Shown here: positions 1-51,276 of the stretch, piece after piece | Numbering within the stretch: the stretch's first letter is position 1 | Layout of the letters: every line of letters starts with the position of its first letter | NCBI GenBank assembly: GCA_947177485.1 | Contig: CAMWUR010000008.1 | Location: 1-51,276 of the forward strand | From: an uncultured Helicobacter sp. | GTDB lineage: Bacteria > Campylobacterota > Campylobacteria > Campylobacterales > Helicobacteraceae | DNA length: 51,276 nucleotides | Direction: 5' to 3' | Notes under the pieces: generated by a model | Databases searched by the model: none | What the model was told of the DNA's origin: nothing | Seen by the model: the letters and a program-made list of their open reading frames with translations, nothing else | Translations under genes and position numbers: made by a program

Positions 1-54
<54 letters not shown>

Positions 55-771
55 ATGCTTGCTTATGAGATAAAACCTCCACAGATTCTGCTTGATCTTC
101 ATTTTGATAAGGTGCTTGTCTCGACCTATATGTGCCATCGTGAGGTGGTGCAGCAGCTCGAATCCGAGCTTAAAATCCCAAGCCACAAAATCGATATTAG
201 CCTCGTTACCGCCCGTAGCACGGCGCGCCACACATTTTTAGAAAACTTTGCAAAAGTCGCCAAAGAGCGCAATCTTGCTGGCGATGTTGCCGAATGCGGC
301 GTGTATCGCGGTGAGTTTGCGCGGCTTATCAACATGCATTTTCCAAGCAAGAAGTTTTATCTTTTTGATACATTTGAGAGTTTTGCGGCAAAAGATATGG
401 AACGCGAGATTCCTGAAGTGCAATCTTTTTTGCATGTTTTTACCAACACAAGTGTAGAACTTGTCCTTTCTAAAATGCCCCATGCGCAAAATTGCATTGT
501 ACGCAAAGGTTGGTTTCCCCAAACGGCAAAGGGGCTCGAAGACGAACGTTTTTGCTTTGTGAGTTTGGACACGGACTTATACGACCCCATTTTAGCTGGG
601 CTTGAATTTTTCTATCCACGTCTCGTGAGTGGTGGAGTGATTTTGGTTGATGATTATTTCGACCCATTATTTCAAGGTGTGCTGCAAGCAGTGAATACAT
701 TTGCGTCAAAAAACCATGTGTCGTTTGTGCCCATTGGTGATTCTGCGAGCATAGCCTTAACAAAAGGATAA
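55..771 (+). CDS. TylF/MycF-type methyltransferase, 5' end missing
   Basis: Probable S-adenosylmethionine-dependent O-methyltransferase acting on a surface glycan sugar. From about residue 75 it matches the TylF/MycF/NovP group: the SAM-binding segment AECGVYRGEFA, then LFDTFESF, SLDTDLY, and GGVILVDDY with the paired acidic residues that hold the divalent metal in this family. Residues 1-45 (including FDKVLVSTYM and a following QQLESELKIP) look like the tail of a separate Rossmann-like domain rather than a natural N-terminus. The frame is open upstream into the poly-C run, and the ATG at 55 has no ribosome-binding site because only C precedes it. I infer that the gene begins off the contig and is cut here. 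It sits 54 bases before the CDP-ribitol enzyme, which points to a capsule or lipooligosaccharide locus. The actual sugar substrate cannot be told. Confidence 0.7.
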   Translation: MLAYEIKPPQILLDLHFDKVLVSTYMCHREVVQQLESELKIPSHKIDISLVTARSTARHTFLENFAKVAKERNLAGDVAECGVYRGEFARLINMHFPSKKFYLFDTFESFAAKDMEREIPEVQSFLHVFTNTSVELVLSKMPHAQNCIVRKGWFPQTAKGLEDERFCFVSLDTDLYDPILAGLEFFYPRLVSGGVILVDDYFDPLFQGVLQAVNTFASKNHVSFVPIGDSASIALTKG

Positions 772-779
772 GGAGTTTG

Positions 780-836
780 ATGCAAGAGGTTGTGTTGAAG
801 CTAGAGAAAAATAAGGAGAGGACAAATGCCATATAA
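780..836 (+). other. Possible 18-codon ORF or leader peptide
   Basis: An ATG at 780 follows the site AAGGAG (770-775) by four bases and opens 18 codons (MQEVVLKLEKNKERTNAI) that end inside the start of the next gene. It could be a small translated leader, a remnant of a deleted gene, or chance. No homology is recognised. Confidence 0.15.
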
Positions 837-2217
837 TGTTGCCATTATCCTTGCAGGGGGCAAAGGGGAGAGGCTTGGGTTTAGCATTCCTAAGCAATTC
901 TTAAAATTTGCAGGAAAAACTTGTCTAGAACACAGCGTGCATGCATTCTATGAATGCCCAGAAATTTCTCAAATTGTCCTTGTTGTTTGTGCCGAATATA
1001 TCGAACAAACGCAAAAGCTTTTTGCAAGCTATGGCAACAAGCCCATTTTGATTATCAAAGGTGGGCAAACGCGCAACCAATCCACTTTTTGCGCCCTGCA
1101 AGCCCTAGCACCACAGATAGAACCCAATGCGCGTGTGCTTGTGCATGATTCTGTGCGTCCACTTTTGAGCTCTAATGTGCTTTTGCAAGCACTTTGTGCG
1201 CTAGAAAACTATGATGCTATCGACACCGCCGTTTTAGCGATTGATACGATTCTTGAAGCAAAAAATGGTATCATCTCTCATATTCCCAAACGCGAGAATC
1301 TCTATTATGGACAAACGCCGCAGGGCTTTAGATTTGCGCAACTCTATGCTGCATACCACCAAGCATACAAAGAGAATCCTAAACTTGATACTTTCTCTGA
1401 TGATTGCGGGCTTTTGCTTGCCTATTGCCCCCAAGCACAGATTGGTGTTGTCAAGGGAGAATACGATAACCACAAACTAACCCATGTGCAAGACCTCGCT
1501 TATATCGAGCATTTGTTCTATCTAAAAACAAGCAATGTTACACAAACAATCGCACGTCTAAAAGACAAAGTGATTGTCGTTTTGGGCGGGACAAGCGGCA
1601 TTGGGGCAAGCATTGTACAGATTGCGACACAATATGGCGCAAAGGCGTTTGCCCTTTCGCGCCGCATGGGTGTAGATATTTGCAATTATGCCGCATTAGA
1701 ATCTGCATTTTGCGACATTGCTGAAAAAAATGGCAAAATTGATGCCATCATGAATCTTGCAGGAATTCTCTATAAACAGCCACTTGTGCAAACAGAAAAT
1801 GCGCAAATAGAAGAGCTTGTTGCTACAAATTACACAGGGAATCTCTATGTGGCTAAAGCTGCTTATCCTCATTTGTTGCGTTCGCATGGAGTATTGATTC
1901 TAACAAGCTCAAGCAGTTTTAGCAAGGGTCGCGAGGGATATTGCATTTATTCTTCGTTGAAAGCAAGTATTATCAATCTCACCCAAGCACTTAGTGATGA
2001 ATGGAGTACAGAAAATATTGCTGTGAATTGTGTGATTCCAGGGCGAACACGCACACCAATGCGTATTGCCAATTTTGGCAATGAATCTAGCATTCTACTG
2101 CAGCCCGAATTTGTTGCAAAAAAATATTTGCAAACTATGCTTGCAAACAACACAGGAATGATTGTTCATGTGAGTCCAAATCATGTTTTTTCTCCTTGTG
2201 GGGAGCAGGCAGAATAA
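826..2217 (+). CDS. Bifunctional CDP-ribitol synthase (cytidylyltransferase + SDR reductase)
   Basis: A fusion of two enzymes, like Haemophilus influenzae Bcs1/Acs1, which reduces ribulose 5-phosphate to ribitol 5-phosphate and then makes CDP-ribitol for capsule or teichoic-type polymers. Residues 1-230 are an IspD/TarI-like cytidylyltransferase: LAGGKGERLG binds CTP, and VHDSVRPL and YGQTPQGF are family signatures. Residues 240-463 are a short-chain dehydrogenase: GGTSGIG for the cofactor, NLAG, a serine-rich strand (LTSSSSF), and the catalytic YSSLK (YxxxK). Both active sites look intact. The start has AAGGAG at 812-817. Family knowledge gives the reaction; that the polymer contains ribitol is inference. 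IspD of the isoprenoid pathway is a less likely reading, because that enzyme is not fused to an SDR. With the methyltransferase upstream it forms the end of a surface polysaccharide locus. Confidence 0.82.
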   Translation: MPYNVAIILAGGKGERLGFSIPKQFLKFAGKTCLEHSVHAFYECPEISQIVLVVCAEYIEQTQKLFASYGNKPILIIKGGQTRNQSTFCALQALAPQIEPNARVLVHDSVRPLLSSNVLLQALCALENYDAIDTAVLAIDTILEAKNGIISHIPKRENLYYGQTPQGFRFAQLYAAYHQAYKENPKLDTFSDDCGLLLAYCPQAQIGVVKGEYDNHKLTHVQDLAYIEHLFYLKTSNVTQTIARLKDKVIVVLGGTSGIGASIVQIATQYGAKAFALSRRMGVDICNYAALESAFCDIAEKNGKIDAIMNLAGILYKQPLVQTENAQIEELVATNYTGNLYVAKAAYPHLLRSHGVLILTSSSSFSKGREGYCIYSSLKASIINLTQALSDEWSTENIAVNCVIPGRTRTPMRIANFGNESSILLQPEFVAKKYLQTMLANNTGMIVHVSPNHVFSPCGEQAE

Positions 2218-2314
2218 TTTAATTGTACATCTGTCAATGAGATTTTGCAACAGAACAACCACATTGTATTGGCGTATCTTTCAAAATATGCAATGAGTAC
2301 ATTCCGCTATCCAT

Positions 2315-2349
2315 CATTGCGGGGCGATTGTTCCGCTCGCAAGACAATG
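2315..2349. repeat. Imperfect inverted repeat in a 199-base gene-free gap
   Basis: The gap 2218-2416 holds no convincing gene. Within it CATTGCG (2315-2321) is mirrored imperfectly by CGCAA (2338-2342) and CAATG (2345-2349). This resembles the short dispersed CATTGCG...CGCAATG elements found in many bacterial genomes and may be a decayed copy of one. A terminator role for the upstream gene is also possible, but no T tract follows. Confidence 0.3.
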
Positions 2350-2391
2350 TCGGGAAATGTTTGCGTTCCAAATCTATTTATCCAAATATGC

Positions 2392-2397
2392 TACAAT
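2392..2397 (+). promoter_or_regulatory. Possible -10 box for panD
   Basis: TACAAT preceded by AT-rich sequence. A start about seven bases downstream would leave a leader of only about 13 bases that still includes AGGAG (2407-2411). No clear -35 is seen, which is usual for housekeeping promoters in this class. Confidence 0.35.
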
Positions 2398-2416
2398 CCC
2401 GCTTTTAGGAGTGGCT

Positions 2417-2791
2417 ATGAGACGAACAATGTTGCAGAGCAAAATCCATCGTGCGCGCGTGAGTAACGCAAACCTTGCTTATAGCGGCTCGATTAGTATC
2501 GACACAGCACTTATGCAAGCAGCAGGCTTGCTCGAGGGGCAGAAAGTCGATGTGGCTGTGGTCGAGAATGGCGAGAGGTTCTCGACGTATGTTATCGAAG
2601 GCAAAAGCGGCGAAATCTGCCTGAATGGCGCAGCAGCACGCAAGGTTCAGGTTGGCGATACGGTGATTATTATGGCATATTTTTCGCTCGAAGAAGACGA
2701 GCTAGAGAGCTATCGCCCTGTTGTTGTGTTCGTGGATAGCACCAATGCAATCACCGAGATTCGCCATGCATTACATGAGCCCTTGATATAA
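2417..2791 (+). CDS. panD: Aspartate 1-decarboxylase (pyruvoyl enzyme)
   Basis: Makes beta-alanine from L-aspartate for pantothenate and coenzyme A. The 124-residue protein starts [12 protein letters not shown], which matches the family N-terminus and places the self-cleavage pair at Gly24-Ser25, the same numbering as the E. coli enzyme. Ser25 becomes the pyruvoyl cofactor. Lys9, Tyr22 and the later STYVIEG and NGAAAR segments are also conserved. An earlier in-frame ATG at 2357 would break this numbering and has no ribosome-binding site, whereas AGGAG precedes 2417. The gene ends three bases before the convergent hemerythrin gene, leaving no room for a separate terminator. The pathway links to coaBC at 12255-13487. 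Confidence 0.95.
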
Positions 2792-2794
2792 ACT

Positions 2795-3397
2795 CTATGC
2801 CTCAAGAAGTTTTTCAAATTGCAGCGGCTTCTTGCAAATTTTGCAATTGAATGCCTTGCCGCCCTGAATCTTCTTGTGCACGAGCGGCGTGAGGACATGT
2901 TTCTTGCCTTCGCAACCGCATGTGTATTGTGCTTTTGATGCGTTAATCTCTGGCGCTTTGGGCACAACAATTTCTTCGGGGACAACCTTGAGCGTCCCTT
3001 CTGCTTCAGCTTTTGCGCGGTAGCGCTCGATGAGCATGTCTTCTTGCAAGATATGCTGCAACAGCCAATTCTTCGCGATGATTCCAAGCTTTTCTTTGAG
3101 TTCGATGACGTTGGGCGTGGTTTTGGTGATTTCCTTGAAACCCGCGACAATTTCTTCGTGAATCTTATGGTGCGCCTCGAGCCTCGGATAGCCGATGGAG
3201 CGCATATATGCCTCTTCGCTTTGAAAATGTTCATTCATATATTCAAAAAATCCCTGCAAAAGCTGCCGAATCTCTGCACCAGAAATATGCCTATCGGCGC
3301 AGATATAGGCATAGTTTGCAAGCTCAAAGAGCTTTTTGTGTTGTTCGTCAATTTTGTCGTTATGCACACTAAAGCTATCGTCCCAACTTGGTAGCAT
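2795..3397 (-). CDS. Bacteriohemerythrin with C-terminal cysteine-rich extension
   Basis: A 200-residue di-iron oxygen-binding protein. All seven ligands of the hemerythrin fold are present: His20, His57, Glu61, His76, His80, His115 and Asp120, in the expected HxxxE and HxxxH spacing. Residues 1-125 are the four-helix bundle. Residues 126-155 are a linker rich in Glu, Pro and Val. Residues 156-200 carry CGC and CKIC pairs around a short beta-type segment and look like a small zinc ribbon. Single-domain hemerythrins are typically about 130 residues, so the tail is an addition. In Campylobacterota such proteins are thought to carry or scavenge oxygen and protect Fe-S enzymes; that role here is inferred. 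AAAGGAGG precedes the ATG. The neighbouring PerR-like gene is in the same orientation and may share an oxidative-stress theme. Confidence 0.85.
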   Translation of the reverse strand: MLPSWDDSFSVHNDKIDEQHKKLFELANYAYICADRHISGAEIRQLLQGFFEYMNEHFQSEEAYMRSIGYPRLEAHHKIHEEIVAGFKEITKTTPNVIELKEKLGIIAKNWLLQHILQEDMLIERYRAKAEAEGTLKVVPEEIVVPKAPEINASKAQYTCGCEGKKHVLTPLVHKKIQGGKAFNCKICKKPLQFEKLLEA

Positions 3398-3489
3398 GAT
3401 AACCTCCTTTGCCTTGTATCATTGATGTGGAATTGTATTCTTAAGTGGCTTAAAAATCATGGAATTGTCTGAAAATGTGTTTGGTTACG

Positions 3490-3912
3490 TTACGATACTT
3501 GACATCGTGGGCAGGTTCCAAGCAAGGCAATCGTGGCTTCAGTGATTTTGTAGCCACTTTGTTGCGCACATGATTGAACGAATTTGTGATGTGGAATGTC
3601 CATATCAACAATCATGCCGCAAGCATTGCAAACAAGGTGAATGTGCGGACTTTTGACAATCTCATAGTGCTGTTTTTGATTGGGAAGTTTGAGCTCATGA
3701 ATCATGTTGACTTCTTGCAGAGAAGTAATGTTTTTATAAATTGTTGCCAATGAAATCGAGGGATAGAGAGTTTTGATTTTTTCATAAATTTCATCGATTG
3801 TTGCATGCCCAAGCGCCGCAATCTCGTTGAGAATCGCTATGCGCTGGGGTGTGATTTTGAGGTTGTTTTGATGGAGGAGTGTCTCAAAGTCTGTTGCCAT
3901 TTCATTTGTCAT
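3490..3912 (-). CDS. perR: Fur-family metalloregulator, PerR-like
   Basis: A 140-residue DNA-binding repressor. The winged helix covers residues 15-80 (KITPQRIAIL, then the recognition helix SLATIYKNI). Structural zinc would be held by Cys95/Cys98 and Cys134/Cys137. Counted against Bacillus subtilis PerR, the regulatory metal ligands His37, Asp85, His91, His93 and Asp104 fall one residue earlier as His36, Glu84, His90, His92 and Asp103. Four of five match, including the Asp (not Glu) that separates PerR from Fur, but the Asp85 position is Glu. PerR is therefore more likely than Fur, though peroxide sensing is not assured. The start at 3912 is preferred over the ATG at 3900 because AAGG lies eight bases upstream. 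The AT-rich region 3913-4000 probably holds its promoter and autoregulatory operator. Confidence 0.75.
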   Translation of the reverse strand: MTNEMATDFETLLHQNNLKITPQRIAILNEIAALGHATIDEIYEKIKTLYPSISLATIYKNITSLQEVNMIHELKLPNQKQHYEIVKSPHIHLVCNACGMIVDMDIPHHKFVQSCAQQSGYKITEATIALLGTCPRCQVS

Positions 3913-4028
3913 AATCTATACCTTATTATAAAATAACCATAAAATATACTATGGATTGTGCAAGGCTGATATGATACAATAAAAAAGATAATCAAAAACC
4001 ATTAAGCATTTTTGCGTGCTTTGTGCGC

Positions 4029-4034
4029 TATAAT
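4029..4034 (+). promoter_or_regulatory. -10 box of the ffh operon
   Basis: A perfect TATAAT 39 bases before the ffh start, with no evident -35 box but with AT-rich sequence upstream, as is typical of sigma-80 promoters in Helicobacter and Campylobacter. It probably drives ffh and perhaps the genes beyond. Confidence 0.6.
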
Positions 4035-4072
4035 GCGGGATATATTTATGTTTATGATTTTGGAGGCTCCTT

Positions 4073-5407
4073 GTGTTTGAAACTCTTAGCAACTCCTTTC
4101 GCGCTGCAATCAATAAAATCCGTTTTCAAGACGATGAAAAGGCGCTCAAAAAGGCTCTCGATGAGCTCAAAAAGGCGCTTTTGAAAGCAGATGTGCATTT
4201 TAAAATTACCAAAGAATTGCTCAAAAAAGTTGAGTTTGACACGAAGCAAAAGGGCATTGGCAAGGCAAATTTCTTGCAGGCATTGCAGGATTCATTGCAA
4301 GAGATTTTGGGCAAGAATCATCAGGGCTTTGTATTTGCACCCAAGCCTCCTACAATCGTGCTTATGGTGGGCTTGCAAGGCAGCGGTAAAACAACCTCAA
4401 GCGCTAAGATTGCCTATTATCTCAAAGCACGTGGGAAACGCGTTTTGCTTGCTGCATGCGATATGCAGAGGCTTGCAGCCGTTGAACAATTGCGCCAGCT
4501 TGCGGCGACTGCCGAGGTGGATTTTTTCACACTCGATGGAGAAACGCCTCTTGCTGTGGCACTCGGTGCACAGAAAAAGGCGCAAAGTGAGCTCTATGAT
4601 GTTTTGCTTGTCGACACAGCGGGGCGACTTGCGATTGATGAGCCGCTCATGCAAGAACTCAAAAGCATTAAAGAAGGCTTGCAGCCGACAGAGACAATGT
4701 ATGTCGCAGACAGCCTGACAGGACAAGACGGAATCCGCAGCGCGAAGACATTTTATGATTCTCTTGGCATTACGAGTGTGCTCTTGAGCAAGTTCGATGG
4801 TGATAGCAAGGGTGGCGTGGCGCTTAGTGTCGCCTATGAGCTCGGGATTCCGCTACGTTTTGTGGGAAATGGCGAAAAGCTCGCCGACCTCGAACCCTTT
4901 ATCCCCGAACGCATTATCGGGCGGCTGATGGGCGCGGGCGATATTCAGACGCTTGTCGAGAAAAGCACTGCCGTAATGGGTGCAGAGGAAATCAAAAAGG
5001 TTACAAAAAAAATCAAGAAAGGTAGCTTCAATTTTAACGACTTTGTTGCACAGCTTGACAATGTCAAAAAGCTTGGCTCGGTGCAATCAATTATGTCGAT
5101 GATACCCGGAATGAACAACTTTGCGGGTGCGCTCAAAGATTTTGATTTGGACAATTCCCAAGACATCAAACATATCCGTGCGATTGTGCATTCGATGACA
5201 CCCAAAGAACGTGAAGACCCCACGTTGCTAAACGGCAGCCGCCGCAAGCGCATCGCCGATGGCGCTGGGTTAAGTGTGGCAGAAGTCAATCGTTCGATTA
5301 AGCAATTTGAAAATGCGGCAAAAATGGCAAAAAAATTCACCAACAATAAAGGTGGTTTGGCTGATATGATGGGACTTTTGCAGGGTAAGCAACGTTTTGG
5401 TGGTTGA
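4073..5407 (+). CDS. ffh: Signal recognition particle GTPase Ffh
   Basis: Binds signal sequences of nascent membrane proteins and the 4.5S RNA, then docks with FtsY. The 444-residue protein has the N domain (1-90), the G domain with P-loop GLQGSGKTT (100-108), DTAGR (181-185) and SKFDGD (239-244), and a methionine-rich M domain from about 300 (MSMIPGM, then the RNA-binding segment GSRRKRIADGAG). Length and layout are normal. The start is GTG at 4073 behind a strong GGAGG (4062-4066). It heads the conserved ffh-rpsP-khpA-rimM-trmD-rplS order. No 4.5S RNA gene was recognised nearby. Confidence 0.97.
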   Translation: MFETLSNSFRAAINKIRFQDDEKALKKALDELKKALLKADVHFKITKELLKKVEFDTKQKGIGKANFLQALQDSLQEILGKNHQGFVFAPKPPTIVLMVGLQGSGKTTSSAKIAYYLKARGKRVLLAACDMQRLAAVEQLRQLAATAEVDFFTLDGETPLAVALGAQKKAQSELYDVLLVDTAGRLAIDEPLMQELKSIKEGLQPTETMYVADSLTGQDGIRSAKTFYDSLGITSVLLSKFDGDSKGGVALSVAYELGIPLRFVGNGEKLADLEPFIPERIIGRLMGAGDIQTLVEKSTAVMGAEEIKKVTKKIKKGSFNFNDFVAQLDNVKKLGSVQSIMSMIPGMNNFAGALKDFDLDNSQDIKHIRAIVHSMTPKEREDPTLLNGSRRKRIADGAGLSVAEVNRSIKQFENAAKMAKKFTNNKGGLADMMGLLQGKQRFGG

Positions 5408-5451
5408 ATAAATAATGTAGAGACTTTTGCAATTTTTAAGGCAGTTTTTTT

Positions 5452-5457
5452 TATAAT
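5452..5457 (+). promoter_or_regulatory. -10 box for rpsP
   Basis: TATAAT directly downstream of a T tract (5445-5452), the usual Campylobacterota promoter pattern. It lies in the 86-base gap between ffh and rpsP and gives the ribosomal and tRNA-modification genes their own start. Confidence 0.6.
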
Positions 5458-5493
5458 TCTAGCTTTATGACCTATCAAGGAGTAGAACGCAAT

Positions 5494-5727
5494 ATGGCAA
5501 CAGTAGTGAGATTAACACGAATGGGACGCAAGAAAAAACCTTTTTATCGAATCGTCGTTACCGATAGTCGCAAGAGACGAGATGGCGGCTGGATAGAATC
5601 GATTGGCTATTATAACCCGCTGCTTGAAAATGACAATGTCAAATTTGATGCAGAGCGTCTATCTTATTGGCTTGGTGTTGGTGCAAAGATGAGCGAAAGA
5701 GTACAAAAGCTCACAGGGCAGAAATGA
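5494..5727 (+). CDS. rpsP: 30S ribosomal protein S16
   Basis: A small-subunit protein needed for 16S rRNA folding during 30S assembly. The 77-residue sequence begins [20 protein letters not shown], a near-invariant S16 N-terminus, and continues with DSRKRRDGG and SIGYYNPL. An in-frame ATG at 5467 would add nine residues not found in the family. The chosen ATG at 5494 is served by AAGGAG at 5476-5481. The length is normal. It is followed at short distance by khpA and rimM, the classical S16 operon partners. Confidence 0.96.
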
Positions 5728-5750
5728 GTGCCCTATTTTAGGCAAAACGA

Positions 5751-5993
5751 GTGGTTGAAAAATTTATCGAAGAATATATTCGCAAAATAGCGTTCGACCC
5801 GTCATCTGTACGCGTTGAGAGCGAGCTTGTCGAGAATGAGCTTGTGCAGATTACCGTCTATGCGTCCAATCAAGACACAGGGCGGCTGATTGGTAAGGAC
5901 GGCAAGATGATTGGCGCGATTAAAACGCTTGTTTCTGCATGCAAAGCAAAAGACGGGCGCTCGTATAAAATCACCATCAAGGCAACAGATTGA
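5751..5993 (+). CDS. khpA: KH-domain RNA-binding protein KhpA
   Basis: An 80-residue single KH domain of type II. The RNA-gripping loop GKDG follows the strand GRLI and is followed by KMIGAIKTLVSACK. KhpA pairs with KhpB/Jag in several bacteria and binds many RNAs; in Campylobacterota it is always found between rpsP and rimM as far as I know. The start is GTG at 5751; the ribosome-binding site is weak. The stop codon overlaps the TTG start of rimM by three bases, which implies translational coupling. Confidence 0.9.
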   Translation: MVEKFIEEYIRKIAFDPSSVRVESELVENELVQITVYASNQDTGRLIGKDGKMIGAIKTLVSACKAKDGRSYKITIKATD

Positions 5994-6520
5994 GCGCGTA
6001 TGTCGATGTTGCAAAAATCGGCAAGACAGTGGGTGTGCGGGGCGATTTACGATTGCAGATTCTAAGCGATTTCCCAGAAATCCTCGTCCCCGGGCGCGAG
6101 TTTTGCTGTGGGGGCAAAACGCTTTGTGTGCAGAGTTTTGATGCACAAAAATGCCTGATCCATTTCCGAGATTACGATAGCAAGGAGCAAAGCGCAACAC
6201 TCACGGGTGCGCTTTTGCAGTGTACGCTTGAACAAACACGTGAATGGTGCGCACTCGCGCAAGGTAGCTATTTTTGGTTTGACATCATTGGTGCGCATGT
6301 TTGCGAGAATGGCGAGATTTTGGGTATTGTGCGTGAGATTGAGCGGATTGGGACGGTGGATTATCTACTGATTGCGACTGACTGCGCTTTGGTCAAAGCG
6401 GGCAATGCCGCGCGGTTCATGTTGCCCTTTCTTGAACGTTTTATCCAAGAAATCCGCGAGAATGGTGCGGGCTATCGCATTGATGTCTGCCATGCGAAAG
6501 ATATTCTTGAAGCAAGCTAG
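5990..6520 (+). CDS. rimM: Ribosome maturation factor RimM
   Basis: A 16S rRNA processing factor that binds S19 in the 30S head. The 176-residue protein has the N-terminal beta-barrel (VDVAKIGKTVGVRGDLRLQ) and a C-terminal PRC-barrel (GSYFWFDIIGAHV to PFLERFI). A TTG start is proposed at 5990 because it begins exactly at the family N-terminus and overlaps the khpA stop (TTGA). No ATG or GTG in the same frame lies nearby; the ATG at 6000 is in another frame. The product is slightly divergent in the PRC barrel but of normal length. Its stop codon is directly followed by the trmD ATG. Confidence 0.9.
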   Translation: MSAYVDVAKIGKTVGVRGDLRLQILSDFPEILVPGREFCCGGKTLCVQSFDAQKCLIHFRDYDSKEQSATLTGALLQCTLEQTREWCALAQGSYFWFDIIGAHVCENGEILGIVREIERIGTVDYLLIATDCALVKAGNAARFMLPFLERFIQEIRENGAGYRIDVCHAKDILEAS

Positions 6521-7237
6521 ATGCGCTTTTCTTTTCTCACGTTGTTTCCTGCTTTGATTGAGGGCTATTTTTGTGATTCGATTCTGCGCCGAGCGCTTGA
6601 ATCGAAACTCTTCGAGCTCGAAATTTGCAATTTTCGACAATACACACATAATCGCTACCGCAAGGTGGATAGTCCACAGGTTGGTGGTGGTGCGGGGCAG
6701 GTGATTGACGCATTGCCCGTGTGTCGCGCCATAGGCGACATTCGCGCAAAAAGTCCACGTGCGCATGTCATTTTTGTGCAGCCTGTAGGCAAAACGTTTC
6801 ATACCCATGACGCAAAGCGGCTTGCTCAAAAATCGCATATCGTCTTGGTATGTGGACGTTATGAGGGAATCGACGAACGTGCGATTGAATACGGCGCCGA
6901 TGAGCTCTTTGCTTTGGGTGATTGCGTGCTTACAGGCGGGGAATTGCCCGCGCTTATGATTTGCGATGCCATCTGTCGTCAGCTTGAGGGCGTGTTGGGT
7001 AATCCCTTGTCGCTTGTTAATGAAAGCTTTGAGCAAAATTTGCTCGAATCGCCCCAATTTTCACGTGAAAAAGGTTTTGGCGCTCCGCCTTCAGAATATT
7101 CAAAGGGCAATCATCGTAAAATAACAGCTTTAAAAATGCAAATGTCGGTAGCGAGGACGCGGTATTATCGCCCTGATTTATATCAAGCTACCCAAATAAG
7201 GACGAACAATGAGAAATCGATTTATCGAGGATTTTGA
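6521..7237 (+). CDS. trmD: tRNA (guanine-37-N1)-methyltransferase
   Basis: Methylates G37 next to the anticodon and so prevents +1 frameshifting. The 238-residue SPOUT protein carries the deep-knot SAM site [11 protein letters not shown] and [12 protein letters not shown], and the tRNA-binding C-terminal helices ([10 protein letters not shown]). The start follows the rimM stop with no gap. The 3' end runs 29 bases into rplS, so rplS translation is probably coupled. The C-terminus [12 protein letters not shown] is encoded by this overlap and is likely not conserved. Confidence 0.95.
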
Positions 7238-7583
7238 ACAAGCCCAAATGGCTGCACAAAAACAGGCGATTCCAGCATTTAAGGCGGGCGATTCGCTGCG
7301 CGTTGGAATCCATATCAAAGAAGGCGACAAAAGCCGTGTGCAATATTTCGAGGGCGTGTGTATCGCTCTAAGTGGGCAGGGCACAGGGCGTACTTTTGTG
7401 ATTCGCAAGATTGGCGCAAATGGTGTTGGTGTCGAGCGTATTTTCCCGCTATACAGCGAAAGTATTGAGAGTATCAAACGTTTGCGCATCGGTCGTGTGC
7501 GCCGCGCCAAGTTGTATTATCTCCGTTCGCGTAGCGGCAAGGCAGCACGGATTAAAGAGATTAAAGAAACCAAAAAAGCCTAA
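7209..7583 (+). CDS. rplS: 50S ribosomal protein L19
   Basis: A large-subunit protein at the 30S/50S interface. The 124-residue sequence includes the L19 signatures [24 protein letters not shown] and [18 protein letters not shown], with a Lys/Arg-rich tail. The start overlaps the end of trmD. The 3' end meets ribD of the opposite strand in a shared four-base stop region (7580-7583), so no terminator separates them. This gene closes the ffh-rplS operon. Confidence 0.96.
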
Positions 7584-8644
7584 TCTCGCCCAAGCCAAAG
7601 CAGCATATCGCTTGACATTGAGGCTGTGCAAGGGATTTGTTGGCTCTGCCATAGCTTCCATGGGAGGCTTGATTGGATTCGTACATGCCCCTTTTCTGCC
7701 ATATTTGGTGCGAGAAAGAGGGCAATCATATCGATATGCGCTTCCACGCTCGTAAAGAGTTCTGCGCCTCCTTCAATCATAATATTTTTATAATTTCCTA
7801 GTGTATGTAGGGATTGAAAAATATCAGGAGAGTTCGTAAAATGCACGTTACGTTCGATATGGAACAGCGGAATCGAGCGGTCAATCGAATGTGCATCGCG
7901 CGTGAGTATCAGCACATCTGGTGGGTTGCCTGTTTGTGCGAGTCGTGTGTCAAGCGTTGGGCGGTCGTTGCGAATTGTCCTGCCCGAAATCACGAGCAAG
8001 TCGAACACGCCGCGCCACGTGTGTGTGAGTGTGCGTGATTCAAGGGAGCTAATCAGCCCACCTTCAAGCGAGCCATCGAGCCGTTGTGCGATTTTGAAGC
8101 ACACAAACTGCCCCTTTTGTTGTAATGTCATGAAAGGGTAGAGCAGGCGCTTTGCTTGCATGATGAGCCGCTCATCGCTCAACGCGCCGCAGTGGATTCC
8201 CGCAGCGTTCAGCGCAGCGCCCCCGCCGCTCGCCTTTGACGTTGGGTCTGGCAACGCAAACAAGACTTCTTGCAGCCCCAAATCGATGAGTAGCGCCGTG
8301 CAAGCGGGCGTCTTGCCCTCGTGATTGCAGGGTTCGAGCGTAACAAGTAATGTGCAATCATGAAAGATTCCATGATGATTTTTGCGCAGATAGTCGTGGA
8401 TTGCTTGCGATTCTTGGAGTGCGAGAATCGCATCATCTCCGCTTAGAATCGCATAGCCTTGTTGCAAGGCAAGCACTTCTGCATGGGGCGCGCCTGCATA
8501 TTGATGCGCTCCGAGCGCGATGATTTCACCATGTTTGCCCAAAAGCGCTGCTCCAACAGCGGGGTTTGGGAGTGTGCAAAGCTGGTATTTCCATGCGCAA
8601 TTAAGCGCAAGAGAGAATACGAGCTCAAGCCGTGCGGTGTCCAT
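7580..8644 (-). CDS. ribD: Riboflavin deaminase/reductase RibD
   Basis: A two-domain enzyme that deaminates and then reduces the pyrimidine made from GTP by RibA. Residues 1-150 are the zinc deaminase: HAE (54-56) and the [11 protein letters not shown] zinc motif. The rest is the reductase (FKIAQRLDG, and [16 protein letters not shown]). It is 354 residues long, close to the E. coli length. I use the ATG at 8644, which overlaps the rny stop as TGATG; a TTG one codon earlier is possible. It is last in a long minus-strand run and converges with rplS, sharing stop-codon bases. The other riboflavin gene in the window is ribE at 22165-22806. Confidence 0.93.
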
Positions 8645-10224
8645 CAATGCGCCATACTCACAGCGCGCATTTCTCGAATCACGCTCACCTTGACATCGCC
8701 CGGATATTGCACACTGCTCTCAATCTCTTTGGCAATCTCGCGCGAGAGTGTAACGCTTTCATCATCGCTTAGGACGTCTGCATTGACAATCACACGTAAC
8801 TCTCGCCCTGCATTAATCGCATAGGCTTGCAACACGCCGCATTTGCTAAGCGCGATATTCTCAATCTCTTTGACACGTGTTAGGAAGCTTTCGAGCACTT
8901 CGCGCCGCGCACCAGGACGCGCGCTGCTAAGAGCGTCTGCGGCGCACACGGCGGCGCATTCAATCGTGCGAATCTCTTCATGCCCGTGGTGAGCAAGAAT
9001 CGCATTGAGGACAATCGGGTGTTCGTTGCAACGTTTGCAGACTTCTTCGCCAAGCGTGACGTGGCTGCCCTCGTATTCATGCGTGAGCGCCTTGCCGATG
9101 TCATGCAGCAGCCCAGCACGTTTAGCGAGCTTGACATTGCCGCCGAGCTCGGCGGTGATGAGCCCAGCAAGATGTGCGACTTCGAGGCTGTGCCCGAGCG
9201 CGTTTTGCCCATAGCTTGCGCGATATTTGAGCTTGCCAATCAGCCGTTTGATGTCATGATGCATTGCGCCAAGCCCGAGTTTGAGGACAATATCATCGCC
9301 TTCTTCAAGCACTCTGTCTTCGTATTCTTGTTTCACGCGTTCATAGATTTCCTCGATTCGTGCGGGCTGAATCCTGCCATCTTCAACAAGTCGCTCGACC
9401 ACGCGCGTGGCAATCGCACGGCGATAGAGATTGAAGCTGCTAAGTACAATCGCATTGGGTGTGTCGTCAATGATGACATCGACACCGAGTACCATTTCAA
9501 GTGATTTGATATTGCGCCCTTCTTTGCCAATCAGCCGCCCTTTGAGCTCATCATTGGGTAGCGGAACGACATTAATCAGCCGTTCAGAGGCAAATTCCCC
9601 TGCATAGCGCGTTGTAGCTTGGGCAAGAATATAGTTTGCCTTTTTACGTGCTTCCTCTTTTGCCTGATTCTCAAACTTTCTTGCGAGCATCGCAATGTCT
9701 TGCCTCGCAAGCTCCATTGCGCGAGTAATCGCCATTTCTTTTGCCTGCTCCCGCGTAAGCGAGGCAATATGGCATAAAGATTGTGTGATTTCCTCAAGCT
9801 TTTGTTGGTACTCGTTGCGAATCTTTTGATATTTCGCAATATGATCCTCGAGATGGTGTTTGCGCTCGCGCAGATTGCTTTTTTCGATATTGATTTCGGC
9901 AATCATCGAATCAAGCTGTTGCTTGTTTTTGGATTCTTGTGTTTCCAAATGCGAGATGTAGCTTTCGTATTGCTTGGTGATTTGTGCCACTTCGTGGTCA
10001 TAGTGCATCTTGGCATTGAGCTCAAGCTCTTTAACGCGCATGCGTGCTTCGTTGAGTAAAACTTCAGCTTCGTATTCAATTGCCTTAGCTTTTGTGTGGG
10101 CTTTTTGGATATGCAGCTTGCAATTTGCTGTGTGGAGTTTGCGGCTAATCAAGTATGTGCTGATGCCTGCAACAAGGGCGCAGACAATGCAGCTTAGGAG
10201 CGTCCATTCTATTGAATCTATCAT
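8644..10224 (-). CDS. rny: Ribonuclease Y
   Basis: A membrane-anchored endoribonuclease that starts mRNA decay. Of 526 residues, the first 25 form a membrane anchor, residues about 30-190 a long charged coiled coil, then a KH domain (GRLIGKEGRNIKSLE) and an HD domain with LLHDIGKALTHEYEG, where His-Asp binds metal. Length and order are as in B. subtilis RNase Y. There are two adjacent ATGs: 10227 lies only two bases from GAGG, whereas 10224 has five bases, so the second is preferred. The gene overlaps the 3' end of the folate enzyme upstream by about 80 bases and ends on the ribD start. Confidence 0.94.
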   Translation of the reverse strand: MIDSIEWTLLSCIVCALVAGISTYLISRKLHTANCKLHIQKAHTKAKAIEYEAEVLLNEARMRVKELELNAKMHYDHEVAQITKQYESYISHLETQESKNKQQLDSMIAEINIEKSNLRERKHHLEDHIAKYQKIRNEYQQKLEEITQSLCHIASLTREQAKEMAITRAMELARQDIAMLARKFENQAKEEARKKANYILAQATTRYAGEFASERLINVVPLPNDELKGRLIGKEGRNIKSLEMVLGVDVIIDDTPNAIVLSSFNLYRRAIATRVVERLVEDGRIQPARIEEIYERVKQEYEDRVLEEGDDIVLKLGLGAMHHDIKRLIGKLKYRASYGQNALGHSLEVAHLAGLITAELGGNVKLAKRAGLLHDIGKALTHEYEGSHVTLGEEVCKRCNEHPIVLNAILAHHGHEEIRTIECAAVCAADALSSARPGARREVLESFLTRVKEIENIALSKCGVLQAYAINAGRELRVIVNADVLSDDESVTLSREIAKEIESSVQYPGDVKVSVIREMRAVSMAH

Positions 10225-10795
10225 CATTTCCTCTTTTTATGTGAATTTTATATGTGAGCACCTCATCTGCTTGAATATCATACGAATCGCAAAGTTTCTT
10301 GCGCGAATAATAGAGTTCTCTTGCAACAAAGAAAATGCAGGGCTTTTTGGATAGTGTTGCAAAGAATCTGTCATACATGCCTTTTCCATAGCCGATTCGT
10401 TTGAGTTGATTGTCGACACCAAGCATAGGCACCACAGCAACATGGAATGTTTTTGGGGTAAAAGACGATTCCAAAGGCTCTTTTATCCCAAATTTTTTTG
10501 TGAATAATGGCAGTCGATATTTTACTATTTTCAAACTGATACCGACCATAAAAGGCACAAAAATGTGTATTTTTTTCTGCTTACGCAAAAGGGTGAATAG
10601 TGGGAAAATATCGACTTCATTGGGTAATGGGAGATAAAGCAGTACACAAAAGGGGCTGCTTGAACGTTTGTTGTGTGCTATCTGGAGTGCACGCAATCGC
10701 CGCCATAGCGCGTGCATAATCGTTTTGTCGAGGATTTTATGCCCGCTTGGAATCGGCATGTTGCGCACAATGGTGCGAAATTTTTTTTTGTCCAT
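10145..10795 (-). CDS. 5-formyltetrahydrofolate cyclo-ligase family protein
   Basis: Probably converts 5-formyl-THF to 5,10-methenyl-THF using ATP. The 216-residue protein has the family signature GYGKGMYDRF, preceded by VVPMLGVD, and a basic N-terminus typical of the fold (MDKKKFRTIVRN). The start at 10795 follows GGAGG and sits just past the uppS stop. Codons 3-5 are a nine-A run (10781-10789 on the plus strand as T), a possible slippage site. The C-terminal 27 residues extend into rny and are poorly conserved in character, so the ancestral stop may have been lost. Sequence is divergent compared with E. coli YgfA. Confidence 0.78.
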   Translation of the reverse strand: MDKKKFRTIVRNMPIPSGHKILDKTIMHALWRRLRALQIAHNKRSSSPFCVLLYLPLPNEVDIFPLFTLLRKQKKIHIFVPFMVGISLKIVKYRLPLFTKKFGIKEPLESSFTPKTFHVAVVPMLGVDNQLKRIGYGKGMYDRFFATLSKKPCIFFVARELYYSRKKLCDSYDIQADEVLTYKIHIKRGNDDRFNRMDAPKLHCLRPCCRHQHILD

Positions 10796-10799
10796 TGTG

Positions 10800-11474
10800 T
10801 CATAATCCTCCAAATCGCCGCGTCCTCTGCTCAAACGATTCAAGGAGTTGTTGGAGCTCATGCGTTGTGAAATCAGGCCACAACGTGTCGCTAAAAAAAA
10901 GCTCGGCATAGTGGCTTTGCCAGAGTAAAAAGTTCGAGAGTCGCCGTTCGCCACCTGTACGAATGAGCATGTCGACATTTGGAAATTGCGCCGTATCAAG
11001 CGCATTGTTTAGGCTGTCTTGTGTGATAGGAATCTGCGCGCATGCGAGCTTGTTTGCGGCGCGTACAATTTCATCTCGGCTGCCATAATTGAGTGCGAGA
11101 ATCTGCGTAAGCCGCGTGCCATTTTCGCTTGCTCGCTTGAGCTGTGCGATTTTGTCATTCAGTCGTTGCGAAAATTTGGATAAATCGCCAATCGTTTGGA
11201 ATCGAATGTTGTTTTGCAGATAGGTTTGCGTTTCGCTTTCGAGATAATCCTCAAGCAAATGCATGAGAAATGTAATCTCGATTGTGGGGCGATTCCAATT
11301 TTCTGTTGAGAACGCATAGAGAGTGAGGAATTGCGTGCAAACGTTTTGCGCGCAATATTGCGTGATGGTGCGCAAAACTTCTGCGCCTCTTTTGTGTCCA
11401 TCTTTGCGCGAGAGTCCACGCGATTGTGCCCAACGTCCATTGCCGTCCATGATGATTGCAAGATGTTGCGGCAT
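10800..11474 (-). CDS. uppS: Undecaprenyl diphosphate synthase
   Basis: Adds eight isopentenyl units to farnesyl diphosphate in cis, giving the lipid carrier for peptidoglycan and surface glycans. The 224-residue protein contains HLAIIMDGNGRWA (catalytic Asp10), GHKRGAEVL, LTLYAFSTENWNRP, and the C-terminal RTGGERRLSNFLLWQ with ELFF and LWPDF. Length is normal for Helicobacter. It starts two bases after the preceding stop. In Campylobacter jejuni uppS also follows coaBC with one gene between, the same order as here (from memory). Confidence 0.96.
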   Translation of the reverse strand: MPQHLAIIMDGNGRWAQSRGLSRKDGHKRGAEVLRTITQYCAQNVCTQFLTLYAFSTENWNRPTIEITFLMHLLEDYLESETQTYLQNNIRFQTIGDLSKFSQRLNDKIAQLKRASENGTRLTQILALNYGSRDEIVRAANKLACAQIPITQDSLNNALDTAQFPNVDMLIRTGGERRLSNFLLWQSHYAELFFSDTLWPDFTTHELQQLLESFEQRTRRFGGL

Positions 11475-11476
11475 AT

Positions 11477-12262
11477 CTAACCTTTGACATCAAGCAGGCT
11501 GCTATGTGCGTCTTTGAGCTCATAGAGCGGGGCGATGTCGTGATTGACATCAATCGAGAAATAGGCAATGCCTTTCAGTAGATTCTGTGTGGAGCGCAAC
11601 AGCTCGGCGCTGCGCTCATATTGTGTCGTGATGTATAAATCTACGGCTTCGCCATCGCTCACAAGCCGCCCACGTAAAGCGCCAATCTGCCCAAAAACGG
11701 CATAAAATTCGAGCTCATAGAGCCCTGTTTTTTTACGTTTTTTGCGCATTTGTAGCACGCCCTCGCGCCGCTCAATCGCAAGTGGCAAAGTCAGTACGCG
11801 ATTGTGCATCGAAAGCAGCATTTGCATATAAAAATTAAACTCTCCACGTGATTCCGCCAGACTCGCACGTTCGATGAGCTGATTTTTGAAATTATCCCAC
11901 GGATTGCCATTTTTGGGGCTCAAAATTTCTTTGAGATTTTCTTCATTAAGCCGTAGCGGTGCGTTGGCGAGTTGCGAGAGAATCTTAGGTTGTGCAATGA
12001 GTTGCGAGAGCGTAATCGTTCCATTGCGCCCATTACCCATTTGTGCCCAATATTTGCCACCAACAAGCAATTCTTTAAGGCTTTGGGTTGTGATGGTCGT
12101 GTTGCCAAGCCTAAGTTTGTAGCGCGTTGGTGAGAGCTTTTCGAGCACTTCAATCGCAATGGGCAGTGTCGCGTTGAATCGCGCCGTTTGTGTCGCAGGT
12201 GCGGATGTGTTCGCTTTGGGCGCAATATCGGCACTTTGGGAGATGTTACTGACATTAGCCAT
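11477..12262 (-). CDS. Conserved protein of unknown function between coaBC and uppS
   Basis: A 261-residue soluble protein without signal peptide. Residues 1-30 are low-complexity (Ala, Thr, Ser, Asn). Residues 35-85 form a beta-rich segment (YKLRLGNTTITTQSLKELL). The last 90 residues run LYELEFYAVFGQIGALRG and DLYITTQYERSAELLR. That C-terminal pattern loosely recalls the FliK hook-length protein C-domain, where a glycine-containing strand pair is followed by a long helix, but identity is too weak to claim it. The start at 12262 overlaps the coaBC stop by eight bases. Its position between coaBC and uppS is kept in Campylobacter (from memory), so it is a genuine gene. Confidence 0.7.
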   Translation of the reverse strand: MANVSNISQSADIAPKANTSAPATQTARFNATLPIAIEVLEKLSPTRYKLRLGNTTITTQSLKELLVGGKYWAQMGNGRNGTITLSQLIAQPKILSQLANAPLRLNEENLKEILSPKNGNPWDNFKNQLIERASLAESRGEFNFYMQMLLSMHNRVLTLPLAIERREGVLQMRKKRKKTGLYELEFYAVFGQIGALRGRLVSDGEAVDLYITTQYERSAELLRSTQNLLKGIAYFSIDVNHDIAPLYELKDAHSSLLDVKG

Positions 12263-13486
12263 TGTGAAGCCGCTTTGCAGAATCGAGAACAAGAAAGCTT
12301 TGCAAAAGCTTGTGGCTAGGCTCAAAATGCGTACACTCGCTTGCCGTGATGAATGTAATGCTGTTTTCTTCGCTACCAAATGGCGCATTTTGAAGCATGT
12401 TGAGGCAGATAGCGTCCAGATTCTTTTGTATGAGCGCATTGCGCGCGTTTTCGAGCGCATTTTGTACGTTTTCGAGCTTGAATCCAATCGTGCAAATGCC
12501 CTCTTTGCGGAGAGTGGCGAGAATGTCGGGGGTTTGCACGCATTGCAGATTCCATGTTTGCCCTATCTCTGTTTTTTTACGTTTGCCGCTTGCCACATTT
12601 TTGGGGCGATAGTCGCTGATTGCTGCTGCCATAAAGAGATAGGGTTTTGGTGTTGTTATTTGGGAATCAATCCATTGTTGTAGGCTTTGTAAAAATTCGT
12701 CTGCACTTTGCACACATTGATGTTGCAATCCTTGCGGCAAAACGTTGAGCGCTGCAATGGCAAAGGGTGCGAGAGTGGAATGCACCAAGCACACATTTGC
12801 GCCCTTGAGATAGAGCGCAATCGCGAGATTCTGTGCCATTTTGCCGCTGCTAAAGTTGCTCAAATAGCGCACATCATCAATCTTTTCAACACTGCCCCCG
12901 CCGCTGACGCACACGGGGCGATTGTGCCAGAAATCATCGAGTAGCAGCGCACGTGCCGTGCGCCAAACGATTTCTTGAACATCGGCAAGCGCGCCATTGC
13001 CAAACTCACCACATGCAAGAATCTTTTCTTGAGTGGGAATGATTTCGATTCCAAGCGCATGCAATTTTTCAAGGGATTGCTTTGTTATGGGCGATTCGAG
13101 CATTGTGGTATTTGCTGCAGGGGCGATGAGAATCTTGCCTGAAAATACAAGCACGGTGTGCAAAAGCGCCGAATCAGCAATACCATTTGCGATTTTGTTG
13201 AGGCTATTGGCGGTTGCGGGTGCAACCAACAAAACCTCTGCCCAACGGGCAAGCGCAATGGGATTGAGCCCATTATGTGTCCAATCTTGCGCATCGTCAT
13301 GTAACACAGATTCATGGCTTAACGCCTCGAACAAGAGTGGCGAGAGAAATTTTTTGGATTCTGCGCTCATCACAACGCGCACGCTCGCTCCGAGCTTGCC
13401 GAGTATGCTGACGATTTCAAGCGCCTTATATGCACTAATGCTAGCGCAGACACAGAGTGCGATTTTACGACCTTTGAGAATCTGCA

Positions 13487-13487
<1 letters not shown>
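12255..13487 (-). CDS. coaBC: Bifunctional CoaBC (PPC synthetase/decarboxylase)
   Basis: Joins cysteine to 4'-phosphopantothenate and decarboxylates the product, two steps of coenzyme A synthesis. Residues 1-180 are the flavin decarboxylase CoaC: ASISAYK, LLVAPATA, PAANTTML with Asn126, and ACGEFGNG with Cys159. Residues 190-410 are the synthetase CoaB: NFSSGKMAQNLA, AAISDYRPK and KRKK. Asn126 and Cys159 lie exactly one residue after E. coli Asn125 and Cys158, so the catalytic His75 should be residue 76, but that residue is proline (CCC). Start ATG overlaps the pseB stop as TAATG. Upstream supply comes from panD in this window. Confidence 0.92.
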
Positions 13488-16285
<2,798 letters not shown>

Positions 16286-16289
<4 letters not shown>

Positions 16290-16753
16290 ACTAAGAAAAC
16301 CAAGATGAGAGATTCGATAGTGGCAAAGAGCAAAAAGAGTAGCGGAATATGAGGCGTCTCGAGCCCAACAATTGAGCCAATCAGAATACAAAATGCACCA
16401 TAGCCATAATAGATTCCAAAGGTGTAGAATGGAATCAAGATTTTAGGTGAGCGTACGAGGTATTGGATATAAGGCATGAGAAAATAATACACGAGCGAGA
16501 AAAAGGTGAGGGTGCTTAGGAATGGATAATTTTTGCCCGCTTCAAAAAACAAAAGATAGACAACAAGCAACATGAGCAACACAAGCTGCTTTTTGTCTAT
16601 GAAACGACAAAACAAAACGAAACACACACTAAGTAGGGGCAATAAAATCATGGGGAACATATCGGACAATGAGGAATAGAGTAAAATGGCAAGGACACTC
16701 AAGGCAATCAATGCAAATACTTTTGTGTTGTTGCGACTAGTGTGTAGATTCAT
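16286..16753 (-). CDS. Conserved membrane protein upstream of mrdA
   Basis: A 155-residue polytopic protein with about five hydrophobic segments (near residues 12-30, 34-50, 56-72, 77-95 and 107-150) and few charged residues. It keeps this place between engB and mrdA in H. pylori (HP1566, from memory). Its size and position next to PBP2 resemble MreD, which sits before mrdA in many bacteria, but no MreD signature is recognised, so this is a guess from context. It overlaps the end of engB by 17 bases and the start of mrdA by four, which suggests coupled translation of all three. Confidence 0.75.
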
Positions 16754-17354
16754 CGTATCCCTTCAAGGCAAGTGCGTCAAAGAAAGTTTGCAAGATAGAA
16801 TCGCGCATCGCATTTTCCATAGGCGAGTGCGCAAAAAGGCAACCGCGATAACGAGTCTGCAAGCTCTTCAATTCATTCTTGCTAAGTTTATCACATTTTG
16901 TGAAAATTTGCAGCAATCGTTGGTCATTGTTGGTGTGTGCTTTGATGAAGGCGAGCGCTTTGGAATCGATAGGTAAATCGGGGTGGCGCGCGTCAATGAG
17001 TTGCAAGAAAAGTTTGATATTGTTACGTTTTTGTAGAAATTCAAGCAGATTGCGCTCCCAATGTTTCTTGATTTCTTTGCTGACCTTTGCATAGCCAAAG
17101 CCGGGCAAATCGACAAAATAAAGTGTGATTTGTGTATCATTGTAGCGCCATAGCGAATAGAAATAGTTGATAAGCTGTGTTTTGCCCGGTGTGCTTGAGC
17201 TTTTTGCAAGCTTTTTTGCAAGCAGGCTATTTAAGAGTGTGCTTTTGCCGACATTGCTCCTGCCGACAAAGGCGATTTCGCTATGCAATGGTGGGGGCGC
17301 TTGGTGAATGGTTTGTGCCGATGTGAGGAATCGCGATTGCAAGAGTGTCATCAT
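16737..17354 (-). CDS. engB: Ribosome biogenesis GTPase EngB/YsxC
   Basis: An essential GTPase for late 50S assembly. The 205-residue protein has GRSNVGKST (31-39), the STPGKTQ switch I segment, DLPGFGYA and TKCDKL. Two ATGs are adjacent (17354 and 17351); neither has a clear ribosome-binding site, so translation may depend on the upstream lptA gene, which stops five bases away. Length agrees with the H. pylori protein. It sits in the conserved mrdA-engB-lptA block. Confidence 0.93.
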   Translation of the reverse strand: MMTLLQSRFLTSAQTIHQAPPPLHSEIAFVGRSNVGKSTLLNSLLAKKLAKSSSTPGKTQLINYFYSLWRYNDTQITLYFVDLPGFGYAKVSKEIKKHWERNLLEFLQKRNNIKLFLQLIDARHPDLPIDSKALAFIKAHTNNDQRLLQIFTKCDKLSKNELKSLQTRYRGCLFAHSPMENAMRDSILQTFFDALALKGYDESTH

Positions 17355-17358
17355 GGTG

Positions 17359-17856
17359 CTACTTGTTGGGTCGTTTGTCGATTTCAAAAATCATACGCGC
17401 GGGGCGTCTGCCCTCGTTTTCTTTGTTGCCCGCAATATTCGCAAAGCCATTTTTGCGATTGACGATGATTTTCTCGCCCTCCACGCTGTTTGTCTTGCCA
17501 ATTTCAGAGACGCTGGCATTGCCATGCAGTTCGTAGGTCTCGGTCGCAACGATAAAAATGGCTTGGTTTGCCTTGCCGCGCAGCTTGCGCCCATCTTCGG
17601 TTTGCAGCGAGAAATCCACAGCGCCTTTTGCTTCATAGCGCAATGCACGGCGTGTTTGCAAATCGAAAAAAAGCGTAACTTCATCGCTTGTGAGGCTATC
17701 GGTTGCATTTGTGATATGCACATTGCCGCTGATGATGCTTTTGCCCGCCTTTTGGTCTGTGATGATATAATCTGCCTTGACAGAAATCGCGTTCGCTATT
17801 TCGGCATGCGCACAACAAACAAGCAATGCGGCAAAGATTCGCGCAGCGATTTTCAT
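17359..17856 (-). CDS. lptA: LPS transport periplasmic protein LptA
   Basis: A periplasmic bridge protein that carries lipopolysaccharide from the inner to the outer membrane. The 165-residue product has a signal peptide, probably cleaved after ANA at residue 23, followed by the OstA-type beta-jellyroll (SVKADYIIT, GNVHIT, DEVTLFFD, GKANQAIFI, ASVSE). Its charged C-terminus RRPARMIFEI may pair with the partner LptC or LptD. The start overlaps the lptC stop (ATGA), so the pair is co-translated. Recognition rests on fold pattern and neighbour rather than strong identity. Confidence 0.85.
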   Translation of the reverse strand: MKIAARIFAALLVCCAHAEIANAISVKADYIITDQKAGKSIISGNVHITNATDSLTSDEVTLFFDLQTRRALRYEAKGAVDFSLQTEDGRKLRGKANQAIFIVATETYELHGNASVSEIGKTNSVEGEKIIVNRKNGFANIAGNKENEGRRPARMIFEIDKRPNK

Positions 17857-18395
17857 TTTTGTTCCAATACAATGCGGCTTTGGATTTTATCGCCCATGAG
17901 CAGCCCAAGCCCATAGTCATAGTAGAGTTTTTCGCCTGTCATCATACTCCCTAGACTATCTTGGAGCGAAAAAGCGCCTGTGCCTTCAAAGATTTTGCTG
18001 ATGGTATCATACGTGCCATTTTCACTCCACAAGGACCAATTCTCGTTTTGGAAATAGAGGATTCCATGTGGAAAAGAAAGAGAATCGCCTTCTTTGTGCA
18101 TTGTGTCTGCATAGAGAAAGTCATATTGTTCATCTTGGAATTGAGTGAGTGAGAGATTGTGTATATGGTCGATATGTGTGGTATCGCGAAACGCATAAGG
18201 TGCTTTTGCTTCCAGTGCAATATCGCCATCTTCGAGTTTGTAGTACGTGAAGTCGAAAAGCTCGAGTGGGACAGGAATCTCAAATTGACCCGTCTGTGTT
18301 TCACGCATAATGAGCCAGACAAAGATGCCAACAAGGCTCAATAAAAAGGCAAAAAAGAGATAGAGACTAGAGCCAGAGCGCCATAAAGTCGTCAT
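17853..18395 (-). CDS. lptC: LPS export protein LptC
   Basis: A membrane-anchored partner of LptBFG and LptA. The 180-residue protein has one N-terminal transmembrane segment (residues 10-30) and a periplasmic domain with repeated beta-strand patterns (LFDFTYYKLEDG, WSLWSENGTYD, TGEKLYYDYGLGLLMGDK). The last segment, a strand running into GDKIQ, is typical of LptC/LptA-type jellyrolls. Its 5' portion overlaps the 3' end of kdsC by 29 bases. The family is poorly conserved in sequence, so the call depends partly on its place beside lptA and kdsC. Confidence 0.8.
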   Translation of the reverse strand: MTTLWRSGSSLYLFFAFLLSLVGIFVWLIMRETQTGQFEIPVPLELFDFTYYKLEDGDIALEAKAPYAFRDTTHIDHIHNLSLTQFQDEQYDFLYADTMHKEGDSLSFPHGILYFQNENWSLWSENGTYDTISKIFEGTGAFSLQDSLGSMMTGEKLYYDYGLGLLMGDKIQSRIVLEQK

Positions 18396-18861
18396 ACAAG
18401 CCGTCCTTATGCAAGATGATTTCTATCATCTCACGTACTGCTCCGCGCCCACCTTTGTGTTTGAGCCGATGATTCACATAAGGCAAAATGAGCGGTGAGC
18501 AATCACGTGGCGCGAAGTTGAGTCGAGAGTGCATGAACATGTGAATATCATTCACGTCATCGCCGATAATCGCAATTTCATCAAGCGAATAATTTTTTTG
18601 CTGCACGATTTGTAGTAGCACATCTCCTTTGTTTTGCACTCCTTGAAACACGAGCGAGATTCCAAGCTCGCTTGCACGTTTTGCTGTAATCGGGCTTTCG
18701 CGCCCCGTGATAATCGCAATATCACCACCGAGCTTGAGCCACGAGGCAATGGCAAGTCCGTCTTTGACGCTAAAGCTTTTGAGCTCGTTGCCTTGTGCGT
18801 CATAGGTGATTGTGCCGTCATTTAGGGTGCCATCAACATCAAGAATGAGCAATTTAGTCAT
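18367..18861 (-). CDS. kdsC: KDO 8-phosphate phosphatase KdsC
   Basis: A HAD phosphatase that removes phosphate from KDO-8-P for the LPS inner core. The 164-residue protein has DVDGTLNDG (motif I, nucleophile Asp), AIITGR (motif II), and IGDDVNDI (motif IV), without a cap domain, as usual for KdsC tetramers. The start at 18861 overlaps the hisB stop as ATGA. An upstream in-frame extension exists but encodes sequence that belongs to hisB in another frame. Three neighbours (kdsC, lptC, lptA) form an LPS module. Confidence 0.9.
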   Translation of the reverse strand: MTKLLILDVDGTLNDGTITYDAQGNELKSFSVKDGLAIASWLKLGGDIAIITGRESPITAKRASELGISLVFQGVQNKGDVLLQIVQQKNYSLDEIAIIGDDVNDIHMFMHSRLNFAPRDCSPLILPYVNHRLKHKGGRGAVREMIEIILHKDGLYDDFMALWL

Positions 18862-19433
18862 AATAGCCCCTTTGTGCTTGGAATCTGTACGCGGGTATTG
18901 CGTGCTAGCGCACGGCGCAAGGCAAGTGCGCAGCTTTTGAAGGCGGCTTCGATGATGTGGTGGCGATTGTGCCCGCGCTGATGCACGATGTGGAGGCAAA
19001 TGCGTGCATTGAAAGCAAGGGATTTGAAAAATTCCTCGGCGAGTTCGCAATCAAATGCTCCAAGCGCGCCATCAAGCTGTGGCATGTCCCATACAAAAAA
19101 TGGGCGATTGCACACATCAAGCACACTCTGCACACATGCTTCGTCCATGACAACACATGCTTCACCAAAGCGCTCAATCTGTGCGATTGGATAGATAGAA
19201 TCGGCAAGCAATGCCCCTAGGACAATCCCGCAATCTTCGATTGTATGGTGCGAATCGACATGCAAATCGCCCGTGCAATGTAGGGATATGTCCATGAGCG
19301 CATGTCGCGTGAAACTCTCGAGCATGTGGTCAAAATAACCCACGCCCGTTTGAATCTCTGCAGCACCTTTGCCATAGACATCGAGAGTTGCGGTGATGTC
19401 CGTTTCTTTGGTTTTTCGCGAGCGTGTGGGCAT
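18858..19433 (-). CDS. hisB: Imidazoleglycerol-phosphate dehydratase
   Basis: Sixth step of histidine synthesis. The 191-residue monofunctional enzyme carries both metal motifs, HHTIED and HHIIEAAFK, and the start TRSRKTKETDI. It has no fused histidinol-phosphatase domain. GGAGAGAG precedes the ATG. H. pylori has no histidine pathway, so in that species rlpA and kdsC are adjacent; here hisB stands between them. Whether it was inserted here or lost in H. pylori cannot be told, but the four-base overlap with kdsC shows it is well integrated. Confidence 0.95.
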   Translation of the reverse strand: MPTRSRKTKETDITATLDVYGKGAAEIQTGVGYFDHMLESFTRHALMDISLHCTGDLHVDSHHTIEDCGIVLGALLADSIYPIAQIERFGEACVVMDEACVQSVLDVCNRPFFVWDMPQLDGALGAFDCELAEEFFKSLAFNARICLHIVHQRGHNRHHIIEAAFKSCALALRRALARNTRVQIPSTKGLL

Positions 19434-19442
19434 TCTCTCTCC

Positions 19443-20243
19443 TTATTCGGCGATAGTAAATGCACCTTTGAGTTGTGGGTGGCTGCTGATGAAATCGCGC
19501 GCTTCATCGGCACTATTGAATCCCGAGAGCATCACACGATAAATGGGCGCTCCATTGAGCTCAAATTCTCGCACAACGGCTGTGTAGGGTGTGAAATGAC
19601 TATTGGCATTTTTGAAAGTTTGCGCACCTTGCTCACGGCGAAATGCGCCGATTTGGACAAGGAATCGTCCAAGCGGCATGGAGCTTTGCACTTTGCCGAT
19701 TGGAAACTCTTGTGTCTGCACGACAACTTGTGGCAGCGAAGGCACACTATCATTAGAAATGACACCATTAAAGCCCAGCACCTCGAGCACCACAGGTGCT
19801 GTGCCTGTTTTAATCATATCGATTTCTTGCGCGCCTGTTTGCGAGAGGTCAATCACGCGCCCTTCGACAAATGGACCCCTATCATTAATCCGCACAACGG
19901 TGCTAAGCCCGTTGTTTTGGTTGGTTACTTTCACGATTGTGTTCATCGGAAAAGTCTTGTGTGCAGCGGTTTTTGCGTGCATATTGTACGATTCGCCATT
20001 TGATGTCGTACGCCCATGAAAATCGGGACCATACCAGCTTGCAAGCCCGCTTTCTTGTGTGCCCACAGCAACTTCGCTTGGATAGTACCATTTGCCATTG
20101 ATTTGGTAGGGCTTCATACTTCCGCTCCCGCCGATAGCGCCCGAGCTTGGCGCATCGACAGGCACGTTAGGCGAGCTTGTACAAGCGGTGATGAACAATA
20201 CGATAGCAAAACTTCCAATCCATGAACGCAAAAGCATGCGCAT
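19443..20243 (-). CDS. rlpA: RlpA-like lipoprotein with SPOR domain
   Basis: A septal or pole-associated lytic transglycosylase of the outer membrane. The 266-residue protein has a lipobox (FITAC, lipidated Cys21), then the double-psi beta-barrel ([37 protein letters not shown]), and a C-terminal SPOR domain (about 190-266; [17 protein letters not shown]) that binds denuded glycan. The invariant Asp-Arg-Gly-Pro segment is intact. Nine bases separate it from hisB and from mltD. H. pylori HP1571 occupies the same position. Confidence 0.93.
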
Positions 20244-20252
20244 TCTTTCTCC

Positions 20253-21251
20253 TTATTTTTGGGTTTCCCATTGGAATCGCATGCGCGTGGGTTGATTGCC
20301 GATGGGGTATGTGCCAACAAATCGTGGCTCTGTGGCTGTACTCTTACCATACATGCGCTCAAACTCATTGCTGCGGTAAGTGCTAAGATTTTCATAGGGG
20401 ATATGCACGAAATAGCGCCGTCCATCGCGCGGAATCTGCATGCGCTTGATGTGGGGATTGTAGTGTCGCAATTCTGCAAGGCTCATTCCCGCACTTTGGG
20501 CAATCTGTGCGAGCGTGCGCACGCCATTGAGTTCAATTGTGGCAATCATCGGGCTGCCGATTCCACGATTGAGTAGGTATTCATAGCTACTTTCTTTGAG
20601 TGCATCGACATTATGAAGCAACATCGAGACATAGAGAATCTTGCGGATATAGTTACGGCTTTCTAAAGGAATATAGGGATTGTTTTCGTCAAGCAGAATC
20701 TCAATATTGTCGCTGCCAGCTTCGGCTATCGCGCGTCCCAGTCTGCCTTCGCCGCAATTGTAGGCAATCGCTGCGAGATACCATTTGCCAAATGTCGCAT
20801 GCAGCTGCTTGAGGTAGGCAATTGCTGCTTGTGTTGAGCGCACAGGGTCGAGCCGCTCGTCCATGTGTGAATCGACACGAAGCCCCAGCATTTTTGCCGT
20901 TTTGGGCATAAACTGCCAGATTCCCATTGCCTTTTTGCTCGATTTTGCATTGGGCGAGAAATTGGATTCGACAAGAGCGAGATAGAGAAACTCGGGCGGG
21001 ATTCCTGATTCTTTAATCATTTCCTTGAGCAGCGGGATAAAGCGCTCGCCTCCCTCGTAGCCTTTCAGGAAAATGCGGTCGCGCAAACCATTGTCCATTG
21101 CATTGCGAAATGATAAGAACAGCTCATGGTTTGCAAATGCTGCTTGTACATCAAATTTTTCAAACACATTTGCCATTGCTCCTTCGTTGGGGAAGTCAAA
21201 TGCGGCGATTCCTAAAGCGGTACTCAAAATACAGGCACATAAAAATTTCAC
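20253..21251 (-). CDS. mltD: Membrane-bound lytic transglycosylase, MltD-like
   Basis: Cleaves peptidoglycan glycan strands. The 332-residue protein has a signal peptide (residues 1-18), the SLT domain with catalytic Glu95 (LALVESNFSP), MGIWQFMPKTAKMLGL and AIAYNCGEGRLGRAI, then one LysM-type module (GVRTLAQIAQSAGMSLAELR). MltD of E. coli has more LysM repeats. The start is GTG at 21251 behind GGAG. It is the first gene of the long minus-strand run; A/T-rich sequence at 21255-21300 may hold the promoter. The homologue in H. pylori is HP1572 (formerly DniR). Confidence 0.9.
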   Translation of the reverse strand: MKFLCACILSTALGIAAFDFPNEGAMANVFEKFDVQAAFANHELFLSFRNAMDNGLRDRIFLKGYEGGERFIPLLKEMIKESGIPPEFLYLALVESNFSPNAKSSKKAMGIWQFMPKTAKMLGLRVDSHMDERLDPVRSTQAAIAYLKQLHATFGKWYLAAIAYNCGEGRLGRAIAEAGSDNIEILLDENNPYIPLESRNYIRKILYVSMLLHNVDALKESSYEYLLNRGIGSPMIATIELNGVRTLAQIAQSAGMSLAELRHYNPHIKRMQIPRDGRRYFVHIPYENLSTYRSNEFERMYGKSTATEPRFVGTYPIGNQPTRMRFQWETQK

Positions 21252-21327
21252 TCTCTCACTCCAAATTTATATTTTGTCCAGTTTTAGCATAAAGCGCGAT
21301 TGTATCCAAATGCGCTTAAAGTCGCCT

Positions 21328-22104
21328 TTAACATGAACAAGCCATTCTTAGTCCAAAAAGAATATCGGCATTTTTATCGGTGAGTGTGCTGATATTTTCG
21401 GTTGTGGTTTGGAGAATCTCTGCCATTTTTTGTGCGATAAGCGGGATATAGACGGGCGAGTTGCGTGTGCCTCTGTGTGGCTCGGGGGTGAGATAGGGCG
21501 CATCCGTTTCGAGCAGCAGGCGCTCACGCGGAATCTGTGGCAGGATTTGCACAAGCCGCCGTGCGTTTTTGAATGTCAGCACGCCACCAATGCCATAATA
21601 AAAAGTCTCGGAAAGTTCAAGCAGAATCGAATCCGCATTGAAGCAATGCAACACACCGCGCAAACGTTTGTGGTCGAATGTGCGCAGAATCTGCAAGACA
21701 TCGGCTGACGCTTCGCGAATATGCAAGATGAGTGGCAATTCAAACTCGATTGCGAGGCGAATTTGCGCGGCAAAAATCTCTTTTTGAATCTGTTTGGTTG
21801 CTTCGGAATCATGCGATGACAACCGATAATAATCAAGCCCGCATTCACCAACAGCCACGCAGCGCGAATCGGTGATATAGGAACGCAAGAGTTGTTCATC
21901 ATAATCCTCCGCGCAATTTGGATGCACGCCAACAGCGAAATAGACGCAATCGAATTGATGGCTAATTGCGTGTGCCTTTGCAAGGTCTTTTGGGTCGGCT
22001 GCGGGGATAATAAAATGGCTTACGCCTTGTTGTTGCGCCGCGTGGAGAATCGCTTCAAGATTTGTATAGCCCGCATCATCAAGATGACAATGTGTATCAA
22101 TCAT
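21328..22104 (-). CDS. tatD: TatD-family metal-dependent hydrolase
   Basis: A TIM-barrel nuclease family with roles in DNA repair or tRNA/DNA quality control. The 258-residue protein shows IDTHCHLDD (metal His pair), GVHPN, VGECGLDYYR (Glu ligand), LHIREA, HCFNA and LLETDAPYLTP. AAGG precedes the chosen ATG at 22104. Upstream in-frame codons to 22143 have no signal and are excluded. It is divergent from ribE with 60 bases between them, the same pair as H. pylori HP1573/HP1574. Confidence 0.93.
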   Translation of the reverse strand: MIDTHCHLDDAGYTNLEAILHAAQQQGVSHFIIPAADPKDLAKAHAISHQFDCVYFAVGVHPNCAEDYDEQLLRSYITDSRCVAVGECGLDYYRLSSHDSEATKQIQKEIFAAQIRLAIEFELPLILHIREASADVLQILRTFDHKRLRGVLHCFNADSILLELSETFYYGIGGVLTFKNARRLVQILPQIPRERLLLETDAPYLTPEPHRGTRNSPVYIPLIAQKMAEILQTTTENISTLTDKNADILFGLRMACSC

Positions 22105-22119
22105 CGCATTTCCTTGTGT

Positions 22120-22125
22120 TATAAT
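22120..22125 (+). promoter_or_regulatory. -10 box for ribE
   Basis: TATAAT 40 bases before the ribE ATG in the short divergent gap with tatD. A G-rich ribosome-binding site (GAGGGGA, 22156-22162) follows. Confidence 0.55.
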
Positions 22126-22164
22126 GCGCAAAAGAGTATCCAAAAAGAGACAATCGAGGGGAAT

Positions 22165-22806
22165 ATGTTCAATGGACTAGTGCGTGAGATTGGCAGTGTG
22201 CGGAGTTTTGATTCGCGTTTACTTCGTGTTGTTTCGGGCTTGCGCCCTCATCTTGGCGATAGTATTGCCGTCAATGGCGCGTGCTTGAGCGTTGTTGCGC
22301 TGCACAAAGACGGCTTTAGTGTCGAGGTAAGCAGCGAAAGCGCACGTTGTTTGGCGCTCGAAAATTTTTGTGGCAAAGTGCATTTAGAACCAGCAATGCG
22401 CTTTGGGCAGGGTGTTGATGGGCATTTAATGCAGGGACATATTGATGCGCTTGGCGTGATTGAGCGCATTTGCCCCAATGCCGTGGGGATTGATTTTTTT
22501 GTGAGCCTTGATTCGGATTCGCTGCGCTTTGTTGTCCCAAAAGGTAGCATTGCTGTCGAGGGTGTGAGCCTCACAATCAACGACGTGAGCGCAACAGGAT
22601 TCCGATTGACGCTCATTCCGCTGACATTTCGCGAAACACTCTTTGGTACTTTTGCTAAAGGCAGGCGCGTGCATATCGAAACGGATATGTTTGTACGTTC
22701 TCTTGCACATTTGCTAAAAAACCGCACACAGAGTATGACAGATATTGTCGCAAAGCCACAGCTTTCGCACTCTGCCTATCTTGAACAGCTGCTATGGAGC
22801 TACTAG
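22165..22806 (+). CDS. ribE: Riboflavin synthase alpha chain
   Basis: Dismutates two 6,7-dimethyl-8-ribityllumazine molecules to riboflavin. The 213-residue protein contains two lumazine-binding beta-barrels: MFNGLVREIG...VNGACLSV and VDGHLMQGHIDALGVI...EGVSLTIN. The VNGAC/EGVSLT pair is the expected duplicated motif. Strong GAGGGGA and a TATAAT upstream support the start. The 3' end shares the tetranucleotide CTAG with aroE on the other strand, so each strand reads TAG. Named ribC in some H. pylori annotations. Confidence 0.94.
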   Translation: MFNGLVREIGSVRSFDSRLLRVVSGLRPHLGDSIAVNGACLSVVALHKDGFSVEVSSESARCLALENFCGKVHLEPAMRFGQGVDGHLMQGHIDALGVIERICPNAVGIDFFVSLDSDSLRFVVPKGSIAVEGVSLTINDVSATGFRLTLIPLTFRETLFGTFAKGRRVHIETDMFVRSLAHLLKNRTQSMTDIVAKPQLSHSAYLEQLLWSY

Positions 22807-23633
22807 ATGGGTGCACATTCACACAGAATCCGATAAGCTTCGTCCTTGTCAATACGTGTCGTTGCATTGGGTTGGATAATGTCAAAAAAGTGTGTCGCGG
22901 CAAGCGCGGCTTGAGTTAGCAACATCTCAAGCCCATCGACAGCTTGAATCTCCAAACTCTGTGCGAGCGCAAAAAGAGGTGTTGTGTGCCCATAGACAAT
23001 ATCAACAAGCAGGCTTTGTGGTTGTGCCTTGAGTGTCTTGAGCAGGGCGGTCATTTTGTCAATCGGTAGCGGCAAGCTGTCGTCTGTGAGCCCAGCGCTT
23101 GTCGCATTGACGATGAGGTCAAACTGATGGTCATCACTCAAAGCTTCGCTTAACATCGTCTTATAACCTGCGCTTGCGAGCGATTGCAGCCGCGCTTGCG
23201 AGCGATTGACAATCGTTGTCGGAATCTGATGTTGGCGCAAGATGTAGGCAATTGCCTTTGCGCTGCCTCCTGCACCGATGAGCAGGGCATTTTTAGGGAT
23301 AAATCGCTTGGCAATAATGCGATAGAATCCTTCGGCGTCTGTATTGTAGCCTATGACTTTGTCGCCCTCACGTACAATTGTATTCACCGAGCCAATCTCG
23401 CGTGCCACGCCACGTATCTCATCGCATTCAGCAAACGCAATTTCTTTGAATGGAATTGTTACATTCGCGCCGCTAAAGCCATGCGCACGCAAGGTTGCCA
23501 CAGGCGATTCGCCCTCTTTGAGTAGGAACTGACTATAACGTGCGCCTAGCTGCAGACGTTCAAAAAACGCGTTATAGAGGATAGGCGACTTGGAATGCGC
23601 AATGGGATTCCCAAACACGACAAAATAATGCAT
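22803..23633 (-). CDS. aroE: Shikimate dehydrogenase
   Basis: Reduces 3-dehydroshikimate with NADPH in aromatic amino acid and chorismate synthesis; chorismate also feeds the futalosine pathway (mqnE). The 276-residue protein has GNPIAHSKSP (substrate), NVTIPFKE with the catalytic Lys, NTDAEGFYR, the nucleotide loop GAGGSAKA, VNRSQAR and NATSAG. The ATG follows the stop of the upstream SH3 gene directly (TGAATG). It converges on ribE with overlapping stops. Length is normal. Confidence 0.95.
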   Translation of the reverse strand: MHYFVVFGNPIAHSKSPILYNAFFERLQLGARYSQFLLKEGESPVATLRAHGFSGANVTIPFKEIAFAECDEIRGVAREIGSVNTIVREGDKVIGYNTDAEGFYRIIAKRFIPKNALLIGAGGSAKAIAYILRQHQIPTTIVNRSQARLQSLASAGYKTMLSEALSDDHQFDLIVNATSAGLTDDSLPLPIDKMTALLKTLKAQPQSLLVDIVYGHTTPLFALAQSLEIQAVDGLEMLLTQAALAATHFFDIIQPNATTRIDKDEAYRILCECAPI

Positions 23634-24368
23634 TCATTCTCCTTTGAGCTTGAGTAAGTTTTTATAAATCCAGCCTTCTTGTGTGCGTACCCAGCCATTT
23701 TTCTCTTCGATGGCAACAATGCTATCATTTTGCGATTTCTTGGCAACAACGCGTGCAGATGTCGATGGCGCTTCGCGTACATTGATGCCATTAGAGACGA
23801 CTTCGTATGTCGTGCCTGTCATCTCGGGTGCATTGGGCGCGGGAGTATGGGCAATATTGGAATCAAGCGGACGCAAAAATCGTGTCGTTACATAACCTTT
23901 TGTGCCATTCACATCGATTTGTGCCCAACCATTTTCTTGCTGCATAACTTCAACAATATTGCCACGCGAAATTGCTGCGATAATGGGTGCTCCAGATTTG
24001 GGATTGTTGCGGACATTGAGCGAGCGCACGTCAACTACAAAGGTATTTGCATTCACGAGATTTGGTGCAGCAGGCTCTGTCGCGTCAATTTTGGGCACGA
24101 CAGATTCTGTCGGTTCTGTTGCTATTGCTATGGACGTTTGTGGCTCTGCCACAGATTCGATGGGGTCAAGAATGGGCACAGAGGCGATTGGTGTGGTTTC
24201 AAGAGGAATCAACGTTTCATTTGTGAGGTTTGGATTCATCTCTTGCCCTATGTCATAGATGTAGAGCTGAAAAATGAAATAATACAAGCCAAACCCTAGC
24301 ACAAAAATAAAGAATGGCAGATAATACAAGCGCAACAAGAGCTTGAAAGACATTGGCTTTTGTTTCAT
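23634..24368 (-). CDS. Membrane-anchored double SH3 protein
   Basis: A 244-residue protein of unknown role. It has an N-terminal cytoplasmic tail, one membrane segment (about residues 12-33), a Pro/Thr/Glu-rich linker (45-95), and two bacterial SH3b domains: VVDVRSLNVRNNPKSGAP to TRFLRP, and YEVVSNGINVREAPSTSA to YKNLLKL. Such proteins usually bind the cell wall or sense envelope state. The start at 24368 is chosen because GGGAA lies upstream and it begins with a basic Met-Lys-Gln-Lys before the membrane span; ATGs at 24380, 24392 and 24395 lack sites. It follows purM (overlap avoided) and abuts aroE. Confidence 0.78.
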   Translation of the reverse strand: MKQKPMSFKLLLRLYYLPFFIFVLGFGLYYFIFQLYIYDIGQEMNPNLTNETLIPLETTPIASVPILDPIESVAEPQTSIAIATEPTESVVPKIDATEPAAPNLVNANTFVVDVRSLNVRNNPKSGAPIIAAISRGNIVEVMQQENGWAQIDVNGTKGYVTTRFLRPLDSNIAHTPAPNAPEMTGTTYEVVSNGINVREAPSTSARVVAKKSQNDSIVAIEEKNGWVRTQEGWIYKNLLKLKGE

Positions 24369-24414
24369 ATTATTTCCCATAGATTGTGTCATCATTGTTG
24401 TGTCGAGAGCTGTA

Positions 24415-25380
24415 TCATTCCAATACAACCCCCTTCCTCCCTTCTTGGATTTCACCGATAATGCAACCATCGCATTGCGCAAGTACATCATCGAGGTGTT
24501 GCTGATTTATAGCCAAAATCATTCCAACTCCCATATTGAAAGTCCTATATGCCTCTTCTTCGGCGACAAATGCACGTAGCCATTCAAAAACAGGCAATTT
24601 TGGAATCGCGCTTTTACGGATATGTGCGCATTGATTGGGTTGCAGAATGCGCGGGAGATTCTCGATAATCCCACCACCCGTGATATGCGCAAGTGCGTTG
24701 ATGTATTTGCGCAAACGTAGAAAGAGTGGGACATAGATTCGCGTTGGAGTAAGCAGGGTTTGCATGTCGGGTCGATTCTGTTGTGTCATTTGCAAGATTT
24801 TGCGCACGAGCGAAAATCCATTGGAATGCAAGCCGCTGCTTGGAATGCCCACGAGCACGTCACCAACCGCGGGCTTTTTAGAAAGCTCTTCGCGCTCGGC
24901 GATTCCCACAGCAAAACCGGCGAGGTCAAAGTCGTTGCCTGCATACATTCCAGGCATTTCAGCGCTTTCTCCCCCCAAAAGCGCGCAGCCAGATTCCTTG
25001 CAGCCCTTTGCGATTCCAGAAATCACTTTGAGCGCTGAATTGGGCTCGAGTTTGCCTGTGGCATAATAATCGAGAAAAAAGAGTGGTGTAGCGAAATTAC
25101 AGATGAGGTCATTGACACACATTGCGACAAGGTCGATTCCAACGGTGTCAAGAATGCCCGATTCGATAGCAAGGCGCAGCTTTGTCCCCACACCATCTGT
25201 CGCGGCGAGTAGAACGGGGTTTTGATAGCCTTTTGGAATTGCAAACGCGCCAGCAAAGCTGCCAATCTCGCCCACGACATGTTGCGTGTAGGTTGCGCGT
25301 GCAAGCGGCGCGAGTGCCTTGACAAGCGCATTGCCCGCGTCAATATCCACGCCAGAATCTGCATAGGTTAATTTTTCCAT
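24415..25380 (-). CDS. purM: Phosphoribosylformylglycinamidine cyclo-ligase
   Basis: Fifth step of de novo purine synthesis (AIR synthetase). The 321-residue protein has TYADSGVDIDAGN, the ATP segment LAATDGVGTKLRLA, MCVNDLICNFATPLFFLDYYA, LLGGESAEMPGMY and GIPSSGLHSNGFSL. GGGAGAGA precedes the ATG at 25380; the in-frame codons upstream of it do not match the family. H. pylori lacks this pathway, so its presence is a species marker. It is 43 bases from argG in the same direction. Confidence 0.95.
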   Translation of the reverse strand: MEKLTYADSGVDIDAGNALVKALAPLARATYTQHVVGEIGSFAGAFAIPKGYQNPVLLAATDGVGTKLRLAIESGILDTVGIDLVAMCVNDLICNFATPLFFLDYYATGKLEPNSALKVISGIAKGCKESGCALLGGESAEMPGMYAGNDFDLAGFAVGIAEREELSKKPAVGDVLVGIPSSGLHSNGFSLVRKILQMTQQNRPDMQTLLTPTRIYVPLFLRLRKYINALAHITGGGIIENLPRILQPNQCAHIRKSAIPKLPVFEWLRAFVAEEEAYRTFNMGVGMILAINQQHLDDVLAQCDGCIIGEIQEGRKGVVLE

Positions 25381-25423
25381 TCTCTCTCCCAAATGCAGGA
25401 TTCTAACACGCGAATGTAAATAT

Positions 25424-26635
25424 TTATTTTTTGCCTTTGTTGGCGATAATAAAGCGCAAAGCATTGAGTTTGATAAAGCCCTCGGCATCTTTTTGGTTAT
25501 AGACTTCGTCTTCTTCAAATGTGCTGTATGCCGCGCTAAAGAGTGAGTGTTTCGATTCTCTACCCGTAACGATGACATTGCCCTTGTAGAGCTTCAATCG
25601 CACGTTGCCGCTGACATGTTTTTGTGTGTAGTTGATGAGCTTTTGCAACGCTTTGCGCTCGGGCGAGTACCAATAGCCATTATAGATAAGCGCGGCATAG
25701 CGCGGCATGAGCTCGTCTTTGAGATGTGCGGCTTCTCTGTCGAGGCAGAGCGATTCGATAGCGCGATGTGCTTTGAGATAAATCGTTCCGCCCGGTGTCT
25801 CATAGCACCCGCGCGATTTCATGCCCACAGAGCGGTTTTCCACCAAATCGAGCCGCCCGATTCCATGTTTGCAACCTAGCTTATTGAGTTTGTCCCAAAA
25901 TGCAGCGGGGCTTAGTTCTTTGCCATTAATGCTCACGCCATCGCCTTTTTCAAATCCAATCGTGATTTCTTCGGGTTTATCGGGCGCTTTCTCGGGGCTC
26001 GTGCTCCAGCGCCACATCGATTCATCAGGCTCGGCATTGGGGTCTTCGAGAATCTGCCCTTCATAGCTGATGTGCAAGAGGTTTGCATCCATTGAATAGG
26101 GCGATTGCTTGCCTTGTTTTTCAATCGGGATTCCGGCGTTTTTGGCGTATTTCAAGAGCTTTTCGCGGCTGTTTAAATCCCAAATGCGCCATGGAGCAAT
26201 CACCTTGATGTCGGGCTTCAGCGCATACGCACCAAGCTCGAATCGCACTTGGTCGTTACCCTTGCCCGTTGCGCCATGCGCAATCGCGTCTGCGCCAACT
26301 TTGTTGGCAATCTTGACGAGATGTTTGGCAATCAGTGGGCGCGCGATACTTGTGCCAAGCAGATACTCGCCCTCATAAATCGCATTTGCTCGAAACATTG
26401 GAAAGACAAAATCTTTGACAAATTCCTCGCGCAAATCTTCGATGAACACATTTTCGGGTGCGATTCCAAGCAGCAACGCCTTTTTGCGCGCCGGCTCGAG
26501 CTCCTCTCCTTGCCCAATATCAGCAGTGAATGTTACCACTTCGCACTGATAGGTTTCGGCAAGCCATTTGAGAATCACGCTCGTATCAAGCCCTCCAGAA
26601 TACGCAAGGACAACCTTTTTGATTTTGTGTTTCAT
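25424..26635 (-). CDS. argG: Argininosuccinate synthase
   Basis: Joins citrulline and aspartate using ATP, the penultimate step of arginine synthesis. The 403-residue protein has the PP-loop [53 protein letters not shown] and the C-terminal [13 protein letters not shown] precedes the ATG at 26635. An upstream open stretch to 26911 overlaps the S4-domain gene on the other strand and is not coding. H. pylori does not encode it. The promoter is probably the 10-base bidirectional element at 26663-26672. Confidence 0.96.
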
Positions 26636-26662
26636 ACACGTTCCTCCCTTTGGAATGTTTGC

Positions 26663-26672
26663 TATAATTGTA
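26663..26672. promoter_or_regulatory. Overlapping divergent -10 boxes (argG / S4 protein)
   Basis: The plus strand reads TATAAT (26663-26668) toward the S4-domain gene. The minus strand reads TACAAT (26672-26667) toward argG. The two boxes overlap by two bases within a near-palindrome, GCTATAATTGTAGC, so RNA polymerase could hardly occupy both at once. Confidence 0.5.
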
Positions 26673-26692
26673 GCACAACAAGGAGCGAGCTT

Positions 26693-26944
26693 ATGCGAAT
26701 CGATAAATTTTTGAATGCAACTAATCTCGTCAAGCGCCGCAGCATTGCGCAAGATATGATTGCAAGCGGCGCTGTGAAGATGAGCGCACAAGCGGTGAAG
26801 GCAAGCCGCAATGTCAAAGTGGGCGATGTGATAGAACTTGCCTATTTGGAGCACTCGCGATTTTATGAGGTGTTGCAGATTCCGACAACCAAAAATGTGC
26901 CAAAGAACCAAAGCAGCGCCTTTGTGCGCGAGGTGTCTGCCTAG
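26693..26944 (+). CDS. S4-domain RNA-binding protein (RqcP/Hsp15-like)
   Basis: An 83-residue single S4 domain. [23 protein letters not shown] and the loop [13 protein letters not shown] match RqcP (YabO) and Hsp15, which bind 23S rRNA or stalled 50S-peptidyl-tRNA and help RqcH add tails to stuck nascent chains. Which of the two roles applies cannot be told from this window. AAGGAG (26680-26685) precedes the ATG. It converges with folE and the pair shares CTAG as stop codons. Confidence 0.85.
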
Positions 26945-27498
26945 TTGCGGATATGCCCCATAAATTCTTCGCGCGTTTTGGCATCACTTTTGAATCGCCC
27001 GCGCAGCGCGCTTGTAATCATTGTGCTATTTTGTTTCTCGACACCGCGCATGAGCATGCACATGTGTTGTGCTTCCGCAACGACCATCACGCCTTTGGGT
27101 GCAAGAAATTCCATGAGTGTGTCGGCGATTTGGGCAGTCATCTGTTCTTGAATCTGTAAGCGCCGTGCGAATGTCTCAACAAGCCGCGCAAGCTTTGAGA
27201 TTCCCACAACGCGATTGTTTGGGATATAGCCAATATGGATTGTGCCAAAAAAAGGCAGCAGATGATGTTCGCACATCGAGTAAAACTCGATATTTTTGAG
27301 CACAACCATTTCATCGCATGCCCCCTGCTCAAACACAGCACTTAGAATCTCTTCAGGGTTTTCATGGTAGCCGCCAAAGAGCTTCTCCCATGATTTCACG
27401 ACACGTTCAGGCGTTTTCAAGAGTCCTTCGCGGCTTTTGTCATCACCGATATAATCAAAAAAAGATTCGATATAGTGGAACATTTCCTCTTGTTTCAT
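26941..27498 (-). CDS. folE: GTP cyclohydrolase I
   Basis: First step of tetrahydrofolate synthesis (GTP to dihydroneopterin triphosphate), and also of queuosine where FolE is shared. The 185-residue protein has [10 protein letters not shown] with zinc ligands Cys76 and a His of the pair at 78-79, [19 protein letters not shown], and [12 protein letters not shown] with the second zinc Cys. Length is normal. Eight bases separate it from htpX upstream, placing it last in a mqnE-gpt-htpX-folE run. Confidence 0.96.
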
Positions 27499-27506
27499 CG
27501 TTATCC

Positions 27507-28436
27507 TTATTTATGCATGAGTGCTCGGATTCGGTTTTCTATGCTTGGGTGCGTGCTTAGAATCTCGCCAAATCCAAAAATGTATGCAGCACGGCGCGTG
27601 GGGTTGGTGTCGACATCGGCAAAATTGTATTTCTCGTAGCTACCGCTGATTTTTTGTAGCGCGGCAATCATCGGGCGATTGTCGTTCATGAGGTATGCCG
27701 CCCCGCTGTCTGCCATGTATTCGCGCGAGCGGCTCAAAAACATCTGCAAAAAGAGCGTGAGCAAGGGCAAGATGAACGAGAGAATCGCAAGGATTGAGCG
27801 CGCTGTTTTTGCGCCATCGTTGCGGTTGCCGCCAAAAAAAGCCATGATCATAAAGTTCAGCGCGAGTGTCATGATGTTCGCAAGGATTCCCACAACGAGT
27901 GTGAGCTGAATGTCGCCATGCCGAATATGGCTCAATTCATGCGCCATCACGGCTTTGATTTCATCGCGGTCAAGCGTGCCAACAAGCGCGCTTGTGAGCG
28001 CAATCAGCGCGTTGTTTTGATTCCAGCCGCTCGCAAAAGCATTGAGATAGGGCGCATCGAGCAGATAGAGACGCGGGCGAAAAGGTGTTTGGGATTGATA
28101 GAGAAGCTCATCGAGAATCTGCACAATCTCCTTTTCTTTTTGTGTTTGTGCGCTTTGTGCCGTGAGTTCCTTATATGTATCACCACTTAACATAATCTGT
28201 CGAAAATTCCCAATGCTATATAGAATCACCGCGATAGCACAAAGCGCCATAATGCAAGTGATAAGCGGAAAGATTTGAAAGCTCAAAAGCGCGCCAAGCG
28301 CTCCAGCAAACGATTGTGCGTTGATACGCACGATGTCGCCCAAAAGTCCAATGCACAAGAATAACGCAAAATAGATGGCAAGCACAGCATTTGTTTTGAG
28401 TTGGTTTGTGCGGATAATGCGTGTGAAGGGATTCAT
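27507..28436 (-). CDS. htpX: HtpX-like membrane metalloprotease
   Basis: An inner-membrane zinc protease for membrane protein quality control. The 309-residue M48 protein has two N-terminal membrane segments (about 17-38 and 53-76), HELSH (166-170, zinc and catalytic Glu) followed by IRHGD, two further hydrophobic segments (175-230), and [13 protein letters not shown] with the third zinc ligand. The start overlaps the preceding gene's stop (ATGA). Length is slightly longer than E. coli HtpX (about 293). Confidence 0.9.
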
Positions 28437-28891
28437 CGTTGTTCAATCCTTTGCCCATCGAGCACATCGACTTCCCAAAAGAACTCAATCCATTCCTCCG
28501 TGCGATGCAGCGCATACGTCGGCATCATGCATGCGCTATCTTTGTAGAAAATTGCTGCGCTTTGTATGCGTGTGCTTGGGTTGCTTGCACTAAGAATCTG
28601 ACAGACCTTGCTCATACTCTCGCCACTATCGACAATATCATCAACCACGAGCACATGTTCATGTCCTTCGAGGCTTGGAATATTTGAGATTTGCAGAAGC
28701 TCCTTTTGCTTGTTGAAATATAATGTTGCATTAATCGTAAAGACATTGCGAATATCAAGTGCGATTCCCAAGAAATGCCCCATCGTCAGCCCACCACGTG
28801 CAATCGCGACAATCGCGCTTGGCGTTGTGTCGAGTTTGCCAACAAGAATCTTCATATCGTCCCGAAAGTTTTCATAGCTATAATAGCGCAT
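28433..28891 (-). CDS. gpt: Purine phosphoribosyltransferase (Gpt-like)
   Basis: A 152-residue type I phosphoribosyltransferase. The PRPP loop is HVLVVDDIVDSGES, and the pyrophosphate loop is AIARGGLTMG. Size and sequence style match the H. pylori protein annotated xanthine-guanine phosphoribosyltransferase, which salvages guanine, xanthine or hypoxanthine, but substrate choice cannot be read from the motifs. It is eight bases from mqnE and overlaps htpX by four. The de novo pathway (purM) is also present, so this is a salvage route. Confidence 0.75.
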   Translation of the reverse strand: MRYYSYENFRDDMKILVGKLDTTPSAIVAIARGGLTMGHFLGIALDIRNVFTINATLYFNKQKELLQISNIPSLEGHEHVLVVDDIVDSGESMSKVCQILSASNPSTRIQSAAIFYKDSACMMPTYALHRTEEWIEFFWEVDVLDGQRIEQR

Positions 28892-28899
28892 TGTTTCCC

Positions 28900-29949
28900 C
28901 TAATAGACATGGATTTCGTTGTAGAGTGTGTCGCGCTCAACGGGCACAAATCCCGCGTTTTTGATTTGGGAAATCAGCTCGTTTTTGGTGATTCCGCTTG
29001 CGCTATCCGAGCCACCGGCACTTTGAATCGATTCCTTTTGAATCGTGCCGTCCAAATCGTCTGCGCCAAACTCTTGTGCAACCATTGCCATATTGATTCC
29101 GAGTGTCGCCCAATAGGCTTTGATGTGCGGGATATTTGGCAACACAATGCGCGCAATGGCAATCGTTTTGAGAATCTCTTGCCCTGTGGGAAACTCTGAA
29201 ACCTGTAAGAAATTGTTTTCTTTTTGATAGACGAGCGGGATAAAGGCGTTAAATCCTCCCGTTTCGTCTTGCAGTTGTTGCAGTCGCAAGAGATGGTCGA
29301 TTCTGTGCGCGCGGTTTTCGATATGTCCAAATAGCATTGTCGCATTACTTTTTTTGCCCATTTTGTGCCAATGGCGGTGGATTGCAAGCCAGCCTTGCGA
29401 ATCCACTTTGCCCTTGCAGATGTTTTTGCGTAGCTTTTCGTCAAAAATCTCTGCTCCACCCCCGGGCATTGAATCCACGCCTGACTCTGCCATTTTTTCG
29501 AGCACTTCTTGAAACGTAATGCCGGCTGTTGTGGCGAGAAAATGCACCTCGGCAGCCGTCATCGCCTTGATGTGCAAGCTCGGGTGGTGCTTTTTGATAT
29601 TTGCAAATACATCGCAATACCATTGTAGATTGCAGCGCGGATTGTGTGCGCCGACAATGTGAATCTCGAGCGCTCCACGAGAGACGATTTCATCAACGCG
29701 CGCAAGCACATCGTCTTTGGTCATTGTGTAGGGGTGGGGATTTTTACGATGTGCCGAAAAGCCGCAGAATCGACACACATCAGAACATTCATTTGTAGGA
29801 TTCAGATGTGCGTTAGAATTAAAAAAGGTTTTTTTGCCATAATAGTCTGTGCGGATTTTGTCTGCTTGTTCTCCCAGCTCATAGATGTCTTTGTCATAGA
29901 GTGCAAGCGCTTCGTTCAAAGTCGTGTATCGAGTCGCATGGTGCGTCAT
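28900..29949 (-). CDS. mqnE: Aminofutalosine synthase MqnE
   Basis: A radical-SAM enzyme that joins an enolpyruvyl-benzoate to SAM-derived adenosine in the futalosine menaquinone pathway. The 349-residue protein has the CX3CX2C cluster at Cys55, Cys59 and Cys62 (CSDVCRFCGF), a GKKTFFNSNAHLNPTN lead-in, and HIVGAHNPR. The last is more like MqnE than MqnC. The start at 29949 has AAAGG seven bases away; an ATG at 29982 has none. H. pylori uses the same pathway. The product pool serves the menaquinol-linked Frd and Mqo enzymes in this window. Confidence 0.9.
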   Translation of the reverse strand: MTHHATRYTTLNEALALYDKDIYELGEQADKIRTDYYGKKTFFNSNAHLNPTNECSDVCRFCGFSAHRKNPHPYTMTKDDVLARVDEIVSRGALEIHIVGAHNPRCNLQWYCDVFANIKKHHPSLHIKAMTAAEVHFLATTAGITFQEVLEKMAESGVDSMPGGGAEIFDEKLRKNICKGKVDSQGWLAIHRHWHKMGKKSNATMLFGHIENRAHRIDHLLRLQQLQDETGGFNAFIPLVYQKENNFLQVSEFPTGQEILKTIAIARIVLPNIPHIKAYWATLGINMAMVAQEFGADDLDGTIQKESIQSAGGSDSASGITKNELISQIKNAGFVPVERDTLYNEIHVY

Positions 29950-30052
29950 GAAAAGCCTTTGTGCGTGAAAAATTGCGTTCATTATAGCAGAGTTAGACGT
30001 TAAATTTATGCCATGTCTGCTTGGGCGTGTTTGCTAATCATTAACCCGAAAT

Positions 30053-30058
30053 TATGAT
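30053..30058 (+). promoter_or_regulatory. Possible -10 box of the efflux operon
   Basis: TATGAT in the 193-base divergent gap between mqnE and the efflux operon, with an A/T-rich upstream stretch. Any local repressor binding site could not be identified, and no regulator gene lies next to the operon. Confidence 0.35.
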
Positions 30059-30142
30059 AGAATTGCACTTTTGATTCTATTGTGTTTCGGCTATCATCGT
30101 CCGCCTAAATACAATGTCCAATCCAAGGGGAGAACTAGAGTA

Positions 30143-31282
30143 ATGAAAATATCAAAACAAAAGACGATTGCAACATGCATTTGCTCTGCTTTTTTGTTGT
30201 GGGGTTGTGGGGGTTCTGGCGAGCAACAAGCCCAACAAACCCCTGCTGCACACCCTGCTATGAAGGTTGATACAATCAAGATTACAAAAGGCGCACAGAA
30301 TCTCTTGTTTGAATATCCTGCACGTGTGCGGAGTATGGGCGCTGTCGAAGTCTATGCCAAAGTTGCAGGTACATTGCTTGAGCAATTATACAAAGAGGGT
30401 GATTTTGTCGAAAAAGATACGCCGCTTTTTAGAATCGATGCCGACACCTACCAAGCAGCCTATAATGAGGCGCTTGCTGCACTTGAAATGCGTCAAGCTA
30501 CATTCAATCAAGCCGAACGTGAATGGCAGCGCGTGAGCAAGCTCTTTGAGCAAAAAGCCGTGAGTCAAAAAGAATATGATAGCGCCTTTGCCGCATTTGA
30601 AAGTGCGCGTGCAAACATCGCCAATGCCGAGGCAACACTTGCGCGCGCTGAATTGAATCTGGGCTACACCACCGTAACCGCACCTGTGAGTGGAATGAGT
30701 GGTGTGAAACTGCAAGATGTGGGTGCGTATGTTGGTACGGCAGGCAGCACAATGGTAACGACAATCACGCAAACAGCGCCAATTTATGTCGAATTTTCTA
30801 TCGCTGATTCCCAAGCGATTGATTCGATTAACGCTGTACGCACGGGCAGGATTGAAACCAAGCTCGAAGATTTGAGCGTCAAGGTGTTGAGCCGTCAAGG
30901 CGAGGAGCTCGATAATGGCAAGATTGATTTTATTGATAGTCGAATCGATGAAAGCATTGGCAGCATCAAGCTTCGCGCGATTGTCCCCAACGAAAACAAT
31001 CGCCTGATTCCCGGGCAGTTTGTGCGCGTTTCGATTGAAGGAATCAAGATTCCCGATTCGGCTGTGATTCCCCAAAAGGCGGTCATGCAAACAGCACAGG
31101 GAACGTTTATCTATCTACTTAAAGATGGTGTGGCTAAAATCGTTCCTATCAATATCGCACAATCACTCGCTCGTGATTTTATCATCACAGGAATGTTTGA
31201 AGATGGCGATGAATTGATTACTAATAATCTCATGAAAATTCGTCCCGATAGCCCTGTTGTAGCTGAGGGGAGCGTGCAATAA
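30143..31282 (+). CDS. RND efflux periplasmic adaptor (AcrA/CmeA-type)
   Basis: Links the inner-membrane pump to the outer-membrane channel. The 379-residue lipoprotein has the lipobox LLWGC (lipid on Cys22), a lipoyl half-motif near VEVYAKVAGTLLEQ, a coiled-coil hairpin (about 105-165; ALEMRQATFNQAEREWQR), and the second lipoyl half (GYTTVTAPVSGMSG), followed by the beta-barrel (LIPGQFVRVSIEG). The ATG at 30143 follows AGGGGAG. The stop overlaps the pump gene start by one base (TAATG). Similar to C. jejuni CmeA and H. pylori HefB-type proteins. Confidence 0.92.
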   Translation: MKISKQKTIATCICSAFLLWGCGGSGEQQAQQTPAAHPAMKVDTIKITKGAQNLLFEYPARVRSMGAVEVYAKVAGTLLEQLYKEGDFVEKDTPLFRIDADTYQAAYNEALAALEMRQATFNQAEREWQRVSKLFEQKAVSQKEYDSAFAAFESARANIANAEATLARAELNLGYTTVTAPVSGMSGVKLQDVGAYVGTAGSTMVTTITQTAPIYVEFSIADSQAIDSINAVRTGRIETKLEDLSVKVLSRQGEELDNGKIDFIDSRIDESIGSIKLRAIVPNENNRLIPGQFVRVSIEGIKIPDSAVIPQKAVMQTAQGTFIYLLKDGVAKIVPINIAQSLARDFIITGMFEDGDELITNNLMKIRPDSPVVAEGSVQ

Positions 31283-34200
31283 TGTTTTCCAAATTTTTCA
31301 TTGAAAGACCCATTTTTGCAACGGTTGTTTCGATTATCATCGTGATTGCGGGCGGACTTTCGATTTTTAATATGTCCATTGAGGAATATCCACAGGTAAC
31401 GCCTCCGCAGGTGAATATTAGCGCATTCTATCCCGGTGCCGATGCCGAGACGATTGCGAATATTGTCAATGCACCCATTGAGCAGGCAGTCAATGGTGTG
31501 GAGAATATGATTTATATGAAATCAGTCGCCACAGGAAGCGGGCAAGCATCTATCGACGTGTATTTTGAGATTGGCACAGACCCTGATATGGCGACTGTCA
31601 ATGTGAATAATAAATTGCAATCCGTTATGGCGACATTGCCTGCTGAAGTGCAGGCACAAGGCGTTACGGCAACGAAGCGCAATTCGAGTATCCTACAAGT
31701 GCTAGCAATTTATTCGCCTGACGAAGCCTTTGATATGCTTTATCTCTCGAACTATGTTTTGATTAATGTGCTTGATGACCTCAAACGTGTTAAAGGTGTG
31801 GGCGATGCACAGATTTTTGGGAGCAAGGATTATTCAATTCGTGTATGGTTATACCCTGATAAGCTCGCATCTTTTGATGTGACTCCTTCTGAAGTCAGCG
31901 CAGCGATTCAAGAGCAAAATGCGCAGTTTGGTTTGGGGCAGTTTGGGCAAGAGCCAAATGAGCTCAAGCCTGCTTTTACCTATACGATTCTGACAAAAGG
32001 GCGACTTGTCGATGCCGAAGAGTTTGGCAATATCATCATCAAAGCCCAACCTGATGGAAGCTTTTTGCGCATCAAAGATGTTGCGAGAGTTGAGCTAGGC
32101 GCAGAGCAATACGCGTTTGACGCGACTTATAATGGCAAAGCAGCCGTGCCAATTGGAATCTTCTTGCAATCGGGCGCAAATGCGCTTGAAACAGCCGAGC
32201 TTGTCGCTAAAAAACTTGAAGAAATCAGCAAAAACTTTCCTGAAGGCATGACATATAAAATTGCATTTGACACCACTCTATTTGTCGATGTTGCGATTGA
32301 TGAGGTGATTAAAACTTTTATGGAAGCCATTTTATTGGTGGCAATCATTGTGTATTTCTTCTTGAAAAATTTGCACACAACGCTTATTCCTTTGCTTGCC
32401 GTGCCTGTGTCCATTATTGGTGCGTTTGCAGGCATGATGGCGCTTGGATTCTCGATTAACCTGCTCACACTCTTTGGGCTCGTGCTTGCAATCGGGATTG
32501 TTGTTGATGATGCGATTATTGTGATTGAGAATGTCGAGCGGATTCACCGCAGCGAGGGGCTGCCGATTAAAGAAGCGACCATCAAAGCAATGCAAGAGAT
32601 TGTCTCTCCTGTTATCTCCATCGTCCTCGTGCTCTCTGCTGTGTTTATCCCCATTTCATTCTTGGGTGGTTTCACGGGGCAGATGTACAAACAATTCGCC
32701 GTAACAATCGTGATTTCAGTTTGTCTTTCGGGCTTTGTCGCGCTCACACTCACACCCGCGCTTTGTGCAATGCTGATTAAAAACAAAGAACCAAAGGAAT
32801 ATTGGATTGTTGAAAAATTCAATGATTTCTTTGATTGGAGTACCGAAATCTATGTGAAAGGCGTGCATTTTATATTGCATCATATTCTTATCAGCCTCGC
32901 AATTGTTGCGTGCATTGGTGCAATCACGTATGGAATCTTTATGAGATTGCCAAGCTCGCTTGTGCCACCCGAAGATAAGGGAGGGATTTTTGGAGTTGTG
33001 ATGTTGCCTCCTGCGTCCTCGTTGAGTCGCACAATGGAGGTGCGAGAAGAAGTGAGCCAAACCTTGCTTGCAAACCCTAATATCAGTAGCGTTACGGGAC
33101 TCGCTGGATTTGATATGCTCAATAGCGCGCTCAAGCCCGATGCAGGTGCATTTTTTGTGCGCCTTAGTGATTGGAGTGAACGCAAACGTTATGACCAACG
33201 TTCTGATATTGTCGCTGCGTCCGTCATGGGGCAGCTCATGGCTAGCAAAGAAGCCTTTGCCATTTTCCTCAATCCTCCACCCATTATGGGGCTTAGTATC
33301 AGTGGGGGGTTTGAGATTTATGTGCAAAATCGTCTGGGTACGGGCTATGAGGAGTTGAATAAATATGTGCAATTGATTATGCAAAAAGCTGGCGAGCGTC
33401 CCGAGCTCACATCATTACGCACAGGGTTGAGTATGAACACGCCACAATTCTATGCCGAGCTTGACCGTGAGAAGGCAAAAGCGGCAGGTGTGAATGTGCG
33501 CGATGTGTTCTATACTATGCAAATTGTCTTTGGAAGCGCATATATCAATGATTTCAATCTCTTTGGGCGACCCTATAAAGTCTATCTCCAATCTGATGGT
33601 TCGTATCGCAGCGGACCTGAACAGATGAGTGAAATTTTTGTACGTTCCAACACAGGAGAAATGGTTCCACTCAATACTTTGATTACGTTCAAGCGCGTTG
33701 TAGGACCCGATATTATCAACCGATTTAATCTCTTCCCTGCTGCACAGATTACAGGAGATGCAAAGCCGGGCTATACATCAGGCGATGCGATTCGTGCAAT
33801 TGAAGAAGTTGCCAACGAAGTGTTGCCTGAAGGCTATACGATTGAATGGGCAGGAAGCTCCTATCAAGAGCGACAGATTGGAGGTAATAGTATGTATGCG
33901 TTTATCTTTGCGCTTGTGTTTGTATTCCTCATTCTCGCAGCACAATACGAACGTTGGTTATTGCCGCTTGCAGTGATAACTGCCGTGCCATTTGCGCTTT
34001 TTGGAGCAGTTGTGGCGACATATCTTGGTAGTTTGATAGACCCAAGAATTAGTAACGACATCTATTTCCAAATCGGGCTTGTCGTGATGATTGGACTTTC
34101 ATCAAAGAACGCGATTCTGATTGTCGAATTTGCAATGGAACAGCGCAGGGCAGGGCGCGATTTGCTCGATGCAGCACTTGAAGGAGCGCGCTTGCGATTC

Positions 34201-34428
34201 CGACCGATTATCATGACTTCGCTCGCTTTTGGTTTGGGAGTTGTGCCGCTTGTATTAAGTACGGGTGCAGGTGCTGCATCGCGGCATTCTATTGGCACGG
34301 GTGTGCTCGGTGGAATCGCTGCCGCTTCAACGTTTGCTATTTTCTTTGTCCCGCTTTTCTATGTCTTGTTTGAACGCATTAATGACTGGTTACGTGGCAA
34401 CAATTCTGCAAAGGACATACAACCATGA
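31282..34428 (+). CDS. RND multidrug/bile efflux pump (AcrB/CmeB-type)
   Basis: A proton-driven inner-membrane transporter, 1048 residues, the normal HAE1 length. It starts with FIERPIFATVVS, has 12 membrane segments around two large periplasmic loops, and carries the proton-relay pair in GIVVDDAIIVIENVERI. The second half of the fold repeats the pattern (GLSSKNAILIVEFA in TM10). Substrates commonly include bile salts and lipophilic drugs, which fits an intestinal or hepatobiliary host, but specificity is inferred. It overlaps the adaptor gene by one base and the channel gene by four. Confidence 0.96.
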   Translation: MFSKFFIERPIFATVVSIIIVIAGGLSIFNMSIEEYPQVTPPQVNISAFYPGADAETIANIVNAPIEQAVNGVENMIYMKSVATGSGQASIDVYFEIGTDPDMATVNVNNKLQSVMATLPAEVQAQGVTATKRNSSILQVLAIYSPDEAFDMLYLSNYVLINVLDDLKRVKGVGDAQIFGSKDYSIRVWLYPDKLASFDVTPSEVSAAIQEQNAQFGLGQFGQEPNELKPAFTYTILTKGRLVDAEEFGNIIIKAQPDGSFLRIKDVARVELGAEQYAFDATYNGKAAVPIGIFLQSGANALETAELVAKKLEEISKNFPEGMTYKIAFDTTLFVDVAIDEVIKTFMEAILLVAIIVYFFLKNLHTTLIPLLAVPVSIIGAFAGMMALGFSINLLTLFGLVLAIGIVVDDAIIVIENVERIHRSEGLPIKEATIKAMQEIVSPVISIVLVLSAVFIPISFLGGFTGQMYKQFAVTIVISVCLSGFVALTLTPALCAMLIKNKEPKEYWIVEKFNDFFDWSTEIYVKGVHFILHHILISLAIVACIGAITYGIFMRLPSSLVPPEDKGGIFGVVMLPPASSLSRTMEVREEVSQTLLANPNISSVTGLAGFDMLNSALKPDAGAFFVRLSDWSERKRYDQRSDIVAASVMGQLMASKEAFAIFLNPPPIMGLSISGGFEIYVQNRLGTGYEELNKYVQLIMQKAGERPELTSLRTGLSMNTPQFYAELDREKAKAAGVNVRDVFYTMQIVFGSAYINDFNLFGRPYKVYLQSDGSYRSGPEQMSEIFVRSNTGEMVPLNTLITFKRVVGPDIINRFNLFPAAQITGDAKPGYTSGDAIRAIEEVANEVLPEGYTIEWAGSSYQERQIGGNSMYAFIFALVFVFLILAAQYERWLLPLAVITAVPFALFGAVVATYLGSLIDPRISNDIYFQIGLVVMIGLSSKNAILIVEFAMEQRRAGRDLLDAALEGARLRFRPIIMTSLAFGLGVVPLVLSTGAGAASRHSIGTGVLGGIAAASTFAIFFVPLFYVLFERINDWLRGNNSAKDIQP

Positions 34429-35855
34429 AACGTCTCTATTCTTTTCTATCCATTTGCGTTGCAGGGTTTGTGCTTGTTGGGTGTAATTTCACACCTGATT
34501 TGGTGATTCCAGACCTTGATTCTCCCATGCAATATAATGATTTTGCCGAAGAACGTAAACTCACTGGCGTCAAAATGAGCAATCGCAAGATTGAGGATTA
34601 TTGGTGGGAAGATTTTGGTGATGAAAACCTGAATATGCTTGTCGAAGAAGCCTTGCGTAACAACACCGATTATGCGGCAGCCGTTTCACGCGTTGCTCAA
34701 GCGCGCGCTGCGTTAGGAATTGCTAATGCTGATAGATTTCCAACATTGAACTGGAGCGGAGCAACCAATAAGATTGTCTCGGGTGAGAATCCACAATCGA
34801 TTCCTTATTCGTTGAGCGCTGTGATTAGCTATGAAGTCGATTTGTGGGGGCGCGTGCGCGAATCCAACCGAGTCGCTGTGGCAACATTGCTTTCAGTTGC
34901 TGCCAACCAAGAAAACGTGCGCCTAAGCGTGATTTCGGGCGTGATTGATAGTTATTTTTCGCTCCTTAGCCTTGAGGAACAATACAAGATTTTGCAAGCT
35001 ACCGTGCAGGCATACAACGAGACGTATCAATACTATTACAAACAATATGAGGCAGGAAGCCTTGAAGAGATTACATTGCAACAAAGCAAGGTGCAGCTTG
35101 AATCAGCACGTGCAAATCTCTATGCGATTACGCGTTCGCGAAGCGAGATTATGAGCGCGCTTGCGCTGCTTGTGGGGCGTACACCTCGTGGAATCTTTGC
35201 TGCCGAGTTTGTCGTGGGCGAGCTCTTGCCCAAAGCCCCTGTTGTGCCGCTTGCAATGCCTTCAACACTGATTGCAAATCGCCCAGATATTAAAATGGCA
35301 GAGGAAAATTTGCGTTCCGCAAACCATTCGATTGGCGTGGCGTACGCGTCTTATTTCCCTGTTCTCTCGCTTTCGGCGCTTGGTGGATTGAGCGCGCGAG
35401 ACGTCGGCGATTTGTTCGATAATGCTGTTGTGAGCCTTAGTGCAAACATCAGCGGACCCCTCTTTGATTTCGGGCGAACAGAGAATCGCGTGCGCCAAGC
35501 CGAAGAAATGAAAGAGGAAGCATTGATTCTCTATCGTGCTGCTGTTGCACGTGCATTTTCAGAAGTTCGAGATGCACTTGTTGCGCGCGACACAACCGAA
35601 AAGCGGTTGCGCGCTGTCGAGGCGCAAGCACAGTCGCAAGGACGCGTGTATGAGATTGCGAAACAGCGCTTTGAAGCAGGGTATTCAACACATCTCGAAT
35701 TACTTGATGCCGAGCGCAATTGGCTTAGTGTGCAGCTCAACCTTAGCAGCGCGAAAGCGGATTTGTTGAGCAGCTCGCTTAGTCTTTATAAATCGCTAGG
35801 TGGAGGATTCAACGCGCGCACACTCGAACGCGAAACGCTTTTTGAACGTCCCTAG
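34425..35855 (+). CDS. Outer-membrane efflux channel (OprM/CmeC-type)
   Basis: A TolC-like trimeric channel that completes the pump. The 476-residue lipoprotein has a lipobox ending VGC (Cys20), then two repeats of the outer membrane efflux motif: LVEEALRNNTDYAAAVSRVAQARA and the later LIANRPDIKMAEENLRSAN. The DIWWEDF-like segment YWWEDFGDENL is typical of the NodT family. The start overlaps the pump stop (ATGA). All three components are in stoichiometric order, so the operon is complete and probably functional. Confidence 0.93.
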   Translation: MKRLYSFLSICVAGFVLVGCNFTPDLVIPDLDSPMQYNDFAEERKLTGVKMSNRKIEDYWWEDFGDENLNMLVEEALRNNTDYAAAVSRVAQARAALGIANADRFPTLNWSGATNKIVSGENPQSIPYSLSAVISYEVDLWGRVRESNRVAVATLLSVAANQENVRLSVISGVIDSYFSLLSLEEQYKILQATVQAYNETYQYYYKQYEAGSLEEITLQQSKVQLESARANLYAITRSRSEIMSALALLVGRTPRGIFAAEFVVGELLPKAPVVPLAMPSTLIANRPDIKMAEENLRSANHSIGVAYASYFPVLSLSALGGLSARDVGDLFDNAVVSLSANISGPLFDFGRTENRVRQAEEMKEEALILYRAAVARAFSEVRDALVARDTTEKRLRAVEAQAQSQGRVYEIAKQRFEAGYSTHLELLDAERNWLSVQLNLSSAKADLLSSSLSLYKSLGGGFNARTLERETLFERP

Positions 35856-35998
35856 CGTCCATATTCTTGCTCCTTTTTGGGGCTGGTTGTGGCAAAAATT
35901 CACACTCGATTTATGGAATCTCATTCTTTTTGCTATTTTAAACCTTTCAGAGTGAAAATCGGGTATTCTACTGCTAGATATTTAGTCAAGGAGTAAAA

Positions 35999-37486
35999 AT
36001 GAATAGTCATGATTCAGAGATAGTGCTCATCGGTGGAGGCGTTATGAGCCTCACGCTTGCGATGATACTCAAAGAGCTCGATTCGTCTTTGAATATTGCA
36101 GTTTATGAGAAACTAGAAGATGTTGCATTAGAGAGTAGTATGGTGTGGAATAATGCTGGAACAGGGCATCAGGCTCTTTGTGAGCTCAATTATACCCCTG
36201 AAAATGCTGATGGCTCTATCCAAACCACAAAAGCTTTCGCGATTAATCAGCTTTATGAGTTGAGCAAGGAGTTTTATGCGCATTGTGTTCGCAAAGGGCT
36301 TTTGAAAGCACCAGAAACTTTTATTAATCCTTTACCTCATATTAGTTTTGTTTTTGATGGGAATGTTCCATTTCTTAAAAGACGACACGAGCAGCTCTCT
36401 GCTTCGCCATTATTTAAAAATATGCTGTATTCTGAAAATCATGAGCAAATCAAAGAATGGGCACCGCTACTCATTAATGGTCGTGAAAGTAATCAACGTG
36501 TTGCCGCAACGCGTATCGATGGAGGTACAGATGTTGATTTTGGTGAAATGGTGCATCAATTGCGCGATTCGTTGTCAAAAATGTCTGGCTTTGAGATTTT
36601 TACCAATCACAAAGCTATTGGGCTTGATAAACGTTCGAATGGTTGGGATATTCGGTTCAAGGACACGAAAAATGGAACAATCAAAACCGTACGCACCAAA
36701 TTTGTCTTCTTAGGAGCAGGCGGCGGTGCATTCCCTTTGCTGCAAAAAAGCGGAATCCCTGAAGGCAAAGGATATAGTGGATTCCCTGTGGGCGGGCTAT
36801 GGTTGATATGTAAAAATCAAGAAATTGTCGAACAACATAATGCAAAAGTCTATGGTAAGGCATCGCTCGGAGCACCACCTATGTCGTTGCCTCATCTTGA
36901 TACACGTATTATTCATGGCAAAAAGCATTTGCTCTTTGGTCCTTATGCAGGCTTTAATACAAAATTTTTAAAACATGGTAGCTGGTTTGACTTCCCTCTT
37001 TCTATGCGTAGTGATAACTGGCTACCTATGCTTGAAGCTGGTATGCGCAATACTTCATTGACAGTTTATCTGATTAAGCAAGTGCTTATGGGCAAAAGAG
37101 GGCGTATGAAAAAACTTGACCAATATGTTCCAAACGCAAATATCGATGATTGGACGGAGCAATTTGCGGGACAGCGGGTGCAGGTGATTCGCCGAGATGC
37201 TTCAGGGCATGGAGACTTGCAATTTGGAACAGAGGTTATCACATCAAGTGATGGCACTTTGGCAGCCTTGCTTGGAGCATCTCCCGGTGCTTCTACGGCG
37301 GTGGATATTATGCTGCAAGTTGTGCGCACATGTTTTAAAGAGAGATTCCAAAAAGATGACTGGGAAGGGAAATTGCGCGAAATGCTTCCTTCGTATGGCT
37401 TTGGGCTCGAAGATCATATCAAACATTTCAATGACAATCGCAGCAAGACAGCCGAGACGCTCAAGATTCCATTTGTTGCGATTTAA
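35999..37486 (+). CDS. mqo: Malate:quinone oxidoreductase
   Basis: A peripheral FAD enzyme that oxidises malate to oxaloacetate and passes electrons to menaquinone. The 495-residue protein has the FAD loop VLIGGGVMS, WNNAGTGHQALCELNYTPE, ATRIDGGTDVDFGEM, VFLGAGGGAFPLLQKSGI, and the C-terminal GASPGASTAVDIML. It is a typical Mqo of about 500 residues. AAGGAG precedes the ATG. H. pylori uses Mqo instead of malate dehydrogenase. The 143-base gap before it has TATTCT at 35964-35969 as a weak -10 candidate. Confidence 0.95.
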   Translation: MNSHDSEIVLIGGGVMSLTLAMILKELDSSLNIAVYEKLEDVALESSMVWNNAGTGHQALCELNYTPENADGSIQTTKAFAINQLYELSKEFYAHCVRKGLLKAPETFINPLPHISFVFDGNVPFLKRRHEQLSASPLFKNMLYSENHEQIKEWAPLLINGRESNQRVAATRIDGGTDVDFGEMVHQLRDSLSKMSGFEIFTNHKAIGLDKRSNGWDIRFKDTKNGTIKTVRTKFVFLGAGGGAFPLLQKSGIPEGKGYSGFPVGGLWLICKNQEIVEQHNAKVYGKASLGAPPMSLPHLDTRIIHGKKHLLFGPYAGFNTKFLKHGSWFDFPLSMRSDNWLPMLEAGMRNTSLTVYLIKQVLMGKRGRMKKLDQYVPNANIDDWTEQFAGQRVQVIRRDASGHGDLQFGTEVITSSDGTLAALLGASPGASTAVDIMLQVVRTCFKERFQKDDWEGKLREMLPSYGFGLEDHIKHFNDNRSKTAETLKIPFVAI

Positions 37487-37532
37487 GCTTTTGTATTGAC
37501 TTTTTTTGCCGATTTTATGTTGACTTCCGAAT

Positions 37533-37548
37533 TGGAACGGCTTTTGCT
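37533..37548 (+). promoter_or_regulatory. Sigma-54 promoter for flgF-flgG
   Basis: TTGGAACGGCTTTTGCT has GG at 534-535 (plus 37000) and GC at 546-547 with exactly ten bases between, the -24/-12 spacing required by RpoN. The start site would be about 12 bases on, leaving a leader of about 40 bases. RpoN with FlgR drives middle flagellar genes in Helicobacter. Confidence 0.8.
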
Positions 37549-37597
37549 GAAGTCCTTGTAAGACCGATTTATCGGGAATCTCTTAGCAAGGACGGAT

Positions 37598-38434
37598 ATG
37601 CAAACAGGTTTTTATAATGCAACAGGCGGTATGGTTACACAGATGAATCGTCTTGATGTCATCTCGCACAATCTCGCCAACATCAATACTGCGGGCTATA
37701 AGCGCAAAGATGTTGTGATTGGTGATTTTGTGCGCATGTATGAGACAAAAAAAGACGAACTTCCTCTCGAAGACCAAACCAAAGCGGCGGCAAAATATCT
37801 CAATCGCGCAATGACGCGCGTGCCCCATGTAGTTGAGGAGTATCGGGATTTGAAAGCAGGAGCTATGCAGATTACCGATAATACCTTTGATTTTGCGTTA
37901 GGCAATGACAATGCGTTTTTCATGATAGAAACGCCCGAGGGAGTGCGCTATACGCGCGATGGTTCTTTCACGCTCAACCATGAAGGACGGCTTGTTACCA
38001 AAGAAGGCTTTGCAGTTTTGCCACGTGAATATGTCGATGGACCACAATATATCGATATTCCCGAAGGTGCAGCAATCAATGTCGACCCTCTTGGCAATAT
38101 CTATGCAAAATTTCTCACATTTGAGCAGATGGGCGAAGCGACCGTGCCAATGGGCAACATTGCTGTTGTGGCATTTGAGAATCCCAAATATCTCCAAAAT
38201 GTGGGCGGGAATCTCTACAAATACCCCGAAGAGCGCGATGAAGAGCGGAGCTTTAACGAAGGCAATGGTCCTGTTTTTCAGGGTGTTTTGGAAAAAAGCA
38301 ATGTCAATGCTGTTTTGGAGATGACAGGGTTGATTGAGACACAAAGGTTGGTGGAAATGTATGGTAAAGTCATCAATACCCACATGGACGACCTCAACAA
38401 CGATGCAATCAACAAACTTGCACAAAGAAATTAA
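37598..38434 (+). CDS. flgF: Flagellar basal-body rod protein FlgF-like
   Basis: A proximal/distal rod subunit. The 278-residue protein has the N-terminal rod signature NATGGMVTQMNRLDVISHNLANINTAGYK and the C-terminal LEKSNVNAVLEMTGLIETQRLVEMYGKV, both heptad-rich axial helices. It is the first of two tandem flgG-like genes; the product shorter in similarity to true FlgG and placed first is generally FlgF. The RpoN promoter upstream and the 14-base gap to flgG imply one transcript. Confidence 0.88.
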   Translation: MQTGFYNATGGMVTQMNRLDVISHNLANINTAGYKRKDVVIGDFVRMYETKKDELPLEDQTKAAAKYLNRAMTRVPHVVEEYRDLKAGAMQITDNTFDFALGNDNAFFMIETPEGVRYTRDGSFTLNHEGRLVTKEGFAVLPREYVDGPQYIDIPEGAAINVDPLGNIYAKFLTFEQMGEATVPMGNIAVVAFENPKYLQNVGGNLYKYPEERDEERSFNEGNGPVFQGVLEKSNVNAVLEMTGLIETQRLVEMYGKVINTHMDDLNNDAINKLAQRN

Positions 38435-38448
38435 TCAAGGAGCTTATC

Positions 38449-39252
38449 ATGATGCGTTCACTCTATACTGCTACCACTGGAATGATTGGTATGCAAACTC
38501 AAATCGATGTTGTTTCAAACAACATCGCGAATGTCAATACAACAGGTTATAAAAAACAGCGAGCAGAATTTGCAGACCTCTTTTCGCAGGTTTTGCAATA
38601 CGCGGGCACAAACACATCAGAAACAACACAGAGCCCAACGGGAATCGAGGTTGGTGTGGGCGTGCGCAATGTCTCTGTGCAAAAGCTTTGGGAGGCAGGC
38701 AACCCCATGCAAACAGGCAATTCATTTGATATGATGATTAATGGCGCGGGATTCTTCCAAATCCAGCTGCCCGATGGGACGATTGCCTATACGCGAGATG
38801 GGCAGTTTAAGCTTGACCGCGAGGGCAATATCGTCAACTCAAAAGGCTATCAGCTTGTGCCAAACATCACAGTTCCCGAAGATTTGCGCAACAATCAAAA
38901 CGCAGCAATCGGTGTGTCTGAAGATGGACTTGTAACGGCAACGATTGCGGGTGATACGCAATCCCAAGAGCTTGGGCAAATCGAAATCGCAAATTTCATC
39001 AACCCTGCTGGCTTGCATTCTTTGGGTGATAACCTCTATATCAATACCGATGCTTCGGGCGACCCAATTGTGGGCGCACCCAATCAAGAAGGACGTGGTG
39101 CAATCTTGCAAAATGTCCTTGAGCGCAGCAATGTGAAGCTTGTCGAGGAAATCACCGAGCTCATCACAGGACAAAGAGCTTATGAAGCGGGTTCAAAAAG
39201 CATTCAAACCTCTGATTCGATGCTCCAAACCGTGATTAGTTTGAAACGTTAG
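38449..39252 (+). CDS. flgG: Flagellar distal rod protein FlgG
   Basis: Builds the distal rod that spans the periplasm. The 267-residue protein has MRSLYTATTGM, NNIANVNTTGYKKQR, GAGFFQIQLPDG, YTRDGQFKLDREGN and the C-terminal SNVKLVEEITELITGQRAYE and DSMLQTVISLKR, all diagnostic of FlgG. Two Met codons start the frame; the first is six bases from AAGGAG and is used. It is followed by a hairpin terminator. Confidence 0.95.
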   Translation: MMRSLYTATTGMIGMQTQIDVVSNNIANVNTTGYKKQRAEFADLFSQVLQYAGTNTSETTQSPTGIEVGVGVRNVSVQKLWEAGNPMQTGNSFDMMINGAGFFQIQLPDGTIAYTRDGQFKLDREGNIVNSKGYQLVPNITVPEDLRNNQNAAIGVSEDGLVTATIAGDTQSQELGQIEIANFINPAGLHSLGDNLYINTDASGDPIVGAPNQEGRGAILQNVLERSNVKLVEEITELITGQRAYEAGSKSIQTSDSMLQTVISLKR

Positions 39253-39262
39253 CCTTCTTTTC

Positions 39263-39278
39263 CCCCTCTTTTGAGGGG
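39263..39278 (+). terminator. Hairpin after flgG
   Basis: CCCCTC and GAGGGG (six base pairs) around a TTTT loop, followed by a moderately T-rich stretch (39282-39300). It ends the flgFG transcript and separates it from the convergent lspA. Confidence 0.6.
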
Positions 39279-39294
39279 CGCTATTTTAATTTTA

Positions 39295-39753
39295 TTATTT
39301 TATGTCGGTTGGTGTTTTTTTCAAGACGACACTTTCAAATAGCAACAAAGCGACTGCACAATTGATGATGACATCAGCAAAGTTGAAAATTGCAAATTCA
39401 AATCCATAGTGCCAAAAAATATAATCCACAACCGCACCATACGTGAATCTGTCGCAAATATTACTTAAGGCAGCACCAAAGAAGAGAGCCGCAGGAATAT
39501 AGTGTGCCTTAAAAAGTGGTGCATTTTTGTAGAGATAGAACGCGATTCCAAATATCAATGCGAGCTGAAAATATTTGAGGCTACCTTCAAAGCTAGCAAG
39601 CATCGAAAATGCTACACCTGTATTGTAGGCAAGCACCAATGAAATGGGGCTTGATTCGATAAAGACATTTGTTGTAACAGCCCAATATTTAATGACTTGG
39701 TCAATGATGAAAACGACAATTGCGATTGCCGTTGTGCGCCATAGCTCTTTCAT
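39295..39753 (-). CDS. lspA: Lipoprotein signal peptidase
   Basis: Cleaves lipoprotein signal peptides before the lipidated cysteine. The 152-residue protein has four membrane segments and the catalytic Asp pair in [12 protein letters not shown] (Asp110) and FNFADVIIN (Asp127), together with YNTGVAFS. The start ATG at 39753 overlaps the glmM stop (ATGA). An earlier TTG at 39759 is possible but not needed. Substrates in the window include RlpA, the efflux adaptor and the efflux channel. H. pylori HP0074 is the counterpart next to glmM. Confidence 0.94.
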
Positions 39754-41090
39754 ACGCAATATGTACGCAATAATTCTTCAAGTTGAGCGAGATATGCCTC
39801 AACCTTATTGCTATCATGCCCTTCTAACAAAATTCGAAGCTTATTTTCTGTGCCTGAATAGCGAATGAGATGTCGGATATTGTGCTGCGCGATTTCATCA
39901 GTGAGTGTTTTGAGCTCGCTAATTGCGCTAAGGTCACGTTTTTGGGAGATATTGAGATTCGCAAGTTTTTGTGGGTAGAGTTCAAAAAGATTGAATGCCT
40001 CGCTGCTTGTTTTGTTGGAATGCAACATGAACGCCATGGCTTGAAGTGCCGAGAGTAAGCCGTCTCCCGTCTTTGCAAAATCGCTTAGAATGATATGCCC
40101 GCTTTGTTCGCCGCCAAAATTCACGGATTCTTTTTGCATGAGTTCCAAGACATACTTATCACCAACGTTGCAACGTAAAAGCGCGATTCCTAGCTGCTGT
40201 TTGAGATATTCTTCGAGCCCGAGATTGCTCATTTGCGTAGCGACAATGGCGGGTTTGTTGAGCGCATGCGTTGCTCGGAGATGTGTCGCAAGCGCACCAA
40301 TGAGCTTATCGCCATCTACAATCTCGCCTTTGTTATCCACAACAACAAGCCTATCGGCATCACCATCAAGGGCGAATCCAATGTCTGCCCGCACACGTTT
40401 GACTTCTTTTGCAAGCATTTGTGGCTGTGTTGCCCCGCAGTTATCGTTAATGTTATAGCCATTGGGTTTGTCTTGAATGACTAAAACTTCTGCACCAAGT
40501 TCGCTAAAAATGGTTGGCGCGACTTTGTAGGCAGCACCATTAGCGACGTCAAGCACAATGCGGATTCCGATGAGCGAAAGCTTTTTGGAAAAGGAATTTT
40601 TGATATGCACGATATAGCGCCCAATGACATCATCGATTCGCTTGCTGCTGCCGATTTCTTTGCCCTGTTTTTGTGCTTTTTGTAGCAATGTGTCGTTGTC
40701 AAAGATTTCTTCTATTTGTGCCTCTGCTGCCTCGTCTAGCTTGAATCCCGAGCGGTCGAAAAATTTGATTCCATTATCATCATAGGGATTGTGGCTTGCG
40801 CTAATCATAATCCCGGCATCGCAGCGCATATCTTCGGTGAGATAGGCAATAGCTGGTGTGGGCATTGGTCCAATTTGAATGACATTATAGCCCACTGCCG
40901 TGAGCCCGCTCACAATCGCGTTTTCAATCATATATCCGCTCCGCCGCGTGTCTTTGCCCACAAGAATCTTGTTGGATTTGGAATGTTTGCGAAAAAAGAT
41001 ACCCGCAGCAAGCCCCATTTTGAGTGCTGTAAAGACATTTAGCTTCTCGCCTGCTCGCCCGCGCACGCCATCTGTGCCAAATAATTTCAT
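39750..41090 (-). CDS. glmM: Phosphoglucosamine mutase
   Basis: Turns glucosamine-6-P into glucosamine-1-P for UDP-GlcNAc, the precursor of peptidoglycan, LPS and pseudaminic acid (pseB). The 446-residue protein has [11 protein letters not shown], the phosphoserine loop MISASHNP (Ser99), the metal loop DGDADR, GGEQSGH and the C-terminal [11 protein letters not shown]. pylori annotates the same gene as ureC/glmM, widely used in PCR tests. It is divergent from rpsT, with 90 bases between. Confidence 0.97.
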
Positions 41091-41143
41091 TCTTTCTCCC
41101 TACAAACTCATCATGCTTTATATCGCTTTAATGAAAATTAGGC

Positions 41144-41149
41144 TATGAT
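41144..41149 (+). promoter_or_regulatory. Possible -10 box for rpsT
   Basis: TATGAT 32 bases before the rpsT ATG in the divergent gap with glmM, followed by an A-rich leader and GGA (41173-41175). Confidence 0.4.
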
Positions 41150-41180
41150 TCTACCCTAAAAAAGATTAAAAAGGAATGGC

Positions 41181-41450
41181 ATGGCAAATCATAAATCTGC
41201 AGAGAAACGTATTCGACAAACGCTCAAACGTACAGAGCGCAATCGCTATTACAGAACACGTATTAAAAATATTGTACGTGCTTTGCGTGAAGCGATTGAG
41301 TCAAACGACTTGCAAAAGGCAGAGGAATGCTTCAAGATTGCAAACAAAGACTTGCATAAATTTGTGAGCAAAGGGATTTTGAGCAAAAATACCGCTGCAC
41401 GCAAGGTTTCTCGCCTCAATGCGGCGCTCAAAAAAGCACGTGCAGCCTAG
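41181..41450 (+). CDS. rpsT: 30S ribosomal protein S20
   Basis: Binds 16S rRNA in the body of the small subunit. The 89-residue sequence starts [13 protein letters not shown] and is highly basic and helical, ending with [17 protein letters not shown]. Length is standard. It precedes prfA by 12 bases, the same pair as in H. pylori (HP0076/HP0077). Confidence 0.96.
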
Positions 41451-41462
41451 TTTTGCGGATAG

Positions 41463-42527
41463 ATGATGTTTGAAAGCAAGCTCCAGCCCTTTGTGCAGCG
41501 CTATGATGAAATCTCTGCCTTGCTCGTTGCACCAGAGATTCTCAATGATGTCGAAAAAATCACGCAACTTAGCAAGGAACAAAGTGGGCTAGAGCCCATC
41601 GTTACAGCAATCCGAGAATATTCGCTTGCACGCAAACAGATTGAGGAAAACAAACTCTTATTTGATGATAAAGAGCTTGGTGAGCTTGCAAAAGACGAGA
41701 ATCACATGCTCGAAGCACGCGTTGTCGAACTCGAGCAAGAGATAAAGATTTTGTTGTTGCCCAAAGACCCAAATGATGATAAAAATATCTATCTCGAGAT
41801 TCGCGCAGGCACAGGCGGCGATGAAGCGGGGATTTTTGTGGGTGATTTGTTCAAAACTTATTGTCGCTATGCCGAGCTCAAGGCTTGGAAAGTCGAGATT
41901 ATCAGCAGCAGCGAGAACAACGTGGGTGGCTATAAGGAAGTCATCGCGCTTGTACGTGGCAAAGGCGCGTATTCACGTTTGAAATACGAAGGCGGCACAC
42001 ATCGTGTGCAGCGCGTTCCCGAGACCGAATCGCAAGGACGAATCCACACGTCTGCTATTACAGTCGCAATTCTGCCTGAAGTCGATGATGTCGAAGTTGT
42101 CATCAACCAGAGCGATTTGCGTATCGAGGTTTTTCGTGCAGGAGGGCATGGAGGACAATGTGTCAATACCACCGATTCTGCTGTACGTATTACGCATATC
42201 CCAACGGGGATTTCGGTTTCGATGCAAGATGAAAAATCGCAGCACAAAAATAAAGACAAGGCGATGAAGATTCTCAAGGCGCGCATTTATGAAGCCGAGA
42301 TTGAAGCACAAGCAAAAGAGCATACGCAAACGCGCCGTAACCAAGTCGGCAGCGGCGATAGGAGCGAAAGGATTCGTACCTATAATTATCCCCAAAACCG
42401 CCTCACAGACCATCGCGTGGGGCTGACACTTTACAGCCTCGAAGAGATTATGCTCGGTGGCAACCTTGATGTTGTTATCGACCCTATTGTCGCGCATTAT
42501 CAGGCAGAAGTCTTGCAAGAAGCCTAG
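41463..42527 (+). CDS. prfA: Peptide chain release factor 1
   Basis: Reads UAA and UAG and triggers release of the finished peptide. The 354-residue protein has the codon-recognition segment PETES (186-190, including the PxT tripeptide), and GGQ at 230-232 (GGHGGQCVN), the peptidyl-tRNA hydrolysis loop. Domain 1 begins [10 protein letters not shown]. Two Met codons open the frame (41463 and 41466), and no strong ribosome-binding site separates them, so coupling to rpsT is likely. Confidence 0.97.
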
Positions 42528-42636
42528 CCAGAATCGATGCGAAGGAATCCACGCCATAAGTTCGGCGAAATGTTGCGATTTGCTACAAGTACACTTTTTT
42601 TACCGTCGTGTATTGATTTTTCAGGAAAAAACGCGC

Positions 42637-42642
42637 TATAAT
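42637..42642 (+). promoter_or_regulatory. -10 box of the frd operon
   Basis: TATAAT with GC before it (GCGCTATAAT), followed by about 146 bases of untranslated leader to frdC. The gap 42528-42795 holds no gene. Confidence 0.55.
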
Positions 42643-42666
42643 AAATTTTTATTTACCATAACGAAA

Positions 42667-42686
42667 TCACGTTCTCTTTGACGTGA
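42667..42686 (+). promoter_or_regulatory. Inverted repeat in the frd leader
   Basis: TCACGT (42667-42672) and ACGTGA (42681-42686) can pair around an eight-base loop. It lies 25 bases past the predicted -10 in the untranslated leader. Possible roles are an mRNA-stabilising hairpin or a protein site; there is no evidence to choose. Confidence 0.3.
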
Positions 42687-42795
42687 GATTCTTATGGTTT
42701 GGCATAGGCGAGAGTTGCCGTCTTGTTTAGCTTATTTACAAGCTATGGCTGTGCAAGAGGGTTGGTTTAGTCGTAATACACACGAGGAGGTTTGT

Positions 42796-43569
42796 ATGCG
42801 AAACGAGGAAATCGTTGAAGGGTATTTCGGGATAACGACAGAACGTAAAAAGAGTCGATTACCCGCGAAATTGGATTTTTGGCAAAGTGCGACTGGTGCT
42901 TTTTTGGGCTTGTTTATGATTGCACACATGTTTTTGGTATCAAGCATTTTGCTTGGCAATGAGACAATGTTCTTTGTTACCAAATTATTGGAGGGCAGCC
43001 CCATCTTTGGTGCGGCTGGGAATCCGCTTGTTGTCAGCGTTGTGGCTGCTGTTGTGATTGTGGCATTTGTAACGCATGCATTCCTTGCTGTGCGCAAATT
43101 CCCTATCAACTATCGGCAGTTTATGATGTTCCGCACACACAAGACATTGATGCACCATGGCGATACAAGTTTATGGTGGATTCAAGCGTTGAGCGGTTTT
43201 GCGTTGTTCTTCTTGGCGAGTGTGCATCTTTATACAATGCTCACACAACCTCATACCATTGGTCCTGAAGCATCGGGATTCCGCTTTGTACATCAGCATT
43301 TTTGGTTGTTGTATATTGTTCTTTTGTTCTGTGTTGAGCTACATGCATCGATTGGATTGTATCGATTGTGTGTCAAATGGGGTTGGTTTGAAGGCTTGGG
43401 CTTGCCCACTTTGCGCAAAATCAAAATGGCGATGAGTGTTTTCTTCATTGTTCTTGGTCTTTGCACTTATGGCGCGTATGTGAAAAGCGGCTTGAGCACG
43501 AATGCAACGACTATTGAACAAGCAAAGCAAAACGATTGGAACAATTATGGTCCTAAAGGAGTGAACTAA
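42796..43569 (+). CDS. frdC: Fumarate reductase cytochrome b subunit
   Basis: A di-haem membrane subunit that oxidises menaquinol and feeds FrdAB. The 257-residue protein has five membrane helices. The four haem histidines fall at 44, 94, 144 and 183; in Wolinella succinogenes they are 44, 93, 143 and 182. Glu66, needed for menaquinol oxidation in Wolinella, is also in place (LLEGS). The ATG at 42796 sits five bases from GGAGG; an in-frame upstream extension to 42694 has none. The stop overlaps frdA by one base (TAATG). Confidence 0.97.
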
Positions 43570-45542
43570 TGAAAATCTATTATTGTGATGCATTGGTAAT
43601 TGGTGGTGGTTTGGCAGGTTTGCGTGCAGCTGTTGCAGCAAGCGATATGGGGCTAAACACCATTATCTTGAGCCTTATCCCTGTTAAGCGAAGCCATAGC
43701 GCGGCGGCGCAAGGTGGAATGCAGGCGAGCCTTGGCAATTCAAAGATGAGTGATGGCGACAATGAAGATTTGCACTTCATGGACACAGTCAAAGGGAGCG
43801 ACTGGGGTTGCGACCAACAAGTCGCACGTATGTTTGTTACAACAGCACCAAAGGCGATTCGTGAGCTTGCCTCATGGGGGGTGCCATGGACAAGGATTCA
43901 AAAAGGCACACGTACCGCTGTGATTAATGGCGAGAAAAAGCCTATTGTCGAAGAAGATTTCCGCCATGGATTGATTCATTCGCGCGACTTTGGGGGCACA
44001 AAAAAATGGCGCACATGCTACACAGCAGACGCCACAGGACACACGATGTTGTTTGCTGTTGCCAATGAGTGTTTGAAACGTAATGTTGATATTCGCGACC
44101 GCAAAGAAGCGATTGCAATTATCCATCATGAAAAACGTTGCTATGGTGCGATTGTACGCGACCTCGTAACCGGCGAGCTTGCAGCGTATGTTGCGAAAGG
44201 CACATTGATTGCCACAGGTGGCTATGGTCGAATCTACAAAAACACCACAAACGCCGTGATTTGCGAGGGTACAGGTGCTGCGATTGCTCTTGAAACAGGT
44301 ATTGCAAAACTTGGCAATATGGAAGCTGTGCAGTTCCACCCCACGCCTCTTTTCCCATCTGGAATCTTGCTTACAGAAGGTTGCCGCGGTGATGGTGGGC
44401 TTTTGCGTGATGTCGATGGTTATCGCTTCATGCCCGATTATGAACCCGAGAAAAAAGAGCTTGCGAGCCGCGACGTTGTTTCGCGACGCATGATTCAGCG
44501 AATCCGTGAAGGTAAGGGCGTTAAATCACCTTATGGCGAGCATTTGTGGCTCGACATCACATTGCTTGGGCGCGAACATATCGAGCGCAATTTGCGCGAT
44601 GTGCAAGAAATTTGTATCACATTTGCAGGGATTGACCCGGCAGATAAATGGGCACCTGTGTTGCCAATGCAGCACTATTCAATGGGCGGAATCCGCACCG
44701 ATAAAACAGGCGAAGTGCAAGGCTTGAAAGGCTTGTTTGCAGCAGGCGAAGCGGCTTGCTGGGATTTGCATGGTTTCAACCGCTTGGGCGGAAACTCGGT
44801 TAGCGAAGCTGTTGTTGCGGGTATGATTATCGGTACATACTTTGCACAATCATGTGCAGCGGCGCAAACCGAAGTCAAAACAGAGCTTGTCGAGCAGTTC
44901 CTCAAAAAACAAATCGACTACATCGACAGCATCATCAATTCAACAGGTGGCGAAGATGTGTATGTGATTAAGAATGCGATGAAACAGATTATGGACGATA
45001 ATGTCGGCATTTTCCGTATTGGTGAAAATCTTGCAAAAGCCGTTGAAGAGCTCGAAAAACTCTACATTCGTTCGCTCAAAATCAGCATCAAAAATAAACG
45101 TAAACACGCAAATCCCGAGCTTGAAGATGCCTATCGCGTTCCTAAAATGTTGCGCGTAGCGCTTTGTGTTGCCAAAGGCGCGCTTGACAGAACCGAGAGC
45201 AGGGGAGCGCATAGCCGCGAGGATTATCCCAAACGTGATGACATCAATTGGTGCAAACGCACATTGACTGCGTGGCCTGACCCCGCACAAACTTTGCCGA
45301 CAGTTACCTATGAAGACCTCGATATTATGTCTATGGAAAGTGCTCCGGGCTATCGCGGATATGGTGCGAAAGGTAACTATATCGAAAATCCTTTGAGCGT
45401 CAAACGTCAAGAGGAAATCGACAGAATCCGCAAAGAAATGGAAGAACAAGGCAAAGACCGACATGAGATTCAGCATGCGTTAATGCCTTTTGAGTTGCCT
45501 GTCAACTACAAAGATAGAAATCAACGCATAGGAGACAAATAA
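43569..45542 (+). CDS. frdA: Fumarate reductase flavoprotein subunit
   Basis: Reduces fumarate to succinate at a covalent FAD. The 657-residue protein has [11 protein letters not shown], and [12 protein letters not shown] with His43 (the FAD-linked residue, same number as in Wolinella), [12 protein letters not shown], and [11 protein letters not shown] and [14 protein letters not shown]. It overlaps frdC and frdB by one base each. Succinate is a key end product of anaerobic respiration in this group. Confidence 0.98.
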
Positions 45543-46264
45543 TGGGACGCAAACTAACGATTAAAGTTTTCAAATACGACCCTGCAAATACGGCTTCAAA
45601 GCCTCATTTTCGGGAATACACCATTGAAGAAGCACATTCGATGACGGTTTTTATCGTGCTATCGATGATTCGAGAGCAGTTTGACCCAGATTTGAACTTT
45701 GACTTTGTGTGCCGAGCGGGAATCTGTGGCAGTTGTGGTATGATGATTAACGGGCAGCCTCGCCTTGCGTGCCGCACGCTCACCGAGAGCTTCTCTGACC
45801 CTGTGATTACCCTCATGCCTTTGCCTGCATTCAAGCTTATCAAAGACCTTTCTGTCGACACCGGCAATTGGTTCAATGGCATGAGTAAGCGCGTGGGCAG
45901 CTGGATTCATAGCCAAGAAAAGACCGATATTGCGACAATTGAAAAACGCGTTGAGCCCGATGTTGCCGATGAAGTCTTCGAGCTCGACCGCTGCGTTGAG
46001 TGTGGTTGCTGTATCGCTGCGTGCGGAACGAAGCTCATGCGTGAAGATTTCGTGGGCGGCGCGGGAATGAACCGTGTTGTGCGATTCATGCTCGACCCAC
46101 ATGACCAACGCAACGATGACGATTGGTTCGAGATTGTGGGCGATGACAATGGCGTGTTTGCGTGCATGTCGTTGCTTGCCTGCCATGATTTCTGCCCCAA
46201 ACATCTCCCCTTGCAAAGTAAGATTGCCTATTTGCGCCGCAAAATGGTTTCCATTGGCAAATAG
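45542..46264 (+). CDS. frdB: Fumarate reductase iron-sulfur subunit
   Basis: Passes electrons through three clusters. The 240-residue protein has the [2Fe-2S] cysteines 57, 62, 65 and 77, and the [4Fe-4S]/[3Fe-4S] set at 151, 154, 157, 161, 208, 214 and 218, numbering identical to my recollection of Wolinella. The final gene of frdCAB. A GC-rich hairpin follows. Confidence 0.98.
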
Positions 46265-46287
46265 TTTTTGCCTTTTGGATTCACTCT

Positions 46288-46306
46288 TGCCCCTCCCCTT
46301 GGGGCA
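46288..46306 (+). terminator. Hairpin after frdB
   Basis: TGCCCC (46288-46293) pairs with GGGGCA (46301-46306) across a seven-base loop. The T tail is weak (TTTT at 46313-46316), so it may act as a mixed or bidirectional terminator with the convergent MFS gene. Confidence 0.5.
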
Positions 46307-46328
46307 GGGCAGGTTTTAGCTCTTTTCT

Positions 46329-47494
46329 TTAATCCTCGCTCAAAAACTTCTCGCGCAATATCAATAGCCCAATACTGCCAATCATCAAACACACTGCCGC
46401 AAGAACAGCGAATCTCGAACCCTCGAGCGAGATAAACAGCCCGCAAAGCGATGTGCCGAGCGTGATTCCAATGTTTGCCGCACTCAAAAAGAGCCCGTTG
46501 GCGAGTTCTTTGGCTTGGGGAATGGGCGAAGCAACGACAAACTGCCCCATATTGTTGCCCACGCCCGCAACGATTCCAAGAACAACGAGAATCGCGCTCG
46601 CCCCAAGCGCGTTGCCCCCGCCGAAAAACAGCGCGACATATAGCGCGATGAGCGCTATCGGCACAATGCGGAGCGTGGCTTTGGGCGCACTCACAAGCAC
46701 CTTGCCCGCAATCGCATTGCCGACAACACCTGTCAGACCATAGACCAAGAGCAAAGCGCTAATCAGGTTGAACGACACCTGCGTGAAGTTGAGTAAAAAT
46801 TCGCTCATGTAGCTATAAAAACCAAACATCGCGCCATTGAATGTCATAACGACAAAGACTGACGCCCACACCACAGGCTTGGCAAGCAGCTTGAATTGCT
46901 CCTTTTGCGAGGGCTTCTCTTTCGTGTTTTGGCTGGGCACAAAAACGATTGTGAGCAGCAGCGCTAGCGCATTGAGCACGGCAAAAAACACAAACGACAT
47001 CTCAAGGCTCGTGTTGCTCGCGATAAAGCTTGTGAGCGGCACGCCGAGCGTCATTCCCGCCGAGACGGCGATAAAAATTTTCGCAATCGCCTTCGGCGCT
47101 TCGTTGTGCGGCACGGAATCGGCGGCGATGCTAAAGGCAAAGGCGCAATAGACGGGGTGAAAAAACGCGGGGATTGCGCGCGCGATGAGCAAGAAAATAA
47201 AATTTTCACAAATCGCTGCCCAAAAAGAGGTTGCGCTAAAGACAAACAGGCACAGCAACATCACCTTTTTGCGTCATACCTTGTCATAAGCGGGGGCAGA
47301 ATGGGCGCGGTGATGGCGACAATGAGCGCGAAAATGCTCACAGCCCAGCCCGCATCGGCAACGCTTATGTCATATTTTTCGGCAACAATGGGCAAAACGC
47401 CCATTATCCCAAGCTCCATGCTAAGGAGCGCAAAGACACCAAAGGTGAGCGTGAGAAAGAAAAAGCCCATGCCTTTGTTTTCTGAATGAACCAT
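46329..47494 (-). pseudogene. MFS exporter split by a frameshift
   Basis: A drug:proton antiporter-type major facilitator of about 388 residues if joined. The 5' part (from ATG 47494, with AAGGAG upstream) gives MVHSENKGMGFFFLTLTFG to PLMTRYDAKR, then stops at TGA. The 3' part, in the next frame, continues KVMLLCLFVFSATSF to the end at 46329. The break lies at a run of five A on the coding strand (T at 47266-47270): one more A would restore GCA AAA AAG GTG ATG and the usual motif-A helix boundary. Everything else is intact, so this may be a sequencing error, a recent loss, or an on/off switch. Substrate unknown; the nearest look is to AraJ/YdhP-type sugar or drug exporters. Confidence 0.8.
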
Positions 47495-47537
47495 AGAAGT
47501 CTCCTTTGAAATAGAATCAAAGCGACATTGTAAAGCC

Positions 47538-47556
47538 TGACAGATAGTGTTTGTCA
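47538..47556 (-). promoter_or_regulatory. Promoter/operator candidate of the MFS gene
   Basis: TGACA (47538-47542) and TGTCA (47552-47556) form an inverted repeat. On the minus strand the same bases read TTGACA (-35-like) followed, after 17-19 bases, by TTTACA/TACAAT. A repressor of the MarR or TetR type could bind here, which is inference. Confidence 0.35.
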
Positions 47557-47652
47557 AGAGTGTTTGGCGTAGTTTTTGAGAAATTTATGGCGCATGTCCT
47601 GTCGGGGGCGGGGTGGATTTAGAATGTTTTTCTAAAGCCACGTGTTGCGCAA

Positions 47653-48399
47653 TTAAAATTGCACATTCAAGGTATCGGCAAGAAATTCATACGAATCTCC
47701 ATTGTCATTTATGGTGATTGGTTGCGATTCTGCTTGCGGCTTTTTACAATTCTCGCTTTCTTCGCAGATTGCCTCCAATGCGTCAAAATCGCGATTGCAA
47801 AACGCATATTCTAGGCTTTTGTAGATTTCTTGGTAACTCTGCTCGTCTAATTCTTTGCTATATTGCTCAATCTTGTCGGCATAGACAACTTCTTTTTTGA
47901 TTCTGCGCAATTCGTCTATATCTACCCCAGCGTTTGCGATTCTTTCATCTGTGAATCGTTGCAATGTTGCGCCAAGCGAGAAGGATTTGATATGCTGAAT
48001 CAGCGAATCGGCAGTACGCAATCGTTTTGCATTGTCTGCAATTGTTTGCAATTCTTCAAAATCGCGAGCGCTGTATGCGTTCAAGAGTCTTTGCATTATC
48101 GCCTCATAATGATGTAAATCGGATAAAACATAAACATCTAATTCAATATCATGGGCGCAAGATTCTTCTTTGTAAATGGCTTGTAATTCTTCCAAATTAT
48201 CCCCCGCGTCTCGTAATCTTTTCAATGTTACGTTGCGTAGAGATTCGTGCATAAACAAATCTGCAAGCTCGCAGATGATTTGCCTCTTTTTCTCAAGCCG
48301 CCTTTCTATTTTGCGCCGCTTCTTTGCCTTTTTCTTTTGTTTCTCTCTTTGCTTTTTCTTGCCTTCTTTGTATGCCATTGCTGCAATGTCCCACCACAT
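47653..48399 (-). CDS. Coiled-coil/helical-repeat protein, two repeats
   Basis: A 248-residue protein of unknown function, paralogous to the genes at 48699 and 49147. It begins MWWDIAAMAY, then an extremely basic charged helix (residues 10-40, KKQREKQKKKAKKRRKIERR), then two copies of an approximately 75-90 residue helical repeat (53-142 and 143-219), and ends ITINDNGDSYEFL. The repeat consensus has L-x3-T-[DE]-x-R-[IL]-x-x-A, a central EEL-x-x-I, and a closing AY-x-x-RD[FI]. AAGGAG precedes the start at 48399. There is no signal peptide. Not recognised as any named family; a scaffold, nucleic-acid-binding or surface role would all be guesses. Confidence 0.75.
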   Translation of the reverse strand: MWWDIAAMAYKEGKKKQREKQKKKAKKRRKIERRLEKKRQIICELADLFMHESLRNVTLKRLRDAGDNLEELQAIYKEESCAHDIELDVYVLSDLHHYEAIMQRLLNAYSARDFEELQTIADNAKRLRTADSLIQHIKSFSLGATLQRFTDERIANAGVDIDELRRIKKEVVYADKIEQYSKELDEQSYQEIYKSLEYAFCNRDFDALEAICEESENCKKPQAESQPITINDNGDSYEFLADTLNVQF

Positions 48400-48482
48400 T
48401 TTGGATTCTCCTTATTTTTTGGAATCGATGAACACTTTTTCCGAATACACACTTTATGGAAAAATTAAGAAGAAATTATGGT

Positions 48483-48492
48483 GGGGGGGGGG
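48483..48492. repeat. Ten-G tract in a gene-free region
   Basis: The only long internal homopolymer of G in this window. It lies about 84-93 bases upstream of the 248-residue gene (read on the minus strand as poly-C) in the gap 48400-48698, which has no other convincing gene. A poly-C of this length in Helicobacter usually varies in length between cells, so it may change promoter spacing or a small ORF. Confidence 0.6.
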
Positions 48493-48621
48493 CAGAATTG
48501 CGTCTCGTGCATTGTTATCCTTTCATTGTTTTGCGAATCTCACGGCGCAGCTATAACACACCAAAGCTGAAATAACGATAAAATTTCGGGCGCTTGCCGC
48601 CCATGCGCCTTGCATGAGCAT

Positions 48622-48641
48622 GGTGCGACTGAAGTCGCACC
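48622..48641. repeat. Perfect inverted repeat GGTGCGACT/AGTCGCACC
   Basis: Nine-base arms separated by GA, in the same gap as the ten-G tract and about 57 bases past the end of the 76-residue gene. No T tract follows on the minus strand, so it is more like a short dispersed palindrome than a classical terminator. Confidence 0.5.
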
Positions 48642-48698
48642 TCCGATTGAGCATGCATAGACAAATGCAATTCTTGCCCATACTCCCCAATTTTGCCT

Positions 48699-48929
48699 TT
48701 ACTCCTTAAGCTTTCTCTGTTCCTCCTTCCAAGCTTGCATTTCTAGCTCAACACGTCTTTGTATCTCCTCCTCAATTTGCCTTTGCAACTTCTCTGCTCT
48801 CTTTCGCTCTTTCTTTGCGAGCTTCTTTTGCTTTTTTTCACTATCTCCAGAAATCCAATCAAGAATCTGTTGAATAGAGTCTAGTGGTGGAAGTGGTCCT
48901 ATTGGTGGATAAAATGGTGGCATTGCCAT
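48699..48929 (-). CDS. Short charged coiled-coil protein, paralogue without repeats
   Basis: A 76-residue product: MAMPPFYPPIGPLPP, then LDSIQQILDWISGD, then a charged helix (SEKKQKKLAKKERKRAEKLQ to EQRKLKE). The helix matches the N-terminal charged helix of the larger neighbours (KKERRRAEAERQRQ and similar), but the repeat domain is absent. It could be a natural small partner or a truncated copy. GGGAG precedes the ATG at 48929. Gap to the next gene downstream is 299 bases. Confidence 0.6.
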   Translation of the reverse strand: MAMPPFYPPIGPLPPLDSIQQILDWISGDSEKKQKKLAKKERKRAEKLQRQIEEEIQRRVELEMQAWKEEQRKLKE

Positions 48930-48970
48930 GTGGTCTCCCTTTAAGTGTTATTTGCACAATTTGTGTTGCT

Positions 48971-49001
48971 GCAATGTTTGCAAAAGAGTTGCAAACATTG
49001 C
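48971..49001. repeat. Inverted repeat, copy 1 (GCAATGTTTGCAA)
   Basis: GCAATGTTTGCAA (48971-48983) and TTGCAAACATTGC (48989-49001) pair perfectly around AAGAG. The same arms recur at 50270-50301. No T tract on either side, so terminator function is doubtful; a protein-binding or mRNA element is as likely. Confidence 0.7.
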
Positions 49002-49146
49002 AATTGTCAATGCCCATTCAAATCAATCTTAATGTGCCCATACTATATATAATCGTAAGCTTGCAACTTTCGATTCTGCTCTAATGTTATGTTAAGGCAG
49101 AATAGCATGAATATCACAATGCCATTGTTTGAATGCACATGTAAAT

Positions 49147-50220
49147 CTAGTCGCCAAACACAACAGACGCTCCATCGTCTTGTGGAGAGATTGGTTTTTC
49201 ATAAAATGATTGAAGCCGTTTTGCTTCTGTTCGGAGCGCCCACAATGTGCCAAAATCGCGATTTCGATACGCATTCTCTAATTCTATGTAGGTGTGGCCA
49301 TGCCTGACTAAGTACTGGTAACATTGTTCAAACGTGCGAGCACATAATGCCTCCCTCTCAATTTTTCGCAGCTCTTCCATATCAATCCCGGCTTTTACTA
49401 CTCTCTTATCTGTAAGTTGCCGCAAAGTTGTACTAAGCGGGTAACTTTTGATTGATTGAACCAATTTTTGAAATTGTTCCGATTCTTCCGCGAACACTTG
49501 CAGTTCCTTAATATCGCGATTTCGATACGCATCCTCTAGTTTTTGATAGAGGTAACCTTGATAGGCTAATTTTTGATAGCATTGCTCAATGGTGTAGATA
49601 TAGGATACTTCCTCCGCAATTCTTTGCAGCTCTTCTATGGTATCAGCATTCGCGATTCTCTCATTTATAAGTGGACGCAAAAGCGAGCAAGATTTGATGT
49701 GTTTCAAGTCTTGGATTTGCTCCGATTCTTCCATAAGTGCTTGCAATTCCTCAATGTCGCGAGCACTATATGCGTCAAAGAGTCTTTGCTTGATTTCCTC
49801 ACAATAAGGGGACGTAGGCAAAACATTGGCGTTTGACTCGATATTTCGGGCACATCTTGCTTCCTCTTCGATTGCGCACAGCTCTTCCCAATCATATTCA
49901 GCATTTTCCAGTCTTTCGAGCGTTAACTCTCGTAAAGATTCGCTAGCGAAGAATTCTATGAGTGCAGAGATTTCTTGCCTCTTTCTCTCCATTTCTCCTT
50001 GCCTTTGCTTCTCCAGTTCAATCTGTCTTTGCATCTCTCGCTCAATCTGCCTCTGTTTCTCCTCTTCGGCTTGTCTTTGCAATGCAATCTGCCTTTGTCT
50101 TTCGGCTTCAGCCCTCCTTCGTTCTTTTTTCTTGCGTTTTTTCCGATTTCTTTCGCGCGCTTTGTCAAATTCATCGAGTAGTTTCCAACCAAGTGGTATG
50201 AATGGTAGTACCCACCACAT
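49147..50220 (-). CDS. Coiled-coil/helical-repeat protein, three repeats
   Basis: A 357-residue protein of unknown function. It begins MWWVLPFIPLGWKLLDEF (like the 248-residue paralogue), has a long charged coiled coil (about residues 18-85, rich in Arg, Gln, Glu), and three tandem repeats: 95-180, 181-262 and 263-338. Each repeat has [E/T]-x-[R]-[I/L]-x-x-A, then EEL-x-x-I-x-x-E, and then Y-x-x-L-x-x-AY-x-x-RD. The tail ISPQDDGASVVFGD resembles the 248-residue protein's ITINDNGDSYEF. GGAGAG precedes the ATG at 50220. It is preceded by the McrB-like gene in the same direction, 110 bases away. Repeat type could be TPR-like or HEAT-like by helix pattern, but I do not recognise it. Confidence 0.75.
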   Translation of the reverse strand: MWWVLPFIPLGWKLLDEFDKARERNRKKRKKKERRRAEAERQRQIALQRQAEEEKQRQIEREMQRQIELEKQRQGEMERKRQEISALIEFFASESLRELTLERLENAEYDWEELCAIEEEARCARNIESNANVLPTSPYCEEIKQRLFDAYSARDIEELQALMEESEQIQDLKHIKSCSLLRPLINERIANADTIEELQRIAEEVSYIYTIEQCYQKLAYQGYLYQKLEDAYRNRDIKELQVFAEESEQFQKLVQSIKSYPLSTTLRQLTDKRVVKAGIDMEELRKIEREALCARTFEQCYQYLVRHGHTYIELENAYRNRDFGTLWALRTEAKRLQSFYEKPISPQDDGASVVFGD

Positions 50221-50246
50221 TTTCTCTCCTTTGTTGTGATTTTGGA

Positions 50247-50260
50247 ATGCAAATTTGCAT
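50247..50260. repeat. 14-base palindrome ATGCAAATTTGCAT
   Basis: A perfect palindrome ten bases from the inverted repeat at 50270 and about 27 bases upstream of the ATG at 50220. It fits an operator overlapping a promoter of the 357-residue gene, but no regulator is identified. Confidence 0.5.
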
Positions 50261-50269
50261 ATCTCGGGC

Positions 50270-50301
50270 GCAATGTTTGCAAAAAAAAATGCAAACATTG
50301 C
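50270..50301. repeat. Inverted repeat, copy 2 (GCAATGTTTGCA)
   Basis: GCAATGTTTGCA (50270-50281) and TGCAAACATTGC (50290-50301) pair perfectly around eight A. The same arms lie at 48971-49001. Both copies stand upstream of a coiled-coil paralogue in transcription direction. Confidence 0.7.
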
Positions 50302-50330
50302 AATCATGAATGTTCCTCTACTCTCCTTGC

Positions 50331-50942
50331 TTATTTGGTATATTCATATCGAGGCCAAAGAGGACGAGAGATTTGGTTCATCATCTCCTCAAGGGTATAC
50401 TTTTTTCCACCTAACAACCTCTCATAAATCTGTGAGGTCGAGAGCTTGTTGCCAAAGCCTTCATCGCTTGCAATCGCTTGCAGGACTTTCCCATTAAAAA
50501 TGCAGACGATTTTGATGTCATCAGCATTTTGATAGTGAAAGGCAATTTTCCATTTATACACATGCCCCAAGTCTACATCATCAATTTTGTTCAATGCGTT
50601 TGATTGGCTGTATTCGATGATTTTAAGAATCTTGGACTTGACATTATGGAAGGCCTCTTTGGAATCTTGTCCATATTTTGGTGACCATGCATATTTATCA
50701 TCATAGCATGGCTTGCTGGGTTTGTTGTTGTATTGGTAGATTCCAAATTTATAAGACCCTATTCCCCATATACTGCCCAAGCAATCAAGTTTAGCTTCGA
50801 GCCAATACGTGAAGTCATCTCTGTTTGCACCACCTCCAATTCCTGTGTAGTCTTCTAGGCTCATATTCCTCACTCTATCCACATTCCAAAGTTCTTGAAA
50901 CTCTAGGAATTTTTCTCTGTCACTGCTGCTGAAATTTGTCAT
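50331..50942 (-). CDS. Stand-alone McrB-type N-terminal domain protein
   Basis: A 203-residue protein whose middle (about residues 26-170) looks like the N-terminal sensor domain of McrB-like restriction ATPases: LEDYTGIGG, DDFTYWLEAKLDCLGSIWG, YKFGIYQYN, KYAWSPKYGQDSKEAF, VKSKILKIIEYSQ, and VDLGHVYKWKIAFHYQ. In the full-length proteins this module is followed by an AAA+ domain; here the frame stops after LLGGKKYTLEEMMNQI with no ATPase. AAGGAG lies eight bases before the ATG at 50942; an earlier in-frame Met at 50975 is less likely. The comparison is from memory and needs a profile search. If right, it may recognise modified DNA or act as a partner for a separate ATPase, or it may be a remnant. 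Confidence 0.6.
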   Translation of the reverse strand: MTNFSSSDREKFLEFQELWNVDRVRNMSLEDYTGIGGGANRDDFTYWLEAKLDCLGSIWGIGSYKFGIYQYNNKPSKPCYDDKYAWSPKYGQDSKEAFHNVKSKILKIIEYSQSNALNKIDDVDLGHVYKWKIAFHYQNADDIKIVCIFNGKVLQAIASDEGFGNKLSTSQIYERLLGGKKYTLEEMMNQISRPLWPRYEYTK

Positions 50943-51276
50943 GGTTTTGTCTCCTTGCCATAGGCTTAAGTTCAAGTCAAGATGTCATACATCGCTTTTC
51001 TGTGAACACACATAATCAACTAAATATTCAGAATCCAAGCAGAATCTGAATCGATTGAATATGTGAATCGTGCGGAATCCGAATTACGTTAACTTACGAA
51101 ACGTCAAAAAAGAAGAAATAGGGGGTGGTCTAGCGGGCGCTAGTGTGTTCGGTGTGCGGGGGCTGCGGGGGGGGGGGCGGCAATGGGTTGGTCAGCATGC
51201 CGGTGGTGTTTGGTTTTTTTTTAGCCGGCAAGATCACCGCGCAATTTGAGGGGGGCGGGTTATCCAAATGACCGCC
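50943..51276. other. Gene-free contig end, low-quality or chimeric tail
   Basis: No gene recognised. To about 51115 it resembles normal AT-rich intergenic sequence and may carry the promoter of the McrB-like gene. From 51119 the sequence turns abruptly G-rich, with an eleven-G run (51167-51177), a nine-T run, and long GGG runs. That composition does not match the rest of the window and resembles read-end error. Confidence 0.55.

Follow-up and report, generated by a model that had tools for sequence, protein, structure and literature searches.

Near one end of a contig from an uncultured Helicobacter sp. (assembly GCA_947177485.1, contig CAMWUR010000008.1; all 51,276 nucleotides were analysed and are referred to here as the window) lie three adjacent genes, two of which encode repeat-containing proteins. 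Do these genes belong to a family of their own, how widely does that family occur, and what might its members do?

Genes A, C and B and their repeat modules

According to the list of open reading frames (ORFs) of the window, the three genes are co-directional on the minus strand, following one another head to tail in the order A (49147–50220; 357 aa), C (48699–48929; 76 aa) and B (47653–48399; 248 aa). Protein A consists of a short hydrophobic N-terminus, a charged helix and three repeats, C of a proline-rich N-terminus and a charged helix with no repeats, and B of a charged helix and two repeats, an arrangement of two, none and three copies that an earlier note on this DNA had described and that is borne out here. 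A purine-rich, ribosome-binding-like stretch is found 5′ of each gene. A and B are 42% identical over ~210 residues (E 5e-37), with dN below dS (ratio 0.15). The match of C to A (E 4e-5) is confined to the charged helix, which is compositionally biased, so that the kinship of C rests mainly on this helix together with a hairpin shared upstream.

A profile was made from six sequences, the five window repeats together with the repeat of a relative in a second genome (G003, see below), and its matches place repeats 1, 2 and 3 of A at 49699–49953, 49462–49698 and 49201–49452, and repeats 1 and 2 of B at 48010–48258 and 47734–47991, all on the minus strand; when the window's genome was searched with this profile, these five copies, all within A and B, were the ones found. 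Each of the 15 pairs formed by the five window repeats and the G003 copy outscores all 500 residue shuffles (z 10.9–28.0), at 32–55% identity. Codon differences between repeat pairs mostly peak at third positions, and dN is lower than dS wherever dS can be computed, which is the pattern expected of real genes. The repeat had been proposed to span 75–90 residues and to close with AY-x-x-RD; the copies are real and measure 82–89 residues, but the motif is not terminal, as it sits ~60 residues into the repeat, where its invariant residues A57, R61 and D62 lie ~20 residues short of the end. By eye the copies fall into two types, type 1 (ESLR...AYSARD) comprising A1 and B1, and type 2 (IKS..L...ERIANA...AYRNRD) comprising A2, A3, B2 and the G003 repeat. 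A thus has an additional type-2 copy, consistent with A having gained or lost a module of this type. The two types, this extra copy and the single repeat of the G003 counterpart agree with the duplication and repeat gain or loss that had been suggested. We are highly confident that A, B and one outside relative constitute a lineage-restricted family whose members differ in their count of sequence-related modules (three, two and one, with none in C).

AlphaFold models of A and B, made from alignments of three sequences only, contain a long helix followed by groups of four helices: in B, a helix at residues 2–46 and two such groups (mean pLDDT 85.3, pTM 0.66); in A, a helix at residues 10–88 and three such groups, two of them with an extra short helix (mean pLDDT 86.1, pTM 0.61). 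Each module is therefore predicted with good confidence to form four alpha helices, and the whole protein to be all-helical and rod-like, while the long helix in the models may be an artefact of predicting charged sequence. The earlier note had called this region a charged coiled coil common to all three proteins. A charged helix is indeed common to them: the stalks are 69–75% E, K, R or Q and only 19–24% hydrophobic. In A, however, the predicted continuous helix (residues 10–88; 49957–50193, minus strand), which is indicated by both periodicity and structure prediction, has a main self-period of eight residues (39% identity at lag 8 vs 15% at lag 7), a period that the DNA shows as 24-nt tandem repeats. 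Judged from its sequence, the A stalk is no less likely to form a single charged alpha helix than a heptad coiled coil. In C the hydrophobic period peaks at 3.6–3.7, so that C may dimerise. The predicted stalk resembles single alpha-helix (SAH) domains (PMC5812594, PMC5347031) in consisting largely of E, K, R and Q, hydrophobic residues being few, but here it is joined to undescribed four-helix modules. A C-terminal tail, which had been thought common to all three proteins, amounts to ~14 residues of loose similarity between A and B, predicted to be disordered, and is absent from C and from the G003 relative.

None of the Pfam, NCBIfam and PHROGs families reaches its cut-off with the whole proteins, and when single repeats were compared with Pfam the best match had an E of 0.0031, each match arising in one member alone; no Sel1 model is among the Pfam matches to A, B or single repeats. 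A match of Tox-ODYAM1 to A (E 0.002, 17.6 bits vs a cut-off of 25) falls on the biased charged helix. With Foldseek, neither A nor B has a PDB match at E ≤ 0.001 and B has no match among viral structures; the best matches are to designed helical bundles and Protein A-type repeats, with low TM-scores and without significance. The best PDB profile match (E 0.005), to an oxysterol-binding protein, is not convincing. These searches support the view that the A/B repeat family is previously undescribed.

Distribution and comparison with a second genome

Profile searches covered overlapping family, order and phylum samples of 121, 399 and 397 genomes and a genus sample of five, two of them ~60% complete, and a pattern scan, which reaches close relatives only, covered 84,980 species genomes. 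The genome samples and the scan together yielded a single outside relative, a 155-aa protein with one repeat (L034:12945-13412). Its genome, G003, is a metagenome-assembled genome (Helicobacter sp. isolate Mgla_MAG_ref_184) of the same genus as the window genome. The repeat family has no match in the phages, plasmids or viral contigs searched. On the strength of these sequence searches the family is likely absent beyond the two known genomes, in keeping with its having been described as new-looking.

Weak profile matches in other genera look like chance. Reading of the sequences placed one of them (38 profile positions in a 557-codon frame, L012/L013) beside ispH-like and aroA-like genes, another (L033) across a TsaD-like protein, and a third (L020) across the end of a type III-like DNA methyltransferase ('ITEERIKRAG').

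In G003 the repeat gene is divergent from tpiA. In the window genome tpiA is on a different contig, C74, which ends in a G run and includes only the first few codons of the same leader ORF, and the window contig carries, near its own end, a poly-C tract and the remainder of the leader; from this sequence arrangement the two contigs probably join at the leader. Contigs ending in G or C runs occur at both C74 (~50 G at its end) and the window (52 C at positions 1–52), and such terminal runs are probably artefactual extension. In a further genome of the genus, G002, two adjacent large ORFs that by eye resemble dynamin-like GTPases lie upstream of tpiA (L090 112-4385), occupying the tpiA side where G003 has the repeat gene.

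Between the G003 gene and A, dN is 0.49 and dS 1.10 (ratio 0.45); for six tpiA-side genes of the same two genomes, dN is 0.025–0.072 and dS 0.62–1.08 (ratios 0.03–0.11). The G003 gene, which has one repeat, is the positional counterpart of A but may not be its true orthologue. The G003 locus contains neither C nor the PD-T4-1-like gene described below. Non-coding sequence is held more closely: a conserved leader (51011–51162, minus strand) that is also present upstream of the G003 gene is 91–94% identical (94% over 153 bases), and the spacer between A and C matches the DNA 3′ of the G003 gene at 87% identity over 200 bases. That the proteins change fast while these non-coding flanks are held at 87–94% suggests, as far as sequence conservation can tell, that the flanks have a function. 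The fast evolution of the proteins, with dN/dS below 1, may mean relaxed constraint rather than diversification.

Leader, hairpins and neighbouring genes

Within the genus, a perfect 12-base hairpin is present in three copies, confined to the repeat-gene loci; in the window it lies upstream of A (50270–50301) and upstream of C (48971–49001). Its RNA folding beats that of nearly all shuffles (z −2.6 to −4.3). A role for the hairpin as a recombinase site is disfavoured, the length of the spacer varying among copies. A terminator-like site follows C (48587–48603, minus strand; a pattern match only). Rfam returned a single chance match, to a snoRNA at E 0.34, and a promoter scan gave no excess over shuffles. 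Five GANTC sites fall within ~50 bases of the leader both in the window (51031–51079) and in G003 (L034 12839–12887), in each sequence the densest such cluster; some Helicobacter methylate DNA at GANTC.

Leaving aside the terminal stretch of 52 C, the window has just two G/C runs of at least eight bases, both of them poly-C tracts on the minus strand, one of 11 before the leader (51167–51177) and one of 10 upstream of B (48483–48492). Upstream of both the G003 gene and B, such a tract lies in a short ORF that ends after at most 27 codons whichever tract length was tried, and hence poly-C does not act as a switch of the main frame. The leader might instead exert control, by analogy with the H. 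pylori tlpB-hp0102 operon, where control through the G-repeat of the mRNA leader is known (RepG; PMC8295292): as at our locus, the homopolymer lies in the leader and outside the main reading frame, but there it is a G-repeat, whereas the sense strand here carries C.

Directly upstream of A lies an ORF (50331–50975, minus strand; 214 aa from the listed TTG, with an ATG at 50943) that matches positions 31–211 of the 383 in the PADLOC PD-T4-1 model (E 5.8e-23). By tblastn it corresponds to the N-terminus of an AAA ATPase (McrB-like), which is followed by McrC, in a Marinomonas plasmid. At ~200 aa and lacking the ATPase domain, it is not a full-length match to PD-T4-1, and no McrC is seen beside it. 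From its sequence it looks like a stand-alone McrB-type N-terminal domain and is probably a phage-defence gene. One of the five genomes of the genus has this gene, and because it is missing at the G003 locus, its link to the repeat genes is not conserved, being seen in a single genome. In the paper reporting the PD systems (PMC9519451), the main text treats PD-T4-10 and has no passage on PD-T4-1 itself, and we therefore do not use the mechanism of PD-T4-1 as evidence.

On the other side of the locus, an MFS transporter gene (46329–47557) is split over two overlapping frames by a frameshift or a sequencing error near 47261; an uninterrupted paralogue, 80% identical, is present on contig C36. 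A REP-like 20-base palindrome, GGTGCGACTGAAGTCGCACC, lies at 48622–48641 and also occurs genome-wide. Scored matches to a query that includes it number 50 for the window genome, 41 for G003 and 28 for G001, several of them near contig ends, and there is no match in G002 or G004.

Possible roles of the repeat proteins

The earlier note had suggested surface, effector or defence scaffold proteins. The anatomy of the proteins, their rate of change and one neighbouring gene lead us to favour, tentatively and as a possibility short of an even chance, a locus of defence or host adaptation whose products are variable helical binding adaptors or scaffolds. The proteins would be cytoplasmic adaptors or scaffolds whose charged helix serves as a spacer, whose short hydrophobic N-terminus may touch the membrane, and whose modules would provide a binding surface that varies quickly in number and sequence. 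The changeable locus, flanked by poly-C tracts, would serve either host adaptation or conflict with phages and other mobile DNA, and the PD-T4-1/McrB-N-like protein might be a partner. That neighbour, absent in G003, is all that speaks for a defence context, and a role in defence specifically is rather doubtful. A fuller version, in which the leader and hairpin spacers control modular helical adaptors that are paired with an orphan McrB-type recognition domain and sense or block phages or foreign DNA, making this a new, rapidly diversifying conflict locus, is very unlikely.

Several other explanations would account for parts of these observations. The genes might be lineage-specific and under weak constraint, duplicated, partly decaying and of no important role, with C a truncated remnant. 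The ratio of 0.45 between the G003 gene and A, the lack of repeats in C, the split MFS gene next door, the position at an assembly break and the very narrow distribution are all consistent with this, but the three ORFs are intact and have ribosome-binding-like sites, dN is below dS (0.15 for B vs A), and the flanks are kept at 87–94%; we regard this as somewhat unlikely. Proteins that are exported or displayed at the surface, interacting with the host and varying so as to evade recognition, would explain the repeat variation, fast change and homopolymer tracts, which resemble those of surface contingency loci, and have a weak, non-significant fold likeness to Protein A-type three-helix repeats in their favour. 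However, inspection of the N-termini of A, B and C reveals no classical signal peptide, as the hydrophobic stretch precedes the positive charges, which disfavours surface display, and no secretion gene is seen beside the three genes, making such a role unlikely.

A mobile element or prophage remnant carrying these genes as cargo is more unlikely still: although gene content varies between the two genomes at conserved flanks and a REP-like palindrome and hairpins lie nearby, there are no matches in phages, plasmids or viral contigs and no integrase or transposase among the ORFs read (43.5–51.3 kb). By analogy with the coiled-coil-rich proteins of H. pylori (Ccrp; PMC2776988, PMC4379086), a group that likewise has long charged helices in a Helicobacter (the genus name that the record of the outside relative also carries), the proteins could be cytoskeletal or cell-shape filaments. 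The repeat modules and narrow distribution set our proteins apart from Ccrp by its general description; the A stalk has a period of eight rather than seven, the proteins evolve fast, and only two genomes have the family, unlike a shape gene, so that we consider this very unlikely.

If the proteins do little, they are one more lineage-specific orphan family. If the adaptor or scaffold reading is true, the locus would offer a small natural example of how a helical-repeat protein gains and loses modules, in which the conserved flanks make change easy to follow between strains, and a lead on the diversification of genes of uncharacterised role in these Helicobacter.
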